A stretch of DNA of 36,487 nt, from assembly GCA_014860805.1 (NCBI GenBank), contig JACZJB010000127.1, positions 1-36,487 on the forward strand, in the 5' to 3' direction. Position numbers and translations under genes: made by a program. The notes under the pieces were generated by a model that was not told the DNA's origin, searched no databases, and saw only the letters and a program-made list of their open reading frames with translations. Positions 1-36,487 of the stretch are shown here, piece after piece. Every line of letters starts with the position of its first letter. Position 1 is the stretch's first letter. Source of the stretch: Anaerolineales bacterium (GTDB taxonomy: Bacteria > Chloroflexota > Anaerolineae > Anaerolineales > Villigracilaceae).

Positions 1-1139
1 ATCGAGTTGATGATCGCCTCAGACTGCTTGAATGACTTTTCCACCACAGTTGGGTCAATCCCGCGCGCAGCCTGTCCCATTTGACCCGGCAGCATCTCCA
101 TGATTTGTGCAAGCGGCCCCATTTTTTTCATCTGTTTCATTTGGTCGAGCCAGTCTTCCAGCGAGAAACCGCCCTTCATCATCTTCTGGGCTTGCTTCTC
201 CATGTCCTGCCCTTCGAAAGCAGCCTCCGCCTTTTCGATTAAACCGATCATGTCGCCCATGCCCAAAATGCGCGAGGACAAACGCGAGGGATCGTACATT
301 TCCAAGGCATCAAGCTTCTCGCCTGTACCGATAAATTTTATGGGCACACCTGTCACTGACCGAATAGAGATAGCCGCGCCGCCTCGCGAGTCACCATCCA
401 TTTTGGTCAGGATGAGACCTGTCAAATTAATGGCGTCTTTGAAACCCTGCGCAATGTTCAACGCTTCCTGGCCGATCATCGAGTCGATGACGAGGAGCGT
501 ATCCACGGGGTTGACGTTCGCATGGATGGCTTTTAACTCATCCATCAAACTCGCATCCAACTGCGACCGACCAGCTGTATCGACAATCACGAGGCTGAAT
601 CCACCCTTTTCCGCTTTGTCCAAGGCTCGCTTCGCAAGCTGCGGCGGAGTGATGGATGTATCGGCTTCCACTTCCACATCAAGGCGCTCGCCAAGCTGCT
701 GCAATTGCTTCACAGCGGCGGGACGATATGGGTCGCCAGCCACGAGCAGAATACGCTCGCCTTTTGCTTTCATCAAACGCGCAAGTTTGCCTGAGGCTGT
801 GGTTTTACCAGCACCCTGCAAACCGACCATCATGATGACACGCGGCTTGGGACCTGTGAGATTCAACCCGACAGGCTCGCCCAACATGCTGATGATCTCT
901 TCGTTCACGATCTTGATGACCTGTTGACCAGGGTTGAGCGCTTTAGAGACTTCCGCGCCGACAGCACGTTCGCGCACTTTGGCTATAAAGGTTTTGACAA
1001 CGCTAAAGTGCACGTCCGCTTCGATGAGCGCGAGGCGCACTTCTTTCATCGCGGCATCCACGTCCGCTTCGGAGAGCTTGCCACGGCGGCGGAGTCCGTC
1101 AAAGATTTGGTTTAGTCGTCCAGTGAGGGTTTCAAACAT
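1..1139 (-). CDS. ffh: Signal recognition particle protein Ffh (3' end cut by window edge)
   Basis: SRP54-type GTPase that binds 4.5S RNA and signal sequences and delivers ribosomes making membrane proteins to FtsY. The start at 1139 opens a frame with no stop to the window edge, giving 379 residues. An N-domain helical bundle (about 1-90) is followed by the G domain, with P-loop GLQGAGKTT near 106-114, then DPYRPAAVKQL, the DTAGR box and the TKMDGD guanine-specificity motif. A methionine-rich M domain begins around residue 300. About 65-70 C-terminal residues, which normally carry the RNA-binding part of the M domain, lie outside the window. A consensus promoter sits 29 bp upstream and GGAG lies about 12 nt before the ATG. 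Identity is very secure. Confidence 0.97.
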   Translation of the reverse strand, partial: MFETLTGRLNQIFDGLRRRGKLSEADVDAAMKEVRLALIEADVHFSVVKTFIAKVRERAVGAEVSKALNPGQQVIKIVNEEIISMLGEPVGLNLTGPKPRVIMMVGLQGAGKTTASGKLARLMKAKGERILLVAGDPYRPAAVKQLQQLGERLDVEVEADTSITPPQLAKRALDKAEKGGFSLVIVDTAGRSQLDASLMDELKAIHANVNPVDTLLVIDSMIGQEALNIAQGFKDAINLTGLILTKMDGDSRGGAAISIRSVTGVPIKFIGTGEKLDALEMYDPSRLSSRILGMGDMIGLIEKAEAAFEGQDMEKQAQKMMKGGFSLEDWLDQMKQMKKMGPLAQIMEMLPGQMGQAARGIDPTVVEKSFKQSEAIINS

Positions 1140-1167
1140 GAGTTAAATGCTCCAGTGTAGGAGGTGC

Positions 1168-1196
1168 ATTTTAGCGCGTAGCAGGTTGAGGGTCAA
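1168..1196 (-). promoter_or_regulatory. Sigma70-type promoter of ffh
   Basis: On the minus strand, TTGACC (1196-1191) and TAAAAT (1173-1168) are separated by exactly 17 bp. This predicts a start near 1160 and a short leader before the ffh ATG at 1139. Confidence 0.7.
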
Positions 1197-1243
1197 GCGC
1201 GAGGCGGGCACTTCATCTTAATAATTCATTTACAAACATCTGC

Positions 1244-1272
1244 TTTACACCGAAGGCGAAACTCCTTATACT
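1244..1272 (+). promoter_or_regulatory. Sigma70-type promoter of the MFS transporter gene
   Basis: TTTACA (1244-1249) and TATACT (1267-1272) are 17 bp apart, about 45 bp before the chosen ATG at 1317. The region 1140-1316 is a divergent promoter region shared with ffh. Confidence 0.7.
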
Positions 1273-1316
1273 GGCGCGTGTTCTTGCTTACATCCAATTC
1301 AACCCGCGGAGGCATC

Positions 1317-2684
1317 ATGGCAAAAGACGGCACGATGGTAAATGATCGAAGAGAGATTTTCGGATGGGCCATGTACGACTGGGCCAACTCAGCATTCAGC
1401 ACCACAGTGGGGACCGTGTTTCTGGGACCATTTGTGGCGAGCCTTGCGCGAACCGCGGCAGAAGCAGCAGGAACATCAACCGTTTCTTTTTTGGGAATTC
1501 CCGTAGCACCTGATTCATTCCTGCCCTACTGTATTTCTTTCTCTGTAGGCATGCAGGTTTTGTTCCTGCCGATCCTCGGGGCCATTGCAGATTATTCGCA
1601 TTTGCGCAAACAAATGATGCAAGTCTTTGCAACCATTGGTGCAATTGCAACCATTTTGATGTTCTTGCTGACAGGTAACTTATGGTGGTTGGGCGGTGTG
1701 TTGTTCATCGTTGCGAACCTTGCATTTGGCGCGGCAATTGTCTTTTACAATGCCTACCTTCCAGATATTGCAAGCGAAGATGAGAGGGATCGGGTCTCTT
1801 CGTATGGCTGGGCAATGGGCTATCTGGGCGGCGGCATCCTGCTCGCGCTCAACCTGGCTTTCTTCATTTTTAGCGAAGACCTTGGAGTCCCAAGTGAATT
1901 GGCGGTGCGAATCAACCTGGCGTCAGCGGGTATTTGGTGGCTTGGCTTCTCGTTTTTCACATGGAAGAGATTACGCCCGCGCCATGCGGCACGCCAACTC
2001 CCTGCGGGTGAAACCTACGCGACCATTGGTTTTAAACAACTTCGGAAGACGTTCAGCGAAGTAAAGCACTTCCCCGAAACTTTGAAATTCCTGCTGGCTT
2101 ATTTTCTTTACAACGACGGCATCCAAACCGTCATTGCCGTGGCTGCGACTTTTGCCGCCGCACCTCTCATTCAGGGCGGACTGGAGCTCGAACAGACTAC
2201 ACTGACAGCTGTTATTTTGATGATCCAATTTGTAGCTTTCTTTGGAGCCTTGTTCTGGGGCAAACTGGCGGGCTGGATCGGCGCGAAGCAGTCCGTTGTA
2301 GTCAGCTTAGTGATCTGGTCGGCGGTGGTGATTTACGCCTATGGCGGATTGAAAGGCGAGACTGCAACGGCTCAATTCTTCATCCTTGGTGTGTTCATTG
2401 CATTAGTGATGGGCGGATCGCAAGCCATAAGCCGCAGCTTGTTTGCACAGATGATCCCGAACGGAAAAGAAGCGGAGTTCTTCTCCTTCTACGAAATCAG
2501 CGAGCGCGGCACTTCGTGGATCGGACCGCTGGTCTTCGGGTTGGCGAATCAAATGTTCGGCAACCTGCGCATCGCCATTCTCTCGTTGATCTTCTTCTTC
2601 ATCATGGGCTTGATCCTGCTTCCATTCGTAAATGTGAGCAAAGCCATTGCCGACGCCAAGAAGTATGATGGGAATGCTGTGTAA
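1317..2684 (+). CDS. MFS transporter, UMF1/Atg22-like family
   Basis: A 455-residue multi-pass membrane protein with about 12 predicted membrane segments. The N-terminal motif YDWANSAFSTTV is characteristic of the UMF1 (Atg22-like) branch of the major facilitator superfamily. Members are predicted exporters or permeases of small solutes, possibly amino acids; the substrate cannot be read from sequence. An in-frame ATG exists at 1278, but 1317 is preferred because GCGGAGGC (1306-1313) lies just ahead of it and the promoter -10 at 1267-1272 would leave no leader for 1278. It is a single-gene unit ending in a strong shared terminator. The family call is firm and the substrate unknown. Confidence 0.88.
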   Translation: MAKDGTMVNDRREIFGWAMYDWANSAFSTTVGTVFLGPFVASLARTAAEAAGTSTVSFLGIPVAPDSFLPYCISFSVGMQVLFLPILGAIADYSHLRKQMMQVFATIGAIATILMFLLTGNLWWLGGVLFIVANLAFGAAIVFYNAYLPDIASEDERDRVSSYGWAMGYLGGGILLALNLAFFIFSEDLGVPSELAVRINLASAGIWWLGFSFFTWKRLRPRHAARQLPAGETYATIGFKQLRKTFSEVKHFPETLKFLLAYFLYNDGIQTVIAVAATFAAAPLIQGGLELEQTTLTAVILMIQFVAFFGALFWGKLAGWIGAKQSVVVSLVIWSAVVIYAYGGLKGETATAQFFILGVFIALVMGGSQAISRSLFAQMIPNGKEAEFFSFYEISERGTSWIGPLVFGLANQMFGNLRIAILSLIFFFIMGLILLPFVNVSKAIADAKKYDGNAV

Positions 2685-2700
2685 TTAACCTAACCAAAAT

Positions 2701-2737
2701 AACAGCGCGGACGATATCGTCCGCGCTGTTATTTTTT
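2701..2737. terminator. Bidirectional intrinsic terminator
   Basis: A perfect 30-nt palindrome (2701-2730: AACAGCGCGGACGAT and its complement) is followed by ATTTTTTT on the + strand. It lies between the convergent MFS and thioredoxin-like genes and can serve both, though the U-tract is much better on the + strand. Confidence 0.85.
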
Positions 2738-2743
2738 TAACTT

Positions 2744-3277
2744 TTATTGCAGGTTTGCATTAAACAGATTTCTAAATTCATCTTCTGAAATGTAGCCGAT
2801 CAATTTCTTGATCACATTTCCATTTGCATCCAGAAGATAGAACTCGGGCTGGTAGTAAAAACCCAATTCCTTTTGGAATACATCTGTACGGGGGTCATCT
2901 GCATCAAGATAGGAGAATTTAACCTTGCCGTAATACTCTGCTTCGAGTCCATGAACCATGGACGCCATTGAACGGCAGGTACCTCAGGTGAAGCGGAAAA
3001 ATTCCACCAGTTGCAATTGTCCCGAAGCGAGGCTGACCGTGGTTGGATCTGTTGCTTCGAGGTTAGGGCCGCGGGAAGTGGCGACGGCTTGCACATCCAC
3101 GCTGCTGGCTGCGGTAGCCGCTGGAGCAGTCGCTTCAGGGGCAGTTGTGGCAGGCATTGCTTCCACGACGGGAGGGGCTTCAGCAATAGGGGTGCTGATC
3201 GATTGTGCTGAGGCGCAGGCAGATGCCGCTAGTGCGATGATCAGACTCACTGTCCAGAAAAAGAGGCGGGGTTTCAT
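2744..3277 (-). CDS. Thioredoxin-fold lipoprotein with in-frame UGA: probable selenoprotein (U-G-T-C active site)
   Basis: Read through one internal TGA (2986-2984), this is a 177-residue exported thioredoxin-like protein. The start at 3277 has AGGAG 7 nt upstream; an earlier in-frame ATG at 3295 has no such site. Residues 1-21 form a lipoprotein signal ending ASAC (Cys21), then comes an Ala/Pro/Thr-rich linker to about 65. The thioredoxin fold runs from about 80: LVEFFRFT, position 98 (TGA), Gly-Thr-Cys101, RSMASMVHGLEAEY, and QPEFYLLDANG with the usual cis-Pro. The TGA falls exactly on the first Cys of the CxxC motif and both sides share one frame, so selenocysteine insertion is the natural reading. 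A fitting hairpin follows. A nonsense mutation in an ordinary CGTC protein is the main alternative. It would act outside the membrane as a thiol/selenol oxidoreductase. No sel genes lie in the window. Confidence 0.8.
2947..2963 (-). promoter_or_regulatory. Candidate bacterial SECIS hairpin
   Basis: In the mRNA (minus strand), GUCCAUG (2963-2957), loop GUU (2956-2954) and CAUGGAC (2953-2947) make a perfect 7-bp stem inside the coding region. The loop starts 27 nt after the UGA. A short apical loop with G at its first position, a 4-16 bp stem and a loop 16-37 nt from UGA match the bSECIS consensus as I recall it. SelB binding is inferred. Confidence 0.7.
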
Positions 3278-3303
3278 CGGTTTTCTCCTATTCATAATAG
3301 TTA

Positions 3304-3333
3304 ATGATAGCCTGCTTCTCCATCTTCTTACAA
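3304..3333 (-). promoter_or_regulatory. Probable promoter of the thioredoxin-like selenoprotein gene
   Basis: Minus-strand TTGTAA (3333-3328) and TATCAT (3309-3304) with an 18-bp spacer, about 27 bp before the chosen ATG at 3277. Moderate match. Confidence 0.45.
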
Positions 3334-3376
3334 AATCTCAGCAAATTCTTATATCTTTGAAAACCCTGCCTTAACT

Positions 3377-3405
3377 TTGACTCGGGTGAAATCCTACGCT
3401 ATACT
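3377..3405 (+). promoter_or_regulatory. Sigma70-type promoter of pruA
   Basis: TTGACT (3377-3382), 17 bp, TATACT (3400-3405). This is a near-consensus promoter; the predicted start is near 3412 and a short leader ends with GGAGG (3441-3445) ahead of the ATG at 3451. Confidence 0.8.
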
Positions 3406-3450
3406 AGATTTAGTTCCATAAACGAATAACTACTAAAACTGGAGGCTCCT

Positions 3451-5025
3451 ATGGCAGATTTTAAACTTACGTATGCAACCATGTTCAACCCGCCCGAAGA
3501 ATTGCACGTTGGCTTTGATAAAGCCGTGGAAAAAATCAAGAGCAATATGGGGCAGGAATACACCATGTTGATCAATGGCAAGGAAGTAAAAGCCGACGAG
3601 AAATTTGACGACCATTCCCCCGTCAACACGGAATGGGTGCTGGCGAAAATGCAGAAGGGCAACGCGAAACACGCACAGGAAGCCATGTCCGCTGCGCGAG
3701 CGGCTTTCCCAATGTGGAGCCATACCCCCTGGCAAAAACGTGTTGAACTGCTCCGCAAAGCCGCTTCATTAATTGAAGAGCGCATTTTTGATCTGGGTGC
3801 GGCGATGGCGCTTGAGGTTGGAAAAAATCGAATGGAGTCATTGGGCGATGTGCAGGAGACAGCCGACCTTATTTATTATTCCTGTTATCAGATGGAAAAG
3901 AACAACGGCTATGTCGTTGAAATGGGCAAAGACCCGCTGGTGGGTTATGAAGCCCGCAACGTCTCTGTGCTGCGTCCGTACGGCGTATGGCTGATCGTTT
4001 CCCCGTTCAACTTCCCACATGCCTTAACGGGCGGCCCGATGGGCGCCGCCCTGGTCGCTGGAAATACAATTGTGGTAAAACCTGCCACCGATACTGCATG
4101 GATCGTGCGCTTGCTGATCGATTGCTTCCGCGATGCGGGTTTTCCTGCCGGTGTGGTGAACTTCGTTACGGGTCCTGGCTCTACTCTTGGGCAGGCTCTC
4201 GTTGATTCTCCTGAAGTGGACGGCGTCACCTTTACAGGTTCCTTCGATGTCGGCATGAAAATGTATCGGGATTTCGGCAACCGAAATTACGTGCGCCCGA
4301 TGATCCTTGAGCTTGGCGGAAAGAATCCCGTCATTGTCTCAAAGAATGCGGATCTGGAACGCGCCACCATCGGAATCATCCGCTCGGCGTTTGGCTTGCA
4401 GGGACAGAAGTGCTCCGCCGCTTCTCGCGTGATCGTAGAGGATTCTGTCTACGATGAACTGATCACCCGCCTGAAGGATGCGGCGGGCAAACTTGTCCTT
4501 GGCGACCCGACCGATCGCAACACCTACAATGGACCTGTTGTTAACAAATCATCCTACAACGACTTCAAGAATTTCTGTGAAGAGATCAACCAGGGCGGCG
4601 GCAATTTCCTGATCGGCGGCAATGTCAAAACTGGCGGTATGTTCGACAAGGGCTATTACTGTGAGAATACCTTCGTCACCGATTTGCCTTTCAGCCACCG
4701 TTTGTGGAAACACGAAATGTTCCTGCCCATCACCACGATCGGCAAAGTCAGCAGCCTTGATGAAGCCATGACGATTGCCAACAACGTGGACTACGGCCTC
4801 ACTGCTGGCTTCTACGGCTCTCCCGAAGAGACCGACTGGTTCTTCGATAAGATCGAAGCTGGCGTGACCTACGCGAACCGTCCGCAGGGTGCCACCACAG
4901 GCGCATGGCCAGGCTTCCAGCCATTTGGCGGCTGGAAAGGCTCAGGCTCCAGCGGCAAGAACGCTGGCGGTCATTACTACGTCCCGCTGTACATGCATGA
5001 ACAGATTCGGACTCTAATTAAATAA
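3451..5025 (+). CDS. pruA: L-glutamate gamma-semialdehyde (1-pyrroline-5-carboxylate) dehydrogenase
   Basis: NAD-dependent aldehyde dehydrogenase that oxidises glutamate-gamma-semialdehyde to glutamate, the second step of proline and ornithine breakdown. The length of 524 residues matches the monofunctional RocA/PruA type (about 515). Visible are the general-base Glu287 in LELGGKNP, the catalytic Cys321 in GQKCSAAS, the substrate-side SPFNFPHALTG stretch, and the C-terminal PFGGWKGSGSSGKNAGG typical of P5C dehydrogenases. It has its own strong promoter, a good GGAGG site and a downstream hairpin, so it is probably monocistronic. No proline dehydrogenase gene is nearby. The family call is firm; the exact substrate is assigned by resemblance. 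Confidence 0.92.
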   Translation: MADFKLTYATMFNPPEELHVGFDKAVEKIKSNMGQEYTMLINGKEVKADEKFDDHSPVNTEWVLAKMQKGNAKHAQEAMSAARAAFPMWSHTPWQKRVELLRKAASLIEERIFDLGAAMALEVGKNRMESLGDVQETADLIYYSCYQMEKNNGYVVEMGKDPLVGYEARNVSVLRPYGVWLIVSPFNFPHALTGGPMGAALVAGNTIVVKPATDTAWIVRLLIDCFRDAGFPAGVVNFVTGPGSTLGQALVDSPEVDGVTFTGSFDVGMKMYRDFGNRNYVRPMILELGGKNPVIVSKNADLERATIGIIRSAFGLQGQKCSAASRVIVEDSVYDELITRLKDAAGKLVLGDPTDRNTYNGPVVNKSSYNDFKNFCEEINQGGGNFLIGGNVKTGGMFDKGYYCENTFVTDLPFSHRLWKHEMFLPITTIGKVSSLDEAMTIANNVDYGLTAGFYGSPEETDWFFDKIEAGVTYANRPQGATTGAWPGFQPFGGWKGSGSSGKNAGGHYYVPLYMHEQIRTLIK

Positions 5026-5033
5026 ACCGCGAA

Positions 5034-5074
5034 ATAGAAATGCCCCTTTCTTCAGAAGGAAGGGGCATTTCTAT
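5034..5074. terminator. Terminator hairpin after pruA
   Basis: A perfect 15-bp stem, ATAGAAATGCCCCTT (5034-5048) with its complement at 5060-5074, and an 11-nt loop. The U-tract is poor (CTAAAA follows), so termination efficiency is uncertain. Confidence 0.65.
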
Positions 5075-5111
5075 CTAAAAAAGCGCCTTCAGCTTTTGGT
5101 AAAATTACAGC

Positions 5112-5369
5112 ATGGAAAATGAAGATCCCTTAATCGTTCGGGTGGGAACATTTTTTATGGTGATGGGGCTGGGCGCTTTTGTCCTTTTTGTCACTTCAGA
5201 TATCGCCGACCAAGTGGACTTTGATTATCTATTCATCGCCATGCTGCTCCTCGGCGTTGGCTGGGGATTTCGCCGAAAGAAAGCACCGCCCCCGCCTGCC
5301 GGGCGGTTTGAGTATCTAAGAAAATTACGCAACAAAAACAAAGGCTCGGAAAAATCCAATCAAAAATAA
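5112..5369 (+). CDS. Small two-helix membrane protein, function unknown
   Basis: An 85-residue protein with two hydrophobic segments (about 9-28 and 38-52), followed by a basic, Pro-rich cytoplasmic tail (RRKKAPPPP and a Lys/Asn-rich end). I do not recognise a family. There is no Shine-Dalgarno site; TAAAAT (5100-5105) ends 6 nt before the ATG, so the mRNA is probably leaderless. It ends 8 bp before the CoA-transferase gene and so likely heads that operon. A coding role is supported by composition and spacing only. Confidence 0.65.
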   Translation: MENEDPLIVRVGTFFMVMGLGAFVLFVTSDIADQVDFDYLFIAMLLLGVGWGFRRKKAPPPPAGRFEYLRKLRNKNKGSEKSNQK

Positions 5370-5377
5370 GAAGAACA

Positions 5378-6280
5378 ATGTCCAAACTCATAACACTTAA
5401 AAAAGCAATTTCTGAATTTGTGCGCGATGGAGATATCGTCTACGCAGCGGGGTTCACACACCTCATCCCATTTGCGGCGGGGCACGAGATCATCCGTCAG
5501 GGCAGGAAAAACCTAACCCTCGCCCGCGCCACACCAGACTTGATCTACGACCAAATGGTAGCCGCGGGTTGTGCTAAAAAAGTCATCTTTTCCTACATGG
5601 GCAATCCTGGAGTGGGGTCCCTGCGCATCGTCCGTTCGGCGATCGAAAAAGGCGAACTGGAATGGGAGGAATATTCCCACTTCGGCATGATCACCCGCTT
5701 ACAAGCGGGCGCGTCTGGTTTACCCTTCCTGCCTATGAATCAAACAGGCGCAACCAGCCTCGAAGGAGCCAACCCGCTCATCAAGCGCATCCCTGATCCG
5801 TACGGCGGCAAGGATGTGATCGTTGTGCCTGCATTAAATCCTGACGTAGCCATTGTCCACGTACAGCGTGCAGACAAACAAGGCAATGCTCATTTGTGGG
5901 GCATCATCGGCGAGCAAAAGGAAGCCGCCTTCGCAGCGAAAAAAGTCATCCTCACAGCAGAAGAGATCGTGGACGAATCAGTTATCAGGTCCGACCCGAA
6001 CCGCACGATGATCCCAGGCATTGTCGTCAGCGCCGTATGCCATGTCCCGTTCGCGAGTCATCCATCCTATTCACAAGGGTATTATGACCGCGATAACGAG
6101 TTCTATCTTGCTTGGGACAAGATCAGCGAGTCGCCTGAAAGCGTAAAAAAATATCTCGACGAATGGGTGTTTGGCGTAAAAGACCGCAACGCGTATTGGA
6201 AAAAACTTGGCGAGAAAACCCAAAAGCGTTTAAAGGTGAAAGCCCGCTACAGCGAGAAGATCAACTACGGAAGTTATTAA
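5378..6280 (+). CDS. Family I CoA-transferase, alpha subunit (GctA-like)
   Basis: A 300-residue protein resembling the A subunit of glutaconate/3-oxoadipate-type CoA-transferases: N-terminal DGDIVYAAGFTHLIPFAAGHEIIRQG, a central GASGLPFLPM loop and a PALNPDVAIVHVQRADKQGN strand-turn typical of the fold. In this family the alpha subunit builds half of the CoA/acid site, while the catalytic Glu is on the beta subunit. The beta subunit is encoded at 7158, separated by a hydrolase gene. The enzyme moves CoA between a carboxylate and an acyl-CoA in acid or aromatic catabolism; the actual acid cannot be told. Confidence 0.87.
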   Translation: MSKLITLKKAISEFVRDGDIVYAAGFTHLIPFAAGHEIIRQGRKNLTLARATPDLIYDQMVAAGCAKKVIFSYMGNPGVGSLRIVRSAIEKGELEWEEYSHFGMITRLQAGASGLPFLPMNQTGATSLEGANPLIKRIPDPYGGKDVIVVPALNPDVAIVHVQRADKQGNAHLWGIIGEQKEAAFAAKKVILTAEEIVDESVIRSDPNRTMIPGIVVSAVCHVPFASHPSYSQGYYDRDNEFYLAWDKISESPESVKKYLDEWVFGVKDRNAYWKKLGEKTQKRLKVKARYSEKINYGSY

Positions 6281-6287
6281 TAGCCTC

Positions 6288-7136
6288 GTGAACCACATTC
6301 CACAATTTGATTACGGCGGCAATGGCACACCGCTTCACTTTCTCCACGCCAACGGCTATCCGCCCGAATGTTACGAACCACTCTTTGAACATTTACAAAA
6401 AAATTATCACGTCTTTGGGATGAAGCTCCGCCCCTTGTGGGATGATTCAAATCCAAACGATATTCAGGATTGGCACCCGCTTTCTGATGACCTGCTTCGC
6501 TTCCTTTCCGACCGTGAAGCGGATCCCGTTATCGGAGTTGGTCATTCCATCGGAGGCATTGTCACCCTGCGAGCCGCCATCCGCAGCCCGAAGAAATTTC
6601 GTGCCCTCGTGTTACTGGATCCTGTCCTTTTTGTTCCATCATTCCTTACCGGATGGAACATCCTGCGCGCGCTGGGGCTTGGAGATAAAGTTCATCCATT
6701 AATCGCTGGGACAAAAAAGCGCCGCCGCACCTTCGACAACCTTGAAACCGTCTTTCGCGGATACCGATCTCGTCCCATCTTCCGATACATGAGCGATGAC
6801 AATTTGCGTATCTTCATCAAAGGAATCACCAGATCAAAAACAGACGGCACCTATGAACTGGTCTACTCACCCGAATGGGAAGCGCGCATTTATTTTACAG
6901 GTATGCGTGACTTTGATCTCTGGCGCGAGTTGCCCAAGCTCGAAGTGCCCACTCTCATTATCCGCGGCGCAGAGACTGATACTTTTTTGGAAAAAGCAGA
7001 ACAACTTGTCAAAAAGAAAAACCCAAAGATACAAGTTGTTACCATGAAAAATGCCACCCACATCCTGCCGCTGGAGTATCCAAAGGAAGTGGCTGAAATC
7101 TTAAACGATTTTTTGACCGAAGACAGCAGACGATAG
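6288..7136 (+). CDS. Alpha/beta hydrolase between CoA-transferase subunits
   Basis: A 282-residue alpha/beta-hydrolase-fold protein starting at a GTG 7 bp after the upstream stop. It shows an HANGYPP oxyanion region near 20, the nucleophile elbow GHSIGG with Ser87, a probable acid at Asp231 (RGAETDTF) and His258 (ATHILPLEYP). It has no signal peptide, so it is cytoplasmic. Members include esterases, thioesterases and C-C bond hydrolases. Its position inside a CoA-transferase operon suggests it releases or makes the acid handled by that enzyme; this is inference. The next gene begins 21 bp later with GGAG in front. Confidence 0.85.
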   Translation: MNHIPQFDYGGNGTPLHFLHANGYPPECYEPLFEHLQKNYHVFGMKLRPLWDDSNPNDIQDWHPLSDDLLRFLSDREADPVIGVGHSIGGIVTLRAAIRSPKKFRALVLLDPVLFVPSFLTGWNILRALGLGDKVHPLIAGTKKRRRTFDNLETVFRGYRSRPIFRYMSDDNLRIFIKGITRSKTDGTYELVYSPEWEARIYFTGMRDFDLWRELPKLEVPTLIIRGAETDTFLEKAEQLVKKKNPKIQVVTMKNATHILPLEYPKEVAEILNDFLTEDSRR

Positions 7137-7157
7137 ACCGTCTAACCAGGAGTTACC

Positions 7158-7934
7158 ATGCCCGAACTTAAATATTCTTCCGCTGAAGTGATGATCGTCA
7201 ACGCCGCCCGCCTGCTCAAGGATGGTGACGTGGTTTTCGTCGGCGTAGGACAACCCAACCTTGCCTGTAACCTCGCAAAACGCACACACGCCCCCAATCT
7301 TGTCATGATATACGAGGCAGGCGTTATCGGCGCCGAACCGGAACGCCTACCCCTTTCCATCGGCGACCCCACCCTTGTCAGCGGGGCGCTTTCCGTAGTC
7401 AGCATGTACGATATTTTCGCCAACTATCTTCAACGCGGCAATGTGGACGTGGGTTTTATGGGCGGCGCGCAAATCGATAAATATGGAAATATCAACGCAT
7501 CAGTGATTGGTGACTATGCGCATCCCAAAGTTCGACTGCCAGGCTCGGGCGGCGCGCAAGAAATAGCCGCATGGGCAAACCGCTGCTACATCATGACCCC
7601 CCACCAGAAACGCCGTTTCCCTGAAAAAGTGGAATTTATGACTTCCGCTGGATTTATCGGCGGCAAAGGTGATCGTGAAAATGCAGGGCTGCGCGGCAGA
7701 GGCATGGTTGGCGTAGTGACAGATATCGGCATGCTGGAACCAGATGAAAATGGCGAAATGATTCTCACTGCTTTACATCCGGGAAAGACCCTTGAAGAGG
7801 CCAAAGCCAACACAGGCTGGAATCTAAAGCCTGCCGAACAAATAAAAATTACTGAACCTGTAACCAAAAAAGAATTGAAAATTTTGCATGAGGAACTCGA
7901 TCCCACGGGAATTTATTTGAAGAGCGCCGCATAA
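7158..7934 (+). CDS. Family I CoA-transferase, beta subunit (GctB-like)
   Basis: A 258-residue partner of the 5378-6280 gene. The motif MIYEAGVIG puts Glu53 where Acidaminococcus glutaconate CoA-transferase has its acyl-accepting beta-Glu54, so the enzyme should be active by the ping-pong thioester mechanism. Other family marks are GVGQPNLACNLA, ERLPLSIGDPTL and GGAQIDKYGNIN. GGAG lies ahead of the ATG. The substrate is unresolved: glutaconate, 3-oxoadipate and related dicarboxylates are all handled by close relatives. Confidence 0.88.
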   Translation: MPELKYSSAEVMIVNAARLLKDGDVVFVGVGQPNLACNLAKRTHAPNLVMIYEAGVIGAEPERLPLSIGDPTLVSGALSVVSMYDIFANYLQRGNVDVGFMGGAQIDKYGNINASVIGDYAHPKVRLPGSGGAQEIAAWANRCYIMTPHQKRRFPEKVEFMTSAGFIGGKGDRENAGLRGRGMVGVVTDIGMLEPDENGEMILTALHPGKTLEEAKANTGWNLKPAEQIKITEPVTKKELKILHEELDPTGIYLKSAA

Positions 7935-8001
7935 TTTCAATACTATAGCATTCCGCGAAATTCCCTTTACGCAAATCGAAAGAGAGGGTATACCAAAACG
8001 G

Positions 8002-8745
8002 ATGAACAATCCTCTCGTTCACCACATTCTGTTTGACCTTGGCGGCACATTGATGTGCGCGCGCGGAGATTGGCGCCCCATTTTGGAAAAAGCCGATGAT
8101 GCGCTTGGTAAAAAATTAGGTGAATACAATATCAAATTGAAACCAAAGGTCTTTCGCAAACGCCTGCATGAATATTACGAACAGCGCGAAAAAGATTTTC
8201 GGGAAACAACCTATCATTTTGTTCTGAACGAATTACTCAAAGAGTTGGGATATGCCGAAATCCCCGAATCAGTCATCAGATCCGCACTGGATGCGCTGTA
8301 CGTTGTCACACAATCCAATTGGCAGCTTGAAGAGGATACGGTTGAAACCCTGCAACAATTAAAATCCAAAAACTACAAGCTTGGTATTTTCTCGAATGCA
8401 GGTGATGATGAAGATGTTCAAAGACTCATCGAAGATTTTGGCGTCCGTCGTCTTTTTGATTTTGTGCTCACATCCGCTGCCAGCTTTTACCGCAAACCGC
8501 ATCCGCGCGCGTTTGAGATCGCACTCGCGCAATGGAACATTTCCCCCAGCGAGGCCGTGATGGTCGGGGACAGCCTGGAAGCAGACATTCAAGGCGCAAA
8601 AAACGTGGGTATGAAATCCATCTGGATCACGCGCCGCGCGCAATTTCAGGATGAAGACATGCGCCGCATCAAACCAGATTTCAGCCTGCGCAAACTTAGT
8701 GAGCTTTTACCCACCCTGGAAAGAATCTCCATCACCCGAATCTAA
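8002..8745 (+). CDS. HAD-superfamily hydrolase
   Basis: A 247-residue soluble HAD protein with an alpha-helical cap (about 20-100). Motif I is FDLGGTLM with nucleophile Asp12, motif II is FSNA, the motif III Lys is near 165 (YRKPHPRAF), and motif IV is GDSLEAD with Asp190 and Asp195. The +2 position, Asp in most HAD phosphatases, is Gly14 here; DLGG variants are common in the family, so function is not excluded. A phosphatase or dehalogenase-like reaction is likely. GTATACC lies 7 nt before the ATG and no Shine-Dalgarno site is seen. It is 67 bp from the CoA-transferase gene. Confidence 0.85.
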   Translation: MNNPLVHHILFDLGGTLMCARGDWRPILEKADDALGKKLGEYNIKLKPKVFRKRLHEYYEQREKDFRETTYHFVLNELLKELGYAEIPESVIRSALDALYVVTQSNWQLEEDTVETLQQLKSKNYKLGIFSNAGDDEDVQRLIEDFGVRRLFDFVLTSAASFYRKPHPRAFEIALAQWNISPSEAVMVGDSLEADIQGAKNVGMKSIWITRRAQFQDEDMRRIKPDFSLRKLSELLPTLERISITRI

Positions 8746-8771
8746 AACATCTCGCGGTACAATTCTGCTCC

Positions 8772-9665
8772 ATGACTCACAGCCGAATTCTCCCTTACGC
8801 TGCTCTTGCAGTTGGCATTACCGCATTGAGCCTTTCCGCCATGTTTGTCCGCTGGGCGGATGCGCCCGGTCCGATGACCGGGTTTTATCGTCTGTTCATT
8901 TCTACACTTTTGCTTACTCCCTTTTTTTTGAACAAGCAAAGGCAGCTTCCCCCCATTGATCGCAAATATCTATATCTCCCGTTGGTCGGAGGCCTGTTCA
9001 CCGCCTTCGACTTTGCATTTTGGAATTCGTCGTTAAAATATACAACCGCTGCGAACGCAACCTTGCTGGGCAATACTGCACCGCTCTGGGTCGCGCTGGC
9101 TGCCTTTCTGATCTTTCGTGAAAAATTAAAAGGCGTTTTTTGGGCTGGGCTGCTGCTTGCTTTGACAGGCGCAGCGCTTGTGATGGGAAACGATTTTCTA
9201 ACCCACCCAACATTAGGCCTGGGTGACTTGATGGCAAGCACTGCTGCTATTTTTTATGCGTCCTACCAGCTCATCACGCAGCGCGGACGCGTTCACATTG
9301 ATCCATTTCGGTATACATGGCTGGTCGGTATCAGTGCCACTTTCGGAATGTTGATCATGAACCTCGTGCTTGGCAACCGCTTCACGGGCTTCTCAACACA
9401 AACGTGGATCATTTTCTTTGCAACAGCAATCGTCTCGCAAATGATCGGGTATCTCGCCATCACCTTCGCGCTGGGTCATTTACCCGCCTCCATTGTCGCA
9501 CCGACACTGGTCGGACAGCCCATTTTGACGGCCATTCTGGCAGTTCCCCTGCTCAACGAAATCCCCACTACAATCCAATGGATCGGCGGCGGAATCGCAC
9601 TGGCAGGCATTTATATTGTCAACCAATCCCACAGGCAAAGTCAACAGGAAGCGCCGAACGCTTAA
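8772..9665 (+). CDS. EamA/DMT-family transporter
   Basis: A 297-residue protein with about ten hydrophobic helices arranged as two EamA repeats; the ALTGAALVMG and GIALAGIYIVNQ ends are typical of the drug/metabolite transporter superfamily. It is predicted to sit in the cytoplasmic membrane and export or import small metabolites; the substrate is unknown. TACAAT (8758-8763) ends 8 nt before the ATG and no Shine-Dalgarno site exists, so it appears to have its own leaderless promoter inside the last codons of the HAD gene region. Confidence 0.87.
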   Translation: MTHSRILPYAALAVGITALSLSAMFVRWADAPGPMTGFYRLFISTLLLTPFFLNKQRQLPPIDRKYLYLPLVGGLFTAFDFAFWNSSLKYTTAANATLLGNTAPLWVALAAFLIFREKLKGVFWAGLLLALTGAALVMGNDFLTHPTLGLGDLMASTAAIFYASYQLITQRGRVHIDPFRYTWLVGISATFGMLIMNLVLGNRFTGFSTQTWIIFFATAIVSQMIGYLAITFALGHLPASIVAPTLVGQPILTAILAVPLLNEIPTTIQWIGGGIALAGIYIVNQSHRQSQQEAPNA

Positions 9666-9684
9666 TTCAACCAAAAGGACTATC

Positions 9685-10083
9685 ATGGATATCAAAGTTA
9701 CCACAGAGCAAGGACGTGTTCCCGTCACGATTCTCCACATCAAAGGCGAGATAGATTCAGCCACCTACCAAACCTTTCAATCGGCCGCAGAGAAATTAAT
9801 TGCGGACGGCGCACGCTATCTGCTTGTTAACCTGCAAGATGCTCCATACATCAGCAGTGCAGGACTGCGCGCCTTGCACAATCTATTCAACAAATTACGG
9901 GCCATTCACAAAGATGTTAATGACGATGAGCTTCGCCTTCGAATGAAGGCAGGCACATATAAATCCCCATATCTCAAAGTAGCCAATCTTTCGCCCCAGG
10001 TCAAGGACGCTTTTGAGCTCAGCGGCTTTGAAACTTACATTGAAGCCGTCGACGATATAAATAAGGCTGTTGCATCTTTTTAG
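9685..10083 (+). CDS. STAS-domain protein (anti-sigma factor antagonist-like)
   Basis: A 132-residue single STAS domain. The motif APYISSAGLRAL (Ser57/Ser58) corresponds to the SSG loop of SpoIIAA/RsbV, where a Ser is phosphorylated by a partner kinase. The loop after helix 2 (about 78-98, DVNDDELRLRMKAGTYKSPY) is longer than in SpoIIAA. The frame is open upstream, but ATG 9685 has AAAAGGA just ahead and starts the fold correctly. No anti-sigma kinase or sigma factor is adjacent, so its partner is encoded elsewhere. It ends 13 bp before the convergent purB stop. Confidence 0.82.
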   Translation: MDIKVTTEQGRVPVTILHIKGEIDSATYQTFQSAAEKLIADGARYLLVNLQDAPYISSAGLRALHNLFNKLRAIHKDVNDDELRLRMKAGTYKSPYLKVANLSPQVKDAFELSGFETYIEAVDDINKAVASF

Positions 10084-10096
10084 AATTCAAAATATA

Positions 10097-11464
10097 TTAT
10101 TTTTCATCAGCAAGCAGCCTGTCCACCAGTTCCGCAGCCAGACCAATATACGAGTGCGGCGAAAGTGAAATCAATTGGGCGCGCACTTCATTGTTGACAT
10201 CAATTGACGCCACCCAGGATTTGTAATCCGCTTCAGTAAGAACACGCCCGCGCGTTTGCTCTTTGAGCGACTCATACGCATCGGGCATTCCTGCTGCCCG
10301 CAGAATGGTCTGTGCGCCTTCAGAGACGACCTCCCAATGGGCGTTCAACTCCGCCGTTAGTTTTTCCTCATCGGGAGCAATACGCTTCAACCCGCTCTGG
10401 AAGTTGTTCCACGCCAACAAGCTGTGACCTAACGCTGTACCAAATGTGCGGCGGACGGTTGAGTCGGACAAGTCGCGCTGCAGGCGCGAGATTGTCAGTT
10501 TTTGGGCATAGTGCACAAAAAGGGAATTTGCCACGCCGAGGTTGCCTTCCGCATTCTCAAAGTCAATTGGGTTCACCTTTTGCGGCATGGTGGATGAACC
10601 CACCTCCCCTGCCACTACCGCCTGTTTGAGATAGCCGTCACTGATGTAGCGCCAGATATCTTGCGCAAAGTCTATCAAAATGGAATTGGCGACGCGGACG
10701 AGGTCAAAATAACGTATCCAATTGTCATAAGGGAGAATTTGCGTGGTAAATAAATTGGGCTCAAGATCAAAACTGGAAACAAATTTTTGGCTGAACGAAA
10801 TCCAGTCCACTTGCGGGGCGGCTGCTTGTAATGCGTTGAAGTTACCAACTGCGCCTGTCAACTTGGCTTCAAAACGGTAAGCCGAAATATCATCACAAAT
10901 CTTTTTGAGGCGTGCAACATAAACGGCGAATTCTTTCCCCAATGTCGTGGGAACGGCGAATTGTCCATGGGTGCGGGCAGGCATGGGAACGGATTTGTAG
11001 CGGATGGCAAAAGCGGAGAGAGCAGTAATTAGCAATTGAAGAGCAGGGACAATGATCTTATCTCGAGACTCTTTCAAGGCAATAGCTTGCCCAAGACTGT
11101 TGGTGTCTTCGGAAGTCAAGCCAAAATGAATCCACGGAAGCAGGTCTTGCAATGACGAGCTTTGCAGCTTGCCCTGAATAAAGTATTCAATGGCTTTGAC
11201 GTCGTGTCTTGTTTTACGTTCATAATCCAAAATCGATTCCGCATCGGCGGAGGAAAAATTTAAGTTAACAGCTTCGAGCTGCGCTGATTCAGAATCCGTC
11301 AGAGGGCGGATCATGCCAGTTTTGGAAAGAGCAGCTAAAAAGTTAAGTTCGACGCGGACGCGGTCACGCAGGAAAGCGAATTCGGAGAAGAACTCAGTCA
11401 GCAGCGCGGTCGCTTCTGCGTAGCGGCCATCCAGGGGAGAGAGGGCATGGAGGGAATCAGTCAT
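10097..11464 (-). CDS. purB: Adenylosuccinate lyase
   Basis: A 455-residue fumarase/aspartase-superfamily lyase that cleaves SAICAR to AICAR and adenylosuccinate to AMP, releasing fumarate. The signature SSTMPQKVNPIDFENAEGN begins at residue 290, matching the E. coli-type PurB mobile loop with its catalytic Ser. The N-terminal SPLDGRYA and the TRTHGQFAVPTTLGKE-like region (here ARTHGQ) are also clear. Its ATG overlaps the stop of the IMP cyclohydrolase gene by 8 bp, so the two are translationally coupled. Both catalyse steps around AICAR and IMP. Confidence 0.95.
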   Translation of the reverse strand: MTDSLHALSPLDGRYAEATALLTEFFSEFAFLRDRVRVELNFLAALSKTGMIRPLTDSESAQLEAVNLNFSSADAESILDYERKTRHDVKAIEYFIQGKLQSSSLQDLLPWIHFGLTSEDTNSLGQAIALKESRDKIIVPALQLLITALSAFAIRYKSVPMPARTHGQFAVPTTLGKEFAVYVARLKKICDDISAYRFEAKLTGAVGNFNALQAAAPQVDWISFSQKFVSSFDLEPNLFTTQILPYDNWIRYFDLVRVANSILIDFAQDIWRYISDGYLKQAVVAGEVGSSTMPQKVNPIDFENAEGNLGVANSLFVHYAQKLTISRLQRDLSDSTVRRTFGTALGHSLLAWNNFQSGLKRIAPDEEKLTAELNAHWEVVSEGAQTILRAAGMPDAYESLKEQTRGRVLTEADYKSWVASIDVNNEVRAQLISLSPHSYIGLAAELVDRLLADEK

Positions 11465-12029
11465 TCTTGAGATATCCTGAGATCATGGTATCGTAATGTG
11501 CGCAGGTCTGAAAGCCTTTGACCGCAAGCTTTTTGCGGGAGACAAAAGGGATTTTACCGTTTCGCAAAGCGGAGAGGATATCATTGTAATCGGCGGGGTC
11601 GCAAACGAGTGTAACTCGTTCATGGTTTTTTGCAGCCGCACGGATCAGAGTTACACCGCCGATGTCGATGTTTTCGATGGCATCCGCGTAGGTGACCTCC
11701 GTTTTGGCGATGGTCTCTTCAAAGGGATAGAGATTGACGGCGACGAGGTCAATGTAATCCCAACCGAGGTTGAGAAGTTCGTTGCGATCGAAATCGGTTG
11801 GACGGGCAAGCAAACCGCCATGAATGGCGGGATGCAGGGTTTTGACTCGACCTCCTAAAATTTCAGGCGACTTGGTATAGTCTGCAACTTCGGTGACGAG
11901 GATGTTATTGTCACGCAGTAGTGCGGCTGTCCCTCCTGAAGCGAGGAGAGTCCAGCCAAGGGAGGCAAGTCCCTGGGCGAATTCGATAATTCCAGTTTTA
12001 TTGTAAACAGAGAGAATGGCAATGGGCAT
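11457..12029 (-). CDS. purH: IMP cyclohydrolase (N-terminal PurH domain as a separate gene)
   Basis: A 190-residue MGS-like domain that closes FAICAR to IMP, the last step of purine synthesis. It shows AILSVYNKTGI, LLASGGTA, KTLHPAIHGGLLA, VAVNLYPFEET and ENIDIGGVTLIRAAAKNH, all hallmarks of the first ~200 residues of bifunctional PurH. It stops where the transformylase domain would normally begin. Start 12029 is preferred over 12056 because GAGGAG lies 8 nt upstream. The transformylase half is a separate gene upstream (12246-13421), so domain order is inverted relative to the fused enzyme. It overlaps purB. Confidence 0.92.
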   Translation of the reverse strand: MPIAILSVYNKTGIIEFAQGLASLGWTLLASGGTAALLRDNNILVTEVADYTKSPEILGGRVKTLHPAIHGGLLARPTDFDRNELLNLGWDYIDLVAVNLYPFEETIAKTEVTYADAIENIDIGGVTLIRAAAKNHERVTLVCDPADYNDILSALRNGKIPFVSRKKLAVKGFQTCAHYDTMISGYLKND

Positions 12030-12086
12030 GAAAAACTCCTCGTAAGATAACAGCAATAATTTGAATAAATTGAATTGTTTATGTCT

Positions 12087-12245
12087 TCAGGTTTGCATTT
12101 CTGTTGAAATCACATTCTTGAGCGCATCAATTTCTGTTGCCAGCATGGGACCATTGTCTACGCCTTCGTCTGGGACGAGGTGAACCATGGCACCTGTTTT
12201 TTTATCTCGCCGCGGTGATATGCTTCAAAAGCACCCAGCGCGAAA
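12087..12245 (-). pseudogene. purN: purN remnant (C-terminal fragment, frameshifted)
   Basis: Starting right after the transformylase stop codon, minus-strand frame from 12244 reads GAFEAYHRGEI. After a 7-A run (12203-12197) the next frame reads TGAMVHLVPDEGVDNGPM and ends in TGA at 12087. Together these are the C-terminal third of glycinamide ribonucleotide transformylase, with no start, no N-terminal formyl-folate and substrate domain, and a one-base shift at the homopolymer. The final residues after GPM also look collapsed compared with normal PurN. It is a dead remnant or, less likely, an assembly scar. Confidence 0.75.
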
Positions 12246-13421
12246 TTAATGATGAAAGAGACGGACACCAGAGAAGATCATCGTCATGTCGTATTCGTTC
12301 GCGGCTTGAATAACAACGTTATCGCGGGTGGAACCGCCCGGTTCAAGAACATATTTCACGCCGCTGACGGCTGCACGGTCAATGCTGTCACGGAAGGGGA
12401 AGAAAGCGTCGGAGCCAAGTGTGACTGAATCCAACCTGGAGAGCCACTCCCGTTTATCGTTGAGAGTCAATTGTCGAGGAGTCTGAGCGAAAATATTTCC
12501 CCAATCCGCTTTTTCATTTTGAGTCACATCGTCACGCAGGAATTGGTCAATGGCGTTGTCACGGTCGGGACGTTTGATGCCAGATTTGAAACGTAAATCT
12601 AAAATGGCGGGATGCTGACGCAGCCACCAGAGATCCGCTTTTTGGCCAGCGAGGCGGACACAGTGAATGCGCGATTGCTGCCCTGCGCCCACTCCAATGG
12701 TCTGACCATCCGTAACAAAACAAACAGAATTAGACTGAGTGTATTTGAGCGTGATCCACGCAAGGGTAAGGTCACGAAGCGCGAAGTCTGGCAAATCCTT
12801 TTTGGTAGTGACGATATTATTAAAATCCGACGGTGTAATGAGGCGATCATGATGGCGCTGCTCAAACGTGACCCCGAAGACATCTCGCGTTTCAACAGAT
12901 GAAGGTTCATAGGCAGGGTCAATTTGCACAACGGCATATTTACCCTGTTTTTTATGTTTGAGGATTTTCAAGGCTTCAGGTTCATACGCAGGTGCAATCA
13001 CGCCATCGGAAACTTCGCGGGCGATCAGTTTGGCGGTGGAAACATCCACGGTATCGGAGAGTGCAATGAAATCACCGAATGAACACAGGCGGTCCGCTCC
13101 ACGGGCGCGGGCGTAAGCCGTGGCAAGCGGCGAGAGTTCCATATCGTCCACAAAGTAGGTTTTTTTGAGCGTATCAGAAAGCGGCACAGCCACTGCGGCA
13201 CCCGCAGGACTGACATGTTTGAAAGACGCAGCCGCGGGCAAACCCAACGCGGACTTGAGTTCACGTACAAGCTGCCATGCGTTGAGCGCATCCAGAAGGT
13301 TAATGTAACCTGGCGAACCGCCAAGGACGGTAATTGGCAAATCAGCACCATTCTTCATAAATACGCGAGCTGGAGCCTGCTGGGGATTCGTGCCATAACG
13401 AAGCACAATTAATGATGACAT
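12246..13421 (-). CDS. purH: AICAR transformylase (C-terminal PurH domain as a separate gene)
   Basis: A 391-residue stand-alone phosphoribosylaminoimidazolecarboxamide formyltransferase. It carries LRYGTNPQQ at the start, catalytic Lys68-His69 in SFKHVSPAGAAVAV, SNSVCFVTDGQTIGVGAGQQSR, SDAFFPFRDS and the usual PurH C-terminus ending FSGVRLFHH. It uses 10-formyl-THF to formylate AICAR, and the cyclohydrolase encoded downstream then closes the ring. Start 13421 is chosen because AAGGAA is well spaced from it and too close to the ATG at 13427. It follows the purM remnant stop directly and is followed by the purN remnant. Confidence 0.92.
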   Translation of the reverse strand: MSSLIVLRYGTNPQQAPARVFMKNGADLPITVLGGSPGYINLLDALNAWQLVRELKSALGLPAAASFKHVSPAGAAVAVPLSDTLKKTYFVDDMELSPLATAYARARGADRLCSFGDFIALSDTVDVSTAKLIAREVSDGVIAPAYEPEALKILKHKKQGKYAVVQIDPAYEPSSVETRDVFGVTFEQRHHDRLITPSDFNNIVTTKKDLPDFALRDLTLAWITLKYTQSNSVCFVTDGQTIGVGAGQQSRIHCVRLAGQKADLWWLRQHPAILDLRFKSGIKRPDRDNAIDQFLRDDVTQNEKADWGNIFAQTPRQLTLNDKREWLSRLDSVTLGSDAFFPFRDSIDRAAVSGVKYVLEPGGSTRDNVVIQAANEYDMTMIFSGVRLFHH

Positions 13422-13432
13422 AAACATTTCCT

Positions 13433-13651
13433 TTAGTTGACGAATTGAACTTTATTGTTGTCTTCAACGAGTTCGCCGATCACGAAAGTTCTTTCTGGAA
13501 TCCATTCCTGAATTTCGGCGGCTTTGGTCTTATCTGCAACGGCAATCATACCAACCCCCATATTGAAGACGCGGTACATTTCCCCTGCAGGGATATTTCC
13601 TTTTTGCTGGAGAAGATTCCACAGATGGAGTAGGAGGCGTAGGCATTTCAT
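13433..13651 (-). pseudogene. purM: purM remnant (C-terminal fragment)
   Basis: An open 72-codon frame whose last ~60 residues match the tail of phosphoribosylformylglycinamidine cyclo-ligase: LLQQKGNIPAGEMYRVFNMGVGMIAV, then TFVIGELV. Intact PurM is about 340 residues, so roughly 80 % including the ATP-binding half is missing. The similarity ends near 13625 and the sequence upstream is unrelated. The stop lies just before the transformylase start, so the remnant keeps its old operon position. It is not expected to be functional. Confidence 0.75.
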
Positions 13652-13834
13652 CCCATAATGCGCTTTGCATCACGAGGTTTCTCTGAAAACATGGGCGATT
13701 TTACTTCGCTCCACTTGTCTAATCAAGTGGAGTTATTTCGAAGATCTGACCGTGCGTTCCTTTTTGTAAATAAATTTTACACCCACCTTGTTTCATGGAT
13801 CGCAGTTGAAAACGCAGCCATAAGGTGATTGGGA
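13652..13834. other. Intergenic stretch at the purM break
   Basis: No convincing gene. It contains a perfect 9-bp inverted repeat, CTCCACTTG (13709-13717) and CAAGTGGAG (13724-13732), with a 6-nt loop, at or near the point where purM similarity is lost. The longer open frame across this stretch continues through the tRNA and is not believed. Confidence 0.4.
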
Positions 13835-13866
13835 ATAAAAAAAGACTCCCTCGGGTTGGGAGTCTT
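13835..13866 (-). terminator. Intrinsic terminator after tRNA-Pro
   Basis: Minus-strand stem AAGACTCCC (13866-13858), 7-nt loop and GGGAGTCTT (13850-13842), followed by a TTTTTT run. It ends the tRNA transcript 20 nt after the mature 3' end. Confidence 0.85.
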
Positions 13867-13885
13867 ACTTGCTTTGCTTTTTCTG

Positions 13886-13959
13886 TCGGGGTGGAGAGAT
13901 TTGAACTCTCGACCTCACGGACCCGAACCGTGCGCTCTACCGGTCTGAGCCACACCCCG
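13886..13959 (-). tRNA. tRNA-Pro (anticodon CGG)
   Basis: A 74-nt cloverleaf read on the minus strand. The acceptor stem CGGGGTG/CACCCCG has discriminator A; the D arm contains GGCTCAGACCGGTAGAGC; the anticodon stem CACGG/CCGTG encloses TTCGGGT with anticodon CGG; the T arm is GAGAG-TTCAAAT-CTCTC. The 3' CCA is not encoded. It is flanked by its own promoter and terminator, so it is a single-gene unit. Confidence 0.95.
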
Positions 13960-13991
13960 ATAGTATCCCCTTTGGAAGGGAAAGCCTGCGA

Positions 13992-14019
13992 ATTATACCA
14001 TTGAGGTTTATTTTGGCAA
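13992..14019 (-). promoter_or_regulatory. Promoter of tRNA-Pro
   Basis: Minus-strand TTGCCA (14019-14014) and TATAAT (13997-13992) with a 16-bp spacer, 32 bp before the mature tRNA 5' end. Confidence 0.75.
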
Positions 14020-14024
14020 GCCTG

Positions 14025-14954
14025 TTACGGATTCAGCATGATTTCAACACTGTAAACGTAGATGTATTTTTGGAGCTCTGAATCAACCACACTCAACAAC
14101 GGGTTATCCTGTCGAAAGGTCAAGCGTGCGAGAGTTGGTTCTGTTACTTTATATGGTAGGGTTGTCTCAAAAGACTGCGTTTCGATCCCATTGAAGGTTA
14201 ACATCCGTGAAGAGATCGGCGACCCGTTTGGAAGGATTAATTCCACAAAGACCGGCTGGTCATTGAAAGGCCAAATACGCCCTTTGAGGCTGACTTCTCC
14301 CGCATAAAAATCGGATTTTTCCTTCACGCCCTCGATCATCACCCGCTCATAGATCATATTGCCCGGCGGATTAATTTGAGCGGAACCCACAGAATACAAA
14401 AGGACAGGCATGGTATTAAGGGCTTGGAGTCGCCCAAAATCATCCTTGCTGCTGACGCGAATATAACCAGCCTCAGAAACAGCGCGAATCTCAAAGCGCA
14501 GGTCAAACCTGCGGAAAATACCCTTTAAGTTTCGAGTTACTTTTTCAAGGTCACGATAAAGAACACGGCCATCCTCTCCAAGCAAATCCACCTGCACCAC
14601 TTCGCTTTCGCCAGAGACAAGTTCCATCTGCAAATTGATCGGAGAGATCAAACTGGAAGCGGGTCCCGGCGTCAGAAAGCGGATCTGCGCAAACTCTGTG
14701 AAACCCGCTGCGAAGGTCGGTGTTGGGATGGGTATCTCTGTCAAAGGAATCGAAAGTTCGGTTGGAACGGAAGTCAACGTTGGCGGAACAATTTGCGTTA
14801 ATGCATCTGCAGTGGCAAAGGCAGCCTGCCCTGTCAACGCGACAATGGTAGGCAGCGAATCAGCAGGCAGCGTTGTCGGCGCGGATTCTATACTTTGCGA
14901 GCAGGCAGATAAAAGCGCGAGAAAAGAGGCGAGGATAAGTATCTTTTTCTTCAT
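14025..14954 (-). CDS. Lipoprotein with Ig-like domains, function unknown
   Basis: A 309-residue predicted lipoprotein. The signal peptide MKKKILILASFLALLSAC ends at lipobox Cys18, followed by a Ser/Thr/Pro-rich linker to about 80. The rest looks all-beta: a stretch starting RFLTPGPASSLISPINLQM and a second one near 200-300 resemble bacterial Ig-like repeats. ATG 14954 is preferred over an upstream frame extension because it starts the signal peptide exactly. No enzyme motif is seen. It is expected outside the membrane. Its 3' end lies only 5 bp from the tRNA promoter. Confidence 0.75.
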   Translation of the reverse strand: MKKKILILASFLALLSACSQSIESAPTTLPADSLPTIVALTGQAAFATADALTQIVPPTLTSVPTELSIPLTEIPIPTPTFAAGFTEFAQIRFLTPGPASSLISPINLQMELVSGESEVVQVDLLGEDGRVLYRDLEKVTRNLKGIFRRFDLRFEIRAVSEAGYIRVSSKDDFGRLQALNTMPVLLYSVGSAQINPPGNMIYERVMIEGVKEKSDFYAGEVSLKGRIWPFNDQPVFVELILPNGSPISSRMLTFNGIETQSFETTLPYKVTEPTLARLTFRQDNPLLSVVDSELQKYIYVYSVEIMLNP

Positions 14955-15030
14955 AGAAATGGGATTCGAATCAATTGTCCCGCAAGCTGGCTGCAAAAAC
15001 AAATAAACCAAGCCTGCGGGACAATTTTAT

Positions 15031-16527
15031 TTACAGCCCGTAAATGCCGCTGTACTTCTTGGTCAAATAGCGGACATATGCCGCAGAGTCAATTCTTGAG
15101 CCAGTCGCTTTTTGAATAAGGTCCTGCGGATCATACTTATGACCAAAGACATGGATCTTCTCGCGCAGCCAGCCGAGCAGTTCATCGAACTTGCCCTTGC
15201 GAATCTGATCCTCGAGGTCGCGGATATCGTTATTGATGGCTTCCCACAATTGCGCAGAGACAATGTTGCCAAGCGCATACGTGGAGAAATAGCCGATCAT
15301 GCCGCCAGACCAATGTACATCCTGCAAAACACCTTTCGCATCATTGGGCGGAACGATGCCGAGATAATCCTTCATCTTCGCATTCCAAATCTCAGGCAGG
15401 TCCTTGACAGCAATACTGCCATCCACCATGCCGATCTCAATTTCAAGGCGCAGCATGATGTGCATGTTGTAGGTCGCCTCGTCTGCATTCACGCGGATGA
15501 GGGAGGGCTCCACTTTGTTAATGCCCTTGTAAAAAGATTTCGCGGTCACACCGTCCAATTGCGACGGGAAGGCTTTCTTTAACTCAGGGAAGAAATGTTC
15601 GCAGAACGGAAGCGAGCGGCCAACAAGGTTTTCCCACATGCGGGATTGCGATTCATGCACAGCCAGTGAAGTTCCGTTCGCAAGCGTTGTACGTTCATAC
15701 GCGAGGTTGATGCCTTGTTCATACATGGCATGACCAGCTTCGTGCATGGCGCTGAAAATTGTCGCAATGGGACTGCCCGCCTCAAAGCGGTTTGTGATGC
15801 GCACATCGTTGACGCTGAAGGAAGTCTCAAACGGATGCGGGGCCTTATCCTGCCGCCCGCGGGTAAAGTCATAACCAAACTTTGAAATAATCTTTTCGCT
15901 GAACCCCCACAACTTTTGTTCGTTATACTTCTTGTGCAGGAAATCATCCTTCACTTGCTTTGAAGCCGCAATCGCCTGCAGCAATTTCACCTGCTTCGGG
16001 CGCAAATTTCCAAAGATCTCGCGCACTTCAGCGGTCTTCATGCCAGGCTCGAAATCATCCAATAAAACATCATAAGGATGGTCAGCGGGCGGGAAAAAGG
16101 AAATGTACTTCTTCACCAGATCCAAAACCTTTTCAAGATGCGGTCGGAAAATCGAAAAATCGGATTTTCCCTTTGCCTCCACCCACGCTTCAAAGGCTTT
16201 TGACGCAACAATTGCCTGCTCGGCAACGAACGACGGCGGCACAAGTTTTGCCTTTTTATAATCGCGCGCGGCAACGCGGATCATCGCGCCATCGTCAGTC
16301 TCAACGTCGGTATATTCCTTTTTCAAATCTTCAAGCAAACTGCCAACTTCATCTGAGGTGAACTTTTCCTGAACGATCTTACCCAGTGTGGCAAGTTGTT
16401 GTCCGCGCGCTTCGCTTCCGCCAGGCGGCATGTTCACCTGCTCATCCCAACCCAGCACGCTTGCGGCATGATTCAAATCAGAAACTTCACCAAGGATTTG
16501 CTTAAGTTGATTCAGCTTTTCAGACAT
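15031..16527 (-). CDS. M32-family metallocarboxypeptidase (carboxypeptidase Taq type)
   Basis: A 498-residue zinc carboxypeptidase of family M32, the expected length. The zinc motif is HEAGH at 262-266, the third ligand is Glu292 in VHESQSR, and the family signature MHEAGHAMYEQG is intact, as are EPSLIRVNADEATYNMHI and WSGGMIGYFSTYALGN. These enzymes trim C-terminal residues other than Pro with broad specificity and are cytoplasmic; no signal peptide is present here. A strong GGAGGT lies ahead of the ATG. It appears to be a single-gene unit. Confidence 0.95.
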   Translation of the reverse strand: MSEKLNQLKQILGEVSDLNHAASVLGWDEQVNMPPGGSEARGQQLATLGKIVQEKFTSDEVGSLLEDLKKEYTDVETDDGAMIRVAARDYKKAKLVPPSFVAEQAIVASKAFEAWVEAKGKSDFSIFRPHLEKVLDLVKKYISFFPPADHPYDVLLDDFEPGMKTAEVREIFGNLRPKQVKLLQAIAASKQVKDDFLHKKYNEQKLWGFSEKIISKFGYDFTRGRQDKAPHPFETSFSVNDVRITNRFEAGSPIATIFSAMHEAGHAMYEQGINLAYERTTLANGTSLAVHESQSRMWENLVGRSLPFCEHFFPELKKAFPSQLDGVTAKSFYKGINKVEPSLIRVNADEATYNMHIMLRLEIEIGMVDGSIAVKDLPEIWNAKMKDYLGIVPPNDAKGVLQDVHWSGGMIGYFSTYALGNIVSAQLWEAINNDIRDLEDQIRKGKFDELLGWLREKIHVFGHKYDPQDLIQKATGSRIDSAAYVRYLTKKYSGIYGL

Positions 16528-16740
16528 GGAAACCTCCAGAGGGATTTGTGCAAGCCATCGGCCCGCACATTAAAAATATTTGATATGACCGACAGAACGC
16601 CACTTGCCAAACGGATACTTGATTCTGTTTTCTGAAGCATTTTCTCCGGTTTGGCAACCAGCATCCTGCGGCATGATTGTATCGTAATCAGGATTTATTT
16701 GCACCATCCCGCCGAATGGAACGCCAGAACAAACACAAAA
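16528..16740. other. Intergenic region upstream of the M32 peptidase
   Basis: No well-supported gene. A 34-codon minus-strand frame (16674-16570, beginning MPQDAGCQTGEN) has TACGAT ending 6 nt before its ATG, the leaderless layout seen elsewhere in the window, but no family resemblance I can name. It is noted as a possible small gene only. Confidence 0.2.
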
Positions 16741-16771
16741 AATCCCAAAGGGGATTTAAGCCTTTGGGATT
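16741..16771 (-). terminator. Intrinsic terminator of the MacAB-like operon
   Basis: Minus-strand stem AATCCCAAAGG (16771-16761), 9-nt loop and CCTTTGGGATT (16751-16741), followed by TTTTTG. It lies 26 bp beyond the stop of the SH3 lipoprotein gene. Confidence 0.85.
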
Positions 16772-16796
16772 TGGTCATTTCTTCTTCGCGGCAGTC

Positions 16797-17510
16797 TTAC
16801 GGGCATTTATGCCCTTCGCCCAAGCCATTGATAGTGATATATCCCGTCACTCCCTCGCGGATCTCCAGAGTTTGAGCCAGGGGCTCATCTGGAAGAAACA
16901 TGTCATAGGCTGTGTACGTGCCTGGGTCAACCTGAACTTCGTTTTTATATTTAGCGTTCGTGTACAACGAATACAAGTAAATATTCCCCGGCACAACAAA
17001 CATATCATGTTCTGTGCAGTTTTTGATATAGGCAGGCGCGGGCCATTCTGTAAAGGTGAAATCAGGTAACTGGTTCATATCGCCGTCAACTCTGGAATAA
17101 ATCGTTTGAATTGACACCCAACCCGTAGCGTCTGAGTCAGGGATATTTATTTGCGCCCAGTTGGAAAGGACATCCCGCGCGATGATTTGAGCGCTCATGC
17201 CTTTTCGTAAAACGCCGATCTGGTTGTATGGCAAGCCCGGTCCGCGGCGAATGTAGATGTTCCCGTCCACTGCGGTGATTGTGACTGAAGGCAAAGGTGT
17301 AGGCACAACGATGGTTGCCGTTGGAACAATTGTCGGCAAAGGAAGAGGCGTTGCAGAGGGAGGAATGGGCGCATCCGTTAAAATCGCCGCCTGCAAAGTT
17401 AGCGTTGGCTCAACTTCGCTGGATCGCAATCCGCCTGTGGGCATGAAAACGCAGCCCTGTGCAAAAACAAAAAGCAGCAGGGTGATTGAAACTTTCCTGA
17501 AAATTGACAT
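16797..17510 (-). CDS. SH3-domain lipoprotein
   Basis: A 237-residue predicted lipoprotein: signal peptide with lipobox AQGC (Cys20), then a Pro/Thr-rich linker to about 75 (VVPTPLPSVTIT). A bacterial SH3 domain follows (about 78-140), recognised by NIYIRRGPGLPYNQIGVLRKGM and GWVSIQTIYSR. The remaining ~95 residues form a beta-rich domain with no clear family. SH3b domains usually bind peptidoglycan or peptide. The start lies 3 bp after the permease stop, so it is the last gene of the export operon and may tie the transporter to the cell wall. Confidence 0.8.
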   Translation of the reverse strand: MSIFRKVSITLLLFVFAQGCVFMPTGGLRSSEVEPTLTLQAAILTDAPIPPSATPLPLPTIVPTATIVVPTPLPSVTITAVDGNIYIRRGPGLPYNQIGVLRKGMSAQIIARDVLSNWAQINIPDSDATGWVSIQTIYSRVDGDMNQLPDFTFTEWPAPAYIKNCTEHDMFVVPGNIYLYSLYTNAKYKNEVQVDPGTYTAYDMFLPDEPLAQTLEIREGVTGYITINGLGEGHKCP

Positions 17511-17512
17511 GA

Positions 17513-18769
17513 TTACTCGTAGCGAAGCGCTTCGACTGGCTCCAGGTTTGCGGCACGGCTGGCGGGATAGATTCCAAAGAACAAGCCGATGATGGCGGAG
17601 AAACTAGTGGAAAGAATGATCGCGTCCGTACCGACAATGGGGGTGAAATTATTTCCTGTGGCTGTGGCAACCTTGCCAACCACGAAGGCGATCAGCCAGC
17701 CAAACATGATGCCGATGATTCCGCCAATCAAACTAAGCAAAGAGGATTCCGTTAGAAATTGAAGCAGGATATCTTTTTTACGCGCACCAAGGGCTTTGCG
17801 TAATCCGATCTCGCGTGTCCGTTCAGTAACTGAGACGAGCATAATGTTTATGATGCCGATGCCGCCGACGAGGAGTGAAATACCGGCAATGCCGCCAAGA
17901 AAAATCGTCAGGACGCCTGTGATGGTTGCAAAGGTCGAGAGAAAATCCTGTTGAGTGAAGACGGTGAAATCGTCAATACCGATCGGCGTGCGATGACGCT
18001 GGCGGATAATGTTTGATACTTCCTCAGATGCCGAGGGGACAGCCTCTGCAGAGACGGCTTGAATGAAAATCACATCCACTTCATCACGGACACCCCGCTT
18101 AATAAGGCGCGCTTGCGCAGTGGTAAATGGAATATAAGCCGCGTTATCTTCGCTCCCAAATGCGCCGCCGCCTTTTGCAACTGTTACACCAATTACACGG
18201 AAAGGCTGTCCTTCGATTCGAATCGTTTCACCAACAACTCCATCCGCATGTCCAAATATTGCTATCGCAGACTCGGGCCCAAGAACTACAACAGACATGC
18301 GCCCAAGTATATTTTCCTGATTGATAAACTCGCCTTCCGCCAACTCCATATTGCGCACGATTGCATAGTCGGGAGTTACGCCTGAAATAGTGGTGGTGGA
18401 ATTTTCGCCGGCGAAGGTCAACGTGCCGTTGCCTTGAATGGCAGGCGCAACCAACTCTACAGAAGGCGCGGCAAACGGATCTTTAAGTGCATCCGCATCT
18501 GATAATGTCAGGGGGCGGTCATTATTGCCGCTGCGCCCGCTGCCGGGTCCACCGGGAGGACCGTCCGCACTGCCGCTAAAAACGAACAGCAGATTTGTGC
18601 CGATACTGGAAATGGAACCCGTTATGGATGCCTGCGCGCCATTCCCGACGGCAAGCATGGCAATCACAGCCGCCACGCCGATGACAATGCCGAGCACCGT
18701 CAGGCCGGAACGCATTTTATTGCCGTTCAAACTTTCAAGCGCTTCAAAGATTGCTTGTGTAAAACTCAT
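17513..18769 (-). CDS. MacB-type ABC transporter permease (FtsX domain)
   Basis: A 418-residue permease: one N-terminal helix ([20 protein letters not shown]), a large extracytoplasmic MacB-PCD domain (about 45-270), then three helices containing the FtsX signature [23 protein letters not shown]. The domain holds Gly/Pro-rich insertions (about 68-85). It is the MacB architecture without the fused ATPase, which is encoded just upstream with an ATGA overlap. In monoderm or atypical-envelope bacteria such sets export peptides or act in mechanotransmission; the cargo is unknown. Confidence 0.92.
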
Positions 18770-19464
18770 TTCTTCCTGCCTTTATCCTCAGCAGTGACAT
18801 CCAGTTCGCCGTCCCGCAAACGGATAACACGCTGGGTTTGCTCTGCAATGTTAGGATCATGCGTCACGATAATGAGCGTCGTACCGCGCTCCTTGTTCAG
18901 GGCGAGCAATAAATTCATAATCTCTTTGCCCACTTTTGAATCGAGGTTGCCAGTCGGCTCATCCGCCATGATGATGGCAGGGTTATTGACCAGGGAACGG
19001 GCTACCGCCACACGCTGCTGCTGGCCGCCGGACAGTTCGTACGGGCGATGAGTCATTCTGTCTTTCAGCCCGACAGCTTCCAGCGCGGCTTGAGCGCGCT
19101 CACGGCGGCCTTCTGTAATCCCCGCATAGCGCAATGGAAGTTCAACATTTCCAAGGGCCGTTAAACGTGAGAGCAGGTTGAAACTCTGAAAGACAAACCC
19201 CACCTTTCGATTACGAACACTTGCAAGCTGATCGTCATTCATTTCTGAAACCGACTCGCCATCAAGTATATATTCACCTGAAGTGGGCCTATCCAGACAG
19301 CCAAGCGTATTCATCATGGTGGATTTGCCCGAACCGGAGGGTCCCATAATGGATACCATCTCGCCGCGCTCGATATTAAATGAAACATTGCGCAGCGCCT
19401 GCACTTCGAACTCACCCATCATATAGGTTTTGGTCAGGTTATGCGCTTCGATCACCCAATCCAT
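18766..19464 (-). CDS. ABC transporter ATPase (MacB/LolD type)
   Basis: A 232-residue ATPase with Walker [10 protein letters not shown] (41-49), Q-loop region [20 protein letters not shown], signature LSGGQQQR and Walker [14 protein letters not shown], plus the switch His in LIIVTHDP. The [10 protein letters not shown] stretch is typical of the MacB/LolD subfamily. Start 19464 is preferred over 19476 because GGAGG lies 6 nt before it; it overlaps the adaptor gene stop. It powers the permease encoded next. Confidence 0.95.
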
Positions 19465-19465
19465 A

Positions 19466-20722
19466 TCAGCCTCCAAATGGATTGTTAAAGGAAGGCGGAT
19501 TCAAAATAATCAGATCGCCTTCTTTAATATCACCGCTTGCAACCACGCTTTCCGCATCAGACGAAGAACCGAGCTGCACTTTAACCTGCACAGGTTGATT
19601 ATTAACCAGCACATAGACCACCCGATTGCCATCCACTAGGCGAACAGCACGATTGGGCACCAAGATGACATCCTTGACTTCTTCCACTACGATATTGACA
19701 GCAGCGGTCATGCCGGGTTTTACCAGTTCATCGGCGTCTGTCAATTCAATGGTGACCGTAAAGCTTACGACGCCCTGTACAGTGTCCCCAGCCTGCCCCA
19801 CCTGCACAACTTTGCCGTGATATTCCTTGCCAAGGATCGCATCAAAGGTAAGTGAAGAAGCCTGGCCTACAGCCACGCTATTGATATCCACTTCCGAGAC
19901 CTGCACATCCACCAGCAGATGAGAAAGGTCATCAATCCGATAACCGACTGTCCCCGCTGTGACCTGGTCACCAATGGCGGGATTCGCCTGGGTGATCGTT
20001 CCGTCAAATGGAGCTATCAAGGATGCCATATTCAATGTGGATTGTGCCGCAGCCACACGCGCCTCCGCCGCCGCGACCTCTGCGGAATCTGGACCATCAA
20101 GAAGGCGCTCATAGGCACGGCGGGCGTCTCCAAGACGAGCTTCTGCAAGAGCCAGGTCTTTATCTGCCTGTGCAATTGTTTCCTCGGAAGCATATCCTCG
20201 ATACTGTTTTATTTTTAAAACGCCGAAGTCATAATAGTAGTCTGTGATATCTATCTTGCCGTTAAGCTGCATGCGCCAGTTGTAGGCTTTTTCGTAGGCT
20301 TTTTCAGCACTGTCTACAGCTTTTTGAGCCTCCAACCTCGCGGTATCAGAAGAGAGCAAATCTTCCAGGGCTTTTTGGGCACTGACCAGGTCTGCCTCGG
20401 CGAGGATAATGTTCTGGCTGAGAGACGCTTTATCGAGGCTGGCCAGTTGATCGTCACGAGAGACGCGGCTGCCAACTGCTACATTAGCAGTATCAACAAT
20501 CCCACTGGTCTGCCAAATGAGTGTGGCACTTTGTCTCGCACGAACGCTTCCTGTGGCGCCAACAGATGCGACCAGATTTCCGCGCTCAACGACTTCGGTT
20601 TGAAACGCAACAGGTTCGTTTCCGCCCCTGTTCGCAAAAACTGCAACCAAAATTGCAATTACCAGAACGATTCCCACAATGACCCAGGTCCTGCGGGAAA
20701 ATCTTGAAAAAAATTGTTTCAT
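19466..20722 (-). CDS. MacA/HlyD-type periplasmic adaptor
   Basis: A 418-residue membrane-fusion protein with one N-terminal helix (about 12-30), a lipoyl half-motif, a long coiled-coil hairpin (about 100-235, rich in Ala/Glu/Lys, with [24 protein letters not shown]), a second lipoyl half ([20 protein letters not shown]), and beta-barrel and membrane-proximal domains ([12 protein letters not shown]). GGAGG precedes the ATG. It is the first gene of the four-gene export operon. No outer-membrane TolC-like gene is present, which fits an envelope without a classical outer membrane. Confidence 0.92.
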
Positions 20723-20999
20723 TATGTGTATCCTCCAGAATTACAGTCAGCCCGCCAAGAGACATTCTTACGGGCAACTCAATCCAGTTTATCAAATGAA
20801 TGTGTAAAAATTGTGTAGCTATTTTAATTCAGGTACGCTCGATTTAAGCGTATTGGTTGCCGACATTAATAATTATCTAAGAAACTTATGACGATTGTCT
20901 CACGGTTTTGTGACATTTACGCCTATGTCTGTCCGAATAGTTTGGGTATCATCACACAAGACCTTATATGTACGTTGTTGATATTGATTCGGAGGCATT
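20723..20999. other. Divergent intergenic region
   Basis: 277 bp between the divergent MacA-like and GltD-like genes with no credible gene. It must hold both promoters. TTGGGT (20942-20947) and TTATAT (20964-20969) with a 16-bp spacer are a weak candidate for the GltD-like gene; no clear operator is seen. Confidence 0.4.
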
Positions 21000-22442
21000 A
21001 TGCAGGCTGTACCCAGCGAATTTTTGGCAATCGACAGGAAGGAACGCGCCAATAGCCCGTTCTTTGATCTTGACCTACGTCCGCCTGAGGTACGAAATTG
21101 CGATTTTGACGATGTAGTTATTGAATTTGACCCTGAACGGGCAATGGTGGAAGCCGCCCGCTGCATCCATTGCCCGGATCCTGCTCCCTGTATGGTGGCT
21201 TGCCCGACCGCGAATGACATCCCTTCTGCAATGTGGTTGATTGAACAGGGGCGCTTTGTGGAAGCAGCCGGCATCTATCACAAAACCAGTTCCCTGCCCG
21301 AAGTATGCGGACGCGTCTGCCCACACGAAGCATTATGTCAGGGTTCATGTGTTTTGAATAAACACCATAAACCTGTCCTTTGCGGCGAACTTGAAGCCTT
21401 TGCAGTGGACTATGAGCGCCGCACAAGCGGATACTCCATTCCAGTTGGTGAATCAAAAAACAAGCGAGTTGCCATAGTCGGCGCAGGACCAGCCGGTCTC
21501 GGTTGCGCAGACATTCTCGTTCAAAAAGGATACGACGTAACCATCTTCGAATCCAAGCCCGCACCTGGCGGTTTGCTCGTGTATGGCATTCCCAACTTCA
21601 AACTATCAAAAGAAGTCTGGCAGGAAAAATGGGAAGAGTTCGAGAAAGCCGGGGTGAAATTCGTACCCAATACCTACATTGGCAAAGATAAAACCATCGA
21701 TGGATTATTTGAAGAAGGCTTTGAAGCTGTTTTCATAGGCGTCGGTTCTGAAATCGACGCAAAGATGGAAGATACTCCCGGCACAGACCTTGCCGGTGTA
21801 TATGAAGCTACAGATTTTCTCATCCGCGGAAATATTGAGCCTGAAAAACTCCCTGAGGATATGCGCAAACCGTTGGAAATTGGCAGGCGCGTCGTAGTCA
21901 TTGGCGGCGGAGATACAGCTTCCGATTGCCTCCGAACCGCGCTTCGTCTCGGCGCTGAAGATGTTACTTGTTTATATCGCCGCACCGAGAAGGAAATGCC
22001 CGGCGGGAAGAAAGATCGAAAAATGGCACGCGAAGAAGGTGCGAAGTATCGTTTTCTCACCCAGCCTGTAAAATTCATTGCAGGAGCTGACGGAAAACTC
22101 GCCGCTGTGGAATGCATCGAAATGAAACTTGGCGAGCCGGATGCCAAGGGACGCCGCAAACCCGTTCCTGTGGAAGGCTCTAACTTCAGCGTCGCAGCGG
22201 ACACTGCGGTGCTGGCTCTCGGTTATTGGCCTGATCCCATCATTAGCAAAACCACGCCAGATCTTGAAACTCATGACTGGGGTCTGGTCAGTGTGAAAAA
22301 TAAATCCACAGGAGAGACATCCCGCGAAGGTATTTTCTCCGGTGGAGACTGCGTCACCGGCCCAGATCTGGTTGTCACTGCCATGGTAGGCGGAAGAAAA
22401 GCAGGACTCGCGATCGATGAATATTTGAAAAACAAGAAATAA
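21000..22442 (+). CDS. GltD-like NAD(P)-dependent oxidoreductase (glutamate synthase small-subunit family)
   Basis: A 480-residue FAD/NAD(P)H protein. The N-terminal Fe-S domain has Cys55, 58, 64 and 68 (CIHCPDPAPCMVACP) and a second set in CGRVCPHEALCQGSC. A FAD site VAIVGAGPAGLGCA lies near 158 and an NADPH site VVVIGGGDTASDC near 300. This architecture serves in glutamate synthase beta subunits, NfnB and related electron-bifurcating or shuttle enzymes. No glutamate synthase large subunit or NfnA is adjacent, so the partner is open. GGAGG precedes the ATG. Confidence 0.88.
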   Translation: MQAVPSEFLAIDRKERANSPFFDLDLRPPEVRNCDFDDVVIEFDPERAMVEAARCIHCPDPAPCMVACPTANDIPSAMWLIEQGRFVEAAGIYHKTSSLPEVCGRVCPHEALCQGSCVLNKHHKPVLCGELEAFAVDYERRTSGYSIPVGESKNKRVAIVGAGPAGLGCADILVQKGYDVTIFESKPAPGGLLVYGIPNFKLSKEVWQEKWEEFEKAGVKFVPNTYIGKDKTIDGLFEEGFEAVFIGVGSEIDAKMEDTPGTDLAGVYEATDFLIRGNIEPEKLPEDMRKPLEIGRRVVVIGGGDTASDCLRTALRLGAEDVTCLYRRTEKEMPGGKKDRKMAREEGAKYRFLTQPVKFIAGADGKLAAVECIEMKLGEPDAKGRRKPVPVEGSNFSVAADTAVLALGYWPDPIISKTTPDLETHDWGLVSVKNKSTGETSREGIFSGGDCVTGPDLVVTAMVGGRKAGLAIDEYLKNKK

Positions 22443-22471
22443 CCTGTTGTGAGGGCAGGTAGGTTGAAAAG

Positions 22472-22508
22472 AAGGATGTGACCCTGTAGGTCATATCCTT
22501 CGCTTTTG
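22472..22508 (+). terminator. Terminator of the GltD-like gene
   Basis: Stem AAGGATGTGACC (22472-22483), loop CTGTA, GGTCATATCCTT (22489-22500), 12 bp with one G-U, followed by CGCTTTTG. Confidence 0.75.
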
Positions 22509-22509
22509 T

Positions 22510-22515
22510 TATAAT
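22510..22515 (+). promoter_or_regulatory. -10 element of the envelope-protease operon, leaderless layout
   Basis: A perfect TATAAT whose last base is 7 nt before the ATG at 22523, with no Shine-Dalgarno site and no clear -35. Transcription would begin at or within a base or two of the start codon. Confidence 0.65.
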
Positions 22516-22522
22516 CAAACTC

Positions 22523-23830
22523 ATGTTTCAACGTATTGCACGCGGACTTGAGATTACACTCGCGCTTCTAATTCTTGGTTTTGTAGCAGGTTACAGCAAT
22601 CCTTCTCTCACAAATCCAATGGAAAAGGTGCGCGCCTTTACGCGCCAGATCGAATTCAACTACATCTCATGGATGTCAAATGCCGCCGTTCTTAAAGTCC
22701 GTGCGGCTTCGGTTGGGGCGCCATACACGCTTGGCCATGAAGCCCAAAAACAGATCGTCAACGAAAACCTGCGCCTTACGCAGCTCATTTTGGAAAAAGA
22801 ATATCAACTTACCCAAGTGTACGCAAACCCGGCCGTCACAGACAAGGAAACAGAATCACAAACACTGCGCGCCGAACTTAATGAATATTATCTCAGGCAA
22901 AGCCGGCTTGCTCCGCTTGCCGAAGCCATACTGCAGGAACAGGTTACGCAAATCCTCGCGGAGCTTGGTTTTACCGCTGCTGGTCAGCCCATCCCAAATG
23001 TCTGGTACCACTCCACTCGATTACCAATGGCGCTTGTTATTTCGCCTCGCGACCGCATTGAACAAACTGCAAATATTTCAGTGAATACCGATTTGACCAT
23101 CGACCAACAAGTTCAATTGGAAAGCGATGTCGACAAGGGACTCGATGTCTCCTCACTTGTCGTCAACATCGGCGGTGTCGGCGTATACCCCACCATGGTC
23201 CAGCGAACCACTGACCTGAATTGGACTCTCAGCACCATTGCCCACGAATGGATTCACAACTATCTGACCCTGCGCCCACTCGGAATCGTATATAACGAAA
23301 CACCCGAACTTCGCACCATGAACGAAACCACCGCATCCATTGCCGGGGATGAGATTGGGGCACTCGTCATCGAACGCTTTTACCCGGAACGGAGAACTGC
23401 ACTTCAATCTGATTCAAATCCAGTTACCGCCTCTTCCCCAAGCCTGAGCCTGATCTCATTTCCGTTGGAACACCCCACGCCGGCAGATTTTCCACGTCCT
23501 CAATTTGATTTCCGCGCCCAAATGCACGAGACACGCATCACAGCCGATGCCCTGCTCGCAGAAGGGAAAATAGAAGAAGCGGAAGCATACATGGAAGAAC
23601 GCCGTCTTGTTTTCCTAGAAAATGGGTATCTATTCCGCAAGATCAACCAGGCATATTTTGCGTTTCACGGGGCATATGCGGATGTTCCCGGTGGCGCGGC
23701 AGGTGAGGACCCTGTGGGACCGGCTGTTCGCGCATTAAGAGCACAAAGCAAATCCCTTGCAGATTTTGTCAATACGATTTCGTGGATGTGGAAATACGAT
23801 CAGTTGCAGAAGGCAGTCAACCCTAAATGA
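22523..23830 (+). CDS. Membrane-anchored HExxH metallopeptidase, predicted
   Basis: A 435-residue protein with one N-terminal membrane segment (about 10-24); the rest is extracytoplasmic. A zinc motif HEWIH (241-245) follows LSTIA, and NETTASIAGDEIG (267-279) supplies a likely third ligand, Glu268 or Glu277, as in gluzincin-type peptidases. I do not recognise a named family. The region 90-150 is helical and may form a coiled coil. Its TGA overlaps the ATG of the next gene (ATGA), so it is coupled to the DsbA-like/cyclophilin lipoprotein, which suggests a role in processing or quality control of exported proteins. Confidence 0.75.
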   Translation: MFQRIARGLEITLALLILGFVAGYSNPSLTNPMEKVRAFTRQIEFNYISWMSNAAVLKVRAASVGAPYTLGHEAQKQIVNENLRLTQLILEKEYQLTQVYANPAVTDKETESQTLRAELNEYYLRQSRLAPLAEAILQEQVTQILAELGFTAAGQPIPNVWYHSTRLPMALVISPRDRIEQTANISVNTDLTIDQQVQLESDVDKGLDVSSLVVNIGGVGVYPTMVQRTTDLNWTLSTIAHEWIHNYLTLRPLGIVYNETPELRTMNETTASIAGDEIGALVIERFYPERRTALQSDSNPVTASSPSLSLISFPLEHPTPADFPRPQFDFRAQMHETRITADALLAEGKIEEAEAYMEERRLVFLENGYLFRKINQAYFAFHGAYADVPGGAAGEDPVGPAVRALRAQSKSLADFVNTISWMWKYDQLQKAVNPK

Positions 23831-25059
23831 AACGAACCTTGCTATTTTTTCTGATTTTCAGCGCAAGCATTTTTACACTGAGCGCATGTACAAGCAATAC
23901 TCAGATCCCGCCCACCCCAGTCAGCATAAACACGCCGCTGATCGTCAACACGCCTACCCAGGTTATCGGTTGTTCAACCATCTCCGCTGAACCTACCCCC
24001 GCCCTCGGTGCAGGCTCCATTTATCCACCCGTCAGCGGCGCGGATTTTTCCATGGGACCCGCAGATGCGCCTGTAACCTTGATCGTCTATTGCGACTTTC
24101 AATCGCCCGGCTGTAAAAGCACAGAGACGGTTGTCACTGAACTGATGAAAAATCACGAAGATCTGCGGCTCGTCTTCCGTCCCATTCCATTGATAGGAAT
24201 TCTTGACAAGTCCGAAGGAGCCATTCTAGCCGCCCTTGCGGCAGACCAGCAAGGTCAATTCTGGACGATGTATGATCTTCTCTTTACCAAGCATACCGAG
24301 TGGGTAAATTTAACCCCAGCCAGGTTTAATGACTGGGTAATAAAAGAAGCCGTCGCTGCCGGCATGGATGGGAATCAATTTACAGATGCGATGAATGCTT
24401 CCGAAACAGCCACCAGAATGATGTCCATGTATGATGCGGCAAAAAAATTAAGCATTGCTGCTGTCCCGCTCGTCCTTATGAACGGCGAGCAATTTTATTT
24501 GCTTGATTATAAAAACATGAGCGATACCATCGGTATCATTGCACTTGGACAAAAACAATTCACCAAATGCCCGCCTTTTAATATTGATATGGACAAACGA
24601 TATCTTGCCACCATTAAAACGGAAAAAGGCAATATTGTGATCGAGTTGTATCCGAAGAAAGCGCCGCTGTCAGTAAATTCGTTCGTATTCCTTGCACGCG
24701 AAGGCTGGTTTGACGGTGTGACTTTTCATCGCGTCATTCCCGGCTTTGCGGCACAGGCTGGCGACCCGAGCGGCACGGGCAAGGGCAATCCTGGATATTT
24801 TTTCAACAACGAGATCAGCGATCTATTCTTTGACAAACCCGGCATGGTGGGGATGGCAAACTCCGGACCTGATACAAATGGCAGCCAATTCTTCATTACA
24901 TTTGCACCTGCGCCACACCTGGACGGCTCCTACACGATCTTCGGGCAGGTCACCAGCGGATTGGATGTTGCCGAAAACCTGACTCCGCGAGATCCTGACC
25001 AAGGCTTGCTCCTGCCGCCCGGAGACAAGATCATCAGCATCACCATCGAAGAGAAATAA
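23827..25059 (+). CDS. Lipoprotein with DsbA-like and cyclophilin domains
   Basis: A 410-residue lipoprotein (lipobox LSAC, Cys21) with two folding-helper domains. Residues about 65-250 are a DsbA-like thioredoxin domain (DAPVTLIVYCDFQSPGC). Its first active-site Cys is replaced by Ser93 (S-P-G-C96), while another Cys, Cys89, lies before the Asp. Residues about 258-410 are a cyclophilin peptidyl-prolyl isomerase with FHRVIPGF, QAGDP, GMVGMANSGPDTNGSQFFI and HLDGSYTIFGQV. The cyclophilin half looks active. It overlaps both neighbours (ATGA and TAATG), forming a coupled envelope-folding set. Confidence 0.9.
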   Translation: MKRTLLFFLIFSASIFTLSACTSNTQIPPTPVSINTPLIVNTPTQVIGCSTISAEPTPALGAGSIYPPVSGADFSMGPADAPVTLIVYCDFQSPGCKSTETVVTELMKNHEDLRLVFRPIPLIGILDKSEGAILAALAADQQGQFWTMYDLLFTKHTEWVNLTPARFNDWVIKEAVAAGMDGNQFTDAMNASETATRMMSMYDAAKKLSIAAVPLVLMNGEQFYLLDYKNMSDTIGIIALGQKQFTKCPPFNIDMDKRYLATIKTEKGNIVIELYPKKAPLSVNSFVFLAREGWFDGVTFHRVIPGFAAQAGDPSGTGKGNPGYFFNNEISDLFFDKPGMVGMANSGPDTNGSQFFITFAPAPHLDGSYTIFGQVTSGLDVAENLTPRDPDQGLLLPPGDKIISITIEEK

Positions 25060-26312
25060 TGCAAACAAAAAAGACGCACTGGCCCTCTCTTCTAACATTG
25101 TTGATATTCGGCATAAGTATTTTATTTTTGCTTTTAATTGTCTCGGTTTTAGGCATAAGTTCATTGATAGATCTATTTCGCGGAAGCGGCGACGCTGTTG
25201 CTGAAATGATTCGCGCCGCGACAAATGGTTTCGAGATCATCCTTCTTTTACTATGCGGATGGTTTGTCCTGCAAAAAGTAATGGGACGCGAACATGCCGA
25301 CCTGCCATTCATCCTTCCTTTCGCAGACTGGCATTTGCTGGTGGTGATTGGCTTCGCCGTTGTCGGCGTTACCGTTGGCGGACTGGCTGCGTACACGGAA
25401 ATTCCCTGGCTTGGATGGCTTATCCTCCCCGTCACAACACTCCTTGTGATCGTGCCTCCAATTTGGCTGATCTTTGGATACGGTTCACGCGGACTGGAAA
25501 TTGGTTCTCGCTGGCGTGTTTTTGCAGTCCTTGGTCTTGGCATGACAATCGGCCCTGTTATCATGGTCTTGATCGAGTTGGCTATGCTGGCTGGGATCAT
25601 TCTCACAGGCGCAATTTTGCTTGCGATCCTTGAGCCAGCCACCTTTCAGGAACTGATGCGAATCGCAGAAATTGTTCAGACTGAAACAAACCAGGAAGTG
25701 CTTTTAAAATTAATGGCACCCTACATTTCGAATCCAATCGCCATAACCACCGGCATCGTGTACATTGCCATACTTGTACCATTGATCGAAGAATTACTGA
25801 AACCGCTGGCAGTTTGGGTGTTTGCTGCGAAGATCGAAACTCCAGCCCAAGGTTTCGTGCTGGGACTATTAAGCGGCGGCGCTTTTGCTTTAATTGAAAG
25901 CCTCAACGCAGGCGCAGACAGTACCGTCACCTGGCCGGTCATCGTCAGCGTGCGCGCAGGGACAAGCATCCTGCACATGACTGCCTCAGCTTTGGTTGGC
26001 TGGGGCATCGTCTCCGCCTTCAAGGAGAAAAAAATCGGACGGTTATTTGGCGCTTATTTTTCGGCTGTTTTGATACACGGGATCTGGAATGCCTCCGCCG
26101 CGGGAGCGGGACTTTCCGCCATCGGCGAATCCATCGGCAAACCGGAATGGTTGTTTAATTTCGCTCCAGCACTAGTTTGCGGACTGCTCGTTATGGGAGT
26201 GGGCATGCTGGCGGTCTTGCTCGCGTCCAATCGAAAACTTCGTAATGTTTCCAGGCTATTAACTGCCGAAGAAAGCAACAGCAAAGAAGAGGAAGTACAA
26301 TTACCTGTATGA
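25059..26312 (+). CDS. PrsW-family intramembrane protease
   Basis: A 417-residue protein with about ten hydrophobic segments. The PrsW motifs are present in the second half: EExxK at Glu244-Glu245-Lys248, FxxxE at Phe276-Glu280, His306 and His340 (LIHGIWNAS). PrsW proteases cut membrane proteins such as anti-sigma factors within the bilayer; related CPBP enzymes cut prenylated peptides. The N-terminal ~200 residues add extra membrane helices whose role is unknown. The start overlaps the previous stop (TAATG) and the end overlaps trmI (ATGA). Confidence 0.85.
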   Translation: MQTKKTHWPSLLTLLIFGISILFLLLIVSVLGISSLIDLFRGSGDAVAEMIRAATNGFEIILLLLCGWFVLQKVMGREHADLPFILPFADWHLLVVIGFAVVGVTVGGLAAYTEIPWLGWLILPVTTLLVIVPPIWLIFGYGSRGLEIGSRWRVFAVLGLGMTIGPVIMVLIELAMLAGIILTGAILLAILEPATFQELMRIAEIVQTETNQEVLLKLMAPYISNPIAITTGIVYIAILVPLIEELLKPLAVWVFAAKIETPAQGFVLGLLSGGAFALIESLNAGADSTVTWPVIVSVRAGTSILHMTASALVGWGIVSAFKEKKIGRLFGAYFSAVLIHGIWNASAAGAGLSAIGESIGKPEWLFNFAPALVCGLLVMGVGMLAVLLASNRKLRNVSRLLTAEESNSKEEEVQLPV

Positions 26313-27136
26313 ATTACTCATCCACAGCGCGTGACGGCGACCTTGCGCAATTGGTCGGCCTTACCCATAAACATTTCATCATCACTCTCAAAGCCGGCGG
26401 AGATTTTCAAAGTCATCGCGGCGTGTTAAAACATGACAACTTGATCGGCACTCCCTGGGGCTCGCAGGTTTTCAGCCACACAGGCGCACCTTTCTTTTTA
26501 TTGCAACCTTCGCTTTCAGATATCCTGAACGAACTTCCACGCACCACCCAAATCCTTTATCCAAAAGATATTGGATATATTCTGATCCAAATGGGAGTCG
26601 CCCCCGGACAGACAGTCATGGAAGCCGGCACAGGCTCGGGATCCATGACAATTGCTCTGGCAACTTCCGTCGGCGCGGAAGGAAAGGTTGTTTCGTACGA
26701 ACAGAAACCTGATGTGCAGAATCTTGCCCGCAAAAACGTTGAACGGATTGGGCTCGCTTCGCGCGTAACCTTCAAACTGCGCGACATTCAAGAAGGTTTC
26801 GACGAAACTGATGCAGACGCCTTCTTCCTCGATGTGCAAAATCCATTCGACTACATTGCACAAGTCCGTAACGCCCTCAAGCCCGGCGGATTCTTTGGCA
26901 GCATTCTGCCCACTTTCAACCAAGTGGAAAAGACGCTGCTGGCATTAAGAAAAAATAAATTTGCATTCATCGAAGTCTGTGAACTCATCCTGCGCTATTA
27001 CAAAGCGGATGCAAGCCGCCTGCGCCCCACAGACCGCATGGTAGCCCACACCGGCTTTTTGGTATTTGGCAGAAAGATCGAAGAGACGCTTGATCCCCGC
27101 GCAGTGGAACTGGCCAACGAAGCGGGCGCGGAATAA
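26309..27136 (+). CDS. trmI: tRNA (adenine-58-N1)-methyltransferase TrmI
   Basis: A 275-residue class I SAM methyltransferase. The N-terminal small domain (GDLAQLVGLTHKHFIITL, SHRGVLKHDNLIG) and the SAM site MEAGTGSGSMTIALA followed by SYEQKPD, then FLDVQNPFDYI, are the TrmI/Gcd14 pattern. It methylates A58 in the tRNA T-loop, which stabilises tRNA. It shares an ATGA overlap with the PrsW-like gene; this coupling is probably for expression rather than function. Confidence 0.93.
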   Translation: MNYSSTARDGDLAQLVGLTHKHFIITLKAGGDFQSHRGVLKHDNLIGTPWGSQVFSHTGAPFFLLQPSLSDILNELPRTTQILYPKDIGYILIQMGVAPGQTVMEAGTGSGSMTIALATSVGAEGKVVSYEQKPDVQNLARKNVERIGLASRVTFKLRDIQEGFDETDADAFFLDVQNPFDYIAQVRNALKPGGFFGSILPTFNQVEKTLLALRKNKFAFIEVCELILRYYKADASRLRPTDRMVAHTGFLVFGRKIEETLDPRAVELANEAGAE

Positions 27137-27153
27137 CCTGTAAATTTTTATTC

Positions 27154-27753
27154 ATGAAATCAATCACCGAAGAATTCATTTCAAAAAAATTAGCGGATGC
27201 TGAACTAAATTCCTTTGACTCGGACGGCTACGCCGAGATTCCCGTCAAACCAGAGACGCGTTTGAAATGCGCGGCAGTGCTCCTGCCATTAACCTATTTT
27301 CAAGATGAATGGCACATCCTCTTCACCCGCCGCACAGATCGAGTCGAATCCCACAAGGGACAGGTCTCTTTCCCCGGCGGCGCATGTGATGAAGATGAGA
27401 CCACCCCCGAGCAAACTGCCTTGCGCGAAGCAGACGAAGAGATTGGCATGAACCCTGCCGACGTGAAAGTCCTCGGGAGGCTCAGCCGGTTGATAACCAT
27501 CAGCAGCTTTCGGGTGAGTCCGATCGTCGGCGTTATCCCCTGGCCCTATGCCTTTCGAGTAGCTGGAGTAGAAGTAGCGCGAGTCTTCACCATCCCTCTT
27601 TTGTGGCTCGCAAATCGAAATAATTATTGGGAGTTTTCCCTGCGCGAATCAGAAAGATCATTGATCGCTTATCATCCCTTTGACGGCGAATTACTTTGGG
27701 GCGCCACCGCAAGAATGACGGTAAACTTTTTGAAAACCCTGGAACTCTTATAA
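27154..27753 (+). CDS. Nudix hydrolase, CoA-pyrophosphatase (NudL) type
   Basis: A 199-residue Nudix protein. The stretch LFTRRTDRVESHKGQVSFPGG is the NudL/UPF0035 signature and ALREADEEIGM is the core of the Nudix box that binds metal. Family members cleave CoA and its derivatives to 3',5'-ADP and phosphopantetheine. TAAATT (27141-27146) ends 7 nt before the ATG without a Shine-Dalgarno site, so it may have its own leaderless promoter in addition to read-through from trmI. It ends at a bidirectional terminator. Confidence 0.88.
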   Translation: MKSITEEFISKKLADAELNSFDSDGYAEIPVKPETRLKCAAVLLPLTYFQDEWHILFTRRTDRVESHKGQVSFPGGACDEDETTPEQTALREADEEIGMNPADVKVLGRLSRLITISSFRVSPIVGVIPWPYAFRVAGVEVARVFTIPLLWLANRNNYWEFSLRESERSLIAYHPFDGELLWGATARMTVNFLKTLELL

Positions 27754-27784
27754 AAAAACCACCATCGAAATGATGGTGGTTTTT
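27752..27784. terminator. Bidirectional terminator between Nudix gene and rplY
   Basis: AAAAACCACCATC (27754-27766), loop GAAAT, GATGGTGGTTTTT (27772-27784). A-run and T-run on the two sides let it end both convergent genes. Confidence 0.88.
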
Positions 27785-27802
27785 ACATGCGCTTGAAAAG
27801 GT

Positions 27803-28465
27803 CTACTTCTTCTCTGCGACTTCTTCGTCTTTCTTACCGCGCTCCACACTGAGCCCGGGAGCAGCCGCTTCAGCAACGCCAGGAACAGGAGCGACAACAT
27901 CAGCCGCTTCTTCCTTCGCGGAAGTTGCTACAGCGATCATCTCATCTTCATCGTTCAAAATGCGGATATTTTCGGAGATGTCCAAATCGCGGACGCGAAT
28001 ACCATTACCAATCGCCTTAAGTGCGGAAATGTCCACAGCAATACGCTCGGGAAGGTCAGTGGGCAAACATTCCACGTCCAGCTTTTCAATGTTCTTCACC
28101 AAGACGCCGTTGTAATCCTTCACCGCACCGGAGACACCAACGAACTCAAGGCGGACGGTTGCGCGGATCTTTTCCTTGAGATCCACAGCAAGAAAATCAA
28201 CATGGGTAAGATTACCTTTGATGAAATTACGCTGTCTTTCACGGACCAAGGCAGGATATTCCTTTCCGTCCAAATCAATTGTGACAAGACTTGAGGAAGT
28301 CAACTTGTTCATAACAAGGCTGGCAGCGTGCGCTTCCAGAGAAATCGCAATCGGTTCCAAGTGACGTCCGTAAATCACTGCGGGCAATTGACCTTCCCGC
28401 CGCATGGCTTTTACCTGCTTGCCGGTGACATCACGTTTTACTGCTTTCAAAACTACTTTATCCAT
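27803..28465 (-). CDS. rplY: 50S ribosomal protein L25 (CTC-type)
   Basis: A 220-residue long-form L25: an N-terminal 5S rRNA-binding domain (about 1-90, with RREGQLPAVIYG and LVTIDLDGKEYPALVRE) and a C-terminal TL5/CTC beta domain (about 95-185), then an acidic and Ala-rich tail ending in lysines. It binds loop E of 5S rRNA in the large subunit. Start 28465 is chosen for the GAGGAG site just upstream and because family members start at this point; the open frame extends 16 codons further. It is preceded by an unusually long structured leader. Confidence 0.93.
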   Translation of the reverse strand: MDKVVLKAVKRDVTGKQVKAMRREGQLPAVIYGRHLEPIAISLEAHAASLVMNKLTSSSLVTIDLDGKEYPALVRERQRNFIKGNLTHVDFLAVDLKEKIRATVRLEFVGVSGAVKDYNGVLVKNIEKLDVECLPTDLPERIAVDISALKAIGNGIRVRDLDISENIRILNDEDEMIAVATSAKEEAADVVAPVPGVAEAAAPGLSVERGKKDEEVAEKK

Positions 28466-28647
28466 CTTTACTCCTCGGGCGCCTCTCACCGTGCGATTCA
28501 CGGTTACCTTCACCCTATGAAATGATATTCTGAAAAGCGGCCGCGCCGCTGAACATTCAACTATTTTTTACCAAATTCATCGGACATTTTTCCTGCCTGC
28601 CTTCGGCAGAAAACGCGCCTCCTCGCGGAGGCGCACTATTAAGAACG
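28466..28647 (-). promoter_or_regulatory. Structured 5' leader of rplY
   Basis: About 180 nt of predicted untranslated RNA with four hairpins, in mRNA order: an 8-bp GC-rich stem (28634-28615) followed by GTTTTC; a 5-bp stem with tri-loop (28609-28597); AGCGGC/GCCGCT (28550-28536) followed by TTTT; and ACCGTG/CACGGT (28504-28488) just ahead of the ribosome-binding site. The first and third resemble weak terminators. The first could also end transcripts from the sensor gene at 28709. Confidence 0.5.
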
Positions 28648-28653
28648 GGTTGC

Positions 28654-28682
28654 ATTTTATACGGAGGATGGAGTTTCGTCAA
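28654..28682 (-). promoter_or_regulatory. Sigma70-type promoter of rplY
   Basis: Minus-strand TTGACG (28682-28677) and TAAAAT (28659-28654) with a 17-bp spacer, located 27 bp after the sensor stop codon. This predicts a start near 28647. Confidence 0.65.
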
Positions 28683-28708
28683 GGAAAAAGCTCCTCGTCC
28701 CAGATCCG

Positions 28709-29782
28709 CTACTCTTCCTTTTTGAAGCGGTTACGCATCCCCTGCACCTTGGATTGTAAATCCTGGAAGAAGTCGCTTTCGACAATTTCCTTCACCTGCT
28801 TATCCAGTTTTGAGCGATCCACCATAATCTCGAGCTGTTGCACGCGGGCTCGCAGTGACTTTTCGCGCTGAGCTACCTTATCCACCATGACCTTGAAGAC
28901 CCCGGTTAGGGTATCAATCTCATCGCGGAGCTTACGCGGGTCGTTAACTTCATCTTTCCATTCGTGGCTGTAATCGCCTTCACCGATCTCCTTGGCCACC
29001 CCAGCCAAACCAACAATTGGACGGGTTAAAAAGCCTGAAAGCCAAAATACCAGTAAAAAGATGAGAATATAACTTGCCACAAAGGCAATAGCCCCGTTTC
29101 GCAGGATGTTCGCCTTTACTTCATCAACATAACTTGCCTCAATATCGACACCAATGGCTCCAATGGCGTTTCCGCTATCATCAATGATGGGCGCATAGGT
29201 TGTGATCCAGCTTCCGAAGCTGTCAGTATACGGCTCCCAGGCATTCACCTGAGCGGTCAATCCGTTGTAAATGTTTGAAGATGTTGAAGTATAGCGCTGG
29301 CAAAACCGAAATCCGCCGCGTGGGTCGCGGAAATATCCTGTGCTGCCAATGGCAACGATCTCTCCTTCATCAGGCCCTTTAATATAGGTGTAGAGTCTGG
29401 TTTGAGGCTCAATTTGCTGAACAGCCAGCAGCCAATATTCATGCGCCATGTACAGCGGATTCTCTTCAGGGTAATAGCCATTTTCCTCTTTTGGAGTATC
29501 GGCAGTCGGCTTTTTTGGAGGGCACATCGGATTATCCGTGCTTTCCTCTTGATAGAGCTTTACAAACCCTTCCTTGTCCATGCCTTGAACAGCACCATCC
29601 AGGGTTTCCTGCAAGTCGTCTGTAATGGTTTGAAAAACTCGGTCGGAAGTGTACTGATAAAACCAGTAATAACTGGCAACAAAAACGGGTGTAAAAATAA
29701 GGATAAACCCGATCCATATTTTCAATCGCAGGCTGAAAAAACGTACGGACTGTTTTGCGGGTTCTGTTTTATTGTTATTCAT
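28709..29782 (-). CDS. Membrane sensor with extracytoplasmic domain and HAMP, no output domain
   Basis: A 357-residue protein: cytoplasmic N-terminus, helix 1 (about 20-42), a ~190-residue extracytoplasmic part that looks like a Cache-type sensor (TYAPIIDDSGNAIGAIGVDIEA), helix 2 (about 235-255), HAMP (GLAGVAKEIGEGDYSHEW) and a ~70-residue coiled coil. It ends there: no kinase, cyclase, phosphatase or methyl-accepting domain follows. ATG 29782 is preferred over the in-frame GTG 29791. It lies 12 bp after a GNAT gene and may signal through a partner protein. Confidence 0.8.
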   Translation of the reverse strand: MNNNKTEPAKQSVRFFSLRLKIWIGFILIFTPVFVASYYWFYQYTSDRVFQTITDDLQETLDGAVQGMDKEGFVKLYQEESTDNPMCPPKKPTADTPKEENGYYPEENPLYMAHEYWLLAVQQIEPQTRLYTYIKGPDEGEIVAIGSTGYFRDPRGGFRFCQRYTSTSSNIYNGLTAQVNAWEPYTDSFGSWITTYAPIIDDSGNAIGAIGVDIEASYVDEVKANILRNGAIAFVASYILIFLLVFWLSGFLTRPIVGLAGVAKEIGEGDYSHEWKDEVNDPRKLRDEIDTLTGVFKVMVDKVAQREKSLRARVQQLEIMVDRSKLDKQVKEIVESDFFQDLQSKVQGMRNRFKKEE

Positions 29783-29794
29783 AACGATCACATC

Positions 29795-30511
29795 CTATGG
29801 ATTAATAGTTTCAAGAACTTCGAGAACTCTGGGGTGCCGTTCGGGTAAGCCATAATGATCCACCAGAAAAGCTTTGACAAAATCAGTAATCATTTCACTG
29901 GTATAAGCCTCCACCTTCACCGCGGGGTTCGGCAAAAAACCCATATGCATGGGAGCAAAGTGTGTAAGAGCCAGTTCTTCCGAACGACTCCGCCCTTCCA
30001 CTTCTGGCGGAAAGATAGGCTCAACATATTTTAACGGCAACTGAACCAATCCGTTACGCATATAATGTTCCATCAAGCGGTGCGGCTCCACCTCGTTGAC
30101 GATTCCAAATACTGGCAAATCGCCTTTTCGTTCCGCATCCCGAATGACCTGCGCTAGACATTCATAAATAATAAAAACCGCCAGCCGATAATTATCTACA
30201 ACTACTTCACGAAAGGCAGGATCCACCGCCAGGGCATGAGCAAGTCCGCAGCGCCTTTCACGAACGTATCGAAAAGTGCGCAGCGCAGCCGGTTGACCAT
30301 CTACCTCGATCAGCCAATAATGAACGACATGCCCTTCACGATGCTCGTTTCCAAACCGGGAGCGCCGCCTCATTCTCGGAACGTAGTGCTGGTACTGCGG
30401 AAAAAGCCTTGCATAAAGCCCAAGCATTTTTTCGATCCGCTCTTCGTCACCGGAACCGAGCAATTCATACACAGCGACATGTTCCACTTGCTTCACGGAA
30501 GTCAGGGACAT
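29795..30511 (-). CDS. GNAT-like acetyltransferase, predicted
   Basis: A 238-residue protein with GNAT-like order of elements: YWLIEVDGQPAALRTFRYV (beta4-like), LAHALAVDPAFREVVVDNYRLAVFIIYEC (acetyl-CoA-binding loop and helix region), and a C-terminal HYMRNGLVQLPLKYVEPIF. The canonical RxxGxG/A is not clear, so activity is uncertain. Its ATG overlaps the stop of the upstream transporter (TAATG). The target is unknown. Confidence 0.6.
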   Translation of the reverse strand: MSLTSVKQVEHVAVYELLGSGDEERIEKMLGLYARLFPQYQHYVPRMRRRSRFGNEHREGHVVHYWLIEVDGQPAALRTFRYVRERRCGLAHALAVDPAFREVVVDNYRLAVFIIYECLAQVIRDAERKGDLPVFGIVNEVEPHRLMEHYMRNGLVQLPLKYVEPIFPPEVEGRSRSEELALTHFAPMHMGFLPNPAVKVEAYTSEMITDFVKAFLVDHYGLPERHPRVLEVLETINP

Positions 30512-31854
30512 TACTTCTCGTCCTCACCAAAATTCAATTTATCCAGAACACTGGCTCCACGAGTACGGCGTTTTAATTGCCAGCTTAGCATACTTTGTTC
30601 ATACGTGGCGCGGACTCGAAAAGCAGCGTAGACGGCAAACAAAGCAATTGCGATCCCAAGACCAAGATAGATCAGCGAATATTGTTCCCGCGCAAAACCA
30701 AATCTCAACCCGAGAACAATAATGACAAAAGCAACCAGACTTCCAATGATCGTTCCTGCGGAAGGCAGGTAACTATCAATAAACATGCTGACCCGCCCGC
30801 GCTTCTCGTTCGGGACCATGGCTTGAAACGCCTTGCGGGCGGATAGATCCACAGTGTCATAGGTCACTCGCGAAACGCCCTGGGAAATCGCACTGCTTAC
30901 ATAGCCGGGGATGAAAAAATTCGCAACGATCGACCCAAGCATCACAAACGGTTGAATGAGAAAGCTTCGCTTCAGAGAAACACGCTCAATGATCCTTGCG
31001 GAAGCGCTTTGCGCAAAAATCGACACGAAAGCAATTATAAGATTGTACTGAGCGTAAAATGACTGAAAGCCGGTTCCCAGATCAAGTTTCGCGTCGGAAA
31101 GAACATCATATAGAAGAATGGTCATCACGCTGCCGGCCGCCAACATCCCCAAAGCGGACCAGGCAAAAGCCGGCACAGTTTTAATGAAATCCCAGCCTTC
31201 TGAAAGGGTCTCTTTTATCGATTCTTGCACATCAATCGGCGGGGGAAGTTTAACAGTCCGCAGCCCGGTTTGCATGATCAAATAAGCAACGAAAAATATC
31301 GAGGCGTTGAGCAATAACAACTTAACGGGACCAAACTCCAGCCTGGCATCGATCGCGCCAATCCCCAAACCAACAATTGTTCCTAAAAAGGCGAAATTTG
31401 CAATGAACGGCATCACGCGGCGCCCTGTCGCAGGGTCGTAAATGTCGTTGACGAGGATCCAGAATACGACGGGAAAGAAGCGCCACTGCTGGTCGTTCAG
31501 AAGATATATGAGCGTATAACTGATCGATGCGGGAAACGATTTGGACAGAAAAGTCAAAGGCAATACGGCATATAAGAGCATGAAGACAAGCAGAACCCCG
31601 CCCAGCAGTTTGATACGGTCAAAACGATCAACGATGAGGGATTGGATACCGGTTGCCAGAATGAGCAAAACCATGTCCACAGCCCAAACCAGCAGGATGT
31701 AGTGGTCCTTCACCTCGGCCAAAAACCCGCTGACAGATACAACTTTGGTAACGCCCATTGCCGCATAGTTTGCAAATAAAATAAAGCCGAGGGCTAAAAC
31801 CAGCCTCGACTCGCCTGCGCGTAATGGAAACCACTGTTTAATTCGTTCGATCAT
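30511..31854 (-). CDS. Twelve-helix MFS-type transporter, resembling ATP/ADP-translocase-like proteins
   Basis: A 447-residue protein with about 12 membrane segments and a basic cytoplasmic tail (QLKRRTRGASVL). The arrangement with the conserved stretch QQWRFFPVVFWILVNDIYDP and SARKAFQAMVPNEKRGRVSMFIDSYLPSAG recalls bacterial NTT-like members of the major facilitator group rather than sugar or drug porters. The substrate is unknown. It is translated upstream of the GNAT and sensor genes in one transcript, which suggests one pathway. Confidence 0.7.
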   Translation of the reverse strand: MIERIKQWFPLRAGESRLVLALGFILFANYAAMGVTKVVSVSGFLAEVKDHYILLVWAVDMVLLILATGIQSLIVDRFDRIKLLGGVLLVFMLLYAVLPLTFLSKSFPASISYTLIYLLNDQQWRFFPVVFWILVNDIYDPATGRRVMPFIANFAFLGTIVGLGIGAIDARLEFGPVKLLLLNASIFFVAYLIMQTGLRTVKLPPPIDVQESIKETLSEGWDFIKTVPAFAWSALGMLAAGSVMTILLYDVLSDAKLDLGTGFQSFYAQYNLIIAFVSIFAQSASARIIERVSLKRSFLIQPFVMLGSIVANFFIPGYVSSAISQGVSRVTYDTVDLSARKAFQAMVPNEKRGRVSMFIDSYLPSAGTIIGSLVAFVIIVLGLRFGFAREQYSLIYLGLGIAIALFAVYAAFRVRATYEQSMLSWQLKRRTRGASVLDKLNFGEDEK

Positions 31855-31887
31855 AAATTTCCACGGTTTTGATTATTTTTGCATCGC

Positions 31888-32043
31888 TCAGGATGCATCT
31901 GATTGGATGTATTTTTCAGGATCCTTATCAAAAGCAGCTTTACAGCCAGGGGCGCAAAAATAATAGGTTACGTCTTTGTATTCAGACTTCCATTGCGCTG
32001 CAGCGGGATCAACTTCCATTTTACAGACTGGGTCAATTTCCAT
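31888..32043 (-). CDS. YHS-domain small metal-binding protein
   Basis: A 51-residue protein that a length cut-off would miss. It reads [13 protein letters not shown], then [24 protein letters not shown]: the YHS pattern with Cys7 and the Cys30/Cys34 pair (CAPGC). YHS domains bind metals or sit in metal-handling proteins. AGGAGAG lies ahead of the ATG. It ends 33 bp before the transporter gene, so it probably heads that operon. Confidence 0.88.
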
Positions 32044-32173
32044 GAGTGCTCTCCTGATAAATTGTAGCGCGAGTATACCTGATTCTGTGTGTACAACAAA
32101 TATAAAAAGGGTTGCGGAAACCCAAGCCAGCTATCAATTAAGAAAGGATAAACCGAATGGAAGGTGAAACTTT

Positions 32174-32716
32174 CTATTCCACGAATTGACTTTCCTCAGG
32201 CTTGTCGACCAGATCATTTACCCCAAATTTATCTTCATAAAATTTCAGCAACTCTTCTGCTTTCCGTTGAAACTCTAGTTCGAGACTCCCCTTTTTTGTA
32301 GCTTTTTCCATAAGCTCTAAATGCGCCACCAAGCGCTGCCGAAAACTGCCATTCCTTGAATCAGGTAAAAACGTCTCAACTTCCTTAATCATTGCTTTTG
32401 CTTGTTGAATGACAGGCAAGGCATCTGGCAGTGAAATATCTTCATTATCAAGTTCTTTGAGCAATTTACATTTATAGGAATGACATACCCGCGGACAATC
32501 CGGAGAGGAATAGATCGTGCATTGTCCCTTCCATAGCGGACACGGCAAAGTGAAGCCTCGTTGACGCGGGTCGTCTCGAATGACGTGCAACCCTACTGCT
32601 TGAGAGGAATTCAACTCGGACGATTTTAGTCTCGCCCAAAGAAACAAATGGCCAGTGCAGCACAATCCGCAGGATTTGCATAAAACAGTAGCTGGAGAGT
32701 CTTCTGAGTCAGCCAT
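32174..32716 (-). CDS. YkgJ-family cysteine-cluster protein
   Basis: A 180-residue protein with the Zn/Fe-S type Cys cluster: CKSCGLCC near 13-20, CPLWKGQCTIY near 60 and DCPRVCHSYKC near 75. The C-terminal half is helical and charged. The family (UPF0153) is widespread and its biochemical role is not established. TATTAT (32729-32724) ends 7 nt before the ATG with no Shine-Dalgarno site, a leaderless layout. It lies downstream of aor but is separated by a hairpin. Confidence 0.85.
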   Translation of the reverse strand: MADSEDSPATVLCKSCGLCCTGHLFLWARLKSSELNSSQAVGLHVIRDDPRQRGFTLPCPLWKGQCTIYSSPDCPRVCHSYKCKLLKELDNEDISLPDALPVIQQAKAMIKEVETFLPDSRNGSFRQRLVAHLELMEKATKKGSLELEFQRKAEELLKFYEDKFGVNDLVDKPEESQFVE

Positions 32717-32769
32717 GGCAGGGATAATATCCTATTTCAGGAAATGGTAACAAGCCTGCATTAAGAAAG

Positions 32770-32795
32770 AAGCGGGCGTTTGACACGTCCGCTTT
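32770..32795 (-). terminator. Probable terminator after aor
   Basis: A 9-bp stem AGCGGACGT/ACGCCCGCT (one mismatch) around GTCAA, followed by TCTTTCTT on the minus strand, 7 bp after the aor stop. The U-tract is imperfect. Confidence 0.5.
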
Positions 32796-32801
32796 ATCTT
32801 T

Positions 32802-34634
32802 TTAATTCAATGGCAATTCGAGTTCAATCAACTTCTCTTTGGTGGGATACCCTTTTTCGTCCCAACCGCGAAGTTTGTAAAACTCGGGAAGCATCTTATC
32901 CAGTTCCACAACCTTGCCTTTGGCCGGGCCATCAGGCAGCGGCTCATGCAGCATACGATACGGGAGCGTGTCGTTCTCGGGAACAGAACCTGCCTTGATC
33001 AGGAACATGCGCTCAAGGTTATAAACACGTTCAGCGGCTTTAAGCGCTTCTTCAGGTGTGTAGCCGGCGCCTGTGGAAAAATTCATCATCTCCGCGAGGC
33101 GCTGCGGCAGGATCATACGATCCTTATTGAAAGCATAGCGGATGGCAACGAAGACACACAAACCAGAACTGTCCATCAGCGCAAAAGAGTCTTCAAAATG
33201 CTTGACGAGCTCGGGCTTCCCTTCAGTTGTCAGCGGATTCTCTTTGACGGGCACACCAAAGACTTCTTCGTACGCCACGTCACCTTCCATGTGGGATGCT
33301 CCTTTGTTGGATGTAGCGTATAACAAGCCCATACCCTGCGAGCCGCGCGGATCGTAGCCTGGAAACTCCTGTTTACGTGTGGTAACAGCCAGTTCGGGAT
33401 GGCCATATTTTTCCGCAAGCCGGTAACTGCCTTGCGCAAGGTCATTTCCAAAGCCTTCGCGATACGCCATCTTCCTGATCATTGCGATCATTGCATCATG
33501 GTCGCCAAACTTCAACGGCATGCCGATGACCTCTTCAGATATGTATCCCTTCTCATACATTTCCATCGCAACGGCGATTGTCATGCCGGTAGTGATCGTA
33601 TCCATGCCGTATTCATTGCACAGATAATTCGCCTTGACGAGCGCCGCAAGGTTGCTGACGCCGCAGCCCGTCCCAAGCGATGAAATCGTCTCATATTCCG
33701 GGCCTTCACCCTTGCCTTTATATGGACCGTCGGGCACTTCGGTAAGGCGTCCACACGAAAGCGGGCAGCGATAACAAGGTGTGTGACGGATCAAATACTG
33801 ATTCTTGAGCGCGTCACCATCAATATTATTCACGCCTTCAAACGTGCCTTGCAAAAAATTTCGCGTCGGCAAGATGCCAAGTGTGTTGGTCACTTGCGGA
33901 ACATACGACGTTCCGTAAATGCGCATGTTCGAGCCCTTCTTTACATCCGCCCCCACATTCTTGGATGTGTCCACGCTCAACGCGCGCATTTCCTCAGGGT
34001 TATGAAGCGCTGGGTTTTTATTCCCCATCGCCACCACAGCTTTGAGATTTTTACTTCCCATCACCGCCCCCACCCCGGAGCGAGCCGCAGCGCGATGCTT
34101 GTCATTCATGATGGCTGCCATCAAGGCGAGATTCTCACCCGCCTGCCCAATACAAGCGACTCTCGCTTCTTCAGATGTTTCTGCTTTTAGGATATCTGTG
34201 GTCTCATGCACATCCTTTCCCCAAACATGCGCCGCAGGCCTGACCTCGATCTGATCCTCGTTCACAAACAGATACACAGGCTCAGGCGACTTTCCTTCAA
34301 AAATATACATATCGAATCCCGTGCGCTTCATCCATGTCGGGAATTCGCCGCCTGAATTGGAGTGTGCCAGCGCCCCCGTCAATGGAGATTTGGTCACCAC
34401 CATATAGCGGTTGCCCGTCGGTGCCGGTGTTGCAGTTAACGGGCCTGTGGCAAATATCAGAACATTCTCTGGAGAGAGCGGATCAACCATCGGATCCATC
34501 TCTTTGTAAAGATAATGGATCGCCCATCCGCGCCCGCCAAGGTAATCGCGCGCGATCTTCGGGTCAACATCTTCGGTTGTGACTTTATGCGTTGTGAGGT
34601 TTACACGTAGAATTCTGAGGTGCCAGCCGTACAT
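32802..34634 (-). CDS. aor: Aldehyde:ferredoxin oxidoreductase (tungstopterin enzyme)
   Basis: A 610-residue AOR-family enzyme, full length. The N-terminal pterin-binding domain shows GRGWAIHYLY, NVLIFATGPLTATPAPTGNR and SNSGGEFPTWMKRTGFD; the middle GENLALMAAIMNDKHRAAARSGVGAVMGSKNLKA is a family hallmark. The 4Fe-4S cluster ligands are Cys287, 290 and 294 (CYRCPLSC) with distal Cys493 (SSGLCVF). It oxidises aldehydes to acids with ferredoxin as acceptor, or runs in reverse, in the cytoplasm under anoxic conditions. AAGGAG precedes the ATG. A MoaD/ThiS-like gene lies directly upstream in the same direction. Confidence 0.95.
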   Translation of the reverse strand: MYGWHLRILRVNLTTHKVTTEDVDPKIARDYLGGRGWAIHYLYKEMDPMVDPLSPENVLIFATGPLTATPAPTGNRYMVVTKSPLTGALAHSNSGGEFPTWMKRTGFDMYIFEGKSPEPVYLFVNEDQIEVRPAAHVWGKDVHETTDILKAETSEEARVACIGQAGENLALMAAIMNDKHRAAARSGVGAVMGSKNLKAVVAMGNKNPALHNPEEMRALSVDTSKNVGADVKKGSNMRIYGTSYVPQVTNTLGILPTRNFLQGTFEGVNNIDGDALKNQYLIRHTPCYRCPLSCGRLTEVPDGPYKGKGEGPEYETISSLGTGCGVSNLAALVKANYLCNEYGMDTITTGMTIAVAMEMYEKGYISEEVIGMPLKFGDHDAMIAMIRKMAYREGFGNDLAQGSYRLAEKYGHPELAVTTRKQEFPGYDPRGSQGMGLLYATSNKGASHMEGDVAYEEVFGVPVKENPLTTEGKPELVKHFEDSFALMDSSGLCVFVAIRYAFNKDRMILPQRLAEMMNFSTGAGYTPEEALKAAERVYNLERMFLIKAGSVPENDTLPYRMLHEPLPDGPAKGKVVELDKMLPEFYKLRGWDEKGYPTKEKLIELELPLN

Positions 34635-34704
34635 GGGAGTTCTCCTTAAAAGGATGGATTATGAAGATGAAGAATGTGAAAAGTCTTTTCCTGAGCAGAA
34701 AAAA

Positions 34705-34944
34705 CTATCCGCCAGCGATCGCTGAAAATGCCGTGACCATATCACCTTCAACAAGAGGCGTATTCATATCCACGGTCAGGCCATTCAACACGATCACACT
34801 TTCATCATTGAGAGGAATATCGAAGCGCGAAATCGCATCATAGACCGTTGTCCCGTTCGGGACGTCCAGTTCCACCACGCCATGCTTCGCTTCAGGCGGA
34901 AGAGCTTCGCGGTAATTGGCGATCAGTTTGACGCGGATCATCAT
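34705..34944 (-). CDS. MoaD/ThiS-family sulfur-carrier-like protein
   Basis: A 79-residue beta-grasp protein ending in Gly-Gly, as needed for C-terminal thiocarboxylation. It reads VKLIANYREALP, NGTTVYDAISRFDIP, VIVLNGLTVDMNTPLVEGDMVTAFSAIAGG. Its place 70 bp upstream of aor suggests it supplies sulfur for the pterin dithiolene of the tungsten cofactor. TAGAAT (34956-34951) ends 6 nt before the ATG and no Shine-Dalgarno site is present. Confidence 0.88.
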   Translation of the reverse strand: MMIRVKLIANYREALPPEAKHGVVELDVPNGTTVYDAISRFDIPLNDESVIVLNGLTVDMNTPLVEGDMVTAFSAIAGG

Positions 34945-34950
34945 TTGTGG

Positions 34951-34975
34951 ATTCTAGCACGAAAGCGGATAAAAT
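34951..34975. promoter_or_regulatory. Overlapping divergent leaderless promoters
   Basis: Minus-strand TAGAAT (34956-34951) serves the moaD-like gene and plus-strand TAAAAT (34970-34975) serves the thioesterase gene. The two start codons are only 38 bp apart, so the -35 zone of each overlaps the start of the other. Confidence 0.55.
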
Positions 34976-34982
34976 ATTAAGC

Positions 34983-35423
34983 ATGAAAAGACAAATTCCC
35001 TATCACGGCTGGTGCTTTGTCTGCGGCACAGAAAATCCGCATGGCATCGGCATTACCATGTTCGTAGACGATGACGGCGTACTCACCTCGGAATTCACTC
35101 TTAATGAAGCGCATCAGGGCCCGCCTGGGCACACTCACGGCGGAGCCTCTGCAGCAATTCTGGATGAAGCCATGGGACTTGTCGTCTGGGCGGCAGGACA
35201 TAAAGTAGCTGCAGTTAACCTTGAAATCAATTATCACAAACCGCTCCCTCTCTATCAAACGCTGGCGCTCGAAGCGCGCATCACGCAAGTGGACGAGAGA
35301 AAAATCTTCTCGACAGGCGAGATCAAATTAGCCGATTCAACCGTCGCTGTGAGCGGACGCGGAATCTATGTGGTGGCTCCACACTTGTTTGAGCAGGTCA
35401 GATTAAAGAGATACGAACCGTGA
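34983..35423 (+). CDS. PaaI-family hot-dog thioesterase
   Basis: A 146-residue hot-dog-fold protein. PPGHTHGGASAAILDEAMGLVVW contains the HGG turn and acidic residue (Asp in LDEAMG) of PaaI-type thioesterases, and AVNLEINYHKPLPL is the typical central strand. It starts with CFVCGTENPHGIG, a frequent opening of this subgroup. It probably hydrolyses acyl-CoA thioesters. ATG 34983 is chosen over 34947 because TAAAAT ends 7 nt before it and the family starts here. Confidence 0.9.
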   Translation: MKRQIPYHGWCFVCGTENPHGIGITMFVDDDGVLTSEFTLNEAHQGPPGHTHGGASAAILDEAMGLVVWAAGHKVAAVNLEINYHKPLPLYQTLALEARITQVDERKIFSTGEIKLADSTVAVSGRGIYVVAPHLFEQVRLKRYEP

Positions 35424-35881
35424 AAAACAAGAGACTCGTTTATATCCTTCTGGTTCTGGTAGTAACATCCTGCCTCCCCGTCCCCACTTCTACACCGCCG
35501 CCAACAATAGCCGCCCCTGTGATGATTCAGGTGGAGGAAAATCCGTACAGGCCGCAAACCAGCGATGTGAGCCTGAAATTGGCAGGAGCGATCATCAACA
35601 GCACGAATCTGATCGAGCGTTTTGACCTTGATCCTTTTCGCGTGGAGGTGATTATTTCAGGCTCGGTGCCAAGCGTCTGCAACGAACTAAGGATCAATGT
35701 TGCCCCGCCCAACAAAGATTATCAAATTTACATTGAGGTGTACAGCCTGGTCAACACAGATATTAATTGCGACAACGTATTTCAGCAATTTGAAGCCAGC
35801 CTGCTGCTGGGCGTTTATTCCAACGGACGTTATACGGTGTGGGTCAACGAGGGGTTTGCAGGAGATTTCATTACATATTGA
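35420..35881 (+). CDS. Small lipoprotein, function unknown
   Basis: A 153-residue predicted lipoprotein with lipobox VTSC (Cys18) and a short Pro/Thr linker (LPVPTSTPPPT). The start is GTG overlapping the thioesterase stop (GTGA), so it is translationally coupled to it. The mature part is beta-rich with two Cys (near 92 and 118: SVCNELRINV and DINCDNVF) that could form a disulfide. I recognise no family. It converges with ybaK. Confidence 0.72.
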   Translation: MKNKRLVYILLVLVVTSCLPVPTSTPPPTIAAPVMIQVEENPYRPQTSDVSLKLAGAIINSTNLIERFDLDPFRVEVIISGSVPSVCNELRINVAPPNKDYQIYIEVYSLVNTDINCDNVFQQFEASLLLGVYSNGRYTVWVNEGFAGDFITY

Positions 35882-35898
35882 TGGCTTTCTGATTTAAT

Positions 35899-36375
35899 TT
35901 ATTCCAGCCTGCTGACTGCACCGAACTTCGCGCGCACCAAATTCGCCAGGTCTGCAACCCCCAATCGAATATCCATTCCACGCTGCCCGCCCGAGATATA
36001 GATCTCATCGAAGGACTGAGCCGCAGCATCGATCACCACCTGAAAGCCTTTATTGATCAGCGCCAGCGGAGAAATGCCCCCCGCCTGCAAACCCGTCAAC
36101 TGCTCGGCTTCGCGTTCGCTGGGCAGGTGCATTTTCTTCTCGCCCAAAAATCCAGCCAGCAACTTCAAATCCACAACGCGCGGGCCAGGAATCACTGCCA
36201 AAACAGGCTTTCCTTTTTCACGCTTTGTGACAATGGTTTTGAAGACCTGTTCCGCAGGCACACCCATCAATTGCGCAACTTCCAGCGCGCCAAGTTTTTC
36301 AGCAGGCACTTCATGCACCGCATATTTCACCTTGCGCGCATCCAAAAATCTTGTGACATTATTCGTGATAGTCAT
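35899..36375 (-). CDS. ybaK: YbaK/EbsC-type aminoacyl-tRNA deacylase
   Basis: A 158-residue protein of the YbaK/ProX editing-domain family: VPAEQVFKTIVTK carries the conserved catalytic-type Lys, and AGGISPLAL, GFQVVIDAA and ISGGQRGMDIRL match the family pattern. These enzymes remove Cys or other wrong residues from tRNA-Pro in trans. ATG 36375 is preferred over the in-frame TTG 36396. TATAAT (36401-36396) lies 20 nt upstream, which would give a short leader. A tRNA-Pro gene lies elsewhere in the window, but no linkage is implied. Confidence 0.9.
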   Translation of the reverse strand: MTITNNVTRFLDARKVKYAVHEVPAEKLGALEVAQLMGVPAEQVFKTIVTKREKGKPVLAVIPGPRVVDLKLLAGFLGEKKMHLPSEREAEQLTGLQAGGISPLALINKGFQVVIDAAAQSFDEIYISGGQRGMDIRLGVADLANLVRAKFGAVSRLE

Positions 36376-36487
36376 GTTATACAAAATCCTGTACAATTAT
36401 AAACAGATTCGTTTTACGTCGGTACAGGCGCAACTGCCCTGTTTATGATATTTGGAGCGATTCCTGGCAGCTCGCTTGACCTTTAAC
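36376..36487. other. Right-edge intergenic sequence
   Basis: It holds the ybaK -10 (36401-36396, minus). TTGACC at 36477-36482 (+) could be a -35 box of a gene beyond the edge. No gene is seen. Confidence 0.3.

Follow-up and report, generated by a model that had tools for sequence, protein, structure and literature searches.

The classical thioredoxin carries the active-site motif CGPC, the catalogued selenocysteine (Sec) thioredoxin (PF00085, UxxC) is cytosolic, and lipoprotein thioredoxins of the CcdA-linked TlpA/ResA type are also a known type. NCBIfam further holds NF041057, the Rcas_1661 family thioredoxin-like (seleno)lipoprotein, whose Rcas tag we take to stand for Roseiflexus castenholzii, a member of the Chloroflexota. 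Thioredoxin PF00085 UxxC figures among experimentally verified selenoproteins in the accessible text of PMC13188914, where the NF041057-type family is termed 'DsbG-like' and further small thioredoxin-like selenoproteins are described, namely HUIPC (NF047660) and Thioredoxin-like Sec.1/Sec.2 (PF13192). At word level, that accessible text makes no mention of Chloroflex, Anaerolin, lipoprotein, periplasm, extracytoplasm or secreted, and the accessible parts of a 2022 review, PMC5029168 and PMC12013277 make none of Chloroflex or Anaerolin; likewise, no literature on exported selenoproteins of Anaerolineae was found among the titles and abstract openings listed. Sec-containing formate dehydrogenases are reported for Anaerolineales in the portion of PMC4959059 that was available.

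The protein of interest is encoded in the window, i.e. the whole stretch of 36 487 nucleotides of DNA that was analysed, from an uncultured member of the Anaerolineae. It shares with the PF00085 UxxC proteins the thioredoxin fold, Sec as the first residue of the motif and a resolving Cys as the fourth, and differs from them by the addition of a predicted signal peptide, a lipobox and a tether; with the thioredoxin equivalog TIGR01068 it scored 30.8 bits (cut-off 96.8). Like NF041057, to judge from the name of that family, it would be a thioredoxin-like lipoprotein able to carry Sec, but NF041057 (cut-off 190 bits) was not listed for it at E-values up to 1 and was matched weakly by 10 of its 37 close relatives (best score 24.4 bits; N-terminal part in two matches listed). 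An extracytoplasmic lipid-anchored thioredoxin fold, as predicted here, is also found in the TlpA/ResA type, and both a lipoprotein of this type and a CcdA-like protein are encoded in the window genome; that type, however, uses Cys where the window protein uses Sec, and the latter reached 23.9 bits with dsbE (cut-off 123), TlpA and ResA not being listed at E-values up to 1. HUIPC and the PF13192 proteins resemble it as small thioredoxin-like selenoproteins, yet neither NF047660 nor PF13192 was listed for it at E-values up to 1. No model of NCBIfam release 20 gave a score over its cut-off with the window protein, which forms a new family, from class Anaerolineae, within an already known kind (Sec thioredoxin-fold lipoprotein). 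The kind itself is not new because NF041057 is already a thioredoxin-like (seleno)lipoprotein family; calling a lipid-anchored selenothioredoxin 'unusual', as the original prediction did, was too strong.

That prediction rested on a single TGA placed at the first CxxC position of an otherwise open lipoprotein-thioredoxin frame, and a fresh reading of the frame agreed with it: nucleotides 3277-2744 of the minus strand make up 177 codons and a TAA (2746-2744), the TGA at codon 98 (2986-2984) being the sole interruption. It is followed by Gly-Thr and then Cys101 (Table 1). From general thioredoxin knowledge we take U98 to be at the nucleophile position and Cys101 to be the resolving Cys. The listing of open reading frames of at least 80 amino acids under translation table 11 contains, in this frame, a 103-amino acid piece ending at the TGA, which makes it plausible that the gene was, as suggested, hidden by gene calling. 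A second in-frame ATG is found at 3295, 6 codons upstream of ATG 3277; the start at 3277 is favoured because of the AGGAG at 3289-3285 (by eye). Residues 18-21 (ASAC, by eye) form the lipobox, and a Pro/Ala/Thr-rich tether separates its Cys21 from the thioredoxin domain.

Table 1. Features of the selenoprotein locus and its surroundings (positions in the window)
Feature	Position	Strand	Basis
Predicted selenoprotein gene, exported thioredoxin-like lipoprotein, 177 residues, UGTC active site	2744..3277	minus	frame translation, Pfam, orthologues, alignment
Putative Sec codon TGA, residue 98, nucleophilic-Cys position of CxxC	2984..2986	minus	same lone TGA in 37/37 + 80/80 relatives
TGC codon of resolving Cys101	2975..2977	minus	invariant column, 37/37 sequences
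Predicted signal peptide + lipobox, Cys21 expected to be lipid-anchored	3215..3277	minus	sequence ALAASAC; lipobox-like pattern in 80/85 clusters
Thioredoxin domain, residues 85-177, invariant Pro144 at predicted cis-Pro position	2747..3025	minus	Pfam, structure model, Foldseek, alignment
Probable ribosome-binding site (AGGAG) 7 nt upstream of ATG 3277	3285..3289	minus	by eye
Hairpin of bacterial SECIS type, GTCCATG-GTT-CATGGAC (stem of 7 bp; loop of 3 nt with GU first; 27 nt downstream of UGA)	2947..2963	minus	covariation, RNAalifold, bSECIS model
Symmetrical terminator-like hairpin, 18 pairs, between selenoprotein gene and convergent ATG22/MFS-like gene	2696..2735		1 found; shuffled region mean also 1.0
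Aldehyde dehydrogenase gene, divergent, conserved neighbour	3451..5025	plus	Pfam PF00171; in 44/66 loci

Conservation of the TGA was analysed in two sets of sequences: (i) a sample of 61 genomes of the window's family (the window's genome plus an even selection of 60 from a larger group), a close orthologue (E ≤ 4e-31) being present in 37 of them, and (ii) a scan of genome contigs which yielded 103 relatives, the best 80 of which were examined. Exactly one in-frame TGA, at the same position and with no other stop, was present in 37/37 close orthologues and in 80/80 of the best 80 of 103 relatives; the latter bear the titles Chloroflexi, Chloroflexota, Anaerolineae or those of taxa belonging to them, and also include Brevefilum, Desulfolinea and one Herpetosiphon. 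When grouped at 97% domain identity, the 117 loci give 85 clusters; all of the loci display a UxxC motif (mostly UGTC and USTC), and a lipobox-like pattern of our own design was found in 80 of the 85 clusters, contigs ending inside the gene included. Since the same lone TGA recurs throughout both sets, chance is excluded. A pseudogene or a sequencing error, in which the catalytic codon would have turned into a nonsense codon, would match the truncation of the protein at residue 97 under table 11, but it is at odds with the absence of any other stop from the loci of all 85 clusters and with an otherwise conserved domain, in which 20 columns are invariant among the 37 orthologues (including U98, C101, the HGLE stretch after C101 and Pro144). 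Conservation refutes this reading in practice, and we consider its probability to be close to nil. The occurrence of U/TGA in related genomes was thus as foreseen, and decay or scattered stops in relatives, which had been named as grounds for rejection, were seen in none of the loci read. Another possibility is that UGA is read as Trp or Cys, because of a changed code or leaky readthrough, with selenium playing no part; TGA does sit where distant homologues have Cys. However, TGA is also the gene's own terminator in 9/37 and 15/80 loci; there is therefore no genome-wide code reassignment, and general reassignment of UGA was rejected.

According to the accessible text of PMC13188914, the bSECIS model comprises a loop of 3-9 nt with G then G/U, a stem of 4-16 bp, a spacing of 16-37 nt and a free energy of -7.5 kcal/mol or lower; these published values were applied with a script of our own instead of the program bSECISearch. 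The window hairpin, which has a stem of 7 bp, the loop GUU, a spacing of 27 nt and a free energy of -7.8 kcal/mol, fits them, so that the bSECIS check proposed at the outset had a positive outcome, although for this hairpin taken singly the synonymous-shuffle P is a modest 0.017. The model fits 77 of the 85 clusters, versus a mean of 5.5% for synonymous-codon shuffles, and P was ≤0.05 in 76; the -7.5 kcal/mol threshold was missed by 8 clusters. Among the 37 orthologues, the 57 nt from the UGA onward align without gaps and 95.8% of the cells in the hairpin columns (24-40) are paired, a figure that drops to 12-47.5% once one side is displaced by 1-3 columns. Compensatory changes were found in pair 28-36 (A-U to G-C in 8 sequences) and in pair 25-39 (C-G to U-A in 2 sequences, one of them the window); pair 30-34, the one next to the loop, is disrupted in 10/37 sequences, where the loop is of 5 nt. 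When columns were shuffled, 37 of 500 trials also reached two double-changed pairs, and none of the 500 attained the observed number of double-changed cells or the observed covariation score; with one side displaced by -1, 10 double-changed cells are still obtained. The same hairpin was recovered by RNAalifold, together with a small one before it, and codon choice follows the hairpin, with CCC for Pro in 32/35, GGG for Gly in 35/37 and GCG for Ala in 36/37 sequences at those sites.

The original prediction called for selA, selB, selC and selD in the source genome. Three of the four were found there: tRNA-Sec (68.5 bits, cut-off 47; ARAGORN agrees), SelB (349 bits, cut-off 242) and SelA (540 bits, cut-off 268). 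SelD over the cut-off was sought in the window's MAG and not found, which leaves the Sec machinery incomplete in this assembly; the best match (61 bits) is a HypE-like protein beside a HypD-like one (locus read by eye) and was rejected as SelD. SelD is present in 25 of the 28 class genomes tested, including 9/9 other genomes of the window's genus, and the negative result here is most likely due to a gap in this 97%-complete MAG of 274 contigs. At the family level, SelB and tRNA-Sec were over the cut-off in 57/61 and 55/61 genomes, respectively; among the 37 genomes with an orthologue, two (G001 and G022) gave no tRNA-Sec. Such near-universal occurrence carries little co-occurrence information, and therefore a comparison of Sec and Cys forms at the class level was used instead. 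As a separate observation, 24 of the 25 class genomes with a SelD over the cut-off carry a single in-frame TGA in SelD itself (e.g. L230-L232), the exception being G319, which has no tRNA-Sec match.

The 396 class genomes gave 59 matches at E ≤ 5e-27, with a TGA in 57 and none in two (G336 and G319). Matches listed for the phylum outside the class were weak (E of 5e-15 or worse), mostly without TGA, and are presumably ordinary thioredoxins. The Sec/Cys counts concern a part of the class matches, namely 60 fetched loci which yielded 62 rows typed by profile alignment: the aligned position is U in 48 rows and C in 14, the latter from 10 genomes. All 14 Cys rows fall outside the window's clade. 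The forecast of Cys at position 98 in most homologues held only in part, Cys forms being found in more distant members of the class and none being seen in the window's clade. A tRNA-Sec of more than 55 bits, a cut chosen after the scores were seen (the Rfam gathering score is 47), was detected in 40 of 41 Sec-form genomes versus 3 of 10 Cys-form genomes (Fisher P = 8e-6, indicative only, the rows being related). Matches of 86-91 nt and 48.6-52 bits (G336, G210, G063 and G131), which would pass the Rfam gathering score, were left uncounted because five genomes with a clear 92-95 nt match (G018, G183, G282, G359 and G172) also carry such a one. Genomes were typed as Sec or Cys by the fetched loci alone; five of the Sec genomes (G394, G100, G259, G217 and G328) have a further, unfetched match without TGA, and five genomes with tRNA-Sec scanned and proteins unfetched (G131, G349, G401, G356 and G315) enter no count. 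Cys rows L223-L225 and Sec rows L217 and L221, which form a separate tree branch, were kept in the counts. A hairpin at -5 kcal/mol or better was found in 42/48 Sec rows versus 1/14 Cys rows, and at -7.5 kcal/mol in 24/48 versus 0/14. A tree of 99 rows requires 10 U/C changes, with no Cys row among the 48 on the window's side, although many of its forks are uncertain because of the few columns available. In one genus, the sisters L194 and L200 (SH-aLRT 99) differ in the same way, L194 being a Sec form with tRNA-Sec and L200 a Cys form without it. Sec/Cys switches accompanying loss of tRNA-Sec would be natural pairs for finding out what selenium gives an extracellular thioredoxin. To return to UGA as a Trp or Cys codon, the presence of tRNA-Sec, SelA and SelB, and a hairpin that covaries and is weak or absent in 13/14 Cys rows, weigh against it as well, and make it a very improbable reading. 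The apparent stop TGA98 almost certainly encodes selenocysteine, as far as comparison of sequences can tell.

With the TGA read as a residue, the window protein matches the Pfam thioredoxin family PF00085 (35.9 bits versus a gathering score of 23.5). AlphaFold predicted a confident thioredoxin core (pLDDT of 93-98 in blocks from residue 81 on) preceded by a low-confidence tether, and the best Foldseek match (E = 3.9e-8) was to a thioredoxin chimera. The nearest solved structures are thioredoxins or thioredoxin fusions (18-29% identity among the matches listed), and a sequence search gave the same picture. Judging from the alignment and the predicted fold, Pro144 is at the cis-Pro position.

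The best explanation as a whole, to which we assign a probability of about 85%, is a selenoprotein made by means of UGA98 and the hairpin, i.e. a predicted exported, lipid-anchored thioredoxin with a thiol-disulfide role and a CcdA-type electron supply. The hairpin 27 nt downstream would recruit SelB with Sec-tRNA, and the ribosome would then read UGA98 as selenocysteine, as conservation suggests. The lipobox-like pattern predicts that the protein is exported and lipid-anchored at Cys21, the Pro/Ala/Thr-rich tether carrying the thioredoxin domain, while by analogy with the family the U98-G-T-C101 pair would cycle between selenol/thiol and selenenylsulfide. Most likely, it would function outside the cytoplasm as a thiol-disulfide reductase or isomerase, its targets being disulfides or oxidised thiols in envelope proteins. 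Electrons would most probably reach it by way of a membrane carrier of the CcdA type, and the window genome does encode a CcdA-like protein (35.5 bits, cut-off 27.1). At L228 of that genome, the gene of a TlpA-like lipoprotein with Cys (by eye) is immediately followed by a CcdA-like gene.

The gene neighbourhood was also considered. By direct count, a divergent aldehyde dehydrogenase gene is present in 44 of the 66 loci having at least 2.5 kb upstream; genes for CoA-transferase subunits and a hydrolase come next. A reductase or substrate gene was sought among the neighbours and none was recognised; the conserved neighbours point to no redox partner and represent shared gene order, not evidence for joint function. 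A real selenoprotein with another role (a dedicated partner protein, redox work on peroxide or metals, or the part of a Dsb-type oxidase) could be suspected from this divergent catabolic cluster, from the lack of a recognised reductant adjoining the gene and from the middle residues of the motif, which vary widely (UGTC, USTC, UPTC, UYTC and URTC), unlike those of CGPC. Sequence and fold are nevertheless those of a thioredoxin, rather than of DsbA or a peroxiredoxin, and such a role appears less likely. The locus reveals a class-wide, lineage-specific family of predicted exported selenoproteins, the products of which standard annotation would cut in half.

Eleven class loci from 10 genomes (L183, L205-L208 and L211-L216) have a TGA at both motif positions and a frame open to a later stop, with the motifs UPTU, USTU, USHU, UAPU, UPAU and UHIU; export of these UxxU proteins was judged by eye alone. 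Each retains a single hairpin, at a distance of 26-27 nt from the first UGA and 17-18 nt from the second, which reaches -7.5 kcal/mol in 6/11 loci and at least -6.0 kcal/mol in 11/11. tRNA-Sec was detected in 9 of the 10 genomes and not found in G361. Since both spacings lie within 16-37 nt, a single SECIS may be sufficient to decode both UGA codons, which are 9 nt apart, and the UxxU forms are natural material on this question. In the accessible passages of the literature, the catalogue entries with UxxU are peroxiredoxin-like, metal-binding and FmdB proteins and a Prx-like family, PF00085 not being among them. We would put at even odds the wider proposal that anchored Sec thioredoxins make up an entire selenium-thiol system outside the cytoplasm of Anaerolineae, and that in some lineages the resolving Cys has been replaced too, giving a predicted diselenide thioredoxin.

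In one set of twenty regions of family genomes that were read, 7 are orthologues that appear in all counts and 13 are others, with no readable frame in L047, L048, L053 and L056. A second family with a thioredoxin domain, an N-terminal hydrophobic stretch and the motif LEFQSPYUxxC, with one TGA each, is represented by L049, L050, L051, L052, L054, L055 and L057. Two more single-TGA thioredoxin-like proteins are encoded at L046 (G036) and L058 (G060); one has a long N-terminal part with a tetratricopeptide match below the cut-off and the other has ASWUPAC after a lipobox-like start. Elsewhere in the window, a lipoprotein-like protein (23827-25059, plus strand) combines a thioredoxin domain of the DsbA kind (PF13462, PF01323), with the motif CDFQSPGC and no CxxC, and a cyclophilin-type isomerase (PF00160) in a single fusion. 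Finally, purH (11457-13427, minus strand) is apparently in two genes, one with the MGS domain and the first AICARFT part and a separate one with the remainder.
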